Of a stretch of DNA of 64,000 nucleotides, positions 1-64,000 are shown piece after piece. A program made the position numbers and the translations under genes. The notes under the pieces were generated by a model, which made no database searches, had not been told where the DNA came from, and saw only the letters and a program-made list of their open reading frames with translations. This stretch comes from Methylacidiphilum caldifontis. Its GTDB lineage: Bacteria; Verrucomicrobiota; Verrucomicrobiia; Methylacidiphilales; Methylacidiphilaceae. The stretch is from positions 124,001-188,000 of the forward strand of contig NZ_CP065957.1 of assembly GCF_017310505.1 (NCBI RefSeq). The letters run 5' to 3'. The number at the start of each line of letters is the position of its first letter. Position 1 is the stretch's first letter.

Positions 1-33
1 TATCCATGTTAGAATTTTTGACTAGAAATTTTT

Positions 34-951
34 TTAATCCTCCAAAATTTTTCTTAAATTCATGCAATCGTCATCTAATCCATTTTCCTTTGGGGTTTCC
101 AGTATCATGGGCAGACTAGAAAATCTTTTGTCATGGATTAATCTCCTGAAAGGCGCAACCCCTAAGGTTCCTTTCCCGATATGGGCATGTCTATCTATCT
201 TTGAACCAAATGGGCTCGCTGAATCGTTAAGATGGATTGCTGCAATTCGAGATAAAGCCAACTCCGATGAAATTTTTTCTATCGTTTTTTCATAACCTTC
301 AGGGGTTTTCAAGTCGTAACCCGCTGCCCATAGATGTGCGGTATCTAAGCAGAAACAGAATCTTTCAGGCCGATCTAGCTTTTCAAAAATTTCTCTAAGT
401 TGTTCGAGTTTCCATCCAAGCTGTCCTCCTTGTCCTGCCATTGTTTCTAAGGCTATTTTAACCGTAGTTTTTCCAGTGATTTTAAGAGCTTGGTTTAAAT
501 GATAACAAAGGGCTCCTATCGCTTGAGAAATTTCGTTAATGTCCTTGGTTGCTGTTCCTGGATGAAGGACTACAAAAGGCAAGGTCAATTTTTCAGCTAT
601 CGCTAGCTCTTGGATCAATGCCGTGATGGATTTTTTTACCGTCTCTTTAGATGGAGAACAAAGATTAATTAAATAGCTGAAATGGCCAAAAAAAAGGATG
701 CCTTCTTTTTCCTTGAGCAAAACAAAATCCTCTATGTCTTTTTCATCCAGTTTAGGCTCTTCCCACCTCCGGCAGTTTTTTAAGAAGATTTGAGCGGCTT
801 TAAAACCACAAGAGCAGGCTCGTCTTGCCGCGCAGTGGAATCCTCCTGCAATCGATACATGTGCTCCAAGAAGAGCAGATTTGAGTTCATTGGGTAAAAG
901 GGGTTGCGTACAGGTATCGGTAGAGGGAAGATTTTTGGATGAAGATCTCAT
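34..951 (-). CDS. nfo: Endonuclease IV (AP endonuclease, Nfo family)
   Basis: Cleaves DNA 5' to abasic sites in base-excision repair. The protein shows the family opening GAHVSIAGG, the HFSYLIN segment, LHPG, DTAHL, HLND and the C-terminal DRHAHIGKG metal-binding motif, so the trinuclear zinc site appears complete. The open frame extends to a TTG at 975, which would overlap the upstream gene. The first ATG, at 951, lies two bases after that gene's stop and is preferred; it gives about 305 residues, slightly longer than the usual 280 because of an N-terminal tail of about 26 residues. It is probably translated as the second gene after the AsmA-like gene. Confidence 0.93.
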   Translation of the reverse strand: MRSSSKNLPSTDTCTQPLLPNELKSALLGAHVSIAGGFHCAARRACSCGFKAAQIFLKNCRRWEEPKLDEKDIEDFVLLKEKEGILFFGHFSYLINLCSPSKETVKKSITALIQELAIAEKLTLPFVVLHPGTATKDINEISQAIGALCYHLNQALKITGKTTVKIALETMAGQGGQLGWKLEQLREIFEKLDRPERFCFCLDTAHLWAAGYDLKTPEGYEKTIEKISSELALSRIAAIHLNDSASPFGSKIDRHAHIGKGTLGVAPFRRLIHDKRFSSLPMILETPKENGLDDDCMNLRKILED

Positions 952-953
952 AT

Positions 954-3389
954 TTAAAAAACTTTTGATTTCCAAACTGGAGAAGCAAGCTTTCCTGTTC
1001 CATGGAATTCAAAGAGTTCACTCAAGGGATAAAAGAGATAACCTATAGGACCACGCATTGTGACTTTCATGTCCATATCTAAATTATCTTTGACAAAATT
1101 GTATTTCCCAGAACCGAGAACCGAAAAGGTAAAGCTCGAAATCTTTAGATCCCTGGTGATAATAAATCCATCCTTTATATTGAAGTGTCCTGAGGCTTCA
1201 TCCGCTTTGGCCATAGCAAATTCGGTATCTTTTGAACTAAGAGCTTGGGAAATGATCCCTAAAAAAGGGATGGACATAATATAGCCATCGTGAATGTTTA
1301 TTTTCCCATCCCCTTTGAGTGAGTATAAATCACCTAAATGACCACCAAAAGAAGTCTGAAAATTAAATCTTCCCGAGTCCTTATCTATATTGAATATGGT
1401 TAACATGGCTTTGTGGAAATCCCCATTATTGATATGGAAATTTGTTCTAAAAGGAATATTTTTTTTCCACAAGCTCGATTCATAGATTCCTTGGATTAGC
1501 CCGTCAAATAGGTAACCATGGTGAACTTTTATAGTGAGCTCTCTACCCTTTAATATAATTTCTCCTTTGGGCTTGGTTAAAGGGAATGTGACCTTAAAAA
1601 TATCAAAATCCATGATTGAATTGGAATCGACATCTATATGGAGATCTGTTCTGGGTTCTTTTGAATATTTATCAATGTCTACAACACCATTAACTTTCAA
1701 AAAGGGAGGAGCGTGAAATCGGTAAGGCTTAACGTAAGAAAAAAATTCATTCCCTAAAGCAGGAGCAGATTCTATGACATTTACCGAGGAACAGAGATCT
1801 GTAATCCAAACAAGTTTTTTTTGAAAGTTATGACGGACCGTGCCGCTTACTGTTCCTTCGGGCCGACTTACATGTAAATTGGGTAAAAAAAGCTCAAAAT
1901 TAGAAAAATGAAAATCTGATTCTGTTGAGCTTATAAAAACACCTTGATAGACAAAGTCCTTGAGTAGGTAGTGCCCCGAGAAGATCCAGTGTTGAGGGTT
2001 GAGAGAGTTGCCACGAATTTCAAAATTGACTATGGGAAATTCTTTTTTGAATTCCGTAACATCAAGGATGCGGTCAAATTCGGTACCAAAGACTTTTTTG
2101 AATATTTTGGGATTGATCTGCTGGCTATTGATTTTTGCCCAGAAACTATCATTTTGTCTGTCCCAGAGTATTTCACCCGAAAGGATGCCGGTATCTGTCT
2201 TGAGTTTAAGCTCCGGTGCAAAGAGTTTTTTCCCATCATAGGCGATGGGTAAAGAAAGTTCTTTTAAGGCGTGGTCTTGAAATGAGAAATTATGACAACG
2301 GATGTCAACGATCAGGTTGGTCATTTTTTGAGTGCCCCATTTTGTGGTGAATCTTCCACTAAAGGTAGGTAAATCAGTAAATTTTAATGTTTCAGTCAGG
2401 GATTGCCAGTTTTTGGGTAAAATGGATTTAATCAAGGATAGATCGGCGCTACTGAGAAACTCAAAAAAAGAGCTGGATCCTTTGAAATCCACTTCTCCCC
2501 AGGAAGAGATCTGTCCCCGGGGCAGTTCTAGAGTTAATTCTTCGAATTTGATCGCTCCTCCAGCAATCTTGAGTTCACTAAACGCATTTTCAATGGGAAC
2601 ATCCTTAAACAAGAATTTCTTGGAATAGAGTTGAAGTGAAGCGGTGACATTTTCAGGATCTTTAGTATTAAGACTAAAGCTCCCTTCGAGTTGAAGCGGT
2701 TTTTGGGTTTCGAATAAATCAACAATAGAGAGGATCTTACTCCAGAGAGAATCAAGGAATTGGATTTGTTCTTCGGTTAAAGGCTTGAATAGAGGAAAAC
2801 CGTTGATAACGATTTTACCTTTTAAATCGAAATTGAGATTAAGCACTCTTCCTTTAGCTTTTTTAATTTCTATCTCATCGGCATTTAAATTAACTGAAGC
2901 ATTGACTTGATGGATCTCTATTTCATTGTGGGGGGACAAAGGGATATCGATGGTGGCATTAGAAACGACAGCACTCTGGATAAGGGGATTGCCTTTCAGC
3001 CAAGAATACCAGTCGACCGATAAATGAACCTTGTCTACTTGAAGCCAGATCGATTGCCTATCTTTTTCACGAAATACAATAACTCTATTGGCAACAAGAT
3101 TTCCTCTTGGATCTATGGATAATTTGTCCAGTGAGATAATCATTCCTCGCGACTCCAGTTCCGAGAGGACCAATTGTTTGACTTGGGGAGGAAAACCAAA
3201 AAATCGAAGATACAAAAATATAGCTAAAACAATTCCAAGTAGTGATACAATAAAGGAGATGAGAAGCTTTTTTAAAAAAGAACAACAGTAATGCCAAAAG
3301 GCACTGTAAAATCGATAGGGAATAATTTCAGCAGACTTTTGTTCTTTTTTTTTGACGACAGAATGAGATTTTGATGTCTTTTTATGCAC
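954..3389 (-). CDS. AsmA-like / DUF3971-type envelope protein
   Basis: Very large protein of about 811 residues with a basic cytoplasmic N-terminus, one membrane segment at roughly residues 43-67 (LLISFIVSLLGIVLAIFLYL) and a long beta-rich periplasmic body. The last 120 residues (LKGDGKINIHDGYIMSIPFL onward) resemble the AsmA C-terminal domain, which ends with a GTGKLASPVWK-type stretch. Such proteins (AsmA, YhdP, TamB relatives) span the periplasm and take part in lipid transport or outer-membrane assembly; the role here is inferred from fold only. No ATG occurs near the N-terminus: GTG at 3389 or TTG at 3395 are the candidates and neither has a clear ribosome binding site. It faces glyS head to head. 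Confidence 0.75.
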   Translation of the reverse strand: MHKKTSKSHSVVKKKEQKSAEIIPYRFYSAFWHYCCSFLKKLLISFIVSLLGIVLAIFLYLRFFGFPPQVKQLVLSELESRGMIISLDKLSIDPRGNLVANRVIVFREKDRQSIWLQVDKVHLSVDWYSWLKGNPLIQSAVVSNATIDIPLSPHNEIEIHQVNASVNLNADEIEIKKAKGRVLNLNFDLKGKIVINGFPLFKPLTEEQIQFLDSLWSKILSIVDLFETQKPLQLEGSFSLNTKDPENVTASLQLYSKKFLFKDVPIENAFSELKIAGGAIKFEELTLELPRGQISSWGEVDFKGSSSFFEFLSSADLSLIKSILPKNWQSLTETLKFTDLPTFSGRFTTKWGTQKMTNLIVDIRCHNFSFQDHALKELSLPIAYDGKKLFAPELKLKTDTGILSGEILWDRQNDSFWAKINSQQINPKIFKKVFGTEFDRILDVTEFKKEFPIVNFEIRGNSLNPQHWIFSGHYLLKDFVYQGVFISSTESDFHFSNFELFLPNLHVSRPEGTVSGTVRHNFQKKLVWITDLCSSVNVIESAPALGNEFFSYVKPYRFHAPPFLKVNGVVDIDKYSKEPRTDLHIDVDSNSIMDFDIFKVTFPLTKPKGEIILKGRELTIKVHHGYLFDGLIQGIYESSLWKKNIPFRTNFHINNGDFHKAMLTIFNIDKDSGRFNFQTSFGGHLGDLYSLKGDGKINIHDGYIMSIPFLGIISQALSSKDTEFAMAKADEASGHFNIKDGFIITRDLKISSFTFSVLGSGKYNFVKDNLDMDMKVTMRGPIGYLFYPLSELFEFHGTGKLASPVWKSKVF

Positions 3390-3424
3390 GTGCAATTAAG
3401 ATATACTATTTGTTTTTGTTATTT

Positions 3425-4798
3425 ATGACAGAATTATCGCTTTTAGAAAAGATTGTTGCGCTTTGTAAACGGAGAGGAATTATTTTTCCTTCGTCAGAAA
3501 TATATGGAGGGATCAACGGGGTTTGGGATTTTGGGCCGCTGGGTGTAGAACTCAAGAGGAATATCAAAGAGTCCTGGTGGAAAGCCATGACTCAGTTGCG
3601 GACAGATGTCGTAGGCATGGATGGTTCTATCTTGATGAACAGGGAGGTTTGGAAAGCAAGCACACATGAAGATCAATTTGTTGATTGGTTTGTCGATTGT
3701 AAAGTGTGTCATGCTCGGTTTAGACTGGATCATTTAAAAGAAAGTAGTTGTCCTTTGAAACCTTCAAAACATCCTGGAGAATGTGGAGGCGAACTGACCG
3801 AGCCGAGGCGATTTAACCTTCTTTTTAAAACTTATGTGGGTCCTCTTGAAGAAGAAAGCGCTCTGACATATCTTCGTCCAGAGACCGCCCAGTCTATTTT
3901 TGTTCAATTTAAAAATGTACTGGAAAGCTCCCGCATGAAAATCCCTTTTGGGATAGCCCAGATAGGAAAAGCTTTCCGGAATGAAGTCAATCCTCGCAAT
4001 TTTATATTTAGATCTCGTGAATTTGAGCAAATGGAACTGGAGTATTTCGTTCCTCCAGATACCGGTTTGCAGTATATCGAGCAGTGGAAAGAAGAAAGGG
4101 TTAGATGGTATGAGTCTATTGGGATAGCCAAGGAACATATTCATGTGCGCGAAGTCCCGGAGGGAGAGAGAGCGTTTTATTCTTTAAAAACCTATGATTT
4201 AGAATACGATTTTCCTTTTGGCAGACAGGAGCTTGAGGGTATAGCTTACCGAACGGATTTTGATTTGAAACAACATCAAATCTTTAGTGGAAAACCCCTA
4301 GAATATTATGATGAGGAAAGAAAATGTAAATATATTCCTCATGTTGTAGAACCCAGTGCAGGGGTTGATAGAACACTTTTAGCCCTACTCTGTGAATCTT
4401 ACAGTGAAGAAGAAATCATCGGGGAAAATGGACAGAAAGAAAAAAGGGTTGTGTTACGGTTTTCTCCTCGGATCGCTCCCATTAAAATAGGGGTTTTCCC
4501 TCTATTGAAAAATAAAGCTGAACTTGTCCAAAAAGCTCAATCAGTGTTTTCTCGACTTAAAGTTCATTTTAAGTCCTTCTATGATGAATCGGGGGCGATA
4601 GGCAGGCGCTACCGGCGGATGGATGAAATTGGAACCCCTTTTTGCGTAACCATAGATTTTGAAACCCTTGAAGGAGTTAGAGAAGGAAAGCTTGCGGGGA
4701 AAAAAGACACAGTAACGGTTCGCTATCGGGACAGTATGAAACAAGACCGGGTAGGAATCGAAGAACTCGTTGATTTTATAAGACAAAAAATAGGATAG
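3425..4798 (+). CDS. glyS: Glycyl-tRNA synthetase, homodimeric (alpha2) type
   Basis: Charges tRNA-Gly. About 457 residues, of the single-chain class II type, not the split alpha/beta enzyme. Visible are GGINGVWDFGPLGVELK near the N-terminus, the motif 2 region FRNEVNPRNFIFRSREFEQM, the ETAQSIF segment, a motif 3-like stretch EPSAGVDRTLLALL and the anticodon-binding C-terminal domain (GRRYRRMDEIGTPFCVTID). The open frame begins at 3371, but the family begins at ...LSLLEKIVALCKRRG, so the ATG at 3425 is the likely start; this also removes an overlap with the divergent gene. Stands alone as a plus-strand unit. Confidence 0.95.
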   Translation: MTELSLLEKIVALCKRRGIIFPSSEIYGGINGVWDFGPLGVELKRNIKESWWKAMTQLRTDVVGMDGSILMNREVWKASTHEDQFVDWFVDCKVCHARFRLDHLKESSCPLKPSKHPGECGGELTEPRRFNLLFKTYVGPLEEESALTYLRPETAQSIFVQFKNVLESSRMKIPFGIAQIGKAFRNEVNPRNFIFRSREFEQMELEYFVPPDTGLQYIEQWKEERVRWYESIGIAKEHIHVREVPEGERAFYSLKTYDLEYDFPFGRQELEGIAYRTDFDLKQHQIFSGKPLEYYDEERKCKYIPHVVEPSAGVDRTLLALLCESYSEEEIIGENGQKEKRVVLRFSPRIAPIKIGVFPLLKNKAELVQKAQSVFSRLKVHFKSFYDESGAIGRRYRRMDEIGTPFCVTIDFETLEGVREGKLAGKKDTVTVRYRDSMKQDRVGIEELVDFIRQKIG

Positions 4799-5594
4799 TT
4801 TATCGGATAGAGCTTAAAGGAAAAAAGTGGCGGAGAGGATAGGGGTCATAACATTTTCTCTTCATCGACCGAGAAATCGGCTAAGGATGGATCATCATTC
4901 TGGATAGTGATTTGGAAAAACTCAAGGCAGTGTGTCTAGGGCATAGCATATCTAATCTGGAGAATTTTTAAAAACCGGCTGTGCCCTCCGGCTCAAGTGC
5001 TTGGAATGGTAATTTTTGGTTTTGATGGGCTAACTGAACTTTCGAAACTCTGAGACATAAAGTGTTGGAGCAGAATGATATTGACTTTTTATTCTGCCTA
5101 CAAGGCTCACTTGGGCAGATGAGCAAAGAGCGTAAGCAGGTCGAGTTTTTGAAGCAACGCGTTGAACTCTTTATGGATCCAGGATAAGAGCCCAATCACA
5201 GTCTTTCCCTTGGTAGAGAGTTAGAACAAGCGGATTGCCTGTAGACCGCGGAGCCTTGGGTTATTCTTTAGATGAATCTTCGATAAAATTCTTTGTAACT
5301 CATTAAGGAAGATGTAATTTGGAAAACTAAAAATACAGCTATCTTCATATCCTTTTCGGACATAAGAGCTTAATAACTGATCTTCCTTATAATTTTGAGC
5401 ATTATTTAGGCAGATCTAGGACTTAGGGCCAATAATGTAGGACGTAATATGTGAATAAATATTAACAATTCTTCTCTTTGACAGTACACATATAATGCTG
5501 GTAGACTGACGGCTGAATCGTCCGCAACACAGATTGCTCGGTAGAATAACCGACTTGGGCGATTTCAGGAAACACCCAGAAGGAGAACAACATA
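4799..5594. other. Gene-poor intergenic region, about 800 bp
   Basis: No credible gene. An open stretch without a start codon (5041-5187, plus) encodes MSKERKQVEFLKQRVELF-type charged helix and could be the eroded tail of an old gene, but I cannot assign it. The last 100 bases lead into the GC-rich patch and end in AGAAGGAG ahead of the start at 5595. No RNA gene or repeat recognised. Confidence 0.5.
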
Positions 5595-5906
5595 ATGAGC
5601 GAATACGAAGAGAAGTGCTGTTGCGAAGAGAGGTGCCGTCACCATGAGGAAGCAGAAACGTGCCACGAAGGGGGCGACATCGTAGAACATGTCGCCAAGA
5701 TGTGGCAGTCAGCCGGTTGTTCCGCCTGGTCGGAGGTTGTGAAGGAGATCCTTAAGGAAAAGATCCGGGCGCGGTGGGGCGCTGAGCTCGAGAAGGGGGC
5801 CGAAGCCTTTGTGGCTTCTATGGGTGCTGGCTGGCAGGCGAAAGTCGCTAAGGCCAAGGCGGAAGAGGAGTTTCGAAAGGCGATCGAAAAGGCGATTTTG
5901 GGCTAG
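5595..5906 (+). CDS. Cys/His-rich small protein, unknown
   Basis: 103 residues; I do not recognise the family. The N-terminal 32 residues are dense in potential metal ligands: Cys8-9-10, Cys14, His16-17, Cys23, His24, His32, embedded in Glu. The rest is a charged, Ala/Lys/Glu-rich helical region (EVVKEILKEKIRARWGAELE). No signal peptide. A good ribosome binding site (AGAAGGAG about 10 bases upstream) and a strong hairpin terminator just downstream support a real, single-gene transcript. The gene is clearly GC-richer than everything around it, with G/C-ending codons, which suggests acquisition from a higher-GC relative. Metal binding is inferred from composition only. Confidence 0.72.
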   Translation: MSEYEEKCCCEERCRHHEEAETCHEGGDIVEHVAKMWQSAGCSAWSEVVKEILKEKIRARWGAELEKGAEAFVASMGAGWQAKVAKAKAEEEFRKAIEKAILG

Positions 5907-5942
5907 CCAATTGCGCAGGGTTTTCGTCTTTTTTTGAACACG

Positions 5943-5977
5943 ATGGCTGTTCCTTGAAAGGAGCAGCCATGTTTTTT
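5943..5977 (+). terminator. Rho-independent terminator after the Cys/His-rich gene
   Basis: Thirteen-base stem (ATGGCTGTTCCTT pairing with AAGGAGCAGCCAT, one G-T wobble) with a minimal loop, followed by GTTTTTT. Lies 37 bases after the stop at 5906. Confidence 0.85.
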
Positions 5978-6465
5978 ACAGTCTCCGACGCCCCGCCAAG
6001 GCCTTTTTGTAAAAATCGATTTGCCGGCCGGGCTGGGCGGTTTAAGATCAAGAAAGAGGATGAGCCTTTCCAACCGAAAGGTGATTTTGGTCTGGCGACC
6101 GGAGGGAGCCCTCCGGAAAGAAAACTTCATCTTGCCGATACTCTGCGAGCGCGCAGTTTTCCTGAGCAAGCTACTTTTCTACACATCTAGTGATCACACC
6201 TTGCAATGCCGCGACTTTCGAGGGCCTGTAGGCAAGGCGGTCGGACAAAGCGATGTTTTTCATCTTCCACATAACATGCATCGATTCTTCATGGCGCTAT
6301 TTTGCTCAGGGAAGTACTCCGCGGATGTTTGTGCCGATCCCTTACAGTGATCGAAGGCAGGCTAATTCCTGCACGCAACATTTTCAGGGCTAAAAGCCGC
6401 TGGGTACTTGGGGGTAAGAACGGGGTTTTTTAGATTTGAGAAGTGATATCGAAAATTTCTTCTAT
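5978..6465. other. GC-rich intergenic tract with no assignable gene
   Basis: Continues the GC-rich patch that starts near 5490. Overlapping open frames exist (for example 6021-6350, plus), but they lack ribosome binding sites, have atypical composition and resemble nothing I know. It may be a decayed part of the same acquired segment. Composition returns to the AT-rich background by about 6430. Confidence 0.45.
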
Positions 6466-9400
6466 TCAACTTAATGATATTCTTTCTTTATCTTTGGCTT
6501 TAATTTCAGCAAGGATCTGTAGAGCCCTTTCTTTGGCCTTTTCCATTTTTGGGTACCGAACCTCTCTATATCCTGTAATTGCTTCTGGGAGTTCAAAAAA
6601 TTCAACCCAGAGTTGGTATTCCCTTGAGTTGGAGTATTCAAATTGCTTGCAGCTATATAGAAACCAATCTCGAAATTCTTTTTCTCGCTTATGCCAACCT
6701 GGCAGAATACGCCTCAGGAATTTTGCTTTGCTCATGATTTTGAGCATCCAGGGTGAAGATTTTAAACGAAATCTGATCCTGAAATTACCCAATACAAATT
6801 CGGGTTTGGTCCAATGCTTGTATTCTACGCGATCTCCCTTGTCGAGTTGAATATGAAAAAGTTGTAGATTCTGAGATAAAGTCTGACTGTCTGTCAAGAG
6901 CCTAGCTACTTCTACTTCGTCTTTTATAGCCATGATCTTGTAAATGTTTTTTATTGCTGCTTTGGTTGCTGCAAAGCCAAGCTGTAAACAATCCTTGGTC
7001 AGTATGGTTTTTAGGGTCTCATAATAAAGCTGGGCGTACTCGATATCCTCGTAAAGATAAATATTTTTTAGTCTTAGGCTAAAGGCTTCAAGAATGGATT
7101 TATCAAGAGGAAAAGAGGAAATTTCAGAATGCCATTTCCAAAGCTTTTGAGCTTCTTCTTTTTTGGATTTTTGCAGATGGATTATAAAGCTATCCCAAGG
7201 GTTAGCAAAGAGCAGTTGCTCGGTATGTTTCTCGTTATTATTAAAAGTATTTTCTTTATGATTAACCACAAGAGCTCTTCCAAGCGAAAATGCCTCTATG
7301 TTGATCGGGCTTTTTTTGCCTAAGGTTTCCTGGATTGCCCATTCGATACTTTCTAAAGAAAAAGGAAGATAACCGGCCTGAAAAGCTACTCCAAATGCCA
7401 TAAGGTTGGAATAAAGCTTGTTGTCAAAATATTCTTCAGAAAGTTGAGAAAAAGGGAATTTTAAGTAGCGCCGTTGATCAATCTTTGAAAGAATTTTGCT
7501 TTCTATTTCAGAAAAATTAAGGGTGTCTTTTCCGATTAAAGAACGGACGGTTTGAGTCAGTGTTTCATTGAGGATCAGGGCAGTTTTTTCAGGGTCACCA
7601 ACCTTGTATCTTCCTCCTGGATCAATAATCCGGGCGGTTTCTAAGGGATCCAGGCCTAGAATTAAGTCTCCTTCACCATAGTTTCCGATTGGAGTTATAG
7701 GCAGATCCTCCTCTTTATTGGGTTTTTGATAGAAGACGATTTGAGAAACCACTGACCCATTACGAATAGCTAAACCATTTCGATCACAAAACTGCACACA
7801 AAACCCATCCCTGTGTGCTGCTCTAACGATAACTGCCGTCAAACTAGCAATTCCCATACCTCCAACACCAGCTATTAAAACTCTATAAGGCTTCTTCAAT
7901 TCATCTTTTTGAGGGGGGATATCGATTTTTATGGGCTCTTCTTTAAAATGTGACCGGGGAGATGACCGAAAGACTGTTAGTTCTGCAAAAGCCGGGCAAG
8001 CCCCAACCCTTGCACAGGCTCCATCAGCAACACACCAGGATAGATCTGTAGCCATTTTTTTACCAAAATCGGTATCAATAAAGGTCAATCCAGGGCAGCC
8101 CGTAGACATAGTACATTCAAGACAGAATTCACAAACGTCGGGATTAATAAAAACGTATTTTTTTTGCGAAATGTATCCCTTTTGCCTTATTTCTTCTCTT
8201 TCTTTTTTTGTCTGTCGCCTTTGGGAAATTATTGCACATTCCTTTTCAGCAATAATGATCTTTACTCCCTCTTTAAGAATCGTCTGTTCCAAGATTATTT
8301 TGTACTGTTCTCTTTGTGAAGGATTGATTCGATATACGGGAAGCTTTGTTTTTTCAGTAATAGCGGCGATAATTTTATTGATATCCTGACAGGCTGTCTT
8401 ATCCCCAAGAAGATCCTTATCCACTCCCGGCGTAGTTTGGTGTCCTGTCATCGCCGTAGTTCGGTTATCTAGGATGATATAAGTGATATCCTGTCCATTT
8501 TTGACAGAATTGGATATCGCAACTAGCCCAGAATGAAAAAAGGTGGAATCACCCATAAATACCACCTGTTTGTTCTTGATGAAAGGATCTATTCCTAGTC
8601 CTGTTCCTCCCCCAAGACCCATTCCACTATAGTTGTGCATAAGGCTTTGGTAAGGTTCGAACATCAACATTGTGTAACAGCCAGTATCTCCATGAAAAAC
8701 CAGATCTATGGGGTCAGTTTTGTGATGGATTTTCATGTAGTGAGGATCTTTAAAGTTTTTTTGAATTTCAAGGAGTAGGGCTGCAGAATCCCTATGAGGA
8801 CATCCAGGGCAGAAAGTGGGTGTCCTCAAAGGCAACTGGAAAGAGGGAGTTGGATTGTCATCCGAAAAACGATTGAATTGACACAGGCTTTTCCCACTAA
8901 GAGAAATCTTAGACAAAAGAGGATCTAAAATGTCTACTAGCAAAGAGGGATCAAGCCCTCCGGTTGAGGGTATGCCTCCTAGACCTAAAGGAAAACGTTT
9001 ACCATAGATCTTTTTATGAACCCGTTCCTGGTTCAGAATGAGAACGATGGATTCTTCAAGGAAAGCTCTTCTTTCTTCTATGACGTAAAGTTCATCGACA
9101 GTTTGCGCAAATTGAACAATAACCTGGGGATTGAGAGGGTAGGTGAGACCAACTTTTAAAATGGGAATTTTCCCATAAACACCCAGATAATCGAGTGCTT
9201 GGGCTAGATAGCAAAAGGATAATCCTGAACAGACAAAACCGATTTTGGAATTTTGATCGGCAAAATAAGTTTTATCGAGTTGGAGTTCTTTGGCCTTTGA
9301 CCAGAGTAGCTGGTATCGAAAGAGAAAATCTTTTTCTCTTTGTGAAGTCCTTGGAGGAAGAATCACTCTTTTTTCAAAGTCTATGGTTGAACTGTCCAGG

Positions 9401-10053
9401 GAAAATGCATTAAGAGAATGGTTAAGAGGGAAATGGTTTTTTTTAACCATGACTGTCCCCCCTCCGTCTGCTTGATTGGTTGTGACTAAATAGCCAATGA
9501 AAAGGTTAGAATACCGAGAAAGAATAAACCCCAAATTTACCCAGTCCTTGATTTCTTGTATAGTTGAGGGTTCCAAAATAGGCATGTGTAAATGTTTACA
9601 GAGAAAACGAGAATCGGCTGGAGTCTGGGTTGAGTCATTCCATGGGTCATCTCCAATAATAACGATTGCTCCTCCTTCAGGATGACTTCCACCTAAATTA
9701 CCCAGTGCAAGGCCATCTGAAGCCACATGAAAGCCTACACTTTTCATTGCTGCAACAGCTCTTAAGCCTGCCATTTGAGAACCATTTAACATAGCCGCAG
9801 CCAAAGCTTCGTTATTCGCAAGAATAGCTTGAATGCCATGTTCTTTCAGAAGGCCAGAAATGGATTCGACAGTATCGAAAATTCCAGAGATGGGAGAGCC
9901 AGGGTAGCCGGTGATAAGATGAATTCCGCCATGAGTTTCAAGTAGGCCTTTTACGATCGCTTCATTACCCGTATAAACTTCTAAGCCTTCCTCTTTGAGA
10001 AATCTTGGATCAGCCGCTGCAATTACACTTTTAGTAGCCATGACTCTTTTCAT
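6466..10053 (-). CDS. Indolepyruvate ferredoxin oxidoreductase, fused alpha/beta type
   Basis: Oxidatively decarboxylates aryl-pyruvates (and perhaps other 2-oxoacids) to acyl-CoA, passing electrons to ferredoxin. 1195 residues combine what are separate subunits elsewhere: a pyrimidine-binding IorA N-terminus (residues 25-230, ITGYPGSPISG); a thiamine-diphosphate domain (about 400-600, TPTFCPGCPHRDSA and HGDTGCYTMLMFEPYQ); a ferredoxin-like region (about 640-690, CEFCLECTMSTGC and CVADGACARVGAC); the IorB/gamma domain (about 720-920, VLIAGVGGMGIASLTAVIVR); and a C-terminal helical extension. The long fusion is known from aerobic Proteobacteria. Start ATG at 10053, with an alternative at 10041. 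No partner genes adjoin it. Confidence 0.92.
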   Translation of the reverse strand: MKRVMATKSVIAAADPRFLKEEGLEVYTGNEAIVKGLLETHGGIHLITGYPGSPISGIFDTVESISGLLKEHGIQAILANNEALAAAMLNGSQMAGLRAVAAMKSVGFHVASDGLALGNLGGSHPEGGAIVIIGDDPWNDSTQTPADSRFLCKHLHMPILEPSTIQEIKDWVNLGFILSRYSNLFIGYLVTTNQADGGGTVMVKKNHFPLNHSLNAFSLDSSTIDFEKRVILPPRTSQREKDFLFRYQLLWSKAKELQLDKTYFADQNSKIGFVCSGLSFCYLAQALDYLGVYGKIPILKVGLTYPLNPQVIVQFAQTVDELYVIEERRAFLEESIVLILNQERVHKKIYGKRFPLGLGGIPSTGGLDPSLLVDILDPLLSKISLSGKSLCQFNRFSDDNPTPSFQLPLRTPTFCPGCPHRDSAALLLEIQKNFKDPHYMKIHHKTDPIDLVFHGDTGCYTMLMFEPYQSLMHNYSGMGLGGGTGLGIDPFIKNKQVVFMGDSTFFHSGLVAISNSVKNGQDITYIILDNRTTAMTGHQTTPGVDKDLLGDKTACQDINKIIAAITEKTKLPVYRINPSQREQYKIILEQTILKEGVKIIIAEKECAIISQRRQTKKEREEIRQKGYISQKKYVFINPDVCEFCLECTMSTGCPGLTFIDTDFGKKMATDLSWCVADGACARVGACPAFAELTVFRSSPRSHFKEEPIKIDIPPQKDELKKPYRVLIAGVGGMGIASLTAVIVRAAHRDGFCVQFCDRNGLAIRNGSVVSQIVFYQKPNKEEDLPITPIGNYGEGDLILGLDPLETARIIDPGGRYKVGDPEKTALILNETLTQTVRSLIGKDTLNFSEIESKILSKIDQRRYLKFPFSQLSEEYFDNKLYSNLMAFGVAFQAGYLPFSLESIEWAIQETLGKKSPINIEAFSLGRALVVNHKENTFNNNEKHTEQLLFANPWDSFIIHLQKSKKEEAQKLWKWHSEISSFPLDKSILEAFSLRLKNIYLYEDIEYAQLYYETLKTILTKDCLQLGFAATKAAIKNIYKIMAIKDEVEVARLLTDSQTLSQNLQLFHIQLDKGDRVEYKHWTKPEFVLGNFRIRFRLKSSPWMLKIMSKAKFLRRILPGWHKREKEFRDWFLYSCKQFEYSNSREYQLWVEFFELPEAITGYREVRYPKMEKAKERALQILAEIKAKDKERISLS

Positions 10054-10282
10054 TACTACTCTAATTTCTTTATAAAGTAAAACATTATAAAAAGGTTAGA
10101 TTCAATAAAAAGGACTTGCCGATTTTCTTTCTCAAGTTAATATTTTGACTAGGGATCAAGCTAGACTCTGAAAAAGAGCTGGTTTGTGGATGAAGTATTT
10201 GAAAAATGAGTAAGTTAAGGACAACTTTCGAAACTTCTCCAATATTGAATTGAAAGAAAAAGACAAAAGGAGGCTTTTGAAT

Positions 10283-10489
10283 ATGAAGAGATTTCTTAAG
10301 GGATTAACCGTTTTCTTCTCTCTTGTTGTTTGTGGTTCGTTCTTTGCCACTCAGGGACATGGAAGAATGATTCAAACAACCCGAGGGGATATGGTCATTG
10401 TGGGAAAACAAGGGAATAATTATTTAGGAAAATCTGGAGAGTGTCCTTCCTGCAAAAAAGAGAAAAAACAAAAGAAAACGACTGAGTAG
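10283..10489 (+). CDS. Small secreted peptide with CPSC motif
   Basis: 68 residues from the ATG at 10283, which follows AAAAGGAGG with a 10-base spacing; the open frame itself begins earlier at 10250. A typical signal sequence (MKRFLKGLTVFFSLVVCGSF) is followed by a mature part of about 40 residues ending in CPSCKKEKKQKKTTE. The CxxC plus lysine tail could bind a metal or a redox partner. Not recognised as a known family. Convergent with pqqE and closed by a strong terminator. Whether it relates to PQQ metabolism is unknown. Confidence 0.7.
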   Translation: MKRFLKGLTVFFSLVVCGSFFATQGHGRMIQTTRGDMVIVGKQGNNYLGKSGECPSCKKEKKQKKTTE

Positions 10490-10516
10490 CATCGAGTTTT
10501 CTTTTGTTGGGAACAT

Positions 10517-10551
10517 AGCCAAAGGATATTTATTCCTTTGGCTTTTTTTTT
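10517..10551 (+). terminator. Rho-independent terminator
   Basis: Ten-base perfect stem AGCCAAAGGA / TCCTTTGGCT with a 7-base loop followed by eight or nine T. Ends the small secreted peptide gene; the last bases touch the stop of the opposing pqqE. Confidence 0.88.
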
Positions 10552-11674
10552 AAGCCTGTAGAGTCTTTGAATTTTTGAGGTTTCTATAGATAAACTTTTT
10601 ATCTTCAGAAGGAGTTTCGGCCGGGTTTTCTTCTTGGATAATGCGCTCAATAATATGATGATGAGGAGAATAGATACAGGCTGGGTCTGTTGCCGCTGCA
10701 TCAGAGGTAAGTAAGAAAGCTTGACAGCGACAACCTCCAAAATCGATCTCTTTTCGAGGACAGCTCTTACACGGTTCAGGAAGGAAATCGGTTCCTCGGA
10801 ATTTGTTGAAGGCTTCAGAATTCCACCAGATATTTTCTAAACTGTCTGATCGAATATTTGGAAAAGAAAGAGAGCGAATGTCGCGTGCACTTTGACAGGG
10901 CAAAACGGTTCCATCGGCTGAAACAGTCATATAAATTTTCCCCCAGCCTTGCATGCAGGGTTTAGGAAAAGGACTATAGTAATCGGGAATTACAAAAAGG
11001 ATTTCCATTTTTCCTTTGTATTTTTCTTTTGCCTTGGATGCTTCTTGAGATGCCTTTTCTATCTGTTGTTTGCTGGGAAGCAGCTTTTTCCTATTCAGCA
11101 GTGCCCAACCGTAGTACTGGGTATTGGCTAGTTCTAATCTATGGGCTCCCAAGCTTGCTGCAAAATCGATAATTTCAGCAATCCGATCAATATTATGCCT
11201 GTGAATGACCACGTTGATTCCCAGTGGAATTTCACTTTCAAGGATGAGTCGAGCAGCTTCTATTTTCTTTTCAAAGCTTTTTTTCACTCCAGAAATTTGG
11301 TCAGCTAAATCTGGCCTGCTGTCCTGGATACTGAGCTGTATACTGTCTAGACCTGCTTCTTTAATCTCTTTAAGAAGCTCTTTATGGATAAGGGTACCGC
11401 CCGTGCTCATGTTTGAGTAGAAACCAAGGTCATGAGCTGTACGAATTAAGGTCGTGATGTCTTTGCGCACTAAGGGCTCTCCACCGGAAAAATAGACTTG
11501 TAAAATACCCAGTTTTTGAGCTTCTCTTAAAACTCTTATCCATTGTTCGGTACTCAATTCGTTTTTAATCCATCCTGAATAGTGTGTGGAGTTGCTGCAA
11601 TAAGGACACTGTAGAGGACAATGAAATGTAAGTTCGCAAAGCAAAGAAAAAGGTAAAAACCTTGATTTGGACAT
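10550..11674 (-). CDS. pqqE: PqqA peptide cyclase (radical SAM, PQQ biosynthesis protein E)
   Basis: Forms the Glu-Tyr C-C bond in the PqqA peptide, the first step of PQQ synthesis. The radical SAM CX3CX2C motif is at Cys19-Cys23-Cys26 (CPLQCPYC), followed by YFSGGEPLVRKD. The C-terminal SPASM cysteines are present (CMQGWG, CQSARD, CKSCPRKE, GGCRCQAF, DPAC). The ATG at 11674 has GAGAGG seven bases upstream and lies 10 bases after pqqD; the upstream start at 11713 would overlap pqqD and is disfavoured. Length about 374 residues, normal for the family. Last gene of the pqqABCDE operon. Confidence 0.97.
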   Translation of the reverse strand: MSKSRFLPFSLLCELTFHCPLQCPYCSNSTHYSGWIKNELSTEQWIRVLREAQKLGILQVYFSGGEPLVRKDITTLIRTAHDLGFYSNMSTGGTLIHKELLKEIKEAGLDSIQLSIQDSRPDLADQISGVKKSFEKKIEAARLILESEIPLGINVVIHRHNIDRIAEIIDFAASLGAHRLELANTQYYGWALLNRKKLLPSKQQIEKASQEASKAKEKYKGKMEILFVIPDYYSPFPKPCMQGWGKIYMTVSADGTVLPCQSARDIRSLSFPNIRSDSLENIWWNSEAFNKFRGTDFLPEPCKSCPRKEIDFGGCRCQAFLLTSDAAATDPACIYSPHHHIIERIIQEENPAETPSEDKKFIYRNLKNSKTLQA

Positions 11675-11684
11675 ATAAGCCTCT

Positions 11685-11957
11685 CTAATGGATTTGTAAA
11701 AGACCCTTTTCATGAAGGGCTAATAAAAATTCCCATACATCTTTTTCCATCGCAACCCTATCTACAGAAAAATCTTTTTCCAGTTCGTTGATAATATCTG
11801 AAAGTTTTCTTTGACCATCGCATAGCTGCAAAATTCTGTAGGCGGTTTGATTCAAGAAGAGAAGACCTTCGGGGAAAAGCAGTACAGGCTTTCCTCTTGC
11901 TTCATCGAATTTAAGCCTAGTTTTAGGGGACAGTGCAGGAATTTTTTCAGAGTGCAT
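11685..11957 (-). CDS. pqqD: PQQ biosynthesis chaperone PqqD
   Basis: About 90 residues; binds the PqqA peptide and presents it to PqqE. The sequence SPKTRLKFDEARGKPVLLFP and LNQTAYRILQLCDGQRKLSD is characteristic. The open frame reaches 12053, but homology begins at MHSEKIPALSPK, so the ATG at 11957 is chosen; it overlaps the pqqC end by 11 bases, consistent with coupled translation. PqqD and PqqE are separate proteins here, not fused. Confidence 0.95.
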   Translation of the reverse strand: MHSEKIPALSPKTRLKFDEARGKPVLLFPEGLLFLNQTAYRILQLCDGQRKLSDIINELEKDFSVDRVAMEKDVWEFLLALHEKGLLQIH

Positions 11958-12747
11958 AAAGAGGCCTAGGTACACGTATACCCAGTTGGTAATGCATATA
12001 GAGGGCATCGAGCATAGACCAGAGTAAATCACATTTGAACTGCAAGGCTTCAATTACCGATAGCTGCAGTTGTTGTGTTGTGCATTTTTCAAGGACAAGA
12101 CCCAGGGTAAAACGGACATCCCGAGGGGCCTGTTCAACTCTCCTCTCAAAATACTTTAAACCCTTGGGATCGATCCAGGGATAATATTTAGGAAAAGCTG
12201 AAATCCGTATCCGATGGATCGTGGGAGCAAACAGCTCGGTCAGGGAAGAGGCCATAGCAATAAGCCAGGGCTGCTCTCTACAAAAATGAACATAAGCATC
12301 AACGGCGTATCGGACTCCAGGGAGTAAATAACGATGGGACAGCAGATCTTCCCTGCTTAAACCGACAGCTAAACCCAAATTAAGCCATCTTTCTATTCCA
12401 CCAGGATCTTCTCCAAAGCCATCATGATCATGAATCCTAGAAATCCAGGCACGTCTCAGTTCTCTATCGGGACAATTGGAAAGAATAGCTGCATCTTTAA
12501 TGGGGATCTGCGCTTGGTAGTAAAAACGGTTAGCTACCCATCCTTGTAACGCTTCTTTGGAGAGTTTCCCTTCATTCATAAGCAGATGGAAAGGATGCTT
12601 GTCATGATAGCTATTTGCTCCTATCTGTTTTAAAACTTCTTCGAATTGAGGAGCAGCAAGAGGAAGTTGTGAAACAAATGTTTCTTTGGGTACAAAAGAA
12701 GGGTAAACGGTCTGTGGAGAATAAAACACTGAGTTCATTTGTAGCAT
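11947..12747 (-). CDS. pqqC: Pyrroloquinoline-quinone synthase PqqC
   Basis: Carries out the last step of PQQ synthesis: cofactorless ring closure and oxidation of the tricyclic precursor. 266 residues, with the heme-oxygenase-like helical fold signatures KHPFHLLMNEGKLS, WVANRFYYQAQIPIKDAA, RIHDHDG and LTELFAP. The start ATG at 12747 follows pqqB by 4 bases. Residues 1-35 are less conserved. Confidence 0.97.
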   Translation of the reverse strand: MLQMNSVFYSPQTVYPSFVPKETFVSQLPLAAPQFEEVLKQIGANSYHDKHPFHLLMNEGKLSKEALQGWVANRFYYQAQIPIKDAAILSNCPDRELRRAWISRIHDHDGFGEDPGGIERWLNLGLAVGLSREDLLSHRYLLPGVRYAVDAYVHFCREQPWLIAMASSLTELFAPTIHRIRISAFPKYYPWIDPKGLKYFERRVEQAPRDVRFTLGLVLEKCTTQQLQLSVIEALQFKCDLLWSMLDALYMHYQLGIRVPRPLYAL

Positions 12748-12751
12748 ACAA

Positions 12752-13648
12752 CTATAGCAAAAGCTTCATCCCATCGTAAGCAATTTCTACTCCAGATAAA
12801 GCCACGGCTTTTGCCTGTGCCGAATCAGGATCAATCATGGGATTAGTATTGTTGATATGAATGTAAATTTTTCTAGGTATTTTGAGGGATGAAAGCCAGT
12901 TTAAAGATCCATTTTCTCCACCTACAGGAACATGGCCCATTTGAGAGGCTTTCTTTTCTTTGATATTCCAAAGACAAAGTTCATTTTCAGACCAGAAAGT
13001 GCCATCAATAAAAACACATTCTGACTCCTGGATAAACTCTTCGAGCTGAGGGTTGATTTCAGGAAGTGCTGGACAATAAACTATTTTTTTTCCGGATTCC
13101 TCTTCTATACTCACAGCTATAACGTCATCGGGACGAGGTTCCCTTTGGGCATAAGGAGGGACTGATCGTCCTAAGTTTAAGGCATTAAATAAAAGAGAGC
13201 CGATTTTAAAGGGAAATGTGGCTTTTTTAATTTCAAGATATGAAGAAAGGATGCGTATCAAGGGATAAGAATTAGAAAGAAGGTCCCAACTCGATTCAGA
13301 ACAAAGCAGTTCGATGTCTTTGCCTTCTCTTAATGAAAGTAATCCAGAGGCGTGGTCAATCTGGGCATCGGTTAGGACTACCGCTGAGAAGGGAGATGAA
13401 CGAATTTCAATACCTGGAGGAGCCAATTCAGGCTCTCGAGAAAGTTGTGTCGGTAAATCAATGGATGCATTGAGAAGAACCCATTTTTCTCCTACCGCTC
13501 GGACAGCTATTGAAGACTGAGTTCTTCTCAAAGAGAAAGGCTCTTTTTTTTCTTTGATTTCTAATCTTGCTCGAACACAATTTGGACAAAGACAATTCCA
13601 CTGAGGAATCCCTCCTCCTGCACCGGAACCAAGGACTAAGACTTCCAT
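12752..13648 (-). CDS. pqqB: PQQ biosynthesis protein PqqB (metallo-beta-lactamase fold)
   Basis: About 298 residues; an iron-dependent hydroxylase of the metallo-beta-lactamase fold that hydroxylates the Tyr part of the PqqA crosslink. Opens with MEVLVLGSGAGGGIPQWNC and the zinc-binding CLCPNC pair; LTDAQIDHASGLLSLREG carries the active-site Asp/His region. The ATG at 13648 is fixed by this conserved opening; an upstream TTG at 13696 is in frame but disfavoured. Second gene of the pqq operon. Confidence 0.96.
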   Translation of the reverse strand: MEVLVLGSGAGGGIPQWNCLCPNCVRARLEIKEKKEPFSLRRTQSSIAVRAVGEKWVLLNASIDLPTQLSREPELAPPGIEIRSSPFSAVVLTDAQIDHASGLLSLREGKDIELLCSESSWDLLSNSYPLIRILSSYLEIKKATFPFKIGSLLFNALNLGRSVPPYAQREPRPDDVIAVSIEEESGKKIVYCPALPEINPQLEEFIQESECVFIDGTFWSENELCLWNIKEKKASQMGHVPVGGENGSLNWLSSLKIPRKIYIHINNTNPMIDPDSAQAKAVALSGVEIAYDGMKLLL

Positions 13649-13717
13649 AAGAAGCAACAAGGGCAAAGGTTTGTTTGCCTTTGCCCTCAGCTGCAAACAT
13701 TCGTTGACATCCGAAGA

Positions 13718-13798
13718 TTAGCTCTCAGCAATAAATGCGTAAGCTGTAACTTCCATGCAGAGATTTAATTCTTCGAATACTGGTTTTTCCCAATTCAT
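13718..13798 (-). CDS. pqqA: PQQ precursor peptide PqqA
   Basis: 26-residue ribosomal precursor whose Glu and Tyr side chains become PQQ. The peptide reads MNWEKPVFEELNLCMEVTAY and then six more residues; Glu16 and Tyr20 are in the conserved ExxxY spacing (EVTAY). A strong ribosome binding site AGGAGG lies 6 bases before the ATG at 13798, and pqqB follows after about 70 bases. This is the promoter-proximal gene of the operon and is too short for standard gene callers. Confidence 0.96.
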   Translation of the reverse strand: MNWEKPVFEELNLCMEVTAYAFIAES

Positions 13799-13944
13799 GT
13801 GTCCTCCTGTTTGTAAAATATATAATTTTTTTTAATCCTATTCAATTCCATATTTTTTTTAAAATTCAATTTTAAATTTTAACTTTTTTTGATTGAATAT
13901 CTTAATGGGTTTTTCCAACACTCCAATCCCAGCTACATTTTCAA

Positions 13945-15018
13945 ATGCAATTCAGATTGGTCATTAAAATCTATAAAAAGTTAGGTTTATTTCCAGCTTC
14001 TTTTTTCTTTAGATCCATTTGGAGTGTTTCTTTTTTTCTATTCTTTCTAGTTTTCTCTCTTTTTAGCTATGGCCAAGACTCTTCTTTAGGGTTCGTTAGT
14101 CATGAAGGAGGCATAACCCTCATCGATATAGCCAAGAATTTAAAACTTAAAGAGATAGTCTTGCCTGGGAGCTTCCTTCGGGGTATTGGTTTGAGTGCCG
14201 AGGGTAAGACTCTTTTTGTCGCCGATAAATCCAGTGGCTCTGTTTTGGTTGTAGACATCGATGAGGGTAAAATCATAAATACTATTGCTTTAGGGCAGAA
14301 TCCTGAGTTTCTGAGAATCCATCCCCTTAAAAAAACACTTTTTGTCTCTTATGAACCAGACAAGAATCAGTCTGGGTCCAGTAATAGAGCAAAAATTGCC
14401 CAAATCGATATCCATAAAGAAAAGATCTTAAAAGAATTTTTGTCCGGAGAAGAAACCGAAGCCATAGAGTTTTCAGCAGATGGTACAAAGCTCCTTGTTT
14501 CCAATGAAGGAGAAAATACCATTGGAATTTACGATATTTCTTCAGGAAAGGAAATAAAACGGCAGAGTGTTCAGGCTATAGGCCTGAGACCTAGAGGGCT
14601 AAAAAGAGCTCCTTTTGGAGATATATATGCTGTAACTTTTGAAAACAGTAACAAAGTGGCCCTATTCGATAAAGATTTTTCTCTAATAAAAGAGGCTCCT
14701 ACCGCTTCTGGACCTTATGGATTGGCCTTTGATCCTTCGGCCAAAAAATTACTTGTCCTAGCTTTCCGAGATCGAAAGCTGCAGGTCTTTGAGGTCCCAA
14801 CCCTTAAACTTATTGCTGAAGCTCCTGTGGGTGAGAGGAGCTGGCATTTTACTTTTAGTCCTGATGGAAAAAAAATACTGGTAGCCAGTGGCCGATCCAA
14901 TAAACTAATCGTTTTAGACGCAGTCAATTTTAAGGAACTGGCAACGATTGAAGGGATCAAAGCCCCATGGGGTATTGTTACTTTTCCACCGAGTTATGGA
15001 AGTTTAGATAATCCATAA
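13945..15018 (+). CDS. YVTN-type beta-propeller protein, PQQ-associated
   Basis: 357 residues: a long hydrophobic N-terminus (signal or anchor to about residue 43, ending FSYGQ) followed by repeated seven-bladed-propeller strands such as GKTLFVADKSSGSVLVVDID and GTKLLVSNEGENTIGIYDIS. It matches the description of the PQQ-dependent catabolism-associated beta-propeller family, and its position head to head with pqqA supports this. Exported to the periplasm by inference. The 146-bp gap to pqqA is AT-rich and must hold both promoters. Confidence 0.85.
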   Translation: MQFRLVIKIYKKLGLFPASFFFRSIWSVSFFLFFLVFSLFSYGQDSSLGFVSHEGGITLIDIAKNLKLKEIVLPGSFLRGIGLSAEGKTLFVADKSSGSVLVVDIDEGKIINTIALGQNPEFLRIHPLKKTLFVSYEPDKNQSGSSNRAKIAQIDIHKEKILKEFLSGEETEAIEFSADGTKLLVSNEGENTIGIYDISSGKEIKRQSVQAIGLRPRGLKRAPFGDIYAVTFENSNKVALFDKDFSLIKEAPTASGPYGLAFDPSAKKLLVLAFRDRKLQVFEVPTLKLIAEAPVGERSWHFTFSPDGKKILVASGRSNKLIVLDAVNFKELATIEGIKAPWGIVTFPPSYGSLDNP

Positions 15019-15212
15019 AATATTTTAATGGAATAAATAAAAAAAATATTTTAATAATTTTTATTTTTGCATATTGATCTCTCGGGGAAAATTGGCTAAT
15101 TAAATAAGTAATTAACAGATAAGTAAGTTAAAAAGTGTTTTGGTGATCAGGAAACAAGAGAAAAAATGTACTATTAAAAATTTTAACGAATTTGGGATTT
15201 TAGAAACGACTC

Positions 15213-15689
15213 ATGATAATGAAAGAGATGGATCAGAAAATAGAAGATTTGTTGGCTTTTTATTCCACAAAACCTAATGGACTCATTCCTTTTTATCATA
15301 AGGTTCAAGAAGAGCTTGGATATATCCCTAAAGAATTTATTCCTCAGATCGCTTCTTCTTTTAATCTTTCACAAGCTGAAGTCTATGGAGTTCTGACTTT
15401 TTATGCCGATTTCAGAACACAACCTCCTGGAAAAAATATTCTAAGAATTTGCAGGGCTGAAGCTTGCCAGTCCAATGGTTGTCACAAACTCATAAAAAAA
15501 GCAAAAGAAGCTTTACGAATCGATTTTGGGCAAACATCGGCGGATGGGCAAGTTACTTTGCTGCCGACATTTTGTTTTGGTAATTGTGCTAACGGTCCTT
15601 CAGTTTCCCTTAACGGAAAACTGTATGGCCGGGTAGATGTGCAGAAAATGGAAAAACTTATTGCTTCAATTCAGCAATGCTATGCATAA
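15213..15689 (+). CDS. fdsG: NAD-dependent formate dehydrogenase gamma subunit (NuoE-like)
   Basis: 158 residues with a thioredoxin-like [2Fe-2S] domain; cysteines are in CRAEACQSNGC and FCFGNCANGPS. Part of the electron path from the molybdenum/tungsten site to NAD+. The N-terminal helical part (LLAFYSTKPNGLIPFYHKVQ) is typical of NuoE. First gene of fdsGBAD, overlapping fdsB by 8 bases. ATG at 15213, with an alternative at 15219. Confidence 0.93.
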   Translation: MIMKEMDQKIEDLLAFYSTKPNGLIPFYHKVQEELGYIPKEFIPQIASSFNLSQAEVYGVLTFYADFRTQPPGKNILRICRAEACQSNGCHKLIKKAKEALRIDFGQTSADGQVTLLPTFCFGNCANGPSVSLNGKLYGRVDVQKMEKLIASIQQCYA

Positions 15690-17250
15690 GCTTTATATAT
15701 CAAAAGACTATTCTTCAGTGGCTGTTGGGGCAGACGAAGTCGCGTTGGTTGTTGAAAAAGAGGCTTCATCAAGAAGCATTCCCCTAAGCATTATCCGTAC
15801 GGGTTCCTATGGTCTTTATTGGCTTGAGCCTTTAGTTGAAGTGCAACTGGAGGGCACAAAAAGGGTTGCTTATGGCCCTGTTAAGCCAGAGGATGTAAGG
15901 CCCCTATTTGAATCAGGGTTCCTTAATGGTGGGGATCATCCCTTGTTCATCGGTGATGTCCAAGAGCATCCTTATTTAAAAAGACAGAAAAGACTCATTT
16001 TTGAACGCATGGGCCGTCTTGAGCCCCTTTCTTTAGATGCTTACGTTGAGATGGGCGGTTTTAGGGGTTTAAAAAATGCGCTAGAGTGGGGACAGAACCG
16101 AGTCATCGATGAAGTCACGAAGTCTGGGCTAAGAGGAAGGGGAGGGGCTGGGTTCCCTACAGGAATAAAATGGAAGACGACCTGGCTAGCGCCTTCTTCA
16201 CAGAAATATATTGTTTGCAATGCGGATGAAGGGGATTCAGGAACCTTTTCTGACCGCATGGTGATGGAAGGCGATCCATTCCTTCTCATAGAAGGGATGA
16301 TGATTGCAGGCTTCGCTGTTGGAGCCAATAAAGGATATATCTATTTGAGGTCTGAATATCCTCTAGCCTACGAGATACTCAACAAGGCCATTGATATTTG
16401 TAAGCAAAAGGGATATTTAGGGAGCAAGCTTTTCGGCACTTCCTTTAGTTTTGATCTAGAAGTCTATCTGGGCGCGGGAGCCTATATATGTGGGGAGGAA
16501 ACAGCCCTTTTGGATAGTCTTGAAGGCAAAAGAGGCATGGTCAGGCCAAGACCCCCTTTACCTGCAGTAAAAGGACTATGGGGACAGCCTACGGTTATTA
16601 ACAATGTAATCACGCTTGCTTCTGTGCCTTGGATTTTATCTTATGGCGGGGATGCCTATGCCCGTTTTGGAGTGAATCGTTCTAAGGGCACTCTGCCTGT
16701 ACAGCTTTCGGGAAACCTGAAATATCCTGGACTTGTTGAAGTGCCTTTTGGGATTAGCCTTAAAGAGCTCATCTATGAGTTTGGAGGGGGAACTCGCACG
16801 GGCAAACCTTTGAAAGCTATTCAAATTGGTGGCCCCCTAGGTCCTTATCTACCGGAGTCTCTTTTAGACATTCCTTTGGATTATGAAGAATTAAGCAAAA
16901 TAAAGGGTATTGTAGGGCATGGAGGCATTGTAGCCTTTGATGATTCCGTCAATTTGGCTCACATGGCTCATTATGCAATGGAGTTTTGTGCCGAGGAGTC
17001 CTGCGGAAAATGTACCCCTTGTCGGATTGGTTCTACACGGGGCATGGAGCTAATGGAAAAAATAATATGGGGAAAAGGGTCACGGAAGGATTTGGAACTC
17101 CTTTTTGAGCTGTGCGATACGATGATTAATGCATCGCTTTGTGGTTTAGGAGGAATGACTCCTTTTCCCGTATTAAGTGCTTTGAGGTATTTTCCAGAGG
17201 ATTTTGGTTATAGTAAGCAAGATATTGTGGCTTTTGCTACTACGAACTAG
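15682..17250 (+). CDS. fdsB: NAD-dependent formate dehydrogenase beta subunit (NuoF-like)
   Basis: About 522 residues; carries FMN, the NAD+ site and one [4Fe-4S] cluster. An N-terminal NuoE-type domain precedes the flavin part with SGLRGRGGAGFPTGIKW; the cluster motif ESCGKCTPCRIGSTRG and the later CGLGG are at the C-terminus. The ATG at 15682 overlaps the fdsG stop; the open frame from 15637 would run further into fdsG and is disfavoured. Confidence 0.94.
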   Translation: MHKLYISKDYSSVAVGADEVALVVEKEASSRSIPLSIIRTGSYGLYWLEPLVEVQLEGTKRVAYGPVKPEDVRPLFESGFLNGGDHPLFIGDVQEHPYLKRQKRLIFERMGRLEPLSLDAYVEMGGFRGLKNALEWGQNRVIDEVTKSGLRGRGGAGFPTGIKWKTTWLAPSSQKYIVCNADEGDSGTFSDRMVMEGDPFLLIEGMMIAGFAVGANKGYIYLRSEYPLAYEILNKAIDICKQKGYLGSKLFGTSFSFDLEVYLGAGAYICGEETALLDSLEGKRGMVRPRPPLPAVKGLWGQPTVINNVITLASVPWILSYGGDAYARFGVNRSKGTLPVQLSGNLKYPGLVEVPFGISLKELIYEFGGGTRTGKPLKAIQIGGPLGPYLPESLLDIPLDYEELSKIKGIVGHGGIVAFDDSVNLAHMAHYAMEFCAEESCGKCTPCRIGSTRGMELMEKIIWGKGSRKDLELLFELCDTMINASLCGLGGMTPFPVLSALRYFPEDFGYSKQDIVAFATTN

Positions 17251-17308
17251 AAGGAAGGAAAAAAAAGATAATTAAAGGAAAGTCTCTAATTAAAAAAGGA
17301 GAAAGGTT

Positions 17309-20188
17309 ATGCTGACCGATAAACGCAATGATTTAGGAACTCCAGCAAGCTCAGCAGAAAGGAATTGGTATAGAAACGGCAAAAACAATGGCCGTGCCCA
17401 AGTTGAGCACAGTCGAGTTGATTTCAGCTCCAATGTCAAGTCAAAAACCGTTACTTTAACTATTGATGGGAATGAAGTCACTGTTCCAGAGGGCACTTCT
17501 TTATTGAGAGCTGCAGCATTAAATGGGATTATGATCCCAAAACTTTGCGCGACAGATAGCCTTGAACCTTTTGGATCCTGCCGGCTTTGCCTTGTAGAAA
17601 TTGAAGGCAAAAGGGGCTACCCCGCTTCCTGTACAACATTGGCTGAGCAGGGTATGAAAGTAAAGACTTATTCACAGAGGCTGGCCAAGCTTCGTCGCAA
17701 TGTCATGGAACTTTACATATCCGATCATCCTTTGGATTGTCTGATGTGTCCAGTGGATGGGGATTGCGAACTTCAAGATATGGCGGGAGCCGTAGGCTTA
17801 AGGGACGTACGTTATGGATTTTCAGGAAAAAACCATCTAAAAAGCGAAAAAGATAAAACAAATCCCTATTTCACCTTTGATCCAGCTAAATGTATTGTTT
17901 GTTTTCGATGTGTCCGGGCTTGCGATGAAATTCAGGGCACATTAGCTTTAACGGCTCGTCATAGAGGTTTTGATTCGATCATTACTCCCGGTCCTACGCA
18001 TGAATTTCTTTCCTCAGAATGCGTATCTTGTGGGGCTTGTGTCATGGCTTGTCCAACCGCAGCGCTGATCGAGAATAAGGTTATTGAAAAGGGCTTACCC
18101 TTAAAAACGACAATTACAACCTGTGCTTATTGTGGAGTGGGTTGCTCATTTGAAGTTCAAACCCAAGGTCATGAAATTATAAGACTTGTCCCCAATAAGA
18201 ACGGCCATGCTAATCATGGCCATTCTTGTGTAAAAGGGAGATTTGCTTGGACTTATGCATTAAGCCCCGAAAGGGCAACTAAGCCCTTAATGCGTAAAAG
18301 CATTGAGGAACCTTGGAAAGAAGTGAGCTGGGAAGAAGCCATAGCCTATGTTGCTTCTGAATTTAAACGAATAGCCGAAAAATATGGCCGGAATTCTATT
18401 GGAGCGGTCAGCTCATCTCGTTGTACAAACGAGGAAGATTTTCTTGTTCAAAAATTGGTCCGTGCTGTTTTCCGTAATAACAACATCGATACCTGTGCTC
18501 GAGTCTGTCATTCTCCTACCGGTTATGGACTTAAGGCTGCGTTTGGGACTTCAGCGGGCACAAATCCTTTTGATTCAATCCGGTTTGCTGATGTCATTTT
18601 CATCATTGGCGCTAATCCTACGGATGGTCATCCCGTCTTTGGTTCCCACATGAAACGGAGGTTGAGGGAAGGGGCTCGGCTCATTATAGCTGATCCAAGA
18701 AAAATCGATCTGGTCAAAACCCCTCACATTAAAGCGGATTATCATCTCCAACTTAAGCCGGGCACAAACGTTGCCTTGCTCAATGCCCTTGCTTACACGA
18801 TTCTTGAAGAGGGACTGGAAAATCGAGCTTTTATAGAGCAGAAGTGTGACAAGATATCCTTTGGAAAGTGGATGGAGTTCATCCGTAGAGAGGAAAATTC
18901 CCCTGAAAGAGCTCAGGAAATAACAGGAGTAGATGCAGGGCTTATTAGAGCCGCTGCAAGGCTTTATGCCACAGGGGGCAATGCAGCGATCTACTATGGA
19001 TTGGGTGTCACAGAACATTCCCAAGGGACAACGGCGGTATTGGCTATTGCTAATTTAGCGATGCTTACCGGAAACGTGGGCAAAGAAGGAGCTGGTGTTA
19101 ATCCTCTTAGGGGTCAAAACAATGTCCAGGGATCCTGCGACATGGGCTCATTTCCACATGAATTTTCTGGCTACAGGCACGTTTCAGATTATCAAACAAG
19201 AGCCCTTTTTGAAGAAGCTTGGAATGTTCCCTTGGATCCTGAACCTGGTTTTAGGATCACCAACATGTTGACCGAAGCTGTCTATGGGAATTTTAAGGCC
19301 ATCTACGTCCATGGAGAAGATCTTACTCAATCTGATCCAGATAGTAACCATGTCATTGAAGCCTTAAAATCGATGGAACTTGTCGTGCTCCATGACATTT
19401 TCCTGAACGAGATGTCTAAATATTGCCATGTGTTTCTGCCCGGATGTTCTTTCCTGGAAAAAGATGGCACTTTTACTAATGCTGAAAGAAGGATCCAGAG
19501 GGTAAGGCAGGTTTTACCTCCGGCATGTGGCAAACAGGAATGGGAGGTAATCCAAGAAATTGCTCAGGCAATGGGCTATCCCATGCATTACAATCATCCT
19601 TCAGAAATCATGGATGAAATTGCACGGCTTACTCCTACATTCCGAGGCGTAAGTTATGAAAAACTAGATAAACTGGGAAGTATACAGTGGCCATGCAATG
19701 AAGAGGCGATCGAAGGCACGCCCGTTATGCATAGGGAAAAATTCTTTAGAGGATTGGGTCAATTCCATATCACAGGTTATGTTCCTACACCTGAAAAACC
19801 GACACGCCGTTTCCCTCTTATTTTAACGACAGGTAGAATATTGCACCATTACAATGTAGGAACGCAGACACGAAGAACAGAGAATATCATATGGTTTAAG
19901 GAAGATGTACTTGAAATTCATCCTTCAGATGCCCAGGACAGAGGGATAAAAGATGGAGAACTTGTTGAAGTAACAAGTAGAAAAGGGAGTGGTTTTTTTA
20001 GGTGTAAAGTGACTGAAAGGGTGCAACCCGGTACGGTGTATGCGACATTTCATTTTCCAGAAAGTCGTGCGAATATCGTGACAACAGAAATATCGGATTG
20101 GGCAACCAACTGCCCTGAATATAAAGTAACCGCTGTGCAGGTTAGTGCTGTAGCTAAAGAAAAAGCAGTAAAAGAGGCTCTTTGTTAG
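17309..20188 (+). CDS. fdsA: NAD-dependent formate dehydrogenase alpha (catalytic) subunit
   Basis: 959 residues; oxidises formate to CO2 at a bis-molybdopterin Mo or W centre. Domains in order: a polar tail (1-45), [2Fe-2S] ferredoxin (Cys80, 91, 94, 108), His140/Cys144/147/153 cluster, two [4Fe-4S] sets (Cys195/198/201/205 and 238/241/244/248), then the molybdopterin body with its own cluster (Cys272/275/279/307). Cys400-His401 in CARVCHSP is the expected metal-ligand pair; it is cysteine, not selenocysteine. C-terminal dinucleotide-binding domain intact. In methylotrophs this enzyme ends C1 oxidation and yields NADH. Confidence 0.96.
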   Translation: MLTDKRNDLGTPASSAERNWYRNGKNNGRAQVEHSRVDFSSNVKSKTVTLTIDGNEVTVPEGTSLLRAAALNGIMIPKLCATDSLEPFGSCRLCLVEIEGKRGYPASCTTLAEQGMKVKTYSQRLAKLRRNVMELYISDHPLDCLMCPVDGDCELQDMAGAVGLRDVRYGFSGKNHLKSEKDKTNPYFTFDPAKCIVCFRCVRACDEIQGTLALTARHRGFDSIITPGPTHEFLSSECVSCGACVMACPTAALIENKVIEKGLPLKTTITTCAYCGVGCSFEVQTQGHEIIRLVPNKNGHANHGHSCVKGRFAWTYALSPERATKPLMRKSIEEPWKEVSWEEAIAYVASEFKRIAEKYGRNSIGAVSSSRCTNEEDFLVQKLVRAVFRNNNIDTCARVCHSPTGYGLKAAFGTSAGTNPFDSIRFADVIFIIGANPTDGHPVFGSHMKRRLREGARLIIADPRKIDLVKTPHIKADYHLQLKPGTNVALLNALAYTILEEGLENRAFIEQKCDKISFGKWMEFIRREENSPERAQEITGVDAGLIRAAARLYATGGNAAIYYGLGVTEHSQGTTAVLAIANLAMLTGNVGKEGAGVNPLRGQNNVQGSCDMGSFPHEFSGYRHVSDYQTRALFEEAWNVPLDPEPGFRITNMLTEAVYGNFKAIYVHGEDLTQSDPDSNHVIEALKSMELVVLHDIFLNEMSKYCHVFLPGCSFLEKDGTFTNAERRIQRVRQVLPPACGKQEWEVIQEIAQAMGYPMHYNHPSEIMDEIARLTPTFRGVSYEKLDKLGSIQWPCNEEAIEGTPVMHREKFFRGLGQFHITGYVPTPEKPTRRFPLILTTGRILHHYNVGTQTRRTENIIWFKEDVLEIHPSDAQDRGIKDGELVEVTSRKGSGFFRCKVTERVQPGTVYATFHFPESRANIVTTEISDWATNCPEYKVTAVQVSAVAKEKAVKEALC

Positions 20189-20241
20189 GCAAGTAGGTAC
20201 TAAGAGCGGCTATTTAAGATCTATTAAATTCTCTTAGGCTT

Positions 20242-20469
20242 ATGAAAACGGTATACGAGGATCTCATCTTCATGGCCAACCAGATTGGAGATTTTTATAA
20301 AAATTATCCTTCAACTGAGGAAGCCATAGAAGGGATTGTCAGCCATTTTTGTCGATTTTGGTCACCCATCATGCGCCAAAGAATCATTAACTATGTCGAA
20401 GAAAATGGAGGAGAAGAGCTTTATCCTTTGGTTAGGGAGGCTGTGAAAAAACTCAAGGCCAGCAGCTGA
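20242..20469 (+). CDS. fdsD: Formate dehydrogenase delta subunit
   Basis: 75 residues, helical, resembling FdsD: FMANQIGDFYKNYPSTEEAI and IVSHFCRFWSPIMRQRI. FdsD is needed for assembly or cofactor insertion of the soluble NAD-dependent enzyme. 53 bases after fdsA on the same strand. No fdsC/fdhD-type sulfurtransferase gene follows, so that factor must be elsewhere. Confidence 0.85.
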   Translation: MKTVYEDLIFMANQIGDFYKNYPSTEEAIEGIVSHFCRFWSPIMRQRIINYVEENGGEELYPLVREAVKKLKASS

Positions 20470-20530
20470 TGAGGATTTGCGAATATTTAACAATCATTTT
20501 TTCCTTCAAAGCTGCTGAAATCAACAGAAA

Positions 20531-21139
20531 ATGGGTGAAAAGATCGGACTTGAAGCCTATTTGACAGATGATCCCGTTAAAGGAGCTCTTTTTTTTCTTG
20601 GAAAAAAAATATCTGTTAAAGATGAGAAGGGGATAGTTTCAGCAATTATTTTCGAAACGGAAGCCTATGGAGGAGCTGAGGATAGGGCTTGTCATGGATA
20701 TGGGAATCGCATTACTCCAAGAAATAAGATCTTATTTCACCAGGGAGGTATCGCCTATGTTTATTTCTGTTATGGCATTCACTATCTTTTGAATTTTGTC
20801 CTTGGTCCTGAAGGCGTTCCTATGGCTGTGCTCATACGTGGGGTGTGGATTATCGAAGGAAAAGAGAGGGTTAGAGAGAGAAGAAAAGGAATATCTGAAA
20901 AACATTGGGCTGATGGGCCAGGAAAGGTTACGCAGGCTTTGGGCATCAAATCTTCGGATAATGGAATCTCCCTCGTAGGAGATCGCATCTGGGTAGAAAA
21001 TACAGGAATAGTTGTTCCTCAGGTAGAAATTGAGAGAACAGCTCGAATTGGTGTCGATTATGCCGGAGAATGGGCTAAAAAGCCTTTTCGTTTCCTATGG
21101 AAAAAAGGAAAAGAAGAAATAGGTTCCTTAAAGCTATAA
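20531..21139 (+). CDS. DNA-3-methyladenine glycosylase (AAG/MPG family)
   Basis: 202 residues; removes alkylated purines. Family signatures: [20 protein letters not shown] (with the catalytic Glu region), [20 protein letters not shown] and [12 protein letters not shown]. 61 bases after fdsD on the same strand and possibly co-transcribed. Alkylation repair next to C1 metabolism may be coincidental. Confidence 0.93.
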
Positions 21140-21357
21140 AATAGCAGTAAAGACAAGCATTAGAGTGCAAAAGTTAGCTTAGTATACAACCCCTAGACTT
21201 GATTCACAGGAAAGCGGCAGATATGTGCTCCATTTGCTAACTTTTATGGACTAATCGTTTCTTGGACATTCTGGATCCAGGATTAAACTCAATTATTCAG
21301 AAAAGATTCATTCCAGAATAGATTTGTATCATGATTTTGCCCCTCCCAAGCTTTTAA

Positions 21358-23037
21358 TCAAAACCCTTGGAAGGGTTGGCAAATGAGTTTGGGAGGCAAA
21401 TGGGTAATCAAAAAAGGGCCATAAAGTAAAGCAATAAGAGCAAAACAAAGCAATACCCAGTAGCTGATCTTATCAAAAATAAGCTGTGATCCCTTTAAAG
21501 ATGGACCATGTATCAGTTGTGCAATAGGCATATCCGCCTGTCTTTCTTTTAATCCAAACAGAATAGTCATAATCATTACGAAGAAAAAAATCAGGAAACT
21601 CAAAAACATAAGACTTCCTCCAATGGCCGTTAAGGTTCCTGATATTTTCCAACCAGCAAGAGGTTCGTAGGGAATGAGTGCAAGAGCCGTGCGTCTAGGC
21701 ATCCCTAGAACACCTCCACTCATTTGTCCAGATGAAAAAATAAGGACACCAAAAAAATAGATCCATGGCTGCCATCGTGCAACAGAACGGCCCCAGAGTT
21801 TTTTTCCTGTCAGATAGGGAACAAGCCAGTAAGCAATTCCTACAAGTGAAAGAGCCACAGCCGCTCCCACTGTTAAGTGGAAATGCCCAGGCAAAAAAGA
21901 AGTATTATGGAGCAATAAATCCATGTTGACACTCGCATGCATGATTCCAGTCATTCCTCCAGGAAGAAAGGCTAACCCAGCTAAAATTTGAGCACAAACC
22001 GAAGGATCCTTCCATGGTAACTGTTTGACCCATCCAAAAATCCCTTTTCCTCCTCGAGATAAGCCTCCCATTTCGAGGCTATAAACAACAGAAAAAGCTG
22101 TGACTAGGCTTGGAAAAGCAATACCAAACGTCAACACTGCAGCGGCCCATTTGTAGAACAACCCGATTCCTGGATCAGCATATTGATGATGGAAGCCAAC
22201 AGGAACGAGGATTAAAAATGCTACAAATACACTGCGAACCATCAGATCACTGTATAATTTTGCTCCCACTTGCGCGGGTAAACAGAAATACCAGGAAACA
22301 TAAACAGGTAAAAGCCAGAAATAGACTATTGGATGTCCTGTAAACCAAAATAAAGTCCTTGTGAGCGTGGCATCTGATCCTGGAAGAAGGTTTAAAGACC
22401 AAGGTAGCAACAAAAAGAGATCTTCAACTGCTGCCCCTATTGAAGAGATATCCCACATGATATAAGTCAAAATAGAAGCATAGGCAAGGAGAGGAATACG
22501 ATCCGTGGGATGCTCCTTTTTCCACTTTCTTAAAGTAACAAGCTGTGCCAAAGAAATAGCCCATGTACTAATAACTAAAAAAGCTATTCCTACATAAAAA
22601 CTCCAATGTGCCCTCATCGGGACATAAAAGGTGTAGAGAACTGCTGAGTTGCCAAAAAGTATGCCGTAAAAAGAAAGCCCTGTACCTACAATAAGGCTGA
22701 AAAGGCTTAAAAAAAGAAGAAATGGTGGCATTCTTAAACCCAAGCCACGAATAGTGGTCAGGGATAAAAACCCGTTTGAGGCTGCAAAGGGAAAAACAAA
22801 ACCGTTGAGTACTCCATGCAAAGTCAATCCATGATAATAACTTTTTAAACCCGGAAAGAATTGATAGAGCCCTACACCCGCATAATTAAAAGCCTGGAGA
22901 AGCCCTAAAAATACCCCTAAAGCTAGAGAACCAAATCCAACTAGAATCATCCCCAAAATCAACTTTCGATCGATTTCACAAAGATCAAAATGTAATGGGT
23001 GTTGAACGACTGAATAAGCAGTGAGTGTTGTTTTCAT
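21358..23037 (-). CDS. ba3-type cytochrome c oxidase subunit I
   Basis: 559 residues with about 13 membrane segments; the heme-copper catalytic subunit. FTGHPIVYFWLLPVYVSWYF carries the CuB His and the modified Tyr region of B-family oxidases, PVGFHHQYADPG the His-His pair, and LPGHFHLTVGAAVALSLVG the heme ligands. These match the Thermus ba3 enzyme much better than A-type or cbb3 oxidases. Gene order IIa-II-I is also that of Thermus. Last gene of the operon; the single base between the II stop and this start implies coupled translation. High oxygen affinity is known for the family. Confidence 0.93.
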   Translation of the reverse strand: MKTTLTAYSVVQHPLHFDLCEIDRKLILGMILVGFGSLALGVFLGLLQAFNYAGVGLYQFFPGLKSYYHGLTLHGVLNGFVFPFAASNGFLSLTTIRGLGLRMPPFLLFLSLFSLIVGTGLSFYGILFGNSAVLYTFYVPMRAHWSFYVGIAFLVISTWAISLAQLVTLRKWKKEHPTDRIPLLAYASILTYIMWDISSIGAAVEDLFLLLPWSLNLLPGSDATLTRTLFWFTGHPIVYFWLLPVYVSWYFCLPAQVGAKLYSDLMVRSVFVAFLILVPVGFHHQYADPGIGLFYKWAAAVLTFGIAFPSLVTAFSVVYSLEMGGLSRGGKGIFGWVKQLPWKDPSVCAQILAGLAFLPGGMTGIMHASVNMDLLLHNTSFLPGHFHLTVGAAVALSLVGIAYWLVPYLTGKKLWGRSVARWQPWIYFFGVLIFSSGQMSGGVLGMPRRTALALIPYEPLAGWKISGTLTAIGGSLMFLSFLIFFFVMIMTILFGLKERQADMPIAQLIHGPSLKGSQLIFDKISYWVLLCFALIALLYGPFLITHLPPKLICQPFQGF

Positions 23038-23038
23038 C

Positions 23039-23521
23039 CTATTTAACTGTAATAGTTCCTGTCATTGCGTGGTGAAGCATCCCGCAGTATTCATTACAAA
23101 TGATTCGATAGCTTCCAGCTTTTTTAAATTTATACTCGAAAACTGTGATTTCCCCAGGAATCAGCATGATGTTGACCGGGGTGGAAGCTATATAAAAGCC
23201 ATGCTGCAAGTCCAGGGAGGTAGCCTTAATTCTTACCGTGGAATTTAAGGGAATTTCTATATCGGCTGGATTAAACGCCCAGGCTTGGCCAACGATGACA
23301 AGCTCATATTCTTTTTCTCCTCTTTTATAAAGGCCGGGATGATCAAAAGGAGGGGTTTGAAAGACGGATTGGACTAGTGATTCTCCAGGTTTGACAATAA
23401 TTTTTCCTTTATCGGAAGGGATTCGAATCGATAAGACGAGCGTTGAATAGATGATGGCCATCATAAAAATGCCTAACATGACCGTCGCGATCCAAAGATA
23501 AATTCTTTCGAGCTTGTCCAT
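23039..23521 (-). CDS. ba3-type cytochrome c oxidase subunit II (CuA)
   Basis: 160 residues: one N-terminal membrane anchor (IYLWIATVMLGIFMMAIIYS) and a cupredoxin domain with the complete CuA site, CNEYCGMLHHAM, plus the upstream His in LQHGFYIAS. Accepts electrons from cytochrome c or a blue copper protein at the periplasmic face. Three bases separate it from the small subunit IIa gene upstream. Confidence 0.94.
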   Translation of the reverse strand: MDKLERIYLWIATVMLGIFMMAIIYSTLVLSIRIPSDKGKIIVKPGESLVQSVFQTPPFDHPGLYKRGEKEYELVIVGQAWAFNPADIEIPLNSTVRIKATSLDLQHGFYIASTPVNIMLIPGEITVFEYKFKKAGSYRIICNEYCGMLHHAMTGTITVK

Positions 23522-23524
23522 TAT

Positions 23525-23659
23525 TCATCCTCCAATAAGCATCCAATAAAAAAGAAACCAGAGCAGGATTCCTGCAGCCAAATACCCTAGTAAAAATACA
23601 AAAGTTCCTTTCGGCTTAGGAGGCTCTCCATTATTGTTTGTTTTCCTTTCCGCTAGCAT
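23525..23659 (-). CDS. ba3 oxidase subunit IIa (44 residues)
   Basis: Too short for most gene callers. The peptide has a polar start (MLAERKTNNNGEPPKPKG) and a single membrane helix (TFVFLLGYLAAGILLWFLFY). The KPKG just before the helix, the length and the position in front of subunit II match Thermus CbaD (subunit IIa), which replaces the first helix missing from subunit II. AAGAAAGAAAAA precedes the ATG at 23659. The first gene of the oxidase operon. Confidence 0.85.
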   Translation of the reverse strand: MLAERKTNNNGEPPKPKGTFVFLLGYLAAGILLWFLFYWMLIGG

Positions 23660-23704
23660 TTTTCTTTCTTCTTAATAGTTTATTCGATTGCTTCTTATCT
23701 TTCT

Positions 23705-23718
23705 TTGATTTGGATCAA
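23705..23718. promoter_or_regulatory. FNR-type operator TTGAT-N4-ATCAA
   Basis: Perfect 14-base palindrome TTGATTTGGATCAA, 46 bases upstream of the oxidase subunit IIa start and about 160 bases upstream of the divergent Crp/Fnr-type gene. It matches the full FNR/Anr consensus on both half-sites. The adjacent regulator has the E-x-x-S-R recognition helix that reads TTGAT half-sites in FNR, so it is the most likely ligand. Confidence 0.82.
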
Positions 23719-23880
23719 GAAGTCTTTTTTTTTATCTTTTGATATCCCCTTGTGTTTCCTCTATGTTTTAGCAGAAAGGAGGATAGAGACGTTAAGTTTT
23801 GAAAAGGAAAACTCGATTTTATTGCATGGGAGGAGCAGCTTTCGATTCGTTAAAAGCTAAAAGGTTTTTTCCCTACTTTT

Positions 23881-24627
23881 ATGAGCAAAGAGAAGGAAGA
23901 GTTTTGTTTAACTGCTAGATCAGTTGTTATTGAAGGAGTCTTGAGACGTTGCCGTATATTTTCAGGTCTTTCTCTCGAGGAAATACAGAAACTTCTTCCC
24001 TGCACAAAATTGATTTATCTAGAAAAAGACCAGGTACTTTTTAGAGAAAGACAGCCCGTTCTAGGATTCTACATCATGATTTGCGGTTCAATCATGGTCT
24101 ATAGGCTGACAGGAGAAGGAAAAGAACAACCCATTCATATTTTTTATCCTCCAGAATCTTTTGCAGAAGCTTGTCTTGTTGCAGACGGCTATCCTGCCGA
24201 TGCAAAAGCTCTTTTACCGAGTCAAGTTTTATTGATTGCTAAAACAGAGCTTCAGAACCTGATCCGTTGTCGGCCTGAAATCGCCTTACGCATCATTGGT
24301 TTGATGAGCAATCACTTACGCAAACTCGTTGATAAACTAGATAGTCTTTCATGGAAAGATGCCGAGGTAAGGTTTATTCAATGGATTTTTAAACAGTCTC
24401 CAATTGATAATCCCCCTTCGACTTTCATCCCTCTTTTGATCCCCAAGAAAATCCTGGCCGCAGAGCTGGGTATAACTTCTGAAACTCTTTCTCGGATTCT
24501 TGCTAAACTGACCAATGAACAATTAATTCGGAGCGAACCTAAAAAAATTATCATTTTAGCAAAAGAGAAGCTCTTAAAGAAGTTGGAAGATCGGTTTGAG
24601 GAGGCTTCTCCGTTTAATTATCAATAA
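23881..24627 (+). CDS. Crp/Fnr-family transcriptional regulator
   Basis: 248 residues: cyclic-nucleotide-binding-like barrel (about 25-140, KDQVLFRERQPVLGFYIMIC), dimerisation helix, and a winged HTH whose recognition helix is TSETLSRILAKL, giving the FNR-like E-x-x-S-R contacts. The FNR iron-sulfur cysteine pattern (CX2CX5C at the N-terminus) is absent, so it probably senses something other than oxygen through a 4Fe-4S cluster, perhaps NO, heme or redox as in Dnr/NnrR relatives. Divergent from the ba3 oxidase operon with a perfect FNR box between, so control of that operon and of itself is the obvious inference. Confidence 0.88.
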   Translation: MSKEKEEFCLTARSVVIEGVLRRCRIFSGLSLEEIQKLLPCTKLIYLEKDQVLFRERQPVLGFYIMICGSIMVYRLTGEGKEQPIHIFYPPESFAEACLVADGYPADAKALLPSQVLLIAKTELQNLIRCRPEIALRIIGLMSNHLRKLVDKLDSLSWKDAEVRFIQWIFKQSPIDNPPSTFIPLLIPKKILAAELGITSETLSRILAKLTNEQLIRSEPKKIIILAKEKLLKKLEDRFEEASPFNYQ

Positions 24628-25221
24628 TGAAGTCTCTTGCTCATTATTACTTTTAATTTTACAAACTCCATTCTTTATTTTTCTGCTCAATTTGGAATGT
24701 TTCTGATTGCTTAACGAATGTCTCTCAATATCGAAGCAGCTAGCTGTCTCCTTAAGAATATGAGCCAAAGATCGCCAACCTTTTTAGTGTGAAGCCGTTA
24801 AACTGATCTAGAACCGACTTTGGTTTTCTTTTTTTAAGTTGTCTAGCTATTTAGTAATACCTTCAGTGAAACCATGTGATTCAACAAAGTTTAGCGTAGA
24901 ATACTCTTATGTAGGACTTTGGGAGTGAAAGTTGGCAAGAATTTTAATAGCAGTTGATTGGAAGAAGGAGTTCAAGAATAGGAGAGCCAAAGCCTCAAAG
25001 GTTCTCTAGAAAATAAAAATATACCCCATATTTAATCAATTTCTGCAAAAAACAGCATTTTATGTTGTTTTAGCTATTTTTTCATAAAAAAATAATAATA
25101 ATTTTGATGATAAAAATAGAAGATGGCCGCAAAAGGAATGATTCCATTTCTCATGAGGATGATAAGAACTTGAGGCTATTTCTTAAGAGTTTTTTTAAAG
25201 AAGGATTTTTTCTTTTTTGAA
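24628..25221. other. Intergenic region, about 590 bp, no gene seen
   Basis: AT-rich, many stops in all frames. A 25-codon open stretch near 24931-25011 (plus) reads LARILIAVDWKKEF and is too short to call. The end of the region holds the start signals of the L,D-transpeptidase gene. Confidence 0.5.
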
Positions 25222-25869
25222 ATGAAAAAAATTTTACAGATCCTTCTCTTTTTGAGTAGCTGCCTCCATTTCAATATTTCTTTGAAAGCTATTTCCTTTG
25301 ATGACTTTTTAGACTTTTTTGAGAAGGATAATAAGAATAATTACAATAAAGGTGTAATATCTGTTAAGGTATCGCTGAACAACCAAGCTCTTTATGTTTT
25401 AGAGGGCAATAAGGTTATTCTGGCCTCTCATGTCTGTACAGGAAAAAGGGATTCGACACCCACTGGATATTTCAAAGTTTTAGATAAACAGATGCACAAA
25501 AGATCATCTAGTTACGGATTTTGGGTTAAAGAGGGGAAGTACATTCCCTCGGATGTTTCAGGATGTCCGGGTCCAGGATGGAGATATGTAGGCTATCCGA
25601 TGCCCTATGCCGTGGAGTTTTCTCCTGGTTATTATATTCATCAAGGCTATGTTTGGCCAGTACCAAGAAGCCATGGTTGTATCCGGCTGGAATGGAAAGA
25701 AGCAGAAAGGTTCTATAAGCTAGTCGATAGGGGAACTCCTATTTCGATCAAAAAAACACAACCCGAAGACAAAAAAGCAGGCAAAAGACTCAAGCAACCC
25801 AAAAGCTATAAAAAACCTGATCCCTCTCCTTCTCTTTTGGTATCAGAAAGAGCCTTTAATCCCTATTAA
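25222..25869 (+). CDS. L,D-transpeptidase (YkuD domain), exported
   Basis: 215 residues: signal peptide (MKKILQILLFLSSCLHFNIS) and a YkuD domain from about residue 50, with VSLNNQALYVLEGNKVILAS, HQGYVW and the catalytic SHGCIRLEWKEAERFYKLV. Makes 3-3 peptidoglycan crosslinks or attaches proteins to the wall. The C-terminal tail is lysine- and proline-rich. Convergent with the RND gene downstream. Confidence 0.92.
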   Translation: MKKILQILLFLSSCLHFNISLKAISFDDFLDFFEKDNKNNYNKGVISVKVSLNNQALYVLEGNKVILASHVCTGKRDSTPTGYFKVLDKQMHKRSSSYGFWVKEGKYIPSDVSGCPGPGWRYVGYPMPYAVEFSPGYYIHQGYVWPVPRSHGCIRLEWKEAERFYKLVDRGTPISIKKTQPEDKKAGKRLKQPKSYKKPDPSPSLLVSERAFNPY

Positions 25870-26062
25870 CTGTTGCCCAGCCTTGAAAAGATGATCCCAA
25901 TAGCAAAAATAATGAGGAAATGGCAAAGCTCTTGAGGAAGTCTAACAGGGTTGAATGTCCAGTTATAGTCTTATTATAAGCATATGCAAAACTGCTAAAG
26001 GAGTGGAAAAGCCGCTGCATTAGTATTATTCTTTCCAAGATCCGTATTATTTTCAAAGAAAA

Positions 26063-28867
26063 TTACTTATTGGCCAATGTCTCTTCAGCAGGAAGGGGAA
26101 TAGTTAATCCCTTGGTTTTGTTTTTCTTTGTATTTAAAAGATAAAATATTTGGGGTAAGATAATGAGGCTTGTGGTTAAACAAAAACTGATGGCAATAGT
26201 CATAACTAGCCCTAAGCTGTATAGTCCTTGATAGGAGCTTATTAGCAAGGAAGCAAAACCGATAACCGCCGTAAGTCCAGAAATCAGTATTGCTTTACCT
26301 GTACTTGTAGAAAACAGCTGGGCATTGCCATCCTCGCTAAATCTATCCACTGTATAGATCCCATAGGCGACTCCTGCTCCAATAGCCAAAGGTAAGGTAA
26401 TGATATTAGCTGGGTTAAAAGGGATGCCAAAATATCCCATCCATCCCAAGGTCCATATTGCAGCCAGAACAAGGGGAAATAGGGCAAGAAGAGAATGCAA
26501 AAGATTTTGAAATCTCAAAACAATAAGGATCACAATGGCGACAAAAGCCCATTGAGCAGCTTCTGTGTAACTTTTTCTTAAAAGTTCTATATATTCGTAG
26601 TTTTGCACCGGTGTGCCTGTAACCTTGGGATCGACTTTACGAATGTCGTGAACAAATTGGACATCGGCTTTTCTTTCCCAAACGTTTTCTTTGGGAACAA
26701 TCTCTATGAGGATTTTTCCATGGGGGGAAAGAAATCTTTCAAGAACTTCCTTAGGCAAGTCTTCAAGGATAACCCCTCTTGATGTATCCTGGGATCTTAA
26801 CCAGAGAAGACCACTTTCCATTGTTCCAAAAATCTCAAACTGCGCCCTACTTAACCGTTTATTCAACTCCGCCTTGGGCAGTTTTTTCATCTGTTTCTGA
26901 ATTCGGCTTAAGGCGGGAATAAGCTTCGAAAAAATATCTACTGCTTCTTTAGCTTGAGGGGCTATGGCTACAAATTTTTGTGCTGTTTTGTATCCTTCCT
27001 CAGATTTCTGGAGAAGGTCATCTATATCATTTTTTAGTCTTTCGGCGTTGACTTCCTTTTTAGAAGAATCTAGAGGGACATCTTTAAGCTTATCTACAAT
27101 TTGTCTAACAATTTGTAATTTTTCTTCTTGGTGTTCAGGCAAAATGGTCGTGAGTGTTCTTACTTCAGCAACAGAGGGAAGGGCTTCAAAAGCTTTGGCC
27201 TTTTTTTTTGCTTCTTCTTCGTTATCGGCAACGGATAGTGCAGAGATCATTCCTCGAGAAGGTGAATTGAGTAGTTCCAGTTCCCATTGCACACAATCAA
27301 GATTTTGATTCTGCAGGTTCAACAGATTGTAATCAAATCCCACTTTAGGGATCATGAAAATGAAAAAGAGGCTAGCTGCTGTTGCCAAAACTAGCATTCC
27401 TCGAGGTGAAAAAAATAAAACTGTGTTAACCCATTTGGGGGCTGTCCATGTCGTCTTTATTGTAGATTGTCTAATTCTATCGAGTCCAATTTTTGAATCG
27501 ATCCAAAAATATAGTGCGGGCAGCAAAGTTAAACTACTAAGGAGACAGAAAAGAATTCCAAAACCGGCCACGATACCAAATTCTTGTAGGCCGATAAAAT
27601 CATTAAAACACATCGTGAAAAAGGCAATGGCCGTAGTGCATCCCCCTGTAAAAATTGCAGCACCGGTGTGTCGGGATGTGGTTTTTAAGGCTTCAAGAAT
27701 GGTTTTTCCTCCTGAAATTTCTTCCTCATATCTACTCATGAACTGGATACCAAAATCGATACCCATTCCAATAACCATGGCTACGAAAGCTTCAGAAATG
27801 ATATTCAGATGACCAATGGTGATCATTGGAAAAGCCAAGGCCCAACAAAGTGACATCGCTAGTACTACCAAACCAATGGCCGGACGTAGTATTTCACGAT
27901 AACTGATAAAAAAGAGGATACTGACAAGGCTAAAAGCAAGAAGGGCTGAGTTTAAGCTATCCTTTGAACTTTCCTGGAGTTGGTCATCTTCAAGTACAGG
28001 TTCCCCGGTTAATCCGATGGAAAGGGAAGGATATTCCATGCCAATATCTGAGACAATTTCTCGAATCTTTTTTATTGTTTCAGTTCTTTTCTGCCCTTCG
28101 CTTGCTCCCTTTCCAGGAGAGGCCGTCACCAATACAAGCTTGCCATCTTCAAAGGAAAGAAATTCATGATCCTCCAAGATCGCTCGGATATCCTCTATCC
28201 TAAAATTTGACATCTCCTTATCCTGAAGTTTGAGGGAGGTCTTTTGCATTCTGACATGAGAAGTGGGGTTCTGCTCCAGTTGGTCAGCCAGTTGATTAAG
28301 GATGGCGACAAATTTATCGATAAAGGGGATAAACTCTTTCCAATTTTCGTGTTTACGGAGGTAAGATTCTTGAAACTTTGCATTCGCTTGGTTTAAGATG
28401 GTATTGAGATCTAGTTTTATTTCAGGTTCTTGCTTAAGGGTTTTTACATAGCCATCGATTTCTGATTCGATTTTTTTTAGGTCTTCAACCGGCAGATAAA
28501 GCAGAAGATGGGGTTCGAGTTTTGAAAGATCAAGTTTATCCCTTACATTTTGTACAAGCGGATAGAGTTTTCTCAACTTCTCTCCTACCTGTAGAGCTGC
28601 TTTTTTATTCTCATCCGGATCCGCTCCATGAATGACTACAACATAGTCTTCAGCAACTCCAAACTCTTTTCTGTATTCCAGATAATATTTATGGATAGGG
28701 GAATCTTTACGTATCAATGCATTGGTATCGTTAATGACTTTGAAACGGGTCGACAGGATCCATAAAGAGAATGCTGTTAGGACAAGGAAAAATAGAATAA
28801 CAATCCGGCAATGAAGACAGGTTTTTTTTAAGACCCATGCCAAAAAGTTTTCTAAATTTTTTTTCAT
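26063..28867 (-). CDS. RND/MMPL-family transporter, HpnN-like
   Basis: 934 residues arranged as two repeats of one membrane helix, a large periplasmic loop and five further helices. Conserved RND segments are GMGIDFGIQFMSRYEEE in the first half and GAGVAYGIYTVDRF in the second. Organisation and N-terminus (WILSTRFKVINDTNALIRKD) are like hopanoid-associated HpnN, which moves hopanoids to the outer membrane. No hpn genes adjoin it, so the substrate is inferred. Single gene on this strand. Confidence 0.8.
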   Translation of the reverse strand: MKKNLENFLAWVLKKTCLHCRIVILFFLVLTAFSLWILSTRFKVINDTNALIRKDSPIHKYYLEYRKEFGVAEDYVVVIHGADPDENKKAALQVGEKLRKLYPLVQNVRDKLDLSKLEPHLLLYLPVEDLKKIESEIDGYVKTLKQEPEIKLDLNTILNQANAKFQESYLRKHENWKEFIPFIDKFVAILNQLADQLEQNPTSHVRMQKTSLKLQDKEMSNFRIEDIRAILEDHEFLSFEDGKLVLVTASPGKGASEGQKRTETIKKIREIVSDIGMEYPSLSIGLTGEPVLEDDQLQESSKDSLNSALLAFSLVSILFFISYREILRPAIGLVVLAMSLCWALAFPMITIGHLNIISEAFVAMVIGMGIDFGIQFMSRYEEEISGGKTILEALKTTSRHTGAAIFTGGCTTAIAFFTMCFNDFIGLQEFGIVAGFGILFCLLSSLTLLPALYFWIDSKIGLDRIRQSTIKTTWTAPKWVNTVLFFSPRGMLVLATAASLFFIFMIPKVGFDYNLLNLQNQNLDCVQWELELLNSPSRGMISALSVADNEEEAKKKAKAFEALPSVAEVRTLTTILPEHQEEKLQIVRQIVDKLKDVPLDSSKKEVNAERLKNDIDDLLQKSEEGYKTAQKFVAIAPQAKEAVDIFSKLIPALSRIQKQMKKLPKAELNKRLSRAQFEIFGTMESGLLWLRSQDTSRGVILEDLPKEVLERFLSPHGKILIEIVPKENVWERKADVQFVHDIRKVDPKVTGTPVQNYEYIELLRKSYTEAAQWAFVAIVILIVLRFQNLLHSLLALFPLVLAAIWTLGWMGYFGIPFNPANIITLPLAIGAGVAYGIYTVDRFSEDGNAQLFSTSTGKAILISGLTAVIGFASLLISSYQGLYSLGLVMTIAISFCLTTSLIILPQIFYLLNTKKNKTKGLTIPLPAEETLANK

Positions 28868-29091
28868 TGAGAATATCTTTTAGAGAGTTTTAATTATAAG
28901 ACCCCTTTTTTCCAACTAAAAAGAATGGGCTTTAGATATTTCATAAATAAAATTAATAAATTCTATTTATAACTATTATAATTTTTATTGTTTTTGCAGA
29001 GCAAGAACAAAATTAAGAGTTTATTGAATGGGTCGTATTTAAAGTTTAAAAGGATTCTTGACACCTCAAAATTGACTTATTACAGATTTAA

Positions 29092-29712
29092 TTGTTGCAA
29101 CTAAGCTCAAGAAACATTTTAGACTCCAGTGTTCTGATTTTAAATCGGCTGTGGCAGGCAGTTAATTGGTGCACAGCAAGGAGAGCTTTTAATCTTCTTT
29201 ATTGTGGTCATGCCTACGTTGTTCATAAAAACAAAGATGATTTTTATACTTTAGATTTTTTCGAATGGAAAGAACATTCTCAAGGATACAATGGGCATGA
29301 TGTCGTTCATACGGTATCCTTTAAAATAAGAGTGCCCAAGGTTATCCTGCTTCTGTTTTTCGAAAAAGTGCCAATGAAGGAAGTTAAATTTACACGGCAT
29401 AATGTTTTTGAAAGGGATGGTTATTTTTGCCAATATTGTGGAGAAAAATATGATACCGCTTATCTGAACTTAGATCATGTTATTCCGAAGGAGAGGGGAG
29501 GCAAAACCACATGGGAAAATGTCGTTTGTTCCTGTATTAGGTGTAACAGTAAAAAAGGCAACCGTACACCTCAAGAAGCGGGGATGAAACTTCTGAAAAA
29601 ACCCAAAAAACCGAAGTGGCGTCCTTTATTTATTTCAGGAAAATTTCCTATCGACGAATCCTGGGAAAGGTTTTTAGATATTAATCGTTGGGAAGTCAAT
29701 ATTACGGAATAG
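29092..29712 (+). CDS. HNH endonuclease
   Basis: About 206 residues with a central HNH domain: CQYCGEKY, LNLDHVIPKERGGKTTWENV and CIRCNSKKGNRTP give the Cys4 zinc site and the catalytic DH...N...N. The N-terminal VLILNRLWQAVNWCTARRAF is typical of a widespread stand-alone HNH family. The frame opens immediately after a TAA with TTG TTG, and there is no ATG before the conserved part, so TTG at 29092 or 29095 is the only start available; no clear ribosome binding site. Not next to phage or restriction genes. Confidence 0.85.
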   Translation: MLQLSSRNILDSSVLILNRLWQAVNWCTARRAFNLLYCGHAYVVHKNKDDFYTLDFFEWKEHSQGYNGHDVVHTVSFKIRVPKVILLLFFEKVPMKEVKFTRHNVFERDGYFCQYCGEKYDTAYLNLDHVIPKERGGKTTWENVVCSCIRCNSKKGNRTPQEAGMKLLKKPKKPKWRPLFISGKFPIDESWERFLDINRWEVNITE

Positions 29713-29837
29713 GAACATTGTTTTATAAAACAAATTAATTAAATTGATCTTCTCCCTCTGGATCAGTAAAAGGCTGGCCTTCACCGATGGCCTAGACTTA
29801 GTCTTTAGTGGATAAATGCCTATGACTAGGGAAACAT

Positions 29838-30389
29838 TTAGGGAGTAAAGAAATTTTTAATTTCGTCAAAATAAACTCGTCGAGGAGGCTCAAGGGTCGT
29901 CCTTCTATTGATCATTCGAATGGAAAAAGACTCGATCCATTGCCAGAACTCTTCAAGAACTGAAAAGGGAAAGGCCACTTCCTTAAGTGCGTACTTATAG
30001 CAAGCAAGCCATATTTCTCTTGCTTTTTCATCTATTGTAACTGAAAAATGGCGGGAACGCATTCTTGGTTCTCCTCGAGTAGAAGTATAGTAATCGGGTC
30101 CTCCACACATCTCCACTACGAAATCAGCCGAACGTTTGACCAATTTTTCCATGGCTTCTTTATCGGTTGGAAAAAGATAAAAAATCTGGCTTTTTAATAA
30201 ATTTTCGTGATGTCTATGAACAAGTTCTCGAAGGAGCTTTTCGCCCGCAACTTCAAAAACTCTTCTCGAAGGAAATCTTACCTCTGGAAAAACGAAATCT
30301 ACTCGTGGTTCACATACATGATCATTTCTGCGGTTAGAGCTAGCATTTTTGCTACAGCAGCAAGACCGATGGAATTCTTGAGTAAACAT
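29838..30389 (-). CDS. Group II truncated hemoglobin with N-terminal extension
   Basis: About 183 residues from ATG 30389 (a GTG at 30437 would add 16). The globin part begins near residue 47 and carries LVHRHHENLLKSQIFYLFP, then GGPDYYTSTRGEPRMRSRHF with the proximal His, then REIWLACYKYAL with the Trp at G8 that marks group II (TrHbO-like). The first 40 residues are an extra tail with CCC and another Cys; such extensions are uncommon in the family. Likely handles O2 or NO. Methylacidiphilum species are known for unusual thermostable globins. Confidence 0.88.
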   Translation of the reverse strand: MFTQEFHRSCCCSKNASSNRRNDHVCEPRVDFVFPEVRFPSRRVFEVAGEKLLRELVHRHHENLLKSQIFYLFPTDKEAMEKLVKRSADFVVEMCGGPDYYTSTRGEPRMRSRHFSVTIDEKAREIWLACYKYALKEVAFPFSVLEEFWQWIESFSIRMINRRTTLEPPRRVYFDEIKNFFTP

Positions 30390-30632
30390 CTTTGTTTGGC
30401 TTTCAGAATGAGTTTTAATGTTATATAATAATGACACAATGCTACTTATAAAATCATTTTTCTATCCGTATTTGCCGAATTCTAGACTAAGGACTTTGTG
30501 AGAATAGGATAAGGAAAAGTGGGTACTTATTTTCAGTTATGATCTGCAACTACCCTATTTATCCTCCCTCGAAGGAAAAAGTAAAAATTTTTCTTTAAAT
30601 CTAAAATTAGACAATCATCTTTTTTCTCTCTC

Positions 30633-30788
30633 TCAACCACCAATCCAAAAGCGTAGTCCAATCATCATGCCCATCACAACCCGAAGCAAAGCAAGAAAGA
30701 AAAAGAGGGCAAAGAGATAAAGAAGCTGTCGGATGATGTTTTTATCATTATCGTCTCCTTGAGGAGGCCATTTGGGATTTCCAACCAT
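30633..30788 (-). CDS. Predicted small membrane protein, 51 residues
   Basis: Short open frame with a polar start (MVGNPKWPPQGDDNDKNIIR) followed by a strongly hydrophobic helix (LLYLFALFFFLALLRVVMGM) and ending LRFWIGG. Polar head plus a single helix is characteristic of real small membrane proteins. No strong ribosome binding site. I do not recognise it. Confidence 0.5.
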   Translation of the reverse strand: MVGNPKWPPQGDDNDKNIIRQLLYLFALFFFLALLRVVMGMMIGLRFWIGG

Positions 30789-30943
30789 GAGTTTAAATTA
30801 ATCCGAGAATCTCAAAATGGGAAATGAAAGTGAAAAAAAAATGTTTTGTTTATTTAGAATTTTGTTGAAAAGATTAGCTTTTAGGGAGAGAAGGTTACTT
30901 TGAATTTTTGAATTTTTATACGATATTTATTCATAGAATATTA

Positions 30944-31321
30944 GGGGGCGTTACCGGTGATCGATTCTCCGGTCAAGCTTGAAAACTGTGCAAGCCGAGG
31001 GCTCAGGTAGGTTGGCCTCGTAAAAAAACCTGCTAAAAACTTATAAATGCCAACGAAGAATTGGCTCTTGCTGCCTAAAAGAAAGCGGCAAGCGTTCTTT
31101 TCCACTTTTCCGGCGGAGTGGAAAAGGGCGTGTTCATTAGCCGGAGAGCATCGAAAAGTTTGAACCTTGTATTCGATGCTTAATTTAAAGGTTCACGTTG
31201 TGGAATTTTAGGTTCGCGGTTCCGCTTTTCCACGACGGTTAAAATGAAAAAACCGCTAAGCTTGTAGGACAATTTTTAAGCTTCCGAGAAGACGAGGGTT
31301 CGACTCCCTCCGCCTCCACCA
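30944..31321 (+). ncRNA. ssrA: tmRNA (transfer-messenger RNA)
   Basis: 378 nt. The 5' end GGGGGCG pairs with CGCCTCC before the 3' CCA (ends at 31321); the T-arm GAGGGTTCGACTCCCTC is present. The tag reading frame 31049-31078 encodes ANEELALAA and a TAA, ending in the conserved ALAA degradation signal. Frees stalled ribosomes together with SmpB. Several paired blocks in the 3' half are consistent with pseudoknots. The exact resume codon is inferred. Confidence 0.95.
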
Positions 31322-32105
31322 TTTCTATGTTTTTTTTGTTTTAAGTTCCTTGAAATCAAAACCCTTTTGTCCTTTTCACTTTGAGTAGTGTTTTTTCTTG
31401 AGTTGTACGTTGATCGAAAAAATTTGATGCCTCAAAAAGAGCATAAGCTATTTCTTGTAGCTGTTTTTTGCCTTTTGTTTACTGTCGCATAATAAATTGA
31501 GGAAGAAAAGTGCAGTTAGAGTCAAGATAAATCAATAAAGCCAACAAAAACATAAGCTACTCAATTTTGTTAGAGACATGGGTAGAGAGTTATGAAGTGG
31601 TAGAAGCTTAAATAGGTAATTCTCATAGACTTAGGCGGTCATTTCTTAGTTTTTTTGTTCTAAATTCTTTTTTGTGTACTTTTTCTGTTGGCTAGAGGAA
31701 GACCAGGAAGGACTGCGCGGATCAAGCGATGTCTAAACGAAGTTGTCTTAGGTTAGGAATGAGTTAAGGACAATGTTACAAACTTTTTGAACATAAATTC
31801 AAATCATTGCATGGCAATTTAAAATTGTAAGGATTTTGTCTATTATTCAGATTTCTCCAGCATAGGATGCAGACATAGAGATCAAGCATATCAGTCGAGG
31901 CAATTGACACTTTAGTCTAAGTGATAAGGATATAATGATCATGCAGATAGAGGAGGAGTTATAAACATTTTATAAAAGCTGGACTAGAGCAGATCGCCTC
32001 TTCTCTAATGTTGATAGAGCATCAGTAAGTAGATCGCCCGATCTATGGGATTGGTTCCTTTAGTGGCAGGAAAGAATTCCCCTATTTAGGCGAGGGGAGA
32101 TAAGA
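31322..32105. other. Gene-free region downstream of tmRNA, about 780 bp
   Basis: No open frame of any quality on either strand, no tRNA or other RNA recognised. The 3' end of ssrA is a classic integration site for mobile elements, so an old, eroded insertion is possible, but no integrase remnant or repeated attachment core was seen. A weak inverted repeat (TCCCCT/AGGGGA near 32077-32098) lies just beyond the purM stop. Confidence 0.5.
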
Positions 32106-33116
32106 TTATTGCAAATGGACTTTCCCATTTCCTGGTATAATATTCCCAATCAAGTAGCCATCGATATGTTTAAGACACTGTTCTTTATATTCGGGTGCAA
32201 TGACAAGGCAAAGCCCAATGCCCATGTTGAAAACAGTATATCTCTCTTCAATAGACAGAGAGCCAAGCTTTGTCAAAAAGCTAAATAGAGCAGGAATCGG
32301 CCATCTATTTGTATAGATAATAGCATCGACATCATGGGGAAGGATACGGGGTATATTTTCAAGGAAGCCTCCCCCCGTTATGTGGGCGATTCCTTTTATT
32401 GGGAGTAACCCTCTGAGAAGCTGTATCTCTTTAAGATAGCTTTTGTGGACTTCAAGAAGTTCTTCAGCAAGTGGTCGATTTAAGCCTTGAGGAATATCCC
32501 AGAGATCAAATCGATTTTGTTCAAAAAGAAGCTTTCTGACCAGAGAATAGCCATTTGTATGCAAACCCGAAGAAGGAAGCCCTATAATTAGATCATTAGC
32601 TCTGATCGTCTTTCCATCAATGATGTTTTCTTTATCTACTACCCCCACAATGGCTCCAACAAGATCAAAATCCTTTTCTTTATATAGACCAGGCATCTGA
32701 GCGGTTTCACCCCCCAAAAGAGCACATCCAGCCTTTTGACAAGCCTTAGCCATGCCTTGCAAAATTGGGAGAAAACGGGAGGAATCAAGTTTGCCACAAC
32801 CAATGTAATCAAGGAAAAACAGAGGATCAGCTCCCAGCGAGCCGATATCGTTCACGCAATGATTGACAAGGTCTTCTCCAAGACTTTCCAGGCGGTTTGC
32901 CATCTGTCCCACAATGAGTTTTGTGCCCACTCCATCAATACTAGAAACAAGCACTGGATGTCGAAGATGAGGAAAAAAAGCTGAGAAAAGCCCACCAAAG
33001 CCACCAATATTTCCGATTACTTCAGGCCTCCTAGAAGGTGAGATAATTGAAGGGATCTTCGATTTAAAATCTTGGGCCGCGTTAATATCAACCCCTGCTT
33101 TGGAATAGAGATTCAT
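32106..33116 (-). CDS. purM: Phosphoribosylformylglycinamidine cyclo-ligase (AIR synthetase)
   Basis: 336 residues; ATP-dependent ring closure of FGAM to AIR in purine synthesis. Signatures: SSIDGVGTKLIVG, HCVNDIGSLGADPLFFLDYI, LLGGETAQMPG, GLPSSGLHTNGYSLVRK and HITGGGFLENIPRIL. 19 bases downstream of purF on the same strand, clearly one operon. Confidence 0.97.
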   Translation of the reverse strand: MNLYSKAGVDINAAQDFKSKIPSIISPSRRPEVIGNIGGFGGLFSAFFPHLRHPVLVSSIDGVGTKLIVGQMANRLESLGEDLVNHCVNDIGSLGADPLFFLDYIGCGKLDSSRFLPILQGMAKACQKAGCALLGGETAQMPGLYKEKDFDLVGAIVGVVDKENIIDGKTIRANDLIIGLPSSGLHTNGYSLVRKLLFEQNRFDLWDIPQGLNRPLAEELLEVHKSYLKEIQLLRGLLPIKGIAHITGGGFLENIPRILPHDVDAIIYTNRWPIPALFSFLTKLGSLSIEERYTVFNMGIGLCLVIAPEYKEQCLKHIDGYLIGNIIPGNGKVHLQ

Positions 33117-33135
33117 AGAGTAAACAAGAAGATGA

Positions 33136-34596
33136 TCATGAAAAGTTTTCTAAGAAAGAGCGTCGTTCGAGTATCAATTTGTCTAGATTGGGATCAAAAT
33201 CTACGGGATAGTTACCCGTAAAACAAGCGGTGCAAAAATCTGTATGAGCTTCAGAACAAGCTTTTATCATGGCTTCATAGGAAAGATAACCGATCGAATC
33301 TGCTCCAAGATATTTACAAATATCTTCGGGAGCTAGCTGATTGGCTAAAAGACTTTTGGGGTTAGGAAAGTCTATACCGTAATGACAAGGGAAACGGTGA
33401 GGAGGGCAGCTTACTCTAATATGAACTTCTTTAGCTCCTGCTTCTCTAAGATTAACCACTCTGGCTCGAGCCGTAGTTCCTCTGACAATCGAATCATCCA
33501 CGACAATAACCCTTTTGCCTTTTATGGCTTGCTGGATAAGATTAAGCTTTATACGGACACTAAAGTCTCGAATGAGCTGAGTGGGTTGAATAAATGTTCT
33601 TCCAATATAATGGTTGCGCACAAAGGCAGGGTAATAGGGGATGGCTGATTGTTCTGAGTAACCAAGAGCGGCATAATTACCCGAATCGGGGACTGGAACT
33701 ACAATATCGGCATCAACGGGGTAAAGTTTTGCTAGTTCTCGGCCCATCTGTATACGGGCTTTACTGACATTAAGACCTGAGATATTGCTATCAGGTCGGG
33801 CGAAATAAACATATTCGAAAATACAGAAGGCTTTTCTATGCTCAGCTTCGTTTAAAGAATAAGAGTGAAGCCCATCTTCTCCGATAGATATAATTTCCCC
33901 AGGCTCGATATCTCTTAGGTATTCGGCATGTATGAGATCAAAAGCACAAGTTTCACTGGATATCACATAACCGTTTTCGATTTTTCCAAGGCAAAGGGGA
34001 CGAAACCCAAAAGGATCTCGAGCAGCCATTATGCCTTTGCGAGTTAAAAGGACACAGGAAAAAGCTCCTTTGACTTTTTTAAGTGCATTGATAAAGCTAC
34101 CTAGAATATCTTCTTTTGTGGGTTGAGCCATGAGGTGCAGTATCACCTCTGAATCTGATGTCGTTTGAAAAATAGAACCCTTGTTTTCGAGTTCCCTTCG
34201 AATTGAAGCTGCGTTGACTATATTGCCGTTATGAGCCAATGCAAGATCGCCTTTTGAACAGGAAACAACAATGGGTTGAGCATTAAGAAGCGTGCTCGAA
34301 CCGGTGGTTGAATAGCGAACATGACCAATAGACATGGTCCCTTGGAGAGAAGATAAAGTATGCGTATCGAAGACTTGAGAGACTAGCCCCATCCCACGAA
34401 AAACTTCAAAATGAAGCTTCAGGGGGTTAAAACTTGCGATACCTGCACTTTCTTGTCCTCTATGTTGCAAGGCATATAAACCATAGTAGGTTAGTTCTGC
34501 CGCATTGGTATGACCATATACGGCAAAGACTCCACATTCTTCTCTAGGTCTAGCATTTTTCACTTTATGAAGGATTTTATCCGCCGATAAGTTCAA
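33136..34596 (-). CDS. purF: Amidophosphoribosyltransferase
   Basis: 486 residues; first committed step of purine synthesis. The N-terminal Cys nucleophile is the Cys of REECGVFAVYG after removal of a 20-residue propeptide. PRPP motif VIVVDDSIVRGTT. Cysteines in SCPPHRFPCHYGID, DFCTACFTG and CIFEYVYFARPDS match the Bacillus-type enzyme that carries a [4Fe-4S] cluster. The frame opens with TTG at 34596 and lacks an upstream ATG, so the start is inferred from the propeptide length. Leads the purFM operon. Confidence 0.96.
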   Translation of the reverse strand: MNLSADKILHKVKNARPREECGVFAVYGHTNAAELTYYGLYALQHRGQESAGIASFNPLKLHFEVFRGMGLVSQVFDTHTLSSLQGTMSIGHVRYSTTGSSTLLNAQPIVVSCSKGDLALAHNGNIVNAASIRRELENKGSIFQTTSDSEVILHLMAQPTKEDILGSFINALKKVKGAFSCVLLTRKGIMAARDPFGFRPLCLGKIENGYVISSETCAFDLIHAEYLRDIEPGEIISIGEDGLHSYSLNEAEHRKAFCIFEYVYFARPDSNISGLNVSKARIQMGRELAKLYPVDADIVVPVPDSGNYAALGYSEQSAIPYYPAFVRNHYIGRTFIQPTQLIRDFSVRIKLNLIQQAIKGKRVIVVDDSIVRGTTARARVVNLREAGAKEVHIRVSCPPHRFPCHYGIDFPNPKSLLANQLAPEDICKYLGADSIGYLSYEAMIKACSEAHTDFCTACFTGNYPVDFDPNLDKLILERRSFLENFS

Positions 34597-34665
34597 TTTT
34601 TTTACTATTAGGATTTGATATTAAAATCTTTTTAGCTTCAAGATAATCATTCTTTATAATTTTTT

Positions 34666-35766
34666 ATGATACAAACCATGACTCTAGATGAAATTATAAA
34701 AAGAATATTTTCTCTTCCTACCGTTCCCTTGCATGAAAAACTCATTGCTAAAGAAATATATTCTATTTTATCGGATTATCCGCAATCTAAAATCGAGGTG
34801 GATGAATATTCTAATCTTCTTGTAGGAGTTGATTCGACTATCAACGAGGAACAAAGTCCTTTGCTTCTTTTTACCGCCCATATGGATCATCCAGGGTTTT
34901 ATGTCGATGGAAGAGGTCAGGTTTTTTTTCTTGGAGGAATTGATGAATCCTACCTAAAGGGTGCCCCTTTAATCTTTTTTAGGGAAGATAATGGACAACC
35001 GGTATGTGAAAGTTTTGTGATTGATTTCAAAATAGAGGGGAAAAACAAAAAGCTAAAATGCGATCCTCCTCCGCCGCCTTATTCGATTGGAATGTTCAAT
35101 CTTTCTCCTTTTGAGACAAAAAATGGGTATTTTTTTAGTCGAGCGTGTGACGATCTCATTGGGGTCTGTACATTGCTCTACATGCTTATTCAAGTTGTCT
35201 CTAACAAAATTAAGACGAAGATAGCTGTACTCTTTTCACGTGCTGAAGAAGTTGGATTTTGGGGAACTCTCGCATTTCTTCAGAAGGGGTTATTAAATCC
35301 CCAAAATACCGTTATGATTTCCATAGAGGCCAGCAAAGCTCAAGGTTTTTGTTCTCTCAATGAGGGTCCTGTATTAAGAATCGGTGATAAAACAAGGCTT
35401 TTTGATTCTAATGTCGTTTCATGGCTCGAAAAGGCCATGGAGGATTATAAAAGAATACAGCCAGAGTTTGTTTATCAGAAAAAGTTTATGGGTGGAGGAA
35501 CTTGCGAGACTACCCCATTCATAGAATTCAGCTATCCGGCTGCTGCTCTTTGTCTAGCTTTGGAAAACTATCATAATATGGGTAAGGACAACCATGTAAC
35601 TATGGAGTCGGTTTCAATCAATGATTGGAAGTGGCTTTGTTCTTTTTTGGAATGGCTTGTAGAATACCCAAGAGATCTTTATACTCTTGCTTTAAAAAGA
35701 AAGGAAAGGCTGCTTGATCTTCAACAGGAAGCTGTTGTTAAATTAAAGGACAATCCTCTCTTTTAA
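34666..35766 (+). CDS. M42-like zinc aminopeptidase
   Basis: 366 residues of the M42/M28-type co-catalytic metallopeptidase fold. Metal ligands are visible in AHMDHPGF, SRACDDLIGVC (Asp) and SRAEEVGFWGTLAFL (Glu-Glu); the late His may be in ENYHNMG. It lacks the standard flanking genes and could cleave short peptides; the substrate is unknown. Its stop overlaps the convergent fabH stop by sharing TTAA. ATG 34666, with an alternative ATG at 34678. Confidence 0.8.
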   Translation: MIQTMTLDEIIKRIFSLPTVPLHEKLIAKEIYSILSDYPQSKIEVDEYSNLLVGVDSTINEEQSPLLLFTAHMDHPGFYVDGRGQVFFLGGIDESYLKGAPLIFFREDNGQPVCESFVIDFKIEGKNKKLKCDPPPPPYSIGMFNLSPFETKNGYFFSRACDDLIGVCTLLYMLIQVVSNKIKTKIAVLFSRAEEVGFWGTLAFLQKGLLNPQNTVMISIEASKAQGFCSLNEGPVLRIGDKTRLFDSNVVSWLEKAMEDYKRIQPEFVYQKKFMGGGTCETTPFIEFSYPAAALCLALENYHNMGKDNHVTMESVSINDWKWLCSFLEWLVEYPRDLYTLALKRKERLLDLQQEAVVKLKDNPLF

Positions 35767-36794
35767 GCTTGAGATTTATATCTAAAAAGAATACTTCCCC
35801 ATGTTATACCTGCGCCAAAAGAAACAAGAAGGACAACATCCCCATCTTTAATTCTTTTGGAGGTTATGGCTTCATGAAAAGCGATGGGAATACAGGCTGA
35901 AGAAGTATTGCCATATTTTTCCATGTTTACAAAAAATTTTTCAGCAGGTATATGTAGCCTTTCAGACAATGCTTCGATAATTCGTAAGTTAGCTTGATGG
36001 GGAATAATACAGCTGAGTTGATCGGCAGAAACGCCAGCTTTTTCTAGGCATCTTTTTAAGGATTTTTCCATGGAATCGATCGCCAGTTTAAAGACTTTTT
36101 TACCAACCATATGGATAAAATGAAGCTTATGGTTAATGTTTTGAGAAGTGAGAGGAAGTCTAGAGCCTCCAGCAGGAATGAAGAGAATTTGCCAATGAGA
36201 GCCGTCCGCTCCAATGTCAAAAGAAAGCTGGCAATCCTTATTTTTATTATTTGAGATAATGAGAGCACCCGCACCATCCCCAAATAAAACACAAGTATTT
36301 CTATCTTCCCAGTTTACAATGGATGAAAGCTTTTCAGCTCCAACTAAAAGGATGTTTCTTGCGTTTCCAGATGCAATAAATTGGGAAGCGAGTACAAAAC
36401 CATAGATGAACCCAGAACAGGCTGCTTGAATATCAAATGCGGGGATGGTCCGTGCACCGATCTTATGCTGAATATGACATGCAGTGGAAGGAAAGATAGT
36501 GTCGGGAGTTGTTGTTGCCACAATAATAAGATCTAAATCTTCAGCACTTAGCCCAGCATTTTGTAAAGCCATTATGGCAGCCATAGATCCCATTTCAGAT
36601 GGGGTTTCTTTCTCGCCAGCAATTCTTCTTTCTTTAATCCCTGTTCTTTCCGTGATCCATTGATCAGTTGTATTAACCATCTTTTCCAGATCGTAATTGG
36701 TTAACACCCTGGAAGGTAAGTAGATTCCACTGCCCGCAATGGTTACTTCAGGCAATAGGCAAAGAGGAGGTTTTTTGGTCTTCGACAAGTTCAT
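35763..36794 (-). CDS. fabH: 3-oxoacyl-ACP synthase III (KAS III)
   Basis: 343 residues; starts fatty-acid chains by condensing acetyl-CoA with malonyl-ACP. Catalytic Cys in DIQAACSGFIYGF, His in IPHQANLRI and Asn in KYGNTSSACIPIA form the complete triad. About 17 residues longer than usual at the N-terminus, and this extension overlaps the end of plsX by 47 bases; the conserved part begins at VTIAGSGIYLPSR. Downstream of yceD-rpmF-plsX in the widely conserved order. Confidence 0.96.
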   Translation of the reverse strand: MNLSKTKKPPLCLLPEVTIAGSGIYLPSRVLTNYDLEKMVNTTDQWITERTGIKERRIAGEKETPSEMGSMAAIMALQNAGLSAEDLDLIIVATTTPDTIFPSTACHIQHKIGARTIPAFDIQAACSGFIYGFVLASQFIASGNARNILLVGAEKLSSIVNWEDRNTCVLFGDGAGALIISNNKNKDCQLSFDIGADGSHWQILFIPAGGSRLPLTSQNINHKLHFIHMVGKKVFKLAIDSMEKSLKRCLEKAGVSADQLSCIIPHQANLRIIEALSERLHIPAEKFFVNMEKYGNTSSACIPIAFHEAITSKRIKDGDVVLLVSFGAGITWGSILFRYKSQA

Positions 36795-37791
36795 GATGGG
36801 CTTTTATTTCTTCGATAATGATATGATTAACTTTTTGAATCAGAGCTTCTCGGGCAACTTTTATCGCGTTGCAGATTGCTTTAGGGGTCGAAGAACCGTG
36901 AGCAATTATACAGGTTCCTCGAATACCCAAAAGAAGGGCACCTCCATATTCTTCATAATTGGTTTTTTTCTTCACAGAATCAAAAGCTCCTTTAGCCAAA
37001 AGAGCACCAAGAATACGAATAGGATTTTTTGTAAATTCTCTTTTAAGCCAGCGCACAACGGCTGTAGCTACACTTTCTGAAGTCTTTAAGACTACATTTC
37101 CTACAAATCCATCACAGACCACAACATCAACCGGGTTTTCAAAAAGATCTCTTCCCTCGATATTCCCTACAAAATTTAAATGGGTTTTTGACAAGAGCTT
37201 GAAAGCTCCTCTTGTTAATTCATTCCCTTTGATATTTTCTGTCCCTATGCTTAACAGTCCAACCCGTGGATTGGATACCCCAAGGATCTTTTTTGAATAG
37301 ATACTTCCCATTATGGCAAAATCTAGTAGATTTTCAGGCGTAGAATCGATGATTGCCCCAGAGTCTATCAATATAAAAGGGTTCTTTTCAGTAGGGATTA
37401 CACTGGCGATGCCAGCCCTGGAGATCCCTGGTAATGTTTTTAAAAATATGGTCGATGCAGCGACCACTGCTCCCGTGTTACCCGCTGAGACAATAGCTTC
37501 AGCCTTTCCATTTTTTACTAGCTCAACACATCGGCTAATTGAAGAATCCTTTTTATGTCTAACACTGTCAATTGCAGGATCCTCCATGCTAATAACTTGA
37601 GAGGCATGAAGAAATTCCACACGCTGTTCAACAGCGCTCCCTTCTTTTTTATAAAAAATATCTTTTATGATTGGCTCATTACCGACAAGTATAAGTTCTA
37701 TATCTGGAAAACATTTAAGGGCATTGATCGCTCCTATTATAGGAGTGTCAGGAGCAAAATCTCCGCCCATGGCATCAAGAGCGATCTTCAT
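36748..37791 (-). CDS. plsX: Phosphate acyltransferase PlsX
   Basis: 347 residues; makes acyl-phosphate from acyl-ACP for phospholipid synthesis. Begins MKIALDAMGGDFAPD and contains VSAGNTGAVVAA and ALLLGIRGTCIIAHGSS. Sits between rpmF and fabH with an unusually long 47-base overlap with fabH. Confidence 0.97.
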   Translation of the reverse strand: MKIALDAMGGDFAPDTPIIGAINALKCFPDIELILVGNEPIIKDIFYKKEGSAVEQRVEFLHASQVISMEDPAIDSVRHKKDSSISRCVELVKNGKAEAIVSAGNTGAVVAASTIFLKTLPGISRAGIASVIPTEKNPFILIDSGAIIDSTPENLLDFAIMGSIYSKKILGVSNPRVGLLSIGTENIKGNELTRGAFKLLSKTHLNFVGNIEGRDLFENPVDVVVCDGFVGNVVLKTSESVATAVVRWLKREFTKNPIRILGALLAKGAFDSVKKKTNYEEYGGALLLGIRGTCIIAHGSSTPKAICNAIKVAREALIQKVNHIIIEEIKAHHELVEDQKTSSLPIA

Positions 37792-37815
37792 GGGGGATAC
37801 CTCTAAGCATAAGCA

Positions 37816-38007
37816 TTAGGGTTTTTCAGCCGACTTTAAAGTTATGACTTGCCGGTCCTTATACATACCCGTTGTTGGATCTACACGGTGGGACATTATC
37901 CAGTTAGCTGTTTTTTTATTTTTTACAAGTGCTGGAGGTACCCACCGATTAGCCGATTTTCGTGATCTTTTTCTTGATTTTGAACTGATTCTTTTGGGTA
38001 CACCCAT
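37816..38007 (-). CDS. rpmF: 50S ribosomal protein L32
   Basis: 63 residues, basic. MGVPKRISSKSRKRSRKSAN is the L32 opening (family usually MAVPKRRTSKSRKRMRR). The zinc-binding Cys pairs of some L32 forms are absent, so this is the Cys-minus type: positions expected for Cys read ALVKNKKT and HRVDPTTGMY. 24 bases upstream of plsX. Confidence 0.93.
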   Translation of the reverse strand: MGVPKRISSKSRKRSRKSANRWVPPALVKNKKTANWIMSHRVDPTTGMYKDRQVITLKSAEKP

Positions 38008-38082
38008 AGTATTTCCTATTGTTTAAATTTTAATGATTACTATTCATTAAGGGTTTCTTTTATTTTTTGAAAATGAAATAGT

Positions 38083-38535
38083 CTATCTTTTTTTAATTTT
38101 TTCAAGTACTTTCCATATCCCTTCACCATGAAGGGACTTTTCTTCCTCAGGTTCTTTGAAAAGATCTTTTCCAAAACAACCATTGGTCACATCTGGTCCA
38201 CAAAATCCAATCATGGGCAAAGCAAGTAAAATATCTTCTCTAATCCTATCCGATAAATCGATCTCTTCAGGTATTGGGTGATTCAATTGAAATTTAAAAT
38301 GAGGGACTTCAATGGGATATTCGAACCAATTACAACATCTTCCGCATTGAATGAAAATAGATGTCTTTAAGCTTCCATAAACATAGACAGCTTGCTCGTC
38401 TTTATAGGCGACTAGATGAATATGGATAGGGGAAGATTCCTTTATATGGGGTTCTTTTAAATCAAGAATCGAAGAGGGGATATTGCTATCGACAACCAAT
38501 GTTTCCTCTGCAAGAGTAGATGTGAGGATTTTCAT
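38083..38535 (-). CDS. YceD family (DUF177) protein
   Basis: 150 residues; the small protein that precedes rpmF in most bacteria and is implicated in 23S rRNA accumulation in plants and bacteria. QCGRCCNWFEYPI and the late Cys pair (GFCGPDVTNGCFGKDLF) are the family Cys positions. Starts the yceD-rpmF-plsX-fabH operon. Confidence 0.85.
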   Translation of the reverse strand: MKILTSTLAEETLVVDSNIPSSILDLKEPHIKESSPIHIHLVAYKDEQAVYVYGSLKTSIFIQCGRCCNWFEYPIEVPHFKFQLNHPIPEEIDLSDRIREDILLALPMIGFCGPDVTNGCFGKDLFKEPEEEKSLHGEGIWKVLEKIKKR

Positions 38536-38674
38536 AAGTTTAAAAGAAAATTAAATTTCTATGGAATACCAAGAATAAATTCGTGTAAACTATTTCAATA
38601 TAAGGTTTATAAAAGATCTAATAATAATTGATCAATTAAGATAAATAAAATATGATAAAATTGTCATTTCAAGT

Positions 38675-39175
38675 ATGAAATGCATCAAATGTGGAAATAT
38701 GGAGGATAAGGTTATTGACTCCAGACCAATAAAAGAAGGAAAATCTATTCGTAGACGCAGGGAATGTTTGCATTGTGGATATCGGTTTACCACCTATGAA
38801 GAGATCCAGGAAATTGAGCTTTTTGTCCAAAAAAGAAATGGATCAATAGAGCAATTTGATAGGACAAAATTGATGATTGGTATTCAAAAGGCTTTAGAAA
38901 AAAGACCTTTTAGCCAGTCTCAGATCGAAGATTTAGTTGATCAAATTATTGAAGAATGCAGCATGGAAAAATCACCCATTATTCCTTCTTATGTGATTGG
39001 GACAAAAGTCATGAACAAACTGAAACAGATAGATGAGGTGGCTTTTATTCGTTTTGCCTCCGTTTATTGCAAGTTTCATGATGCTAAAGATTTTATGAAT
39101 GTTATATGTGAACTAAAAATGAACGAAAGTCCTTCAAAACCATATTCCTTGCTTGCTCAAGCCTCATCACAATAA
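38675..39175 (+). CDS. nrdR: Transcriptional repressor NrdR
   Basis: 166 residues: N-terminal zinc ribbon MKCIKCGNMEDKVIDSRPIK with the second pair in RRECLHCGYRFTTYEE, then an ATP-cone (VQKRNGSIEQFDRTKLMIGI). Represses ribonucleotide reductase genes in response to dATP/ATP. Followed after 11 bases by the HIT gene; no nrd genes nearby. Confidence 0.96.
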   Translation: MKCIKCGNMEDKVIDSRPIKEGKSIRRRRECLHCGYRFTTYEEIQEIELFVQKRNGSIEQFDRTKLMIGIQKALEKRPFSQSQIEDLVDQIIEECSMEKSPIIPSYVIGTKVMNKLKQIDEVAFIRFASVYCKFHDAKDFMNVICELKMNESPSKPYSLLAQASSQ

Positions 39176-39186
39176 GACAAAAGCCT

Positions 39187-39552
39187 ATGGCCTCTTTGTT
39201 TAGTCAGATTATTTCGCGAAAAATTCCTGCTGATATCATCTATGAGGATGAACATTGTGTCGCTTTTCGCGACATTCATCCTGTAGCCAAGATCCACATT
39301 TTGATTGTTCCTCGAAAGGAAATTCCACGACTCGGAGAAGCAACACAAGCCGATACGTCTCTTTTAGGACATTTGCTTCTGGTCGTAAATAAGATTGCAC
39401 GTCAGCTAGGAATTTTTGATTCGGGTTACAGAATCATCATCAACAACGGTCCGGATGCCGGCGAAAGCATTGCTCATCTCCATTTACATTTGTTAGGAGG
39501 AGAACCCTTGGGATGGGGTCATGGAGGCATGGGGGATGATAAAATAGGCTAG
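39187..39552 (+). CDS. HIT-family hydrolase (HINT type)
   Basis: 121 residues; nucleoside phosphoramidate or dinucleotide hydrolase. MASLFSQIISRKIPADIIYE and DEHCVAFRDIHPVAKIHILI are typical of HINT. Catalytic histidine triad in IAHLHLHLLGGEPLGW. Likely co-transcribed with nrdR. Confidence 0.94.
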   Translation: MASLFSQIISRKIPADIIYEDEHCVAFRDIHPVAKIHILIVPRKEIPRLGEATQADTSLLGHLLLVVNKIARQLGIFDSGYRIIINNGPDAGESIAHLHLHLLGGEPLGWGHGGMGDDKIG

Positions 39553-39678
39553 AATAGTTCAAAAAGAATAATGGAGGAGGGCATGTGCCTGTTGATGTTA
39601 ACTTCTTGAATGGATAATATAATAAAATACAATTTTAACGTTTTTATTTATAAATTTTAGAAAAAGGAGAGTATAACC

Positions 39679-40446
39679 GTGCAGCATGAAGAAGTATTTC
39701 AGACTCCTGAAACATCTGAAGAATTTCAGTTAAGCTTTTTTGCAGATATTAAAAAGGGGTTTTCTCAAATATTCTCAGACCCTTGGTGGTGGATAAAAGT
39801 TTTAATAGGTGGCTTTCTCCTCATTAATCCTTTTTTATTAGCGCTGATCCCTAAAATAGGCTCATCATATGGTGGAGGAAAACTGCCCAGTGCTTTCTTG
39901 GGACTCCTCATTATTAATGTATGCACTTTCTGGTTTCCTCTTGGGTTTACTTTCGAGGTCTTGAGAAGGGCCAAAAATGGTAAACCAAAACAACTTCCAG
40001 AATGGAATCTTTCTCTATTTTGGAACTATGCTAGGGAAGGCGCAGCTAAGCTGACGATCGCTTTGACCACTCTTATATTTCCGGCAATTCTATGGATGGG
40101 CATTGTTTATTACATTTTTATCCAGCTTTTAGGGTTACCCATTGCTTTACTGTCCCTATTTGTTCCTCCCATCTTATGGTTTGTAATTCCTTTTTGTGGT
40201 GTGGCTTGTTGTCGATGGCTTGATGGAGTTAATGTTTTTGATTGTGCTTTAAATTATTCTGAAAACTTCAAACTCTTTTCTTTAGCCAAGGCAGATTATT
40301 TAATTGCTTCCGCTTTCCTCCTTGGAGTAAACGCCCTTACGATGGCCTTTTATTATACGATTCCCTTTGGAGCATTCTTTGGTCTTTGTCTGGTAGATAC
40401 TTGGTTTGGGCCTATTTATACAAAAACTGTAAAAAAAATAAATTGA
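39679..40446 (+). CDS. DUF4013-like membrane protein
   Basis: 255 residues with about six hydrophobic segments (for example FLGLLIINVCTFWFPLGFTF). Residues 45-130 resemble DUF4013 membrane proteins (WWWIKVLIGGFLLINPF, GFTFEVLRRAKNGKPKQLPE). Starts with GTG at 39679 after AAAGGAGAG, a good ribosome binding site. Function unknown. Confidence 0.72.
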   Translation: MQHEEVFQTPETSEEFQLSFFADIKKGFSQIFSDPWWWIKVLIGGFLLINPFLLALIPKIGSSYGGGKLPSAFLGLLIINVCTFWFPLGFTFEVLRRAKNGKPKQLPEWNLSLFWNYAREGAAKLTIALTTLIFPAILWMGIVYYIFIQLLGLPIALLSLFVPPILWFVIPFCGVACCRWLDGVNVFDCALNYSENFKLFSLAKADYLIASAFLLGVNALTMAFYYTIPFGAFFGLCLVDTWFGPIYTKTVKKIN

Positions 40447-40518
40447 CTTCTTTATCTTTAGTTAATTCTCAAAACTAATTTTTAATCCCCTTGATTCTGT
40501 TTCTAAATTTTTTAAGGA

Positions 40519-41727
40519 ATGCAAAACACAGCCGTCATAGCCGATTCGATTTATTTGGATCATCAATCTGCCGCCCCTGTTTTTACAGAAGCCTTTGAAA
40601 TTTTAAAGCAATATTCTGTTGAACCTTTTTCTCCTACAAGCCTTCATCAACGAGGCATCATTTCTAAAAAAGTATTACAGCCAGCCCTAGAAATGATTGC
40701 TGCTTTTTTGGGGTGTGAGGAAAGCGAGTTGGTCTTTACGGGAGGGATTTGGGAAGCTGTTGTTCTTGGAATAGAGGGATTTTGGAGAAAAAACGCATTC
40801 AAAAATAAGCATATTTTAACAACTCCAATTGAACAAAAACCACTTTTGCTCCTTTTAGAGAGGCTCAAAAGAGAAGGGGCTCTTGTTAGCTATCTGCCCG
40901 TAGACAAAGAAGGATTCATCGATCCTCTATCTATTGAACAATTAGCTACTGATCAAACTGTTCTGTGTTGTGTACAGTGGGTTAACCCTGAAATAGGTAC
41001 TGTGCAAAATCTAGAGGCAATTGCTCATGTTTGCTTGAATAAGGGTATAACTTTATTTTGTGATGGTGCTTATGCGGGTGGTTGGATCCCTATTGATTTA
41101 AAACGACACCCTGTTTCTTTTCTCGCTATAAATCCCAATCAGTTTAATGGTCCAAAAGGCATAGGGATACTTTATGTTAAGAAGGGTATTAAAATAGAGC
41201 CGATCATTCCGGGTTTAAGTGGAGATTTTGGTTTTTGGGGGGGAACTGAAAACATTGCCGCAGTTTTGGCTACGGCAAAGGCTGCGGAAATCACTTCTCA
41301 AATATTTAAAGAAAAAGTAGAAAAAATCGGAGAGTTGCAGAAATATCTCTGGAATAACCTGCAAAGCTATATTCCTCTTATCGCCCTCAATGGGCCCAAA
41401 TTAGGTCCCAATCGGTCTGTTCAAAATTTGAATATAAGTCCCGAATATATTGGTGGAGAGTCACAAGTATTGAGTTGTGGTCTAAAAGGGGTTATGATCT
41501 CCAGTGGGCCCAGTTGTGTGGAGAGAAATTTAAGAATTTCTCATGTTTTCAAAGCTCTAGGATTAGGATACAACAGGGCTATGTCGAGTATAAGAATAAG
41601 CTTAGGAACCACGACAACAAAAGAGGAAATAGAAAGGTTTATAAAAATTTATAGCGAGGTAGTCTCTAAACTCAGAGAGATGTCTATAGGGTGGAAAAAA
41701 TTTCTTTCTACAAAAAAGGATCAATGA
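40519..41727 (+). CDS. Cysteine-desulfurase-like protein lacking the PLP lysine
   Basis: 402 residues, colinear over its full length with IscS/NifS. YLDHQSAAPV, WVNPEIGTVQNL, FNGPKGIGILYVKKG and SSIRISLGTTTTKEEIERF match. However the PLP Schiff-base Lys (usual S-x-H-K-x-Y-G-P-K-G) is Gln208 and its neighbour His is Asn207; the PLP-stacking His (TEHKA) is Gln106; and the phosphate-loop ATE is IWE. The catalytic-loop Cys333 (SSGPSC) remains. Classical desulfurase activity is therefore unlikely. The frame is intact and shows no decay. It is coupled by ATGA to the PAP2 gene. Confidence 0.88.
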   Translation: MQNTAVIADSIYLDHQSAAPVFTEAFEILKQYSVEPFSPTSLHQRGIISKKVLQPALEMIAAFLGCEESELVFTGGIWEAVVLGIEGFWRKNAFKNKHILTTPIEQKPLLLLLERLKREGALVSYLPVDKEGFIDPLSIEQLATDQTVLCCVQWVNPEIGTVQNLEAIAHVCLNKGITLFCDGAYAGGWIPIDLKRHPVSFLAINPNQFNGPKGIGILYVKKGIKIEPIIPGLSGDFGFWGGTENIAAVLATAKAAEITSQIFKEKVEKIGELQKYLWNNLQSYIPLIALNGPKLGPNRSVQNLNISPEYIGGESQVLSCGLKGVMISSGPSCVERNLRISHVFKALGLGYNRAMSSIRISLGTTTTKEEIERFIKIYSEVVSKLREMSIGWKKFLSTKKDQ

Positions 41728-42518
41728 AGAAGGAGTTTTTGTATATTTATGAGATATCAAAAGGCAAACTTTTGGGGGCTTGGAACAATTTCAAGGGTTG
41801 GAAAAGTTCTATAAAAATGAGTTTGCCTCTAATATGGCTTCTTTGTATCCTCATCGCTTTTCAGTTTGATATGCAATTTTACAGTTTTTTTTTAATAAAA
41901 GATGGGAAATTTTTACATATTTTAGCAGAAAAAATAAGTTATTGGGGAGACTTTCCCCAAGGCACAATCCCTTTATCCATAGGAATTTATTTAATAGGAT
42001 TACTGTTTAAAAAAAATAGAATAAAGGAAGCAGCCGTAGGATGCTTTTTTTCTGCCTTAATTGCAGGATTCCTTGTGGATATAGCTAGAGATACACTCGG
42101 CCGTCCACGACCCTCTGCTGATGTCAAGGAAACCCTAAAACAGTTAGGTTATATCCCTACGCCTATTGTGAATTTCCATAGAATACATCAAGGAGGTTCT
42201 TTTGTGGATGGTTTTTATGGAATGCACAATTTAAGCATGTTTCATGGTTTTCCTTCTGGACATGCAGCCACTTCTATGGCAACGGCCTCTAGTTTTTTGC
42301 GTAGTTTACCTTCTCTTTGCTATATATTGCTTTTTGGTGCCCTTTTAGTTTGTTGGTCAAGAATGGCATTAGGGAGGCACTATTTTTCGGATGTCATAGC
42401 TGGAGGGCTATTTGGGTTTTTTATAGGTTTTATTTTTAGTGGATCTGAAAATCAGGGTTTGCTCGGTTTTTTACAAAAACCGGAACAAAAGATAAATAAA
42501 ATAACAAATATTTTATAA
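41724..42518 (+). CDS. PAP2-family phosphatase
   Basis: About 264 residues with five or six membrane segments. All three acid-phosphatase motifs are present: RDTLGRPRPSAD, GFPSGHAATSMATA and SRMALGRHYFSDVIAG. Probably dephosphorylates undecaprenyl-diphosphate or another lipid phosphate. ATG at 41724 overlaps the stop of the preceding gene (ATGA). An upstream ATG at 41691 would extend into that gene and is less likely. Confidence 0.9.
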   Translation: MKKEFLYIYEISKGKLLGAWNNFKGWKSSIKMSLPLIWLLCILIAFQFDMQFYSFFLIKDGKFLHILAEKISYWGDFPQGTIPLSIGIYLIGLLFKKNRIKEAAVGCFFSALIAGFLVDIARDTLGRPRPSADVKETLKQLGYIPTPIVNFHRIHQGGSFVDGFYGMHNLSMFHGFPSGHAATSMATASSFLRSLPSLCYILLFGALLVCWSRMALGRHYFSDVIAGGLFGFFIGFIFSGSENQGLLGFLQKPEQKINKITNIL

Positions 42519-42641
42519 AAGGTATAAAAATAGGGGATAAAAAGCTAAATTGGTCAATTGGAAATTGGATTTTTTAATTTTCATGATTTAATTAAAATAT
42601 TTAATCAACAATTTAATTAATAGGACTGGACAGCTAGTTTT

Positions 42642-43853
42642 TCATAAAAAGGAACCTATTTTATTTTTTATTTTCTGGGTGAAAGGATTAGAAATAGCCT
42701 CATAATAGTAGTACCAAATCTGCTCAAAGGTCTTTTTCCAGCTGTATTTTTGATGGATCTTTAAAGCAAGATTTCTTCCTAATTTTTTCAAGTCCAGGGA
42801 TCTGGCTTTATCCACAGCTTCTGCTAAAGCACGGAAATCTTTGCGGTCAGCCCAATATTCCGCAAACTCTTCTTCTGTCAAAGACTCCATGTGCGTTCCT
42901 CGAAAACCTATGACGGGGCATCCGCAGGCTTGGCTTTCGATAGTCACCAGTCCAAAAGTTTCAACTATTCCAGGGTGAATGAAAAGATCTGCAGACCTGT
43001 AAAAATCAGCTAAATCCTTTTTTGAATCGATTTGAGAAATCCAGGAAATTCGAGAGACATTCTTCTTTAGCTTAAGTACATCCTTTCTTAACGGTCCATC
43101 ACCAATAATCAATAACCAGTAATCTTTTTTGGGGGAATGATCTAGAAGGTAAAGAAATGTTTCAAGAAGAAGGTTGATATTTTTTTCTCTAGCTAGCCTA
43201 CCCACGTAAAGCAGCAAAAAAGCATCATCTGGAATTCCTAATTTAAGTCTACAAATTTGGTTATTGGGTGGTCCAGGGGCAAAGGTTTTGATATCAACAC
43301 CTAGGGGAACATGAACCCCATTATTTACTCCCCATTTTCTTAGCAGTTTCAGAAGGGAAAGCGTAGGAACAAAAGTGAGATCAAATTGGCTATAAATTTC
43401 TTCGGCATACCACCGAGAGAGGGAAAAGAAGGCTTTTTCCAGAAATGAATTTTTCCACCCAAAATAGGTACGTACATAGGCATCTGGAAAATGAGAATGA
43501 TAATATCCGACAACGGGAACTTTTAGTTTTTTAGCAGCCCATGAAGCTAACCAAGCGGATTGGTAAGGATCGCCTGCTTCTATGATGTCTGCCTTTAAAT
43601 CGATCAAAAGATCAATTGCTTCTGAAAGGTTTAGTAATACACGGTGCTGCGAATACTGGCTAATAAAAGGAGAACGAATGCTATATATATGGATAGGGGG
43701 GGTGTGAAATGAACAGGTTTTTTTCCCTGGTATAATGAGAAAATGTTCATCTTCTCCCTTTTGACGAATAAACTCCTGTTTTTCGTCAATATACCTTTTA
43801 ACTCCTCCGCTAGGAGCATAAAACTGAGTTATATCGCAAATTCTTATTCCCAT
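42642..43853 (-). CDS. GT4-family glycosyltransferase
   Basis: 403 residues with two Rossmann domains. FYAPSGGVKRYIDEK near the start is the donor/acceptor loop, LLYVGRLAREKNINLLLETF begins the second domain and HPGIVETFGLVTIESQACGC contains the E-x7-E motif of retaining GT-B enzymes. Substrate not predictable; glycolipid or exopolysaccharide synthesis likely. Single gene. Confidence 0.9.
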   Translation of the reverse strand: MGIRICDITQFYAPSGGVKRYIDEKQEFIRQKGEDEHFLIIPGKKTCSFHTPPIHIYSIRSPFISQYSQHRVLLNLSEAIDLLIDLKADIIEAGDPYQSAWLASWAAKKLKVPVVGYYHSHFPDAYVRTYFGWKNSFLEKAFFSLSRWYAEEIYSQFDLTFVPTLSLLKLLRKWGVNNGVHVPLGVDIKTFAPGPPNNQICRLKLGIPDDAFLLLYVGRLAREKNINLLLETFLYLLDHSPKKDYWLLIIGDGPLRKDVLKLKKNVSRISWISQIDSKKDLADFYRSADLFIHPGIVETFGLVTIESQACGCPVIGFRGTHMESLTEEEFAEYWADRKDFRALAEAVDKARSLDLKKLGRNLALKIHQKYSWKKTFEQIWYYYYEAISNPFTQKIKNKIGSFL

Positions 43854-44438
43854 TAGATTGATAATGGAAAGCTCTTAATGTTTTCATTTTTTAGGCATAT
43901 CTTTCATGGATAACAACTTTAAAAAAAGATTTTTATTTAATTTAACCTTAAATTTTTTTTCTTTCTCGTTTTGTTTATATCCTGAATGAAAAGTTTTCTG
44001 TATTGGATAAATTCAGGATTCCCAGGATAAACTCAGTGATGGAGAAGCTCAAAATTGTCAAAAAATAGATGAAAAGAGACAAAAAATCCTTAAATCTGAA
44101 TTATTATCACTGAACAGTGAAAAAATGATAAAAAGGGACGATTTCCGTAAGCCCCATTTTTGACTAATCAAAAAGATATTTGGAAAAGGCTTTTTTATTT
44201 ACCCCATTTCGTTCTAAACCATTTTTAGGGGGAAAGAAAGGATGTAAATCCTTATTTTAACCGTGAAGAGTTTAGGAGATAATCTCAAAGACTTGTCCTG
44301 AAGATAATACTATTGGATCCTTTTAAAATTCAAATTTAGTTTAAAAATTTGAAAAAACTTTGGGCCCTCATACCCTAGAAGAATCATGACAGATAAAGAT
44401 CCTCTTGAGATAAGGGCCCAGTTCTTTTTAATTTTCTT
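43854..44438. other. Intergenic region, about 585 bp
   Basis: Holds the glnA terminator at its right end and otherwise only AT-rich sequence with short repeats of AAAAA/TTTTT; no gene seen. The promoter of the glycosyltransferase must lie in its first 150 bases. Confidence 0.5.
44361..44420 (-). terminator. Probable terminator of glnA
   Basis: Inverted repeat TGGGCCCTCA / TAAGGGCCCA (9 of 10 paired) separated by 40 bases. Read on the minus strand, the second arm is followed by AAAGTTTTTTC. The long loop is atypical, but the stem is strong and lies just beyond the glnA stop. Confidence 0.62.
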
Positions 44439-45872
44439 TTATATGTCGAAGTACATGTAAAACTCAAGAGGGTGAGGCCTAATCCTTAGCATGTCGTAAT
44501 CCTTTTTCCGGAGAGAAAGTAGGGTATCGATAGCTTCTTTGGTAAAGACATCTCCTTTCATAAGAAACTCATGATCTTTTTCTAAGGCCTCAATAGCTCC
44601 TCCAAGAGAATCAGGAACCTTGGGAATATTTTTTAGCTCTTCAGGAGGCAGTTCATAAATATTTTTCTCCATAGGTTCTCCAGGATCTATCCGATTTTGA
44701 ATGCCATCTATGCCCGCCATGAGCATTGCCGCACAGGCCAGATAGGGATTCGCAGAAGGATCGGGAGTACGGAATTCTATTCTTTTTGTTTTTGGATTTG
44801 CTGAATAAGTGGGAATTCGAATAGCCGCACTTCTGTTCCTTGCTGAATAGGCCAGATTAACAGGGGCCTCAAATCCAGGTACAAGTCTTTTAAAACTGTT
44901 TGTCGTGGGATTAGTAATCGCGGTGAGAGCCGAAGCATGCTTTATAATTCCCCCTATGTAATAGAGTGCTAGTTCACTCAGTCCAGCATATCGATTTCCA
45001 GCAAAAAGAGGCTTACCTTCCTTCCAAAGAGACTGATGGGTATGCATGCCCGAGCCATTATCACCAAAGATAGGCTTGGGCATAAATGTCACCGTTTTTC
45101 CATATTTTTTTGCCGTGTTTTTGATGACATATTTGTACATCATCATGTCATCTCCAATGTGAAGCAGGGTGTTGTAAAGGATATCGATTTCAGCTTGACC
45201 TGCAGTAGCAACTTCGTGGTGCTGTCTTTCCACTTTAACCCCCATCGATTCAAGGGTTAAAACCATTTGGTCTCTTAAATCTTGTAATGTATCTGCGGGG
45301 GGAACAGGAAAGTATCCCTCTTTATGACGGATTTTATAACCGAAATTCTGTCCTTCTTCTTTTCCACTGTTCCAAATGCCTTCAATGGAATCGACTTCAT
45401 AGTAGGCGAAGTTTGCTTGGTTGTCATAACGCACACTATCGAGGATAAAAAACTCAGCTTCCGGTCCAAAATAAGCCGTATCGGCAATTCCTGTGCTTTT
45501 CAGGTAAGCCTCGGCTCTCAATGCGATGCTTCGTGGATCTTTGGGATAAGTTTGAAGAGTAATAGGATCATAAATAGAACAGATGAGGCTTAAGGTGGGT
45601 TCCGCAATAAAAGGATCAATGAATGCGGTGTAAGGATCAGGCATTACAAGCATGTCTGATTCCTGAATGCCTTGCCATCCACGAATCGAAGATCCATCGA
45701 ACCCAATCCCTTCAGAAAAAGATTCAGGAGTTAATAGATCTATCCCTATAGTAAAGTGTTGCCATGTTCCCAAAAGATCACAGAATTTCAGGTTAACGAG
45801 TTTGACATTGTGCTCCAAGGCAAAAGCAATAACTTCTTCACCTGTTGCACATCTTCTATAGTATTCGGCCAT
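44439..45872 (-). CDS. glnA: Glutamine synthetase, type I
   Basis: 477 residues; ATP-dependent amidation of glutamate. Signatures: [66 protein letters not shown] and [16 protein letters not shown]. Tyr in [11 protein letters not shown] corresponds to the adenylylation site of GSI-beta enzymes, so GlnE control is possible. AGAGGAGG precedes the ATG. Lies 187 bases after glnB and is probably read from its promoter. Confidence 0.97.
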
Positions 45873-46059
45873 CGGTTCCTCCTCTTATTGATTGGTTTAA
45901 TTTTTTATTGAACTAGAATAGAATGCTTTCTTTCCCATTGAATAAAAGACCGTATTGAGAAGCTTAGCTCTTGGCCTTTGTATTCATGGGGAAGGGGGTG
46001 CAATTATTTAAAATGATGGAAACAAGACATATCCATGCTAGGGGAGAAAAACATCACAT

Positions 46060-46837
<778 letters not shown>

Positions 46838-48229
46838 ATGGCTTCTGAAATATCCGTCGATGTCGCGATAATTGGTGCTGGAGGTGGCGGTTATCCGGCC
46901 GCTTTTTTTTTAGATAAATCTGGTTTTCAAGTCTTAATGATTGATCCTATTGGAAATCTTGGTGGCAATTGTTTAGCCGAAGGCTGTGTACCCTCTAAAG
47001 CAGTCCGTGAAGCAAGCCTGGTTCGTGCCCAAGCAAAAAAATACTCTTTTTTCGGACTTTCGGGATCAGTTCCAAGTGTCGACTGGAAAGCTATACTGAC
47101 CTATAAGGATAATGTTCAAACTACACGGTACACCCTTCATAGAGAAGAAATTAATAACTCATCGATAAAATTTTATAAAGGGATTGGTAAAATAGTAGAT
47201 GAAAGAAAAATTGAAGTGATAACCGACAACGATCATTTCTATGTTTTTTTTAAATACTTGATCATTGCTACGGGAAGTTGTCCCAAATATCTTTCTATTC
47301 CTGGTTCCCATTTAGCAGTAAGCTCTCATGATCTTTTTAAGTTAAGCGCTTCGGTTCCTTTCCCTTCAAATCCAATTATAATCGGTGGAGGATATATTGG
47401 CGTTGAGCTGGCTTCCATGCTTGAAAATTTAGGAGCAAAACCGGTTATTCTTGAATTTACCGATAATCTTGTCAGTGGACTCGATAGAGAGCTTTCTTTA
47501 TTTTTAGCCCAAAGACTTAAAACAAGGGTTCAAATTGAGTTTGGTGCTAAGGTGGAGTGCATAAAAAAGGAAAAGGAAAAATTTGAAGTTAATTATTTAA
47601 AAAATAGCCAACACTATTCCATTGAGTCTGACCTAGTTATTATGGCGGTTGGTAGAGAATGCGTAAGCCCCGAAGGCATAGAAAAATTAGGTTATGCAAC
47701 CGCCAAACCCTTGCCTGTAACCAATACCCTTCAGCTTTTTGATTTTCCCCACATTTATGCACCTGGAGATGTCAATGGGAAAAGCATGCTCTTCCATTCA
47801 GCCGTTCTTCAGAGTAGAGTTGCTGCTCATAACATTGCCGCTGGAGGTCAGCCCCTATCCCGGATGGATTGGAAAAGCGTACCCTATGCTGTGTTTACAG
47901 AGCCTGAAATTGCTGGTGTAGGATTAACCGAAGAAGAAGCATTGCATTTGTACGGGCATAATATTGAAGTGGTTAAATATGATTATGCCGTAGATTCACG
48001 AGCAGAAATTCTAGGAGAGACTGAAGGATTCATTAAACTGATATTTGATGGAGAAAACAAGCGCTTACTTGGAGCTCACATTGCGGGTATTGAGGCTTCC
48101 CAACTTATAGCTCCCCTCGCCTTGGCTGTTCGGCAACGTCTTGATGCTGAAGCCCTTGCTCATGTTGCTTTCCCTCATCCAATGATTTCTGAAGGTATTA
48201 ACAAAGCGGCACGAACATTTTCTCCTTAA
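46838..48229 (+). CDS. lpdA: Dihydrolipoamide dehydrogenase (flavoprotein disulfide reductase)
   Basis: 463 residues. FAD site VDVAIIGAGGGGYPAAFF, redox disulfide NCLAEGCVPSKAV, NAD site IIIGGGYIGVELASMLENL, FAD contact IYAPGDVNGK and the C-terminal His-Glu pair in FPHPMISEGINKAA. E3 of 2-oxoacid dehydrogenase or glycine cleavage complexes; the E1/E2 genes are not adjacent. A mercuric-reductase role is less likely because the C-terminal Cys pair is absent. Confidence 0.92.
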   Translation: MASEISVDVAIIGAGGGGYPAAFFLDKSGFQVLMIDPIGNLGGNCLAEGCVPSKAVREASLVRAQAKKYSFFGLSGSVPSVDWKAILTYKDNVQTTRYTLHREEINNSSIKFYKGIGKIVDERKIEVITDNDHFYVFFKYLIIATGSCPKYLSIPGSHLAVSSHDLFKLSASVPFPSNPIIIGGGYIGVELASMLENLGAKPVILEFTDNLVSGLDRELSLFLAQRLKTRVQIEFGAKVECIKKEKEKFEVNYLKNSQHYSIESDLVIMAVGRECVSPEGIEKLGYATAKPLPVTNTLQLFDFPHIYAPGDVNGKSMLFHSAVLQSRVAAHNIAAGGQPLSRMDWKSVPYAVFTEPEIAGVGLTEEEALHLYGHNIEVVKYDYAVDSRAEILGETEGFIKLIFDGENKRLLGAHIAGIEASQLIAPLALAVRQRLDAEALAHVAFPHPMISEGINKAARTFSP

Positions 48230-48311
48230 GAGTGTTTCTTTTAATGATCATTTTTAGAATAAAAGAAAGTTATAGCCAGCCGTTTTTATTGCAAAAAGTC
48301 CTGTGCTTTCC

Positions 48312-48812
48312 CTATCGATATACAGGAACTGTTTGATAAGTTCCTGGATATTCAACCCCACTAGACTCATCTTTTCTGGAAGGAACGTAACTTGTCCTAT
48401 AAACTGGGCTATTTGTTTTCTTGCCTTCAGGTGGCAACCCATATTCGGCTTGACGCTTCCACTTGTCATTGAGAATTTCTGCTGTTGCTTCATTTTTGCC
48501 ATCTACAACTCCCTGTTGGTAAGCGGTCAATCGTTTTTTATCAAAATACTTATTTAAAGCGTAAGCACCAATAGCTCCCACTCCTGCTCCCACTGCTCCC
48601 GCGGAGTTGGACTTACCGATATCCTTTCCTGCAAAGAATCCAGCTGCTCCCGCTGCTCCAATACTGCCGTAACGGACAATATTATCTCCCGCTTGAGCCA
48701 AGGGACCATCATAACGATTGTAAACTTGGGTAGAGCAACCGCCCATCAATACGATCCACGACATGAAAAGAAAAGGATTAGGGAAGAGCATAAAGAATTT
48801 TTTGGGCTTCAT
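48312..48812 (-). CDS. Glycine-zipper lipoprotein, end of the T4SS-like cluster
   Basis: 166 residues. Lipoprotein signal ending LMGGC, then a glycine-zipper region (GSIGAAGAAGFFAGKDIGKS and SAGAVGAGVGAIGAYALN) and a polar tail. Glycine zippers insert in or brace outer membranes. The ATG at 48812 has a perfect AGGAGG 8 bases upstream, although it overlaps the preceding gene by 35 bases. Last gene of the minus-strand transfer-like operon; possible VirB7/TraV-like role by position only. Confidence 0.72.
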   Translation of the reverse strand: MKPKKFFMLFPNPFLFMSWIVLMGGCSTQVYNRYDGPLAQAGDNIVRYGSIGAAGAAGFFAGKDIGKSNSAGAVGAGVGAIGAYALNKYFDKKRLTAYQQGVVDGKNEATAEILNDKWKRQAEYGLPPEGKKTNSPVYRTSYVPSRKDESSGVEYPGTYQTVPVYR

Positions 48813-51264
48813 TTTCTATTCCTCCTGTCTTATCTATTAATAGATTTTCCCAAAAAATTCTGTCTGACAGGATTGCATCCATGATCATTTCTTCTATTCT
48901 TCTTACTTCTTTTGCCCAACTAATTTCACCGCCGATCGACTTGCTAATATGTGTGATAATTGCCTGTAATAGAAAAGGATTTTCTCTCATAGTTTCAGCC
49001 AGGGAATCTGTCCATATCTCTATAGCCTCTTTTCTGGATAACATCCATTGTGCGATAATAGGCGCCTGTCCCCCATACTTAATGATGAGAAAAACCGATC
49101 TTTTCCAATGCTCTGCGAATTGAGGACTTTCTAGCCAGTGGTTTAAAAGGCTACGAATGACGACAGGATCCTGGGCAATGGTTTCGCGAATATCTTCTGT
49201 AGGACTTCTTCCGCTGACAACAGCTATTTTTTGAGCGATCACTTTTTCTTCGGGACGTTCCAACGTATTTTCGGTAGCAAAAACAAGAATATTATTCAGT
49301 TCACTTAACCCGTCACAATGAATAATTGCATTTAAAATGTAATCTCTTTTCTCGACATCCTCCCAGATCGTATCCCAATTTGATGCACATATATCGGCTA
49401 ATTCGTAATTCCATGAGCCGATTCCTTGAAGGATAAGCTCCATATCTTTTCCTGCAACAAGGCTGTTTGTGACTCTTTCAATTGCAGTTTTAGCACTGGG
49501 CAAAGCACATATCCCTCGGTACCATTTCCAAAACCCTTCCCTATCTGACAACCATTTGCTTTTTATCAGCTTTCTCAATTTCTCAGGTATTATTGTTTCG
49601 AACCAAAGTCTATTGATGATGTATTCCCATCCAGTTCCCATCGCCCATTTTACAAAGGAATCGATAAAATATTGAGCTTCGTCTCCCAAAACTGGTCCTC
49701 TTTTTTCTATAGCCTCTTTTAGTTGATCACCTGCCTTATTAAGCCACAAATCATATTGTTCAGTAGAAACTTTATGTTCAGGTTGATTATTGATCCACCT
49801 ACCAAAAGCCTCAAAAGCTTCTTGATCGTTGTTAGCAAGACTTTCCAGCCAAGCTAAAGCACATTCTGGAGAATATTGAATAAGAAGAGGAAAAAATTTT
49901 TCGATGACCGGAATCTTTCCTGTCTTAGAATAGATTAAATCAGCCCATGCTTCATCACTTCTAATTAAATAGTTTCCAAGGACATCCCCAATGGCGAAAA
50001 GATCAGACCTTTTTAACTGACCATTTTGATAGGCCTTCCGGAGGGATGAAGGACTAAGATGCTTTGTTTGATCACACAAGTTCCAACTACTGCTCATTTG
50101 AAGTTCTCCTTCCCATTTGGGTCCAGCCTCCCAAATCCATTCCATAGCCATATTGCAAAGGGGTTCTTCTTTACACAAGCCTTGAGCAAGAGCTTCTTTT
50201 GATGCCTCAGATGCGGCTTCAGCAGGACGCGAAAGGTGCCAAAGAATAAAGTCTACCAACTTTGGATTTTTTTCTAAAGCTATTAAAAATCTTTTATAGG
50301 CTTCCTCGGCGAAATCGATGCGGAAAGCTGTTTTTTTGCCCATTAATGCTTCCCAAAGCCATAATGGCCTTCCTTTTAGCTGCTGCCTAATCTCGGTTCT
50401 GCCTACCAGATAATGGATAAAAAAATCCTTCCCTTCATAAGAATGTAAGGCTTCTTTAAAAGCCTTTACCAATACATCCCAGCTTTTTTTATTTCTTTCG
50501 AGCCTGTAAGCATATTCATGGGACAACACCGGGTCTTTCCGAACCTTTTCCCATGCCTTTTCCCAGAATGAATTGTAGAAAGTTTCCTCGTTTCCCATAT
50601 AGGAAGAGGCTAAAAAATAGGCTCCTCTTCCATCATTGCCAATTCTGGAGAGCCTTCTGGCAATTTCCCAATTTTCTTCCAAGTTTTTTACCTTGGATGG
50701 CTTGACATCTATAGCTTTAAGTAAAGTTTCCATCACCAAGTCGGGCAATGCTTCAGAGGCTTTCTTTTCCCAATCTTTCAAGGCAAAGAGAACAGATGGA
50801 TAGCTTTGGGGAATATTTAAAAGATAATTTCTTAATGGCCATAAAGCTTGAGGACTAGATAATAAGGGAATCCATAGCTTTGATTTTCCCTCATAAGCAA
50901 GTTCAAGCACTTCTTTCTTTGCCATATCACTTCCAACCCTAAGCTGATGAAATCCTTCTATCAATGCATCGGCTAAAAGCCCATCTCCACGGAGAAGATC
51001 ATTTTGAATAAGAGAAAGTGATTGTTCATTTTTGAGAAATTCCAATATTTCGGTATCCATCCAATCTGGACGAATGAAATGATTGGATTCTCCGCTTTCA
51101 ATCATCCATTTTAAGGAACGATCAGCCCATCCCGATTCAGCTAACAAAGGATTTAAATCGGCTTCTTCGGTGATTTCTTTTGCTTTTAAAGAATAAAAAA
51201 GTGTAAAGTTTAATAAAATAGATAAAAAAGTGCATAGGACAAGCCGATTTGCTCTTTGCTTCAT
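48778..51264 (-). CDS. Large secreted helical protein, unknown, in T4SS-like operon
   Basis: About 828 residues. A signal peptide (MKQRANRLVLCTFLSILLNF) is followed by an all-helical, tryptophan-rich body without recognisable motifs, perhaps an alpha-solenoid. The longer frame from 51405 overlaps the ATPase gene; the ATG at 51264 overlaps its stop as ATGA, which together with the signal peptide fixes the start. By operon position it is a component or effector of the secretion apparatus. No family recognised. Confidence 0.75.
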   Translation of the reverse strand: MKQRANRLVLCTFLSILLNFTLFYSLKAKEITEEADLNPLLAESGWADRSLKWMIESGESNHFIRPDWMDTEILEFLKNEQSLSLIQNDLLRGDGLLADALIEGFHQLRVGSDMAKKEVLELAYEGKSKLWIPLLSSPQALWPLRNYLLNIPQSYPSVLFALKDWEKKASEALPDLVMETLLKAIDVKPSKVKNLEENWEIARRLSRIGNDGRGAYFLASSYMGNEETFYNSFWEKAWEKVRKDPVLSHEYAYRLERNKKSWDVLVKAFKEALHSYEGKDFFIHYLVGRTEIRQQLKGRPLWLWEALMGKKTAFRIDFAEEAYKRFLIALEKNPKLVDFILWHLSRPAEAASEASKEALAQGLCKEEPLCNMAMEWIWEAGPKWEGELQMSSSWNLCDQTKHLSPSSLRKAYQNGQLKRSDLFAIGDVLGNYLIRSDEAWADLIYSKTGKIPVIEKFFPLLIQYSPECALAWLESLANNDQEAFEAFGRWINNQPEHKVSTEQYDLWLNKAGDQLKEAIEKRGPVLGDEAQYFIDSFVKWAMGTGWEYIINRLWFETIIPEKLRKLIKSKWLSDREGFWKWYRGICALPSAKTAIERVTNSLVAGKDMELILQGIGSWNYELADICASNWDTIWEDVEKRDYILNAIIHCDGLSELNNILVFATENTLERPEEKVIAQKIAVVSGRSPTEDIRETIAQDPVVIRSLLNHWLESPQFAEHWKRSVFLIIKYGGQAPIIAQWMLSRKEAIEIWTDSLAETMRENPFLLQAIITHISKSIGGEISWAKEVRRIEEMIMDAILSDRIFWENLLIDKTGGIENEAQKILYALP

Positions 51265-53924
51265 AAAGAAAGGGCGGGTGTTATTGTGGGAATGTCCTGC
51301 AAGATCTTTGATTTTTCTTCTCTGACCCCAAGTGGGTATTGCAATGATAAAGCCTCTAAGGCTTGATGGATATCTCCATGGAAAGCTTTTCTTGCTGCCT
51401 CCCATGCCGGAAAATCTGCAGGAGTTGTGGTCGTTAACCAGTATTCTTCGGGTTCGATTTCTGCGCGAATAACTCCTGAAAGGGCATCAGGTCCCCTTCC
51501 CCTTAAATAAAAAGCTTCTCTCCAGAGTTCTACCTCACCATCACTAAAAACTCTTGATCCAGATCGAAGATGGGTTAATAGATCTCTTTGACCCTTTGAT
51601 AATTCAAGCTCTTTGACAGCATATTCGATATGATGTTCCGTCCCCTGGGGAAAGAGGATCCAAGTATCGACATTCTGTATGACTGCTTTGGCTACGGCTG
51701 GGTTATCCACTAAATCCAGGATTGCCTGAGATTCGCCAATGACCGCACATCTTTTTTTTCTGTAGGTTTTAAAGGCTTCAATAATGAGGTTAGCGGTAGC
51801 AGTATTAGACACATGCTGCCACATTTCTCCAAATATGAGTATCTTAAAAACATGAGAATGGGATAATATAAGGTCAGAAACAAAAAGAACAGACATGGGG
51901 ATTAGGGCGGCTGCCAAGTCTTTATCTTTGGAGATATATTCAAAATCAAAATGGACCACTTTTGTTTTCAAATGGAACTGGGTTGTCCCATTGAACCAAT
52001 TTCTATACCGGCCGTCGATAAATGCTTTTAGAGATTCAGCTAAAAACTTCGCATCAGATCTATAAGCCATTTGCCTGGCAAAATCATCCAAGGTTACAAA
52101 GGTTGCTTTGTTCTTCACCGCATTAGAAAAAGTTTGTCTAGTAAGAGATTCAAGAATATTCCTTTCTTCAATACTAAGGGATTCTGCTCTTTGGGAAGTC
52201 GCCAGTATTTCTAAACAGTTGACAACTCTAATCAGTTCTTGATCTGAAGGTTCAATAAGTTCACCTTGGCTATTTCTTTGCGTATAAACTTCAAAAGGAT
52301 TAAAACATTGGGGCTTAGACATATCGAGCCTGAGGGTTGTCCCTCCACAGATTTCTACAAGCCTATCGTAGCTGTTCCCTTTGTCTAAAATGATGAGTAA
52401 CGAATCCTCTTTAAGGTGTCTTAGGGCTATAATCTGGGCTAGCGCACTTTTCCCCGAGCCCTTGATACCGCTAATATAGAGCATCGAAGCTCCTTCATTT
52501 CGTTTGTCTTCTAAATCAAGTGGGACGAGTCCTCCTGTCGTATTTCCAAAAAGTTGAATGGGTTTCTCATCACTTTCTAATCCTCTGCATATGGGCATCA
52601 AATCAGCAGCCATTCTTCCTCTTACAAGAAGGGGACGAGTAAGTGGAGCATAAACAGCGGGCATTTCACTCATAAGCACAGGCAAAAGACTTGATTGTTC
52701 AATCCAACCCTTTGCCCGTGAAAGATCCCCAAACCGGTTAAGCAATACTTTGGCTCTTTTTTTGACTTCTTCTTTTTGTTTGTGCCAAAAATGAATAGTG
52801 AGTTGGATCTGAAGAAGATCATCCTCTCCTGATCGAATATCTCTTAGTAAATTTTGTGCTTCTTCTATTTGCATCCATGCCTCTATATTTTGGATTCCTG
52901 ACTCTCTTCGGTTTTCATGAGGCTTGTGAAGCATATCTATAAGGTTAAGTCCAAGCCGCATCCGCTGATCTGCCCAGTCTATCCGTTTTCTTAGTTTTTC
53001 CATTTCTTTTAGTTTATCTGTCTTTCTGACCACAAGGCTTACTCGAACATCTCTAAACGGTAAACCCACGGTCAGTTTTTCTATGTCTCGAGGACGCGTT
53101 TCTGTGGGCAAACCCACCATGGAGACTAGTCCATGGTAATAATCTCCAATCTGGATCATGTCTTTATGGATCGTTACTTCTTGAAGCATCCAGGAGTCGA
53201 CAAAGGGCATTCTTTCGTAATCATAGTTGACTTTCATCGCTTCTTCGACAGCTAAACCTGGATTCCATAGCCTGAAAAAGTAATCGGCTATTTCATAGGT
53301 ATCTAAAGGAACAAAACGGGCTGAAGCCTTTCTCATTATTTCGGAAAATACTGATTCAGATGCACGAAGACTTAACACCGCGGAGTCAAACTGGGCTTTA
53401 GAGATTCTTCTTCTTTCAATCTCTGCACTCTCTCTGCCGCCTATACGTAAAAACCATTCGCTTTGCTTGATTTTGTTTTGGGGGGCAACCGTTAAAATCG
53501 TATGTGTTTCAATTCGTACAAGTTTTCTTTTGATCATTCTTTGAAAAAGTCTTTGTGCTTTTTTTTCCCTGAACGATTTTATCTGTGGAGCTGAAGGTAT
53601 TTCAGCAAAGGCATCAATTAAAGGTCCATAGTCTCCGTTACAGGTAAAAAGATGTTGGGTTTGAGAAATTTCATGGGGTAGTTGAGTGAGTAGCAGTCTT
53701 AGTTGATCCTGAAGTTCAATGAGCCGTGAAGGACTAGCGATATCCGCTTGTGGAAAATAAGTCCTATATAGGGCATGAACCGCTCCAAATTTATCCACGA
53801 TGTATCGATCGTAAAGTCCTGCATAAGGACAGGCGTCAGCCCAATCTCTAAAAGCAGGGGTTTTTTTATGATGAAAGAGCTGGCTTGGAACAAAGAGCCG
53901 TAAAGGAGAGACAAAATTTTTCAT
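51261..53924 (-). CDS. VirB4/TraC-like conjugation ATPase
   Basis: 887 residues. Walker A GIKGSGKS at 486-493; the C-terminal half carries the HerA/VirB4 pattern including ILDKGNSYDRL and VIGESQAILDLVDNPAVAKA. The Walker B position reads KILIFGEMW: Gly699 replaces the usual Asp of DExW while Glu700 remains. N-terminal half resembles TraC of F-type systems. Powers pilus assembly or transfer at the inner membrane. Followed by an ATGA overlap with the 828-residue secreted protein. Confidence 0.88.
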   Translation of the reverse strand: MKNFVSPLRLFVPSQLFHHKKTPAFRDWADACPYAGLYDRYIVDKFGAVHALYRTYFPQADIASPSRLIELQDQLRLLLTQLPHEISQTQHLFTCNGDYGPLIDAFAEIPSAPQIKSFREKKAQRLFQRMIKRKLVRIETHTILTVAPQNKIKQSEWFLRIGGRESAEIERRRISKAQFDSAVLSLRASESVFSEIMRKASARFVPLDTYEIADYFFRLWNPGLAVEEAMKVNYDYERMPFVDSWMLQEVTIHKDMIQIGDYYHGLVSMVGLPTETRPRDIEKLTVGLPFRDVRVSLVVRKTDKLKEMEKLRKRIDWADQRMRLGLNLIDMLHKPHENRRESGIQNIEAWMQIEEAQNLLRDIRSGEDDLLQIQLTIHFWHKQKEEVKKRAKVLLNRFGDLSRAKGWIEQSSLLPVLMSEMPAVYAPLTRPLLVRGRMAADLMPICRGLESDEKPIQLFGNTTGGLVPLDLEDKRNEGASMLYISGIKGSGKSALAQIIALRHLKEDSLLIILDKGNSYDRLVEICGGTTLRLDMSKPQCFNPFEVYTQRNSQGELIEPSDQELIRVVNCLEILATSQRAESLSIEERNILESLTRQTFSNAVKNKATFVTLDDFARQMAYRSDAKFLAESLKAFIDGRYRNWFNGTTQFHLKTKVVHFDFEYISKDKDLAAALIPMSVLFVSDLILSHSHVFKILIFGEMWQHVSNTATANLIIEAFKTYRKKRCAVIGESQAILDLVDNPAVAKAVIQNVDTWILFPQGTEHHIEYAVKELELSKGQRDLLTHLRSGSRVFSDGEVELWREAFYLRGRGPDALSGVIRAEIEPEEYWLTTTTPADFPAWEAARKAFHGDIHQALEALSLQYPLGVREEKSKILQDIPTITPALSL

Positions 53925-53959
53925 AGAACCAAATCTCTAAGGCTATTTCTTCCTAAAGA

Positions 53960-54376
53960 TTAGGTTTCTTCCTGTTGAGGAAGTTCTTCTTCAAAAAGAT
54001 AAAGGGGTTGATATGAATGATGAATGTTAAAAAATCGATGCTCATAAATTTTAGGAATTCTCAAATAATCGATGATAAATCGTAAGAAGTGAGGAGGTTT
54101 ATCGCTTAAGAAAATTTTAATAAAGAGATAAGTCCCAATGAAACAGGCTGTCGAGAGATAGAAATGGTGAGTATGATTATGGACTATAAGGAATACTAAG
54201 GCAGGAACAAAAATAAGAGGACCTTCTAGACCTAAGAAAGTGTCTTTTTCATTGATAAGTCTTACCGATTTGGTAACCGGAAATCCCTTTTCATCCCTAT
54301 CCCTACCCCTGTTTTGATTAAGAGCAGAATAGGGTGCAGAGGGAATATAAAAAGAATAAGAAGGAAAAGAGGTCAT
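53960..54376 (-). CDS. VirB3/TraL-like membrane protein
   Basis: 138 residues, two closely spaced membrane segments (GPLIFVPALVFLIVHNHTHH and FYLSTACFIGTYLFIKIFLS), then DKPPHFLRFIIDYL, the DxP-type tail seen in TraL/VirB3. Sits directly between the pilin genes and the VirB4-like gene, its standard place. Starts inside the upstream stop (ATGA). Confidence 0.65.
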   Translation of the reverse strand: MTSFPSYSFYIPSAPYSALNQNRGRDRDEKGFPVTKSVRLINEKDTFLGLEGPLIFVPALVFLIVHNHTHHFYLSTACFIGTYLFIKIFLSDKPPHFLRFIIDYLRIPKIYEHRFFNIHHSYQPLYLFEEELPQQEET

Positions 54377-54825
54377 TTTGCGCTATTTAATAAACCGTGT
54401 ACTAGGTGGGGACCAGCATAAATTACGGCTGCTCCAACGATTGCTCCAATGGCAAAAGCGGGGCGCCTGAAAAAGAGCATGATCGCTCCAAAGACAATTA
54501 AGGATAAGCTGATCCAGTACAGATAATCTTGTAATGATGGGATAAATCCAGCAATCGGATTATCTGTCGAGGAAGAATTTGTATTATTAATAACATTAAA
54601 ATAAAGGGAACCTAAAGTTTGGGCAGTGAGTAAAATAATAGAACCAGCTACGAATGCTGCCCATCTTTCCATCTCTACTGTATGAAGAGCATGATTTATT
54701 CCCAAATAGACGGTATAAAGAGAAAGGAAAGAAAGAAAAAGAGAGGATTGGAAACTCCATATTTGAGAAAGGGCTTGTTGTAAAGGTTCACATAAAAAGC
54801 AGGCTATCATCAAGCTCTTGTTCAT
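54373..54825 (-). CDS. VirB2-like pilin candidate 1
   Basis: 150 residues, three or four hydrophobic segments. The last two helices (YWISLSLIVFGAIMLFFRRP and FAIGAIVGAAVIYAGPHLVH) closely resemble those of the neighbouring pilin candidate, showing a tandem duplication. The N-terminal part (residues 1-60) differs and adds hydrophobic segments. Probable pilus or channel subunit. Confidence 0.65.
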   Translation of the reverse strand: MNKSLMIACFLCEPLQQALSQIWSFQSSLFLSFLSLYTVYLGINHALHTVEMERWAAFVAGSIILLTAQTLGSLYFNVINNTNSSSTDNPIAGFIPSLQDYLYWISLSLIVFGAIMLFFRRPAFAIGAIVGAAVIYAGPHLVHGLLNSAK

Positions 54826-54851
54826 TTTTTAGCTTCTCCAACTTATGTTTC

Positions 54852-55196
54852 TTACTGAGAAACAGCCCTTATGCCATTGGCAAGGTGAGGACCACCATAG
54901 ATGACTGCAGCTGCAACCAATGCTCCGATGGTGAAGGCTGGTCTATTGAAAAACCACATTACACCCCCAAAAACAAGCAAACATAGAGAAATAAGATAAC
55001 CATAATCCGAAAAAGCCATTTGTAATTGTTGTAATGTTGTAAAACCTTCAGCATCCGCTCCATTAAGAGGAGTGACGTTAAGAACTCCCGAGCCTCCCAC
55101 AGCAAAAGAAATCGTAGGGGAAAGGATCAATATAGTTATTGTGCTTAAAATGGCTAAAGCCAACCGAGTTTGAAAAGAATAATTGATCGCCTTCAT
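54852..55196 (-). CDS. VirB2-like pilin candidate 2
   Basis: About 114 residues from ATG 55196 (the frame opens with a TTG at 55217). Signal-like N-terminus (LALAILSTITILILSPTISF-A) then two helices with a short basic loop: LCLLVFGGVMWFFNRPAFTI and GALVAAAVIYGGPHLANGIR. This two-helix, small-residue-rich layout fits VirB2/TraA prepilins. 27 bases before the paralogous gene. Confidence 0.7.
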   Translation of the reverse strand: MKAINYSFQTRLALAILSTITILILSPTISFAVGGSGVLNVTPLNGADAEGFTTLQQLQMAFSDYGYLISLCLLVFGGVMWFFNRPAFTIGALVAAAVIYGGPHLANGIRAVSQ

Positions 55197-55292
55197 ACCT
55201 TTATAATAGGCATTCAAAAAATGAAGATTGGAGAAATCTAAATGATTAAGGGCTTTGTTCAGTTTAAAATCAGATCCAATAAATTCGTTTTT

Positions 55293-56053
55293 TTATTTAA
55301 AATTGATGAGGATTTTCTCCGAGAATGCTGTTGAATCTTTATTTTCTTTAGGCTCGGCTCTCTGCAGAAGGATAAGAATATCAGGCCATTCAAATTGATA
55401 TAATTTTTTTGAAAGAGGATCTAGCCTATATCTTAAGAAGGATTTAAAGGGAGAATATACATTCCTTAACTCATGCAAGGGACTTGAAGCTTCCCAACTT
55501 CCTTCAGCTGTCCAGATTTCTTCTTTTTGGGACTCCCTATCTTGAATTTCTATCCAGATGGGTGATCCGATAGGAATAATTTCTTCATTATTCACACGAA
55601 AAAGACTCAATGTTTGGCAAAGGCTCAATTTTTGTTTTTTTTCATATTCAGGTAGGATTTCTCCCGTAATGACTGAAGCTTGAAGAAAAAGATGTCCAAA
55701 TTTGTTTTTGTCTATCCAGACAGGTAATGGATCGCTAATCTGTCTATCGGGCCCAATCCAATGGACGGTAGCAACCCATTTTTCTGTGCTAAAAGAGTAG
55801 CTTTTTTCAATGATTTCGGTTGTTAAAGAGGGGTCAATTTTTTGTAATAAATCCTCTTTGGCTTCAGCATCTTTTGGCTTTTGTTGATCCACATCCTTTA
55901 ATGTTTTTTTTGCTGAATCAGTCGTTTTTTTTTAAAAAAATTCAAAAAATTATCCCCCTTCCCCAAATAATCGGGTATTTCTTTTGCTTCTAAAGGAAAG
56001 GAAAAAAAGACAAATAAGACTAATAAGCGGGAACCGATTAAATAATATCTCAT
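55293..56053 (-). CDS. Secreted protein of T4SS-like cluster, frame interrupted at A9
   Basis: Two frames make one gene. The 5' part (56053-55898) has a ribosome binding site CGGGAGA, a signal peptide (MRYYLIGSRLLVLFVFFSFP) and runs to residue 51 before a stop. The 3' part is open from the T7A9 run (minus strand; A9 at 55933-55925) to 55293 and encodes about 200 residues beginning KKTTDSAKKTLKDV. One extra A, or a -1 slip on the A run, joins them. The downstream frame has no good start of its own (only GTG 55892). Product family not recognised; contains IDKNKFGHLFLQASVITGE. It may be restored by slippage, or reflect a sequencing error or mutation. Confidence 0.68.
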
Positions 56054-56124
56054 TTATTCTCCCGAATTATTTATTGTAAAATTAATATTTTCTTTTCTAA
56101 AAATATTTAAAATGAAAAAATAAC

Positions 56125-56853
56125 TTACCTTGGTAAAGGGTATTCTTCTTGATCGGTTTGATTTCGCGCCATTGGTGGCATGTTTATTTTTTGATCTTGT
56201 TCCATAGGGGTTGAAAAATCTGAAGAAAAGGATTTAGCCTGGTTATTTGTATTCATCAAGTTTTGCAATACATTTATATTTTGTAGTAAAGCCGATTGTC
56301 GCCGAGAAAGGGCAGCAATTTCTTCTTCATATATCCTTTTTTGTTGTTCTCCATTAGAGGTCACTATAAAAAGTTTTCCATCTTTAGATTCAACATTAAA
56401 CATTCCACAGTTTCTTAAAGGGATAATTAGATCAGCAGCGGTGATTCCCTTAGGTTCTATCGTAATAACTAAACTACCTCCTATTTCTCGGGCTATTTTT
56501 TTAAGTTCCATCAGTTCTTTGATTCGAAAATCTAAAATAATAGGTTGAGTTATCTCATTATTTGATGGAAAAGGACCAGTATTTGAATCCTTTTGTGCCT
56601 CTACTTTGTTCTGCTTTTGTTGATCTTCTTTTGTTGCTTTATTTGGTTCAAGTTCGACTTCATTTTTCTTTATTGTTCGATTTTCTTTGGTTGTACTTCC
56701 TTCAGCATTAATAGGGGAATGAACGCTGCCTGTTTTTAAAGGAACTAATGGATCTAACTCTTCACCAGCAAATAAACTCCAGGGGAAAAAACAAAGCAAT
56801 AGTATAACCCATAGATTGTAAACTGTGCACAGTCCTTTGAATTCTTTCTTCAT
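56125..56853 (-). CDS. Secreted T4SS-cluster protein, unknown
   Basis: 242 residues: signal peptide (LWVILLLCFFPWSLFAGEEL), a long charged linker (about 45-100), a small alpha/beta domain (GGSLVITIEPKGITAADLII, GKLFIVTSNG) and a coiled-coil-like C-terminus. Domain resembles the secretin/STN-type fold in outline only. Its ATG overlaps the stop of the VirB6-like gene (ATGA). Confidence 0.65.
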   Translation of the reverse strand: MKKEFKGLCTVYNLWVILLLCFFPWSLFAGEELDPLVPLKTGSVHSPINAEGSTTKENRTIKKNEVELEPNKATKEDQQKQNKVEAQKDSNTGPFPSNNEITQPIILDFRIKELMELKKIAREIGGSLVITIEPKGITAADLIIPLRNCGMFNVESKDGKLFIVTSNGEQQKRIYEEEIAALSRRQSALLQNINVLQNLMNTNNQAKSFSSDFSTPMEQDQKINMPPMARNQTDQEEYPLPR

Positions 56854-58199
56854 TTTTTTCCTTCTGTCTTTTCAATAAAATAGGTCATATCTTCTTTTTT
56901 TTCTGTTTTTAAAAAAGAGCGTCTTGATTCTTGTATTTTATTTAGGGTTAGTCCAAGAATGATACGTATTTTTTTAAACGATCGAATAGCAACTATTGGC
57001 GCATTTTTTATCTTTTGAATAGATCTTAACATTCCCCAGAAGGGAACGAATATTCCAATAAGAAGCAAGATAGTGATACTAAAAGTCATTAAACCATAAA
57101 ATCCTGCTTCCCAAGACAATTGCCAAAATCCTAAAAAAACAAGCCTGAAGGGAGCGGGCAAGAAGTCTAAAAAAGAAAAAAGAAGATAAGTTTTGCTTAA
57201 GGCCCTATGGATATCGTGGCTTGAGGAATGGAACAGATTAAAGTAAATCGATCTATCCTCAAAGATTGCACCATAAAGAGTGGTTAAAAAAATAAAACAC
57301 AAATAAGAAAGAATCGACCAGCTCAGCATAGGAATATTGGCCCCTAGAAGGAAATGAAAAGATTTCCCTAAAAGTCGTAAAGATGGTTTATAAGGCAATA
57401 GTAGGGCAAAACAACAAAACAACAAAAGAGATAAATGAAAAAGACATTCTTCAATAAAGTTGAGAACAACGGAAAACAAAAAATATAGGAAAAGAGAAAG
57501 CTGAGAAAATAGGGTAGAAACAAAAAAAAGAAAATGAAAGATCCCCTTCCCTGTTAAAATGATCAAAGTAAGCAGTAAATGTTTTATTTTTTCAGGAGGA
57601 TAATCATAAGGAATTATTTTTCTTATATTTTCTCGAATTTGAGATTCAAGATCTTCATAGCTATGATTAAAGTTTTTGCCAATAACTTGGCTTTTAGCTT
57701 GGCTATATTCGATAGATAATTTAGACCTTCCCGTTCCCCCTGATTCATAAAGCCAGCTATCCCACCATTCCCGAGGATATTTTCCCTGAGGCTGAACAGT
57801 CCCGATTTTAAGTTGATTAATAAAATCCAGTAACCCTTTGGAGATTGTACCTTGGGTAGGATCAAAGACTTTTTTATATGTACCAGAGATAATTATCCCA
57901 AGAACTAGAATACAAAGTATATAATCAATAATAAAGAGTTTAAGATTTTTTCTTTTTATTATCCCCATTCCTAATGAAGCAAAATGTAAGGCAATAAAAA
58001 GAGGCAAGGATTTGTAAAATAGAATAATCCCATATCTATCTAAAGATGAAAAAATCTCAGCGATTTTGTGTTCTCCCCTTTCGGTCAGAGAAATATTGAT
58101 CTGATGAGAATCATTTCGAAGATTTTCTGCTTTGGTAGCCGAAAGAAAAACAAAAGGAAAAAATACGAATACTAGGAAAGATGATCGCAATACTTTCAT
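56850..58199 (-). CDS. VirB6/TrbL-like polytopic membrane protein
   Basis: 449 residues: signal sequence, a periplasmic loop, then at least six membrane segments (GIILFYKSLPLFIALHFASL; FHFLFFVSTLFSQLSLFLYF; VFLGFWQLSWEAGFYGLMTF). Topology, length and position at the head of the operon fit VirB6/TraG-N/TrbL channel proteins; sequence similarity is weak as is usual for this family. First gene of the left-pointing operon, divergent from the sigma factor gene; ribosome binding site AAGGAGG upstream. Confidence 0.62.
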   Translation of the reverse strand: MKVLRSSFLVFVFFPFVFLSATKAENLRNDSHQINISLTERGEHKIAEIFSSLDRYGIILFYKSLPLFIALHFASLGMGIIKRKNLKLFIIDYILCILVLGIIISGTYKKVFDPTQGTISKGLLDFINQLKIGTVQPQGKYPREWWDSWLYESGGTGRSKLSIEYSQAKSQVIGKNFNHSYEDLESQIRENIRKIIPYDYPPEKIKHLLLTLIILTGKGIFHFLFFVSTLFSQLSLFLYFLFSVVLNFIEECLFHLSLLLFCCFALLLPYKPSLRLLGKSFHFLLGANIPMLSWSILSYLCFIFLTTLYGAIFEDRSIYFNLFHSSSHDIHRALSKTYLLFSFLDFLPAPFRLVFLGFWQLSWEAGFYGLMTFSITILLLIGIFVPFWGMLRSIQKIKNAPIVAIRSFKKIRIILGLTLNKIQESRRSFLKTEKKEDMTYFIEKTEGKK

Positions 58200-58280
58200 A
58201 TATAAGGAGGTGAGACGATTTCTTTTTAAAAAAACAAAAATAAAATAAAAAACATTATTTATAATTTTAGGGATAATATT

Positions 58281-58318
58281 AACATAATGTTATAAATATG
58301 TTACGATAATGTTACATT
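58281..58318. promoter_or_regulatory. Two operator-like palindromes, 27 bp apart
   Basis: AACATAATGTT (58281-58291) and AATGTTACATT (58308-58318) are perfect 11-base odd palindromes; a partial third copy (TGTATTACATTATT) follows. They share AATGTT half-sites and lie in the divergent promoter region between the VirB6-like gene and the sigma/ParB pair. A KorA/KorB- or ParB-type binding site is the natural guess. Confidence 0.55.
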
Positions 58319-58485
58319 TGTATTACATTATTAATTTATTCTTGCCGATCATTATCGTCTTTTTAAAATAAATTTTTGAACCCCCTTAAACTTATGATGA
58401 CTCCTCAATCCTTACCTATTTTAGAGTCTTCTAAAAAAAATCTTGAATATGAAAAAAGTTCAAAGACGAGCTGCCGATTATTCTA

Positions 58486-59277
58486 TTGGCGAAATCAGCC
58501 AATAAGGAAGCCTTGGAATGGTTGGCTAGAAACTCTTTATCCATGAGACAACAGGTGGCTCGCTATTATTTGCCCTATCTACCAGATCAATGGCCAGATG
58601 CAGAAAATGTAGGATGGATCGGTATTCTTGACGCTTTAGAAAAATGGAAAGAAAAGATGCAAATTCGATTTTTTGATTATGCCATTTATCATGTGAAAAA
58701 TAGGGTGCGCAATTATGCTAATTCCTGTCGAACAACGGTTCGTAGACCAAATTCTGCTTATAGGGAATATAGAAAAATTGAAAAATATTTAGAACAAGGA
58801 CTAACTCTAGAAGAAATCGCAAATCTCCATGGATATTCTACACATCATCTAGAAAAAATCCTTCAAGTTTACACTGCGGATATAAGTCTACATTTTACTT
58901 CATTAGATGAACCAGAAAACTGTCCTCTGGATTTTATTGTTTATCCTGAAAATGATGAAGATTTCTTGGAAAAGGAAGAAAGACTACGAAAGCTATATAT
59001 TGCATTGTCTCATCTTGATGAAATATCCAGAAAAGTTGTATTATACTTCTTTGGCATAGAAGAGGAATTAGGAGCCCAAAAAAAATCTACTGCTTGGATC
59101 GCGCATAAACTTGGAATTTCTCGAAAAAAAGTTGTTCAGCTTTTAGAAGATTCTTTGAAGCAACTAAAAAGAGATTTTTTCTTATTGGAGACTTTTAATA
59201 TCCAACATCCTCTCCCCATAGGTTTATCTACCTCGGTGATTCAGATAGATTGGGCACAAGAGATAGAAGACGAATGA
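58486..59277 (+). CDS. Sigma-70-family factor in T4SS-like cluster
   Basis: About 263 residues from TTG 58486. Region 2 is seen at residues 38-80 (DAENVGWIGILDALEKWKEK, FDYAIYHVKNRVRNYANS), region 3 at about 95-120 (LEQGLTLEEIANLHGYSTHH), and region 4 at about 175-225 (LSHLDEISRKVVLYFFGIEE, TAWIAHKLGISRKKVVQLLE). So all DNA- and core-binding regions are present, as in group 3 factors. The TTG start has no ribosome binding site. ATG at 58394/58397 starts another frame which would join this one if A6 at 58452-58457 had one more A. The stop overlaps the next ATG (ATGA). Confidence 0.8.
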   Translation: MAKSANKEALEWLARNSLSMRQQVARYYLPYLPDQWPDAENVGWIGILDALEKWKEKMQIRFFDYAIYHVKNRVRNYANSCRTTVRRPNSAYREYRKIEKYLEQGLTLEEIANLHGYSTHHLEKILQVYTADISLHFTSLDEPENCPLDFIVYPENDEDFLEKEERLRKLYIALSHLDEISRKVVLYFFGIEEELGAQKKSTAWIAHKLGISRKKVVQLLEDSLKQLKRDFFLLETFNIQHPLPIGLSTSVIQIDWAQEIEDE

Positions 59278-60878
59278 TGAAAAGCATAGATAAGAAGAAA
59301 AAACCTCTTCTAAAACAGGATTCCAAATTTTCTTTGATTCCTGTTGATCAGATTGTTTTATCTCAGGATAACCCTAGAAAGCATTTTCAAGAAGAGCAGA
59401 TCGAAGAACTGGCTGTAAGTATTGAAGAAATTGGGCTTATTCATCCAATCCTTGTAAGACCAGCGGCTAACAATACCTATGAGATCATTTCAGGAGAAAG
59501 GAGATGGAGGGCCTGTAAGAAATTAAAGAAACCCTTTATCGAGTGCTTCATTCATCCAATGGATGATAAAATGGCACTACAAGTAAGAATTGTCGAAAAC
59601 ATTCAACGACAAAATCTTAATCCCATAGAGGAAGCCCAAGGTTATAAAAAACTATTGGATGGTGGAATGAGTATTGCGGAATTATCTTCGGTTATTGGGA
59701 AAGGGCGCGACTACATTAGTCGAATGGTGATGTTATTATCTCTTCCGGAAGCCGCGAAGGAAGCCATTATTACTGGAAAAATGGCTAAAAGGACAGGATG
59801 GTATATTGCTCGGATTCCAGTTCCTAAACTTAGAGCTATCGTTGCCTCTGAAGCTATTGCCAAAAATTTAACAGTAACTCAAGTGGCTCAAATTGTTCTT
59901 GAAAATTATCTTTTGGATTTAAGAAAAGCTACTTTTTCTATTTCAGTGCCAGATCTTGTTCCTGGAGTACCTAGCTGTTTGGACTGTTCTAAAAGAACGG
60001 GAAATTCAAAAGATCTATTTGATGATATAAAAGATGAAATGATTTGCACTGATCCAGAATGTTTTGCTCAAAAAAGAGAGGCTGACTGGCGCCGTCAATG
60101 CTTGCTTGCTCACACTGAAAATAAAGAGATACTTAATGATGAAGAATCCTTTAAGCATTTTGTTCCAGGAACATCTAGACTTAGAACTGATTCTCAATTT
60201 GTCGATATTGATGATGTGTGTGAGTGGGATAAAAAAGAGAGAAAGTGGTCATCTCTGTTAGCAGAAGAACTTAAGCCCATGAATGGAAGAGCTCTTTTGC
60301 GGATGTACCTAGCGAGAAGTCCCATGGGGACCATCCATTCTTTTGTTAAAAAAGAAGAAGCTCTTCTAGCCTTGAGAAGACATGGCATTACCTTTGCCAA
60401 TAATGCTATCAAGGAATGGACAGAAAAGGAGAATGCTCGAAAAGAAAGAAAAAAGAAGGAAGAGTTTTTAAATCTCAGTTGTTATTCTCTTTTGCAAAAA
60501 GTCTGTGAGAAGGCAAAAAAAGACAAGATGTGGAGTTTCTATAACATAATGCTTTGCTTAGCTCTTCGTGTTGTCCCAAGGGAGGTTTCAACTTTTGTCT
60601 TTCAAAGACATCATTATAAATTGGGGACAGAAGAAGAATCCATGCAAATCATTGAAAAAATTGAAGAAAAAGAATCTATGGCTATTCTATTGGATCTCTT
60701 TTTTTCAACAGATTTATATTTAAGCAGCTATACGGATCTTCCTCCTTTACTAGTCCGAGTGTGTAAAATCTTGGATATCGATGTTTCAAAGGTTGTTGAA
60801 GAGATTAATTCCATAAACATGTCGGATAAGTCGATCCTTTTTCCTTATAAAAAAAGAAAGTCCTTAAAGGTTTATTGA
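59274..60878 (+). CDS. ParB/KorB-like DNA-binding protein
   Basis: About 534 residues. The N-terminal ParB domain has IPVDQIVLSQDNPRKHF, LIHPILVRP, SGERRWRA and ENIQRQNLNPIEEAQ; an HTH follows (MSIAELSSVIGKGRDYISRM). A middle cysteine region (CLDC, CTDPEC) suggests a zinc element, then a long C-terminal part of unknown kind. Longer than chromosomal ParB (about 290). No ParA lies beside it. The ATG at 59274 overlaps the sigma stop; the frame from 59250 would overlap more. Confidence 0.88.
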   Translation: MMKSIDKKKKPLLKQDSKFSLIPVDQIVLSQDNPRKHFQEEQIEELAVSIEEIGLIHPILVRPAANNTYEIISGERRWRACKKLKKPFIECFIHPMDDKMALQVRIVENIQRQNLNPIEEAQGYKKLLDGGMSIAELSSVIGKGRDYISRMVMLLSLPEAAKEAIITGKMAKRTGWYIARIPVPKLRAIVASEAIAKNLTVTQVAQIVLENYLLDLRKATFSISVPDLVPGVPSCLDCSKRTGNSKDLFDDIKDEMICTDPECFAQKREADWRRQCLLAHTENKEILNDEESFKHFVPGTSRLRTDSQFVDIDDVCEWDKKERKWSSLLAEELKPMNGRALLRMYLARSPMGTIHSFVKKEEALLALRRHGITFANNAIKEWTEKENARKERKKKEEFLNLSCYSLLQKVCEKAKKDKMWSFYNIMLCLALRVVPREVSTFVFQRHHYKLGTEEESMQIIEKIEEKESMAILLDLFFSTDLYLSSYTDLPPLLVRVCKILDIDVSKVVEEINSINMSDKSILFPYKKRKSLKVY

Positions 60879-61738
60879 GGAACTGAAATTACCACTATAT
60901 CTTGATCGGGGGGTGCAGTTTTTTCTAGGACATGCCCATTATACAAAACTTTTACTTTTCGATTAGGTAAAAATTCGACGATGACATATCCACCCCTAGG
61001 AGTTTTTACAACAAAATTTTGTCCTGGTTTGCCGAGGGGAACTTCAATTGTCGTTGAAGAGGAATATTTCTTTGGCTGCCCTAGACTATTCGCTTTTTTA
61101 GCTGATGGTTCTTCTTCTCCAACTGTGATAAAAGAGGATGACTTTGATTCATTATGGGATGAGCTAAAGACAGCGGTTTCCATGTCTGGATCTCCAACCA
61201 CTATAGAAGGAAAACTAACAAGACTATTTTTTTTGCTTTGCGACTTTTTTTCTAAAGCATTGATTAATGCGGATTCTTTTAATTGCGGAGGTGGAAGGGA
61301 ATCGACCAGTGTTGTTTCTATCTTTTCGAGTCTATTTCTCATGTTAACCAAGTCAATTTCTACCCCCTTGTCTTTGGTTGAGGGATTCTCTTCATTAGGA
61401 GTTGGGACAACCATTTGACCATTATCTGCTCGGATATAGGGTTTTCCTGAAAGTTCGGCTTCTTCAAGGCTCGCCCAATGCCCTGGATCAATAACTGTTC
61501 CTACATAGTGACCTCCGATCCATTGGCCAGTCTTTGGATCAACCCTCGCTTTAGTCCATCCCGTATTGATAACGGGAAGAATGTAGGCGGGTTTGCCTTT
61601 ATCGTAAACATCGTAGGGTTTGGTATAATCATAGCTATTTTGAATTAAAGCGGGATCGATTGGTAGGTTGGCTTTTTTTTGTGAAACGCATCCAAGAAGA
61701 AAGATCAATGAAAAAACATAATGAAAAATTTTTTTCAT
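60872..61738 (-). CDS. T4SS-cluster lipoprotein
   Basis: 288 residues; signal with lipobox FLLGC (Cys17). A conserved-looking segment TGQWIGGHYVGTVIDPGHWA and a short coiled coil are followed by a Ser/Lys-rich linker and a small beta domain near the end (GGYVIVEFLPNRKVKVLYNG). By position after the VirB9/VirB10-like pair it may be the VirB7/TraV equivalent. Its 3' end overlaps the convergent ParB-like gene by 7 bases. Confidence 0.65.
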   Translation of the reverse strand: MKKIFHYVFSLIFLLGCVSQKKANLPIDPALIQNSYDYTKPYDVYDKGKPAYILPVINTGWTKARVDPKTGQWIGGHYVGTVIDPGHWASLEEAELSGKPYIRADNGQMVVPTPNEENPSTKDKGVEIDLVNMRNRLEKIETTLVDSLPPPQLKESALINALEKKSQSKKNSLVSFPSIVVGDPDMETAVFSSSHNESKSSSFITVGEEEPSAKKANSLGQPKKYSSSTTIEVPLGKPGQNFVVKTPRGGYVIVEFLPNRKVKVLYNGHVLEKTAPPDQDIVVISVPQ

Positions 61739-61772
61739 GGCTTCTATATATATTTTGTTCCTTTATAAACAG

Positions 61773-62978
61773 TTATCTCCCGTAATCCGCTTTTGAAATA
61801 TCCATGTAGCTTTTCAAAAAAACTCTAAATCTCGTTCCTGCAGGGACAAAAACATAAGGTTTGTATTGGTCAATGTCCTGTGCAAGAATGTTCATGATTT
61901 GTTGCAGAGCATTGGTTCCCCCATACATGCCTCCTAACATCAATGCTTGTTTGGGTCCACTGGTAGTTGGCTGTCCATAAAGACCCCATGGTGTCAACCC
62001 GTAAGGAGACATATAGTAATTGAAGGATTGATATTCCATGGCATAAAGAAATGCCTGTCCTAAAGCGGCTAAAACCGGACCCAGAAGTTGTTTCCCATAT
62101 TCACTCACCCTATATCCTTTTATTCCTTCCGTTCCGTCCGTATGGAGAGCTACTCCTTGAATAGGTAGGGAACGACCGTCTTTAAAAATAATTTTATTAA
62201 TATGAACCATCATTCTATCTCTGAGAGCTGAACCTCCTGCTGATGTTCCAATCAATCGATCTCCAGGTTCCAATAAACGATTTCCTTGAAAATAAAAAGG
62301 TAACCATACCGCTCCTACGACATCTACATCGGTATTGGAGCTGAACGCAGAATTAACTAATGCAGCTTCGATCATTTCTCCTTGAGGTGCAAAGGCATTA
62401 ATATCAATATTAGCTGAAGAAATATCCGAATGGCCTATTTCTTGAGTACCTGTAACTTCAACCGCTGAAAGTGAAAGATTGCGAAAAGGGTACCGTTTCC
62501 TTGCCCATTTGATAATTACGGGCTGATCAGAAGACTCTGATTCTTTAGCCAGAGCCTTTTGATCCACTAAGCCTCGAGGAACTGGGGCAATGCGATTAGG
62601 AGGTTGTTGTTCAATAATTCCAAGAGTTTCTCTTCCCTTTGATTGAGGAGGAGCTTTAATTTGAGTTGGGGGTAAAATGGGTTCTGAACTATTTTCCTTA
62701 GAGAGTATAACTTCTTTGGGAACTGCTGCTTTAATGGGAGATTTATCACCTTTTTGGACAATGACCGTTGTATTTTTATCTGTACCCTGGTCCTTTTTTT
62801 TTTGTTTCTTTGAGTAAACTTGGGAAACTTGACCTCTAAAATAAAGGTTCCTTGCTCTGCCAACTACTCCAGACATCATTTTTGTCGCAAGGCCGATAGG
62901 ATTGACAAAATAAAGGATCATGAAGATGAAAGGAATAGAGATGAATAAGATAATTTTATTTTTTAAAAATCTCTTCAT
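61773..62978 (-). CDS. VirB10/TraB-like channel protein
   Basis: 401 residues: short cytoplasmic start, one membrane helix (IILFISIPFIFMILYFVNP), a Lys/Pro-rich linker, and a C-terminal beta-barrel domain of VirB10/TrbI type (LLEPGDRLIGTSAGGSALRD, MMVHINKIIFKDGRSLPIQG, VFVPAGTRFRVFLKS). Spans both membranes in type IV systems. Its ATG overlaps the stop of the VirB9-like gene (ATGA). Confidence 0.85.
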   Translation of the reverse strand: MKRFLKNKIILFISIPFIFMILYFVNPIGLATKMMSGVVGRARNLYFRGQVSQVYSKKQKKKDQGTDKNTTVIVQKGDKSPIKAAVPKEVILSKENSSEPILPPTQIKAPPQSKGRETLGIIEQQPPNRIAPVPRGLVDQKALAKESESSDQPVIIKWARKRYPFRNLSLSAVEVTGTQEIGHSDISSANIDINAFAPQGEMIEAALVNSAFSSNTDVDVVGAVWLPFYFQGNRLLEPGDRLIGTSAGGSALRDRMMVHINKIIFKDGRSLPIQGVALHTDGTEGIKGYRVSEYGKQLLGPVLAALGQAFLYAMEYQSFNYYMSPYGLTPWGLYGQPTTSGPKQALMLGGMYGGTNALQQIMNILAQDIDQYKPYVFVPAGTRFRVFLKSYMDISKADYGR

Positions 62979-63946
62979 TTTCTAGTTTCTTTCCAGATAA
63001 GGGAAAAGGATTGATCAGGAGAAAAAGGAGGATTAGAAATAATTAAAAAACCACTTGTAATCTCGGCTGGAGATAAAACAACTTTGTTTAACGACACATA
63101 ATCTGGTATGAAACGGCTCTGACCAATGGCTACTCTTAAAGTCGATTCATCTAACCGGACTTTGTAAGGATAAATATTTTTCCATGCAAAAGAAATGGCC
63201 AAGGGTCCGGAAGAAAATCTATAAATATAATAATAATCGAATCCAGTAAGTTTTGACCTTTTAAATATAGCCATTCTTTTGATATCCATGGGCTTGATGG
63301 ATCCTTCTCGAACTAAAAGATCATAATTGGCTATAATTTGAGCGATACTACCTACAGCAGAGATATCTCCATCGTTTTCCGCTGAAAAAGAAGCCAGTTG
63401 AACAGAAAAATTAGATCCATTTTTACTAAAAGGGGCTACTCGAATGAGACTGACAGCCTTTTTAAAATCTGACTCTACAAAAATATGGTAAAGGCGGGTG
63501 CGATTTCCTTGGAAAAAAACTAAAAGTGAAGTATCACCCGTTGTATCCAAGGATCTGAGAATGAGTTTTGTTCCCTGTTTAGAAATATGAATTAATTTTC
63601 CATCTCCAAGTTCCCATCCCAGGATCGGTTCGGAAAATTCAATAGCTAAAGGATATCCTGGTGCAGTCCTAAGAATTTCGACTTGGCCGTCTTCTTGATG
63701 GATCAGTCTTACTTTTTCTTGTAGAAATTCAACGAGCTCATCATCGGTGAGCTCTTCAGCCCTTTTTCCGTTAATGATGACCGGAGGAGCATCTTCTTCG
63801 GTAATTTGAACGTTTGAATTTTGGTTTGTGGAACCACTTTGAAAAGAGGAGTTAAGAGGGTTTCGTGAATCTAAGGGATCGATCTGTTGACTATTGATAA
63901 TGAAAGGAAAACCAAAAAGAAAAAAAACAGCTAACTTTCTTTTCAT
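62975..63946 (-). CDS. VirB9/TraK-like secreted protein
   Basis: 323 residues with signal peptide (KLAVFFLFGFPFIINSQ). The middle (residues about 105-160) has the VirB9/TrbG N-domain pattern: PLAIEFSEPILGWELGDGKL, TKLILRSLD, TSLLVFFQGNRTRLYHIFV. Located immediately before the VirB10-like gene, the usual order. Upstream genes lie beyond the window edge. Confidence 0.72.
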   Translation of the reverse strand: MKRKLAVFFLFGFPFIINSQQIDPLDSRNPLNSSFQSGSTNQNSNVQITEEDAPPVIINGKRAEELTDDELVEFLQEKVRLIHQEDGQVEILRTAPGYPLAIEFSEPILGWELGDGKLIHISKQGTKLILRSLDTTGDTSLLVFFQGNRTRLYHIFVESDFKKAVSLIRVAPFSKNGSNFSVQLASFSAENDGDISAVGSIAQIIANYDLLVREGSIKPMDIKRMAIFKRSKLTGFDYYYIYRFSSGPLAISFAWKNIYPYKVRLDESTLRVAIGQSRFIPDYVSLNKVVLSPAEITSGFLIISNPPFSPDQSFSLIWKETRK

Positions 63947-64000
63947 TTTTTACTAGGCCCTTTTTTTGTAGTTGATTGAAATTCTTTTTTTAATGTATCA

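Follow-up and report, generated by a model that had tools for sequence, protein, structure and literature searches.

A putative pseudo-cysteine desulfurase of Methylacidiphilum belongs to a lysine-less clade of Verrucomicrobiota linked to iron-sulfur cluster assembly

What can a cysteine desulfurase homolog do once the lysine that holds PLP has been replaced, and why is such a gene kept? This question is raised by a gene in a stretch of 64,000 nucleotides (here termed the window; positions 124,001 to 188,000 of contig NZ_CP065957.1) from the 2.25 Mb genome of Methylacidiphilum caldifontis (Methylacidiphilum, Verrucomicrobiota). The gene lies at 40519..41727 on the + strand of the window and runs from ATG to TGA with zero internal stops, encoding a lysine-less IscS-type protein of 402 aa. 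The Pfam model Aminotran_5 covers the protein from end to end (7e-44, 150.7 bits versus a gathering score of 21.5, profile positions 1-371 of 371). The NCBIfam models for NifS and IscS also match over the full length, with 272.5 and 243.3 bits, below their equivalog cut-offs of 530.75 and 643.2, respectively. An AlphaFold (AF2) model was obtained with a mean pLDDT of 87.2 and a pTM of 0.87, the low-confidence parts being the N-terminus, residues 231-243 and the cysteine loop 333-337. Structural alignment of this model (VIA-align) gave Z scores of 48-49 with E. coli IscS and human NFS1 and of 47 with Archaeoglobus fulgidus IscS. With an Aminotran_5 score above gathering and structural Z scores of 47-49 the protein is a member of the class V aminotransferase fold family, and the intact frame together with the three models matched over their whole length bears out the original prediction of a full-length cysteine desulfurase homolog.

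In a gap-free alignment with E. coli IscS, Gln208 (codon 41140..41142; this and all further codons on the + strand) stands where that enzyme has Lys206, its PLP Schiff-base lysine. The residue is part of the motif NPNQFNGPKG (residues 205-214, 41131..41160), the counterpart of SGHKIYGPKG, in which Asn205 stands for E. coli Ser203 and Asn207 for His205. Four further pocket residues are exchanged: Trp78 (40750..40752) is found at the position of Thr76 in the PLP phosphate site, Gln106 (40834..40836) at that of the PLP-stacking His104, Pro157 (40987..40989) at that of Asn155 and Tyr185 (41071..41073) at that of Gln183. Retained are Asp182 (41062..41064), which corresponds to Asp180 at the PLP ring nitrogen, Thr243 (E. 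coli Thr243), Arg359, the equivalent of the substrate carboxylate residue Arg354, and Cys333 (41515..41517), the equivalent of the persulfide-carrying Cys328 of the mobile loop. As judged by the features of a cysteine desulfurase, the protein thus lacks the Schiff-base lysine and possesses the active-site loop cysteine. The exchanges of Lys and His in the motif and their numbering, Gln106 for the stacking His, IWE in place of ATE at the phosphate site, and the intactness of Cys333 and the reading frame had all been read by eye in the original prediction, and the alignment agrees with it on each of these points.

Lys213 was considered as a displaced Schiff-base lysine and rejected, because it is part of the GPKG motif, whose lysine normal enzymes carry beside the Schiff-base lysine and Methylacidimicrobium-type homologs lack (GPVG). 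No substitute Schiff-base lysine aligned among 21 members of the clade described below, whose alignment has zero invariant lysine columns; an alignment placing another lysine such as Lys213 in the Schiff-base position, named beforehand as grounds for giving up the original prediction, did not turn up. The proposed check of whether Gln208 is fixed in orthologs had a clear outcome: all five Methylacidiphilum species carry NPNQFNGPKG with Gln208, the other four proteins being 69-75% identical to that of the window. Three unsaturated Methylacidiphilum pairs gave dN/dS values of 0.11-0.16, indicating that the gene is under constraint (purifying selection); the remaining values of 0.08-0.12 rest on saturated dS. 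Together with the presence of Gln208 in five species, these ratios uphold the claim that the lysine was lost under maintained selection.

The loss had been regarded as a peculiarity of one protein, and this view had to be given up. In a maximum-likelihood tree of 83 rows, 31 lysine-less rows fall on one side of a branch with 100/100 support, apart from all lysine-bearing homologs, so that the trait is clade-wide and sporadic loss of the lysine is ruled out. All but one of these relatives (30/31) stem from the order to which the window belongs; one member, L121, comes from another family of the same class. The stem leading to the window's own group is long, with 1.09 changes per column. At the lysine position the relatives have Arg, Gly, Gln or His and never Lys: relatives within the order, approximately 30-39% identical to the window protein, show SPHRFYGPKG (Lys to Arg), SPYRFGGPKG and similar motifs, and the sister genus in the window's family, which we take to be Methylacidimicrobium, has HFRGCGGPVG. 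One protein, L029 (G031:C3), is the sole member from family f8 with His in place of Arg (SPHHFYGPKG). Three f8 proteins (L018, L019 and L023) extend past the end of E. coli IscS with a conserved C-terminal tail (GKSFTQHAADxSGKPAH-like) that is absent in Methylacidiphilum.

The protein search covered 388 genomes of the phylum Verrucomicrobiota, in which the lysine is present in all matches read outside the order at E <= 1e-55. The same sample was scanned at the DNA level for GPKG sites without the lysine, which yielded one further true member, L121; of the other seven matches, six gave no IscS-type frame and the remaining one, L122, was already known as the member from genome G028. As the scan needs MGN as the codon preceding the GPKG block, Gln, Gly (GGN) and His variants would escape it. 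A scan of genome contigs gave a Methylacidiphilum record alone, with an ortholog 69% identical. Among the seven plasmid-record homologs that were read, all are lysine-bearing. A. fulgidus IscS is placed beside, but outside, the 31-row clade, the two standing on one side of a branch with a support of 70/21. In the literature searched, a bacterial clade of lysine-less IscS proteins was nowhere described. By its sequence, the protein of the window is a putative pseudo-cysteine desulfurase from one old lysine-less clade of Verrucomicrobiota, of which Methylacidiphilum appears to hold a late, more degraded case.

Residues were counted in 29 distinct lysine-less proteins and compared with 50 lysine-bearing homologs and paralogs. 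In the lysine-bearing set Lys206, Asn155, Gln183, Arg354, His104, Asp180 and Cys328 (E. coli numbering) are each present in 50/50. In the clade Lys206 is found in 0/29 (Arg in 19, Gly in 6, Gln in 3, His in 1), as are Asn155 and Gln183 (each 0/29); Arg354 persists in 4/29 and is lost in 25, and His104 persists in 19/29. Asp180 and Cys328 are both present in 29/29. These counts indicate that the chemistry residues were lost together while the cysteine was retained. Glu311 is invariant in the lysine-less clade as well; it is borne by helix 309-316, which in E. coli IscS contacts IscU (PMC2854127).

The gene neighborhoods of relatives point to the process in which such proteins may take part. In family f8, a gene for IscU (NifU_N E value approximately 1e-49, three cysteines, LPPVK motif) lies directly upstream of the lysine-less iscS gene in 12/12 genomes, with 111-244 bases between the matched parts. 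The operon holds the lysine-less copy alone in all 12 genomes, no lysine-bearing copy being found beside IscU, and lysine-bearing desulfurases are encoded elsewhere in the f8 genomes checked. Directly downstream follows Mrp, with the domains PF10609 (ParA) and PF01883 (FeS_assembly_P), in all six f8 neighborhoods read, and an Rrf2 or other helix-turn-helix regulator is close by in some of them. SufB/D was not found in 10/12 f8 genomes (G030-G039), was partial in G029 and complete in G040; the f8 genomes are mostly drafts, and four of the five with a completeness of 90% or more lack SufB/D. In G030-G039, IscU beside the lysine-less protein appears to be the sole recognized Fe-S scaffold. Mrp also follows the gene in family f4 (G005), with no adjacent IscU, and in family f25 (G375) the order is Rrf2, lysine-less IscS, Mrp and a SufT-like protein, with SufB/D approximately 11 kb away and no IscU found in the genome. 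Families f5 and f6 showed no Fe-S gene directly adjoining; most of the families f4, f5, f6, f8 and f25 are represented by draft genomes. Taking f8, f4 and f25 together, the commonest shared link is therefore Mrp, followed by IscU. In f4 and one f6 genome (L079, L080) an aspartokinase gene is found upstream of the lysine-less gene and in turn adjoins a gene for a PP-loop (LarE-like) ATPase on the other strand.

The surroundings in Methylacidiphilum are of another kind. Upstream lies a gene for a membrane protein of 255 aa without a Pfam or NCBIfam match (39679..40446, + strand), which was found in this position in 8 loci and in all three genera examined of the window's family. Downstream, a conserved PAP2 phosphatase gene (41724..42518, + strand; PF01569, 2.6e-20) starts with an ATG that overlaps the TGA of the lysine-less iscS gene as ATGA (41724-41727). 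The translational coupling to the phosphatase that had been proposed is supported, as the overlap is real and the same 4 bases recur in 2/3 fully read Methylacidimicrobium-type loci (L071, L073). The order of the three genes is kept in Methylacidiphilum and most loci of the sister genus. In the window genome no Fe-S gene adjoins the gene, these two being its neighbors, and no IscU was found, neither alongside nor elsewhere; the single NifU_N protein is encoded beside a SufS-type desulfurase. SUF is present, Mrp is encoded at 28.7 kb of the contig, approximately 136 kb from the lysine-less gene, and the genome has lysine-bearing paralogs (L002, L003 and L004). To judge from these arrangements, the gene has apparently moved in the window's family and IscU is gone. 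The same genome also contains a 282-aa desulfurase-like frame without mid-domain and loop Cys (L008, G000:C1:520742-521440) that keeps the Schiff-base lysine (AGRKLYAPKG), a degeneration of the reverse kind.

With moderate confidence we favor the explanation that the protein is a catalytically dead IscS, which probably gives its cysteine loop and docking surface to Fe-S cluster assembly or transfer, with another desulfurase making the sulfur, a division of labor for which A. fulgidus IscS serves as precedent. Since related bacteria carry the gene in Fe-S cluster assembly operons, it probably helps to build or hand over Fe-S clusters. The protein would be unable to form the PLP internal aldimine, and lysine loss should abolish desulfurase chemistry, because E. 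coli IscS K206A is without activity, with some PLP still bound; H104Q is likewise inactive (PMC9978102). PLP itself may still be bound in the clade, where Asp180 is invariant. What appears to be kept is the fold of IscS, its mobile loop with the cysteine, and the acidic helix by which E. coli IscS touches IscU. Ancestrally, the protein would have worked in a unit for Fe-S assembly together with IscU, with the P-loop Fe-S carrier Mrp or with both, its loop Cys serving either as a cluster ligand or as acceptor or relay of persulfide from a separate lysine-bearing desulfurase. For f8, operon structure and residues make docking combined with a Cys ligand or relay the simplest reading. For Methylacidiphilum, where IscU would have been lost with SUF present and the protein would persist under selection, we go one step further and infer from descent and the retained cysteine that it most likely still acts on Fe-S or persulfide, with Mrp or SufU as partner; as IscU and the operon linkage are lost there, the partner is an inferred one. 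The original suggestion of a scaffold, sulfur carrier or regulatory partner pointed in the right direction, and the operons of relatives make an Fe-S role much more specific than that. Arg359, kept in Methylacidiphilum, would count against a purely non-catalytic protein, which would not need this residue. The neighborhood in the window genome, which has no Fe-S gene beside the lysine-less one and Mrp far off, speaks against the favored role as well, as do those of families f5 and f6.

The main rival for Methylacidiphilum is that here and in the sister genus the protein left Fe-S metabolism and was co-opted to a membrane- or lipid-linked process together with the upstream membrane protein and PAP2. 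The conserved three-gene neighborhood with its ATGA overlap, the long Methylacidiphilum stem (1.09 changes per column) and the more degraded pocket (Trp78, Gln106, Tyr185, Asn207, Gln208) speak for such a change of function; the conservation of Cys333 and its surrounding loop points to persulfide or metal chemistry instead, and we consider co-option unlikely. IscS-family members are dimers. The protein could on this ground act as the regulatory subunit in a heterodimer and provide a lysine-bearing, active paralog with its cysteine loop or half-site, and the IscS-family fold and the presence of such paralogs in every genome checked are in keeping with this. However, the f8 IscU operon holds just the lysine-less copy in 12/12 genomes, with no lysine-bearing copy adjacent, and a heterodimer is given a low probability.

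It is quite improbable, too, that the protein is still an enzyme in which PLP or another ligand is held by the Asp180 equivalent without a Schiff base, for a slow or different reaction. Asp180 is invariant (29/29) and E. coli K206A retains some PLP, but that variant has no desulfurase activity (PMC9978102), the equivalents of Asn155 and Gln183 are gone in all members and that of His104 in a third, and in Methylacidiphilum the Thr of the phosphate site has become Trp78. The idea of a decaying pseudogene or sequencing artefact has the loss of catalytic residues as its sole support and can hardly be credited: the frame is open in five species with the same residue in all five, dN/dS is low (0.11-0.16) and Cys328 is retained throughout the clade, by which this explanation is refuted.

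The favored role as a catalytically dead Fe-S assembly partner can be taken further to a model that we put forward tentatively and with some doubt. In f8, the sole scaffold IscU may be tied to dead IscS and Mrp, sulfur production and docking being split between IscS-type paralogs, and in Methylacidiphilum the dead IscS may have outlived IscU and come to serve Mrp or SufU on its own as a relay of persulfide or clusters. If true, bacteria would here assemble Fe-S clusters with an architecture that has no catalytic desulfurase in the assembly complex. Lysine-less IscS proteins had earlier been met as single archaeal cases that could be dismissed as oddities; now a bacterial clade has the same loss. 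Its residue pattern separates the needs of lysine chemistry, where Lys, Asn and Gln are always lost, from those of work with an Fe-S partner, where Cys and Asp are kept. The contribution of IscS to cluster assembly beyond sulfur thereby becomes testable, partly in cultivable methanotrophs, and annotations as 'cysteine desulfurase' in such genomes, for instance among the five nifS genes listed for Methylacidiphilum fumariolicum SolV (PMC3404531), may include non-enzymes.

Among known systems, E. coli IscS resembles the window protein in its fold (Z 48-49, approximately 32-33% identity), cysteine loop, Asp180 and Thr243, and differs from it in Lys206, His104, Asn155, Gln183, His205 and Thr76, all of which are replaced in the latter. 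The best PDB sequence match is A. fulgidus IscS (4eb5, 4eb7, 4hvk; D199K mutant 4r5f), in which the lysine is likewise gone (Asp199), the cysteine is retained, and the equivalents of Gln183 and Arg354 are lost as well. This protein with Asp for Lys is reported to be without desulfurase activity, and its loop Cys to be a ligand of the [2Fe-2S] cluster on IscU (PMC7585200). In contrast to the Methylacidiphilum protein, it is archaeal, has Asp in place of Lys, keeps Asn155, His104 and Thr76 and operates with IscU, a scaffold of which type is missing from the window genome. For Methanosarcina acetivorans IscS1, also without the lysine, a mode of action like that of the A. fulgidus protein was suggested (PMC7585200); by its published description it is comparable to the window protein in being a lysine-less paralog beside lysine-bearing ones, as in Methylacidiphilum, and it is paired with IscU1. 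Finally, the f8 operon of IscU and lysine-less IscS resembles the MIS system, in which MisS and MisU are described as forming a minimal IscS-IscU pair outside a full ISC operon (PMC11559095, PMC12442378); MisS is described there as a cysteine desulfurase, whereas the proteins of our clade have lost the lysine and that of Methylacidiphilum has no IscU partner.
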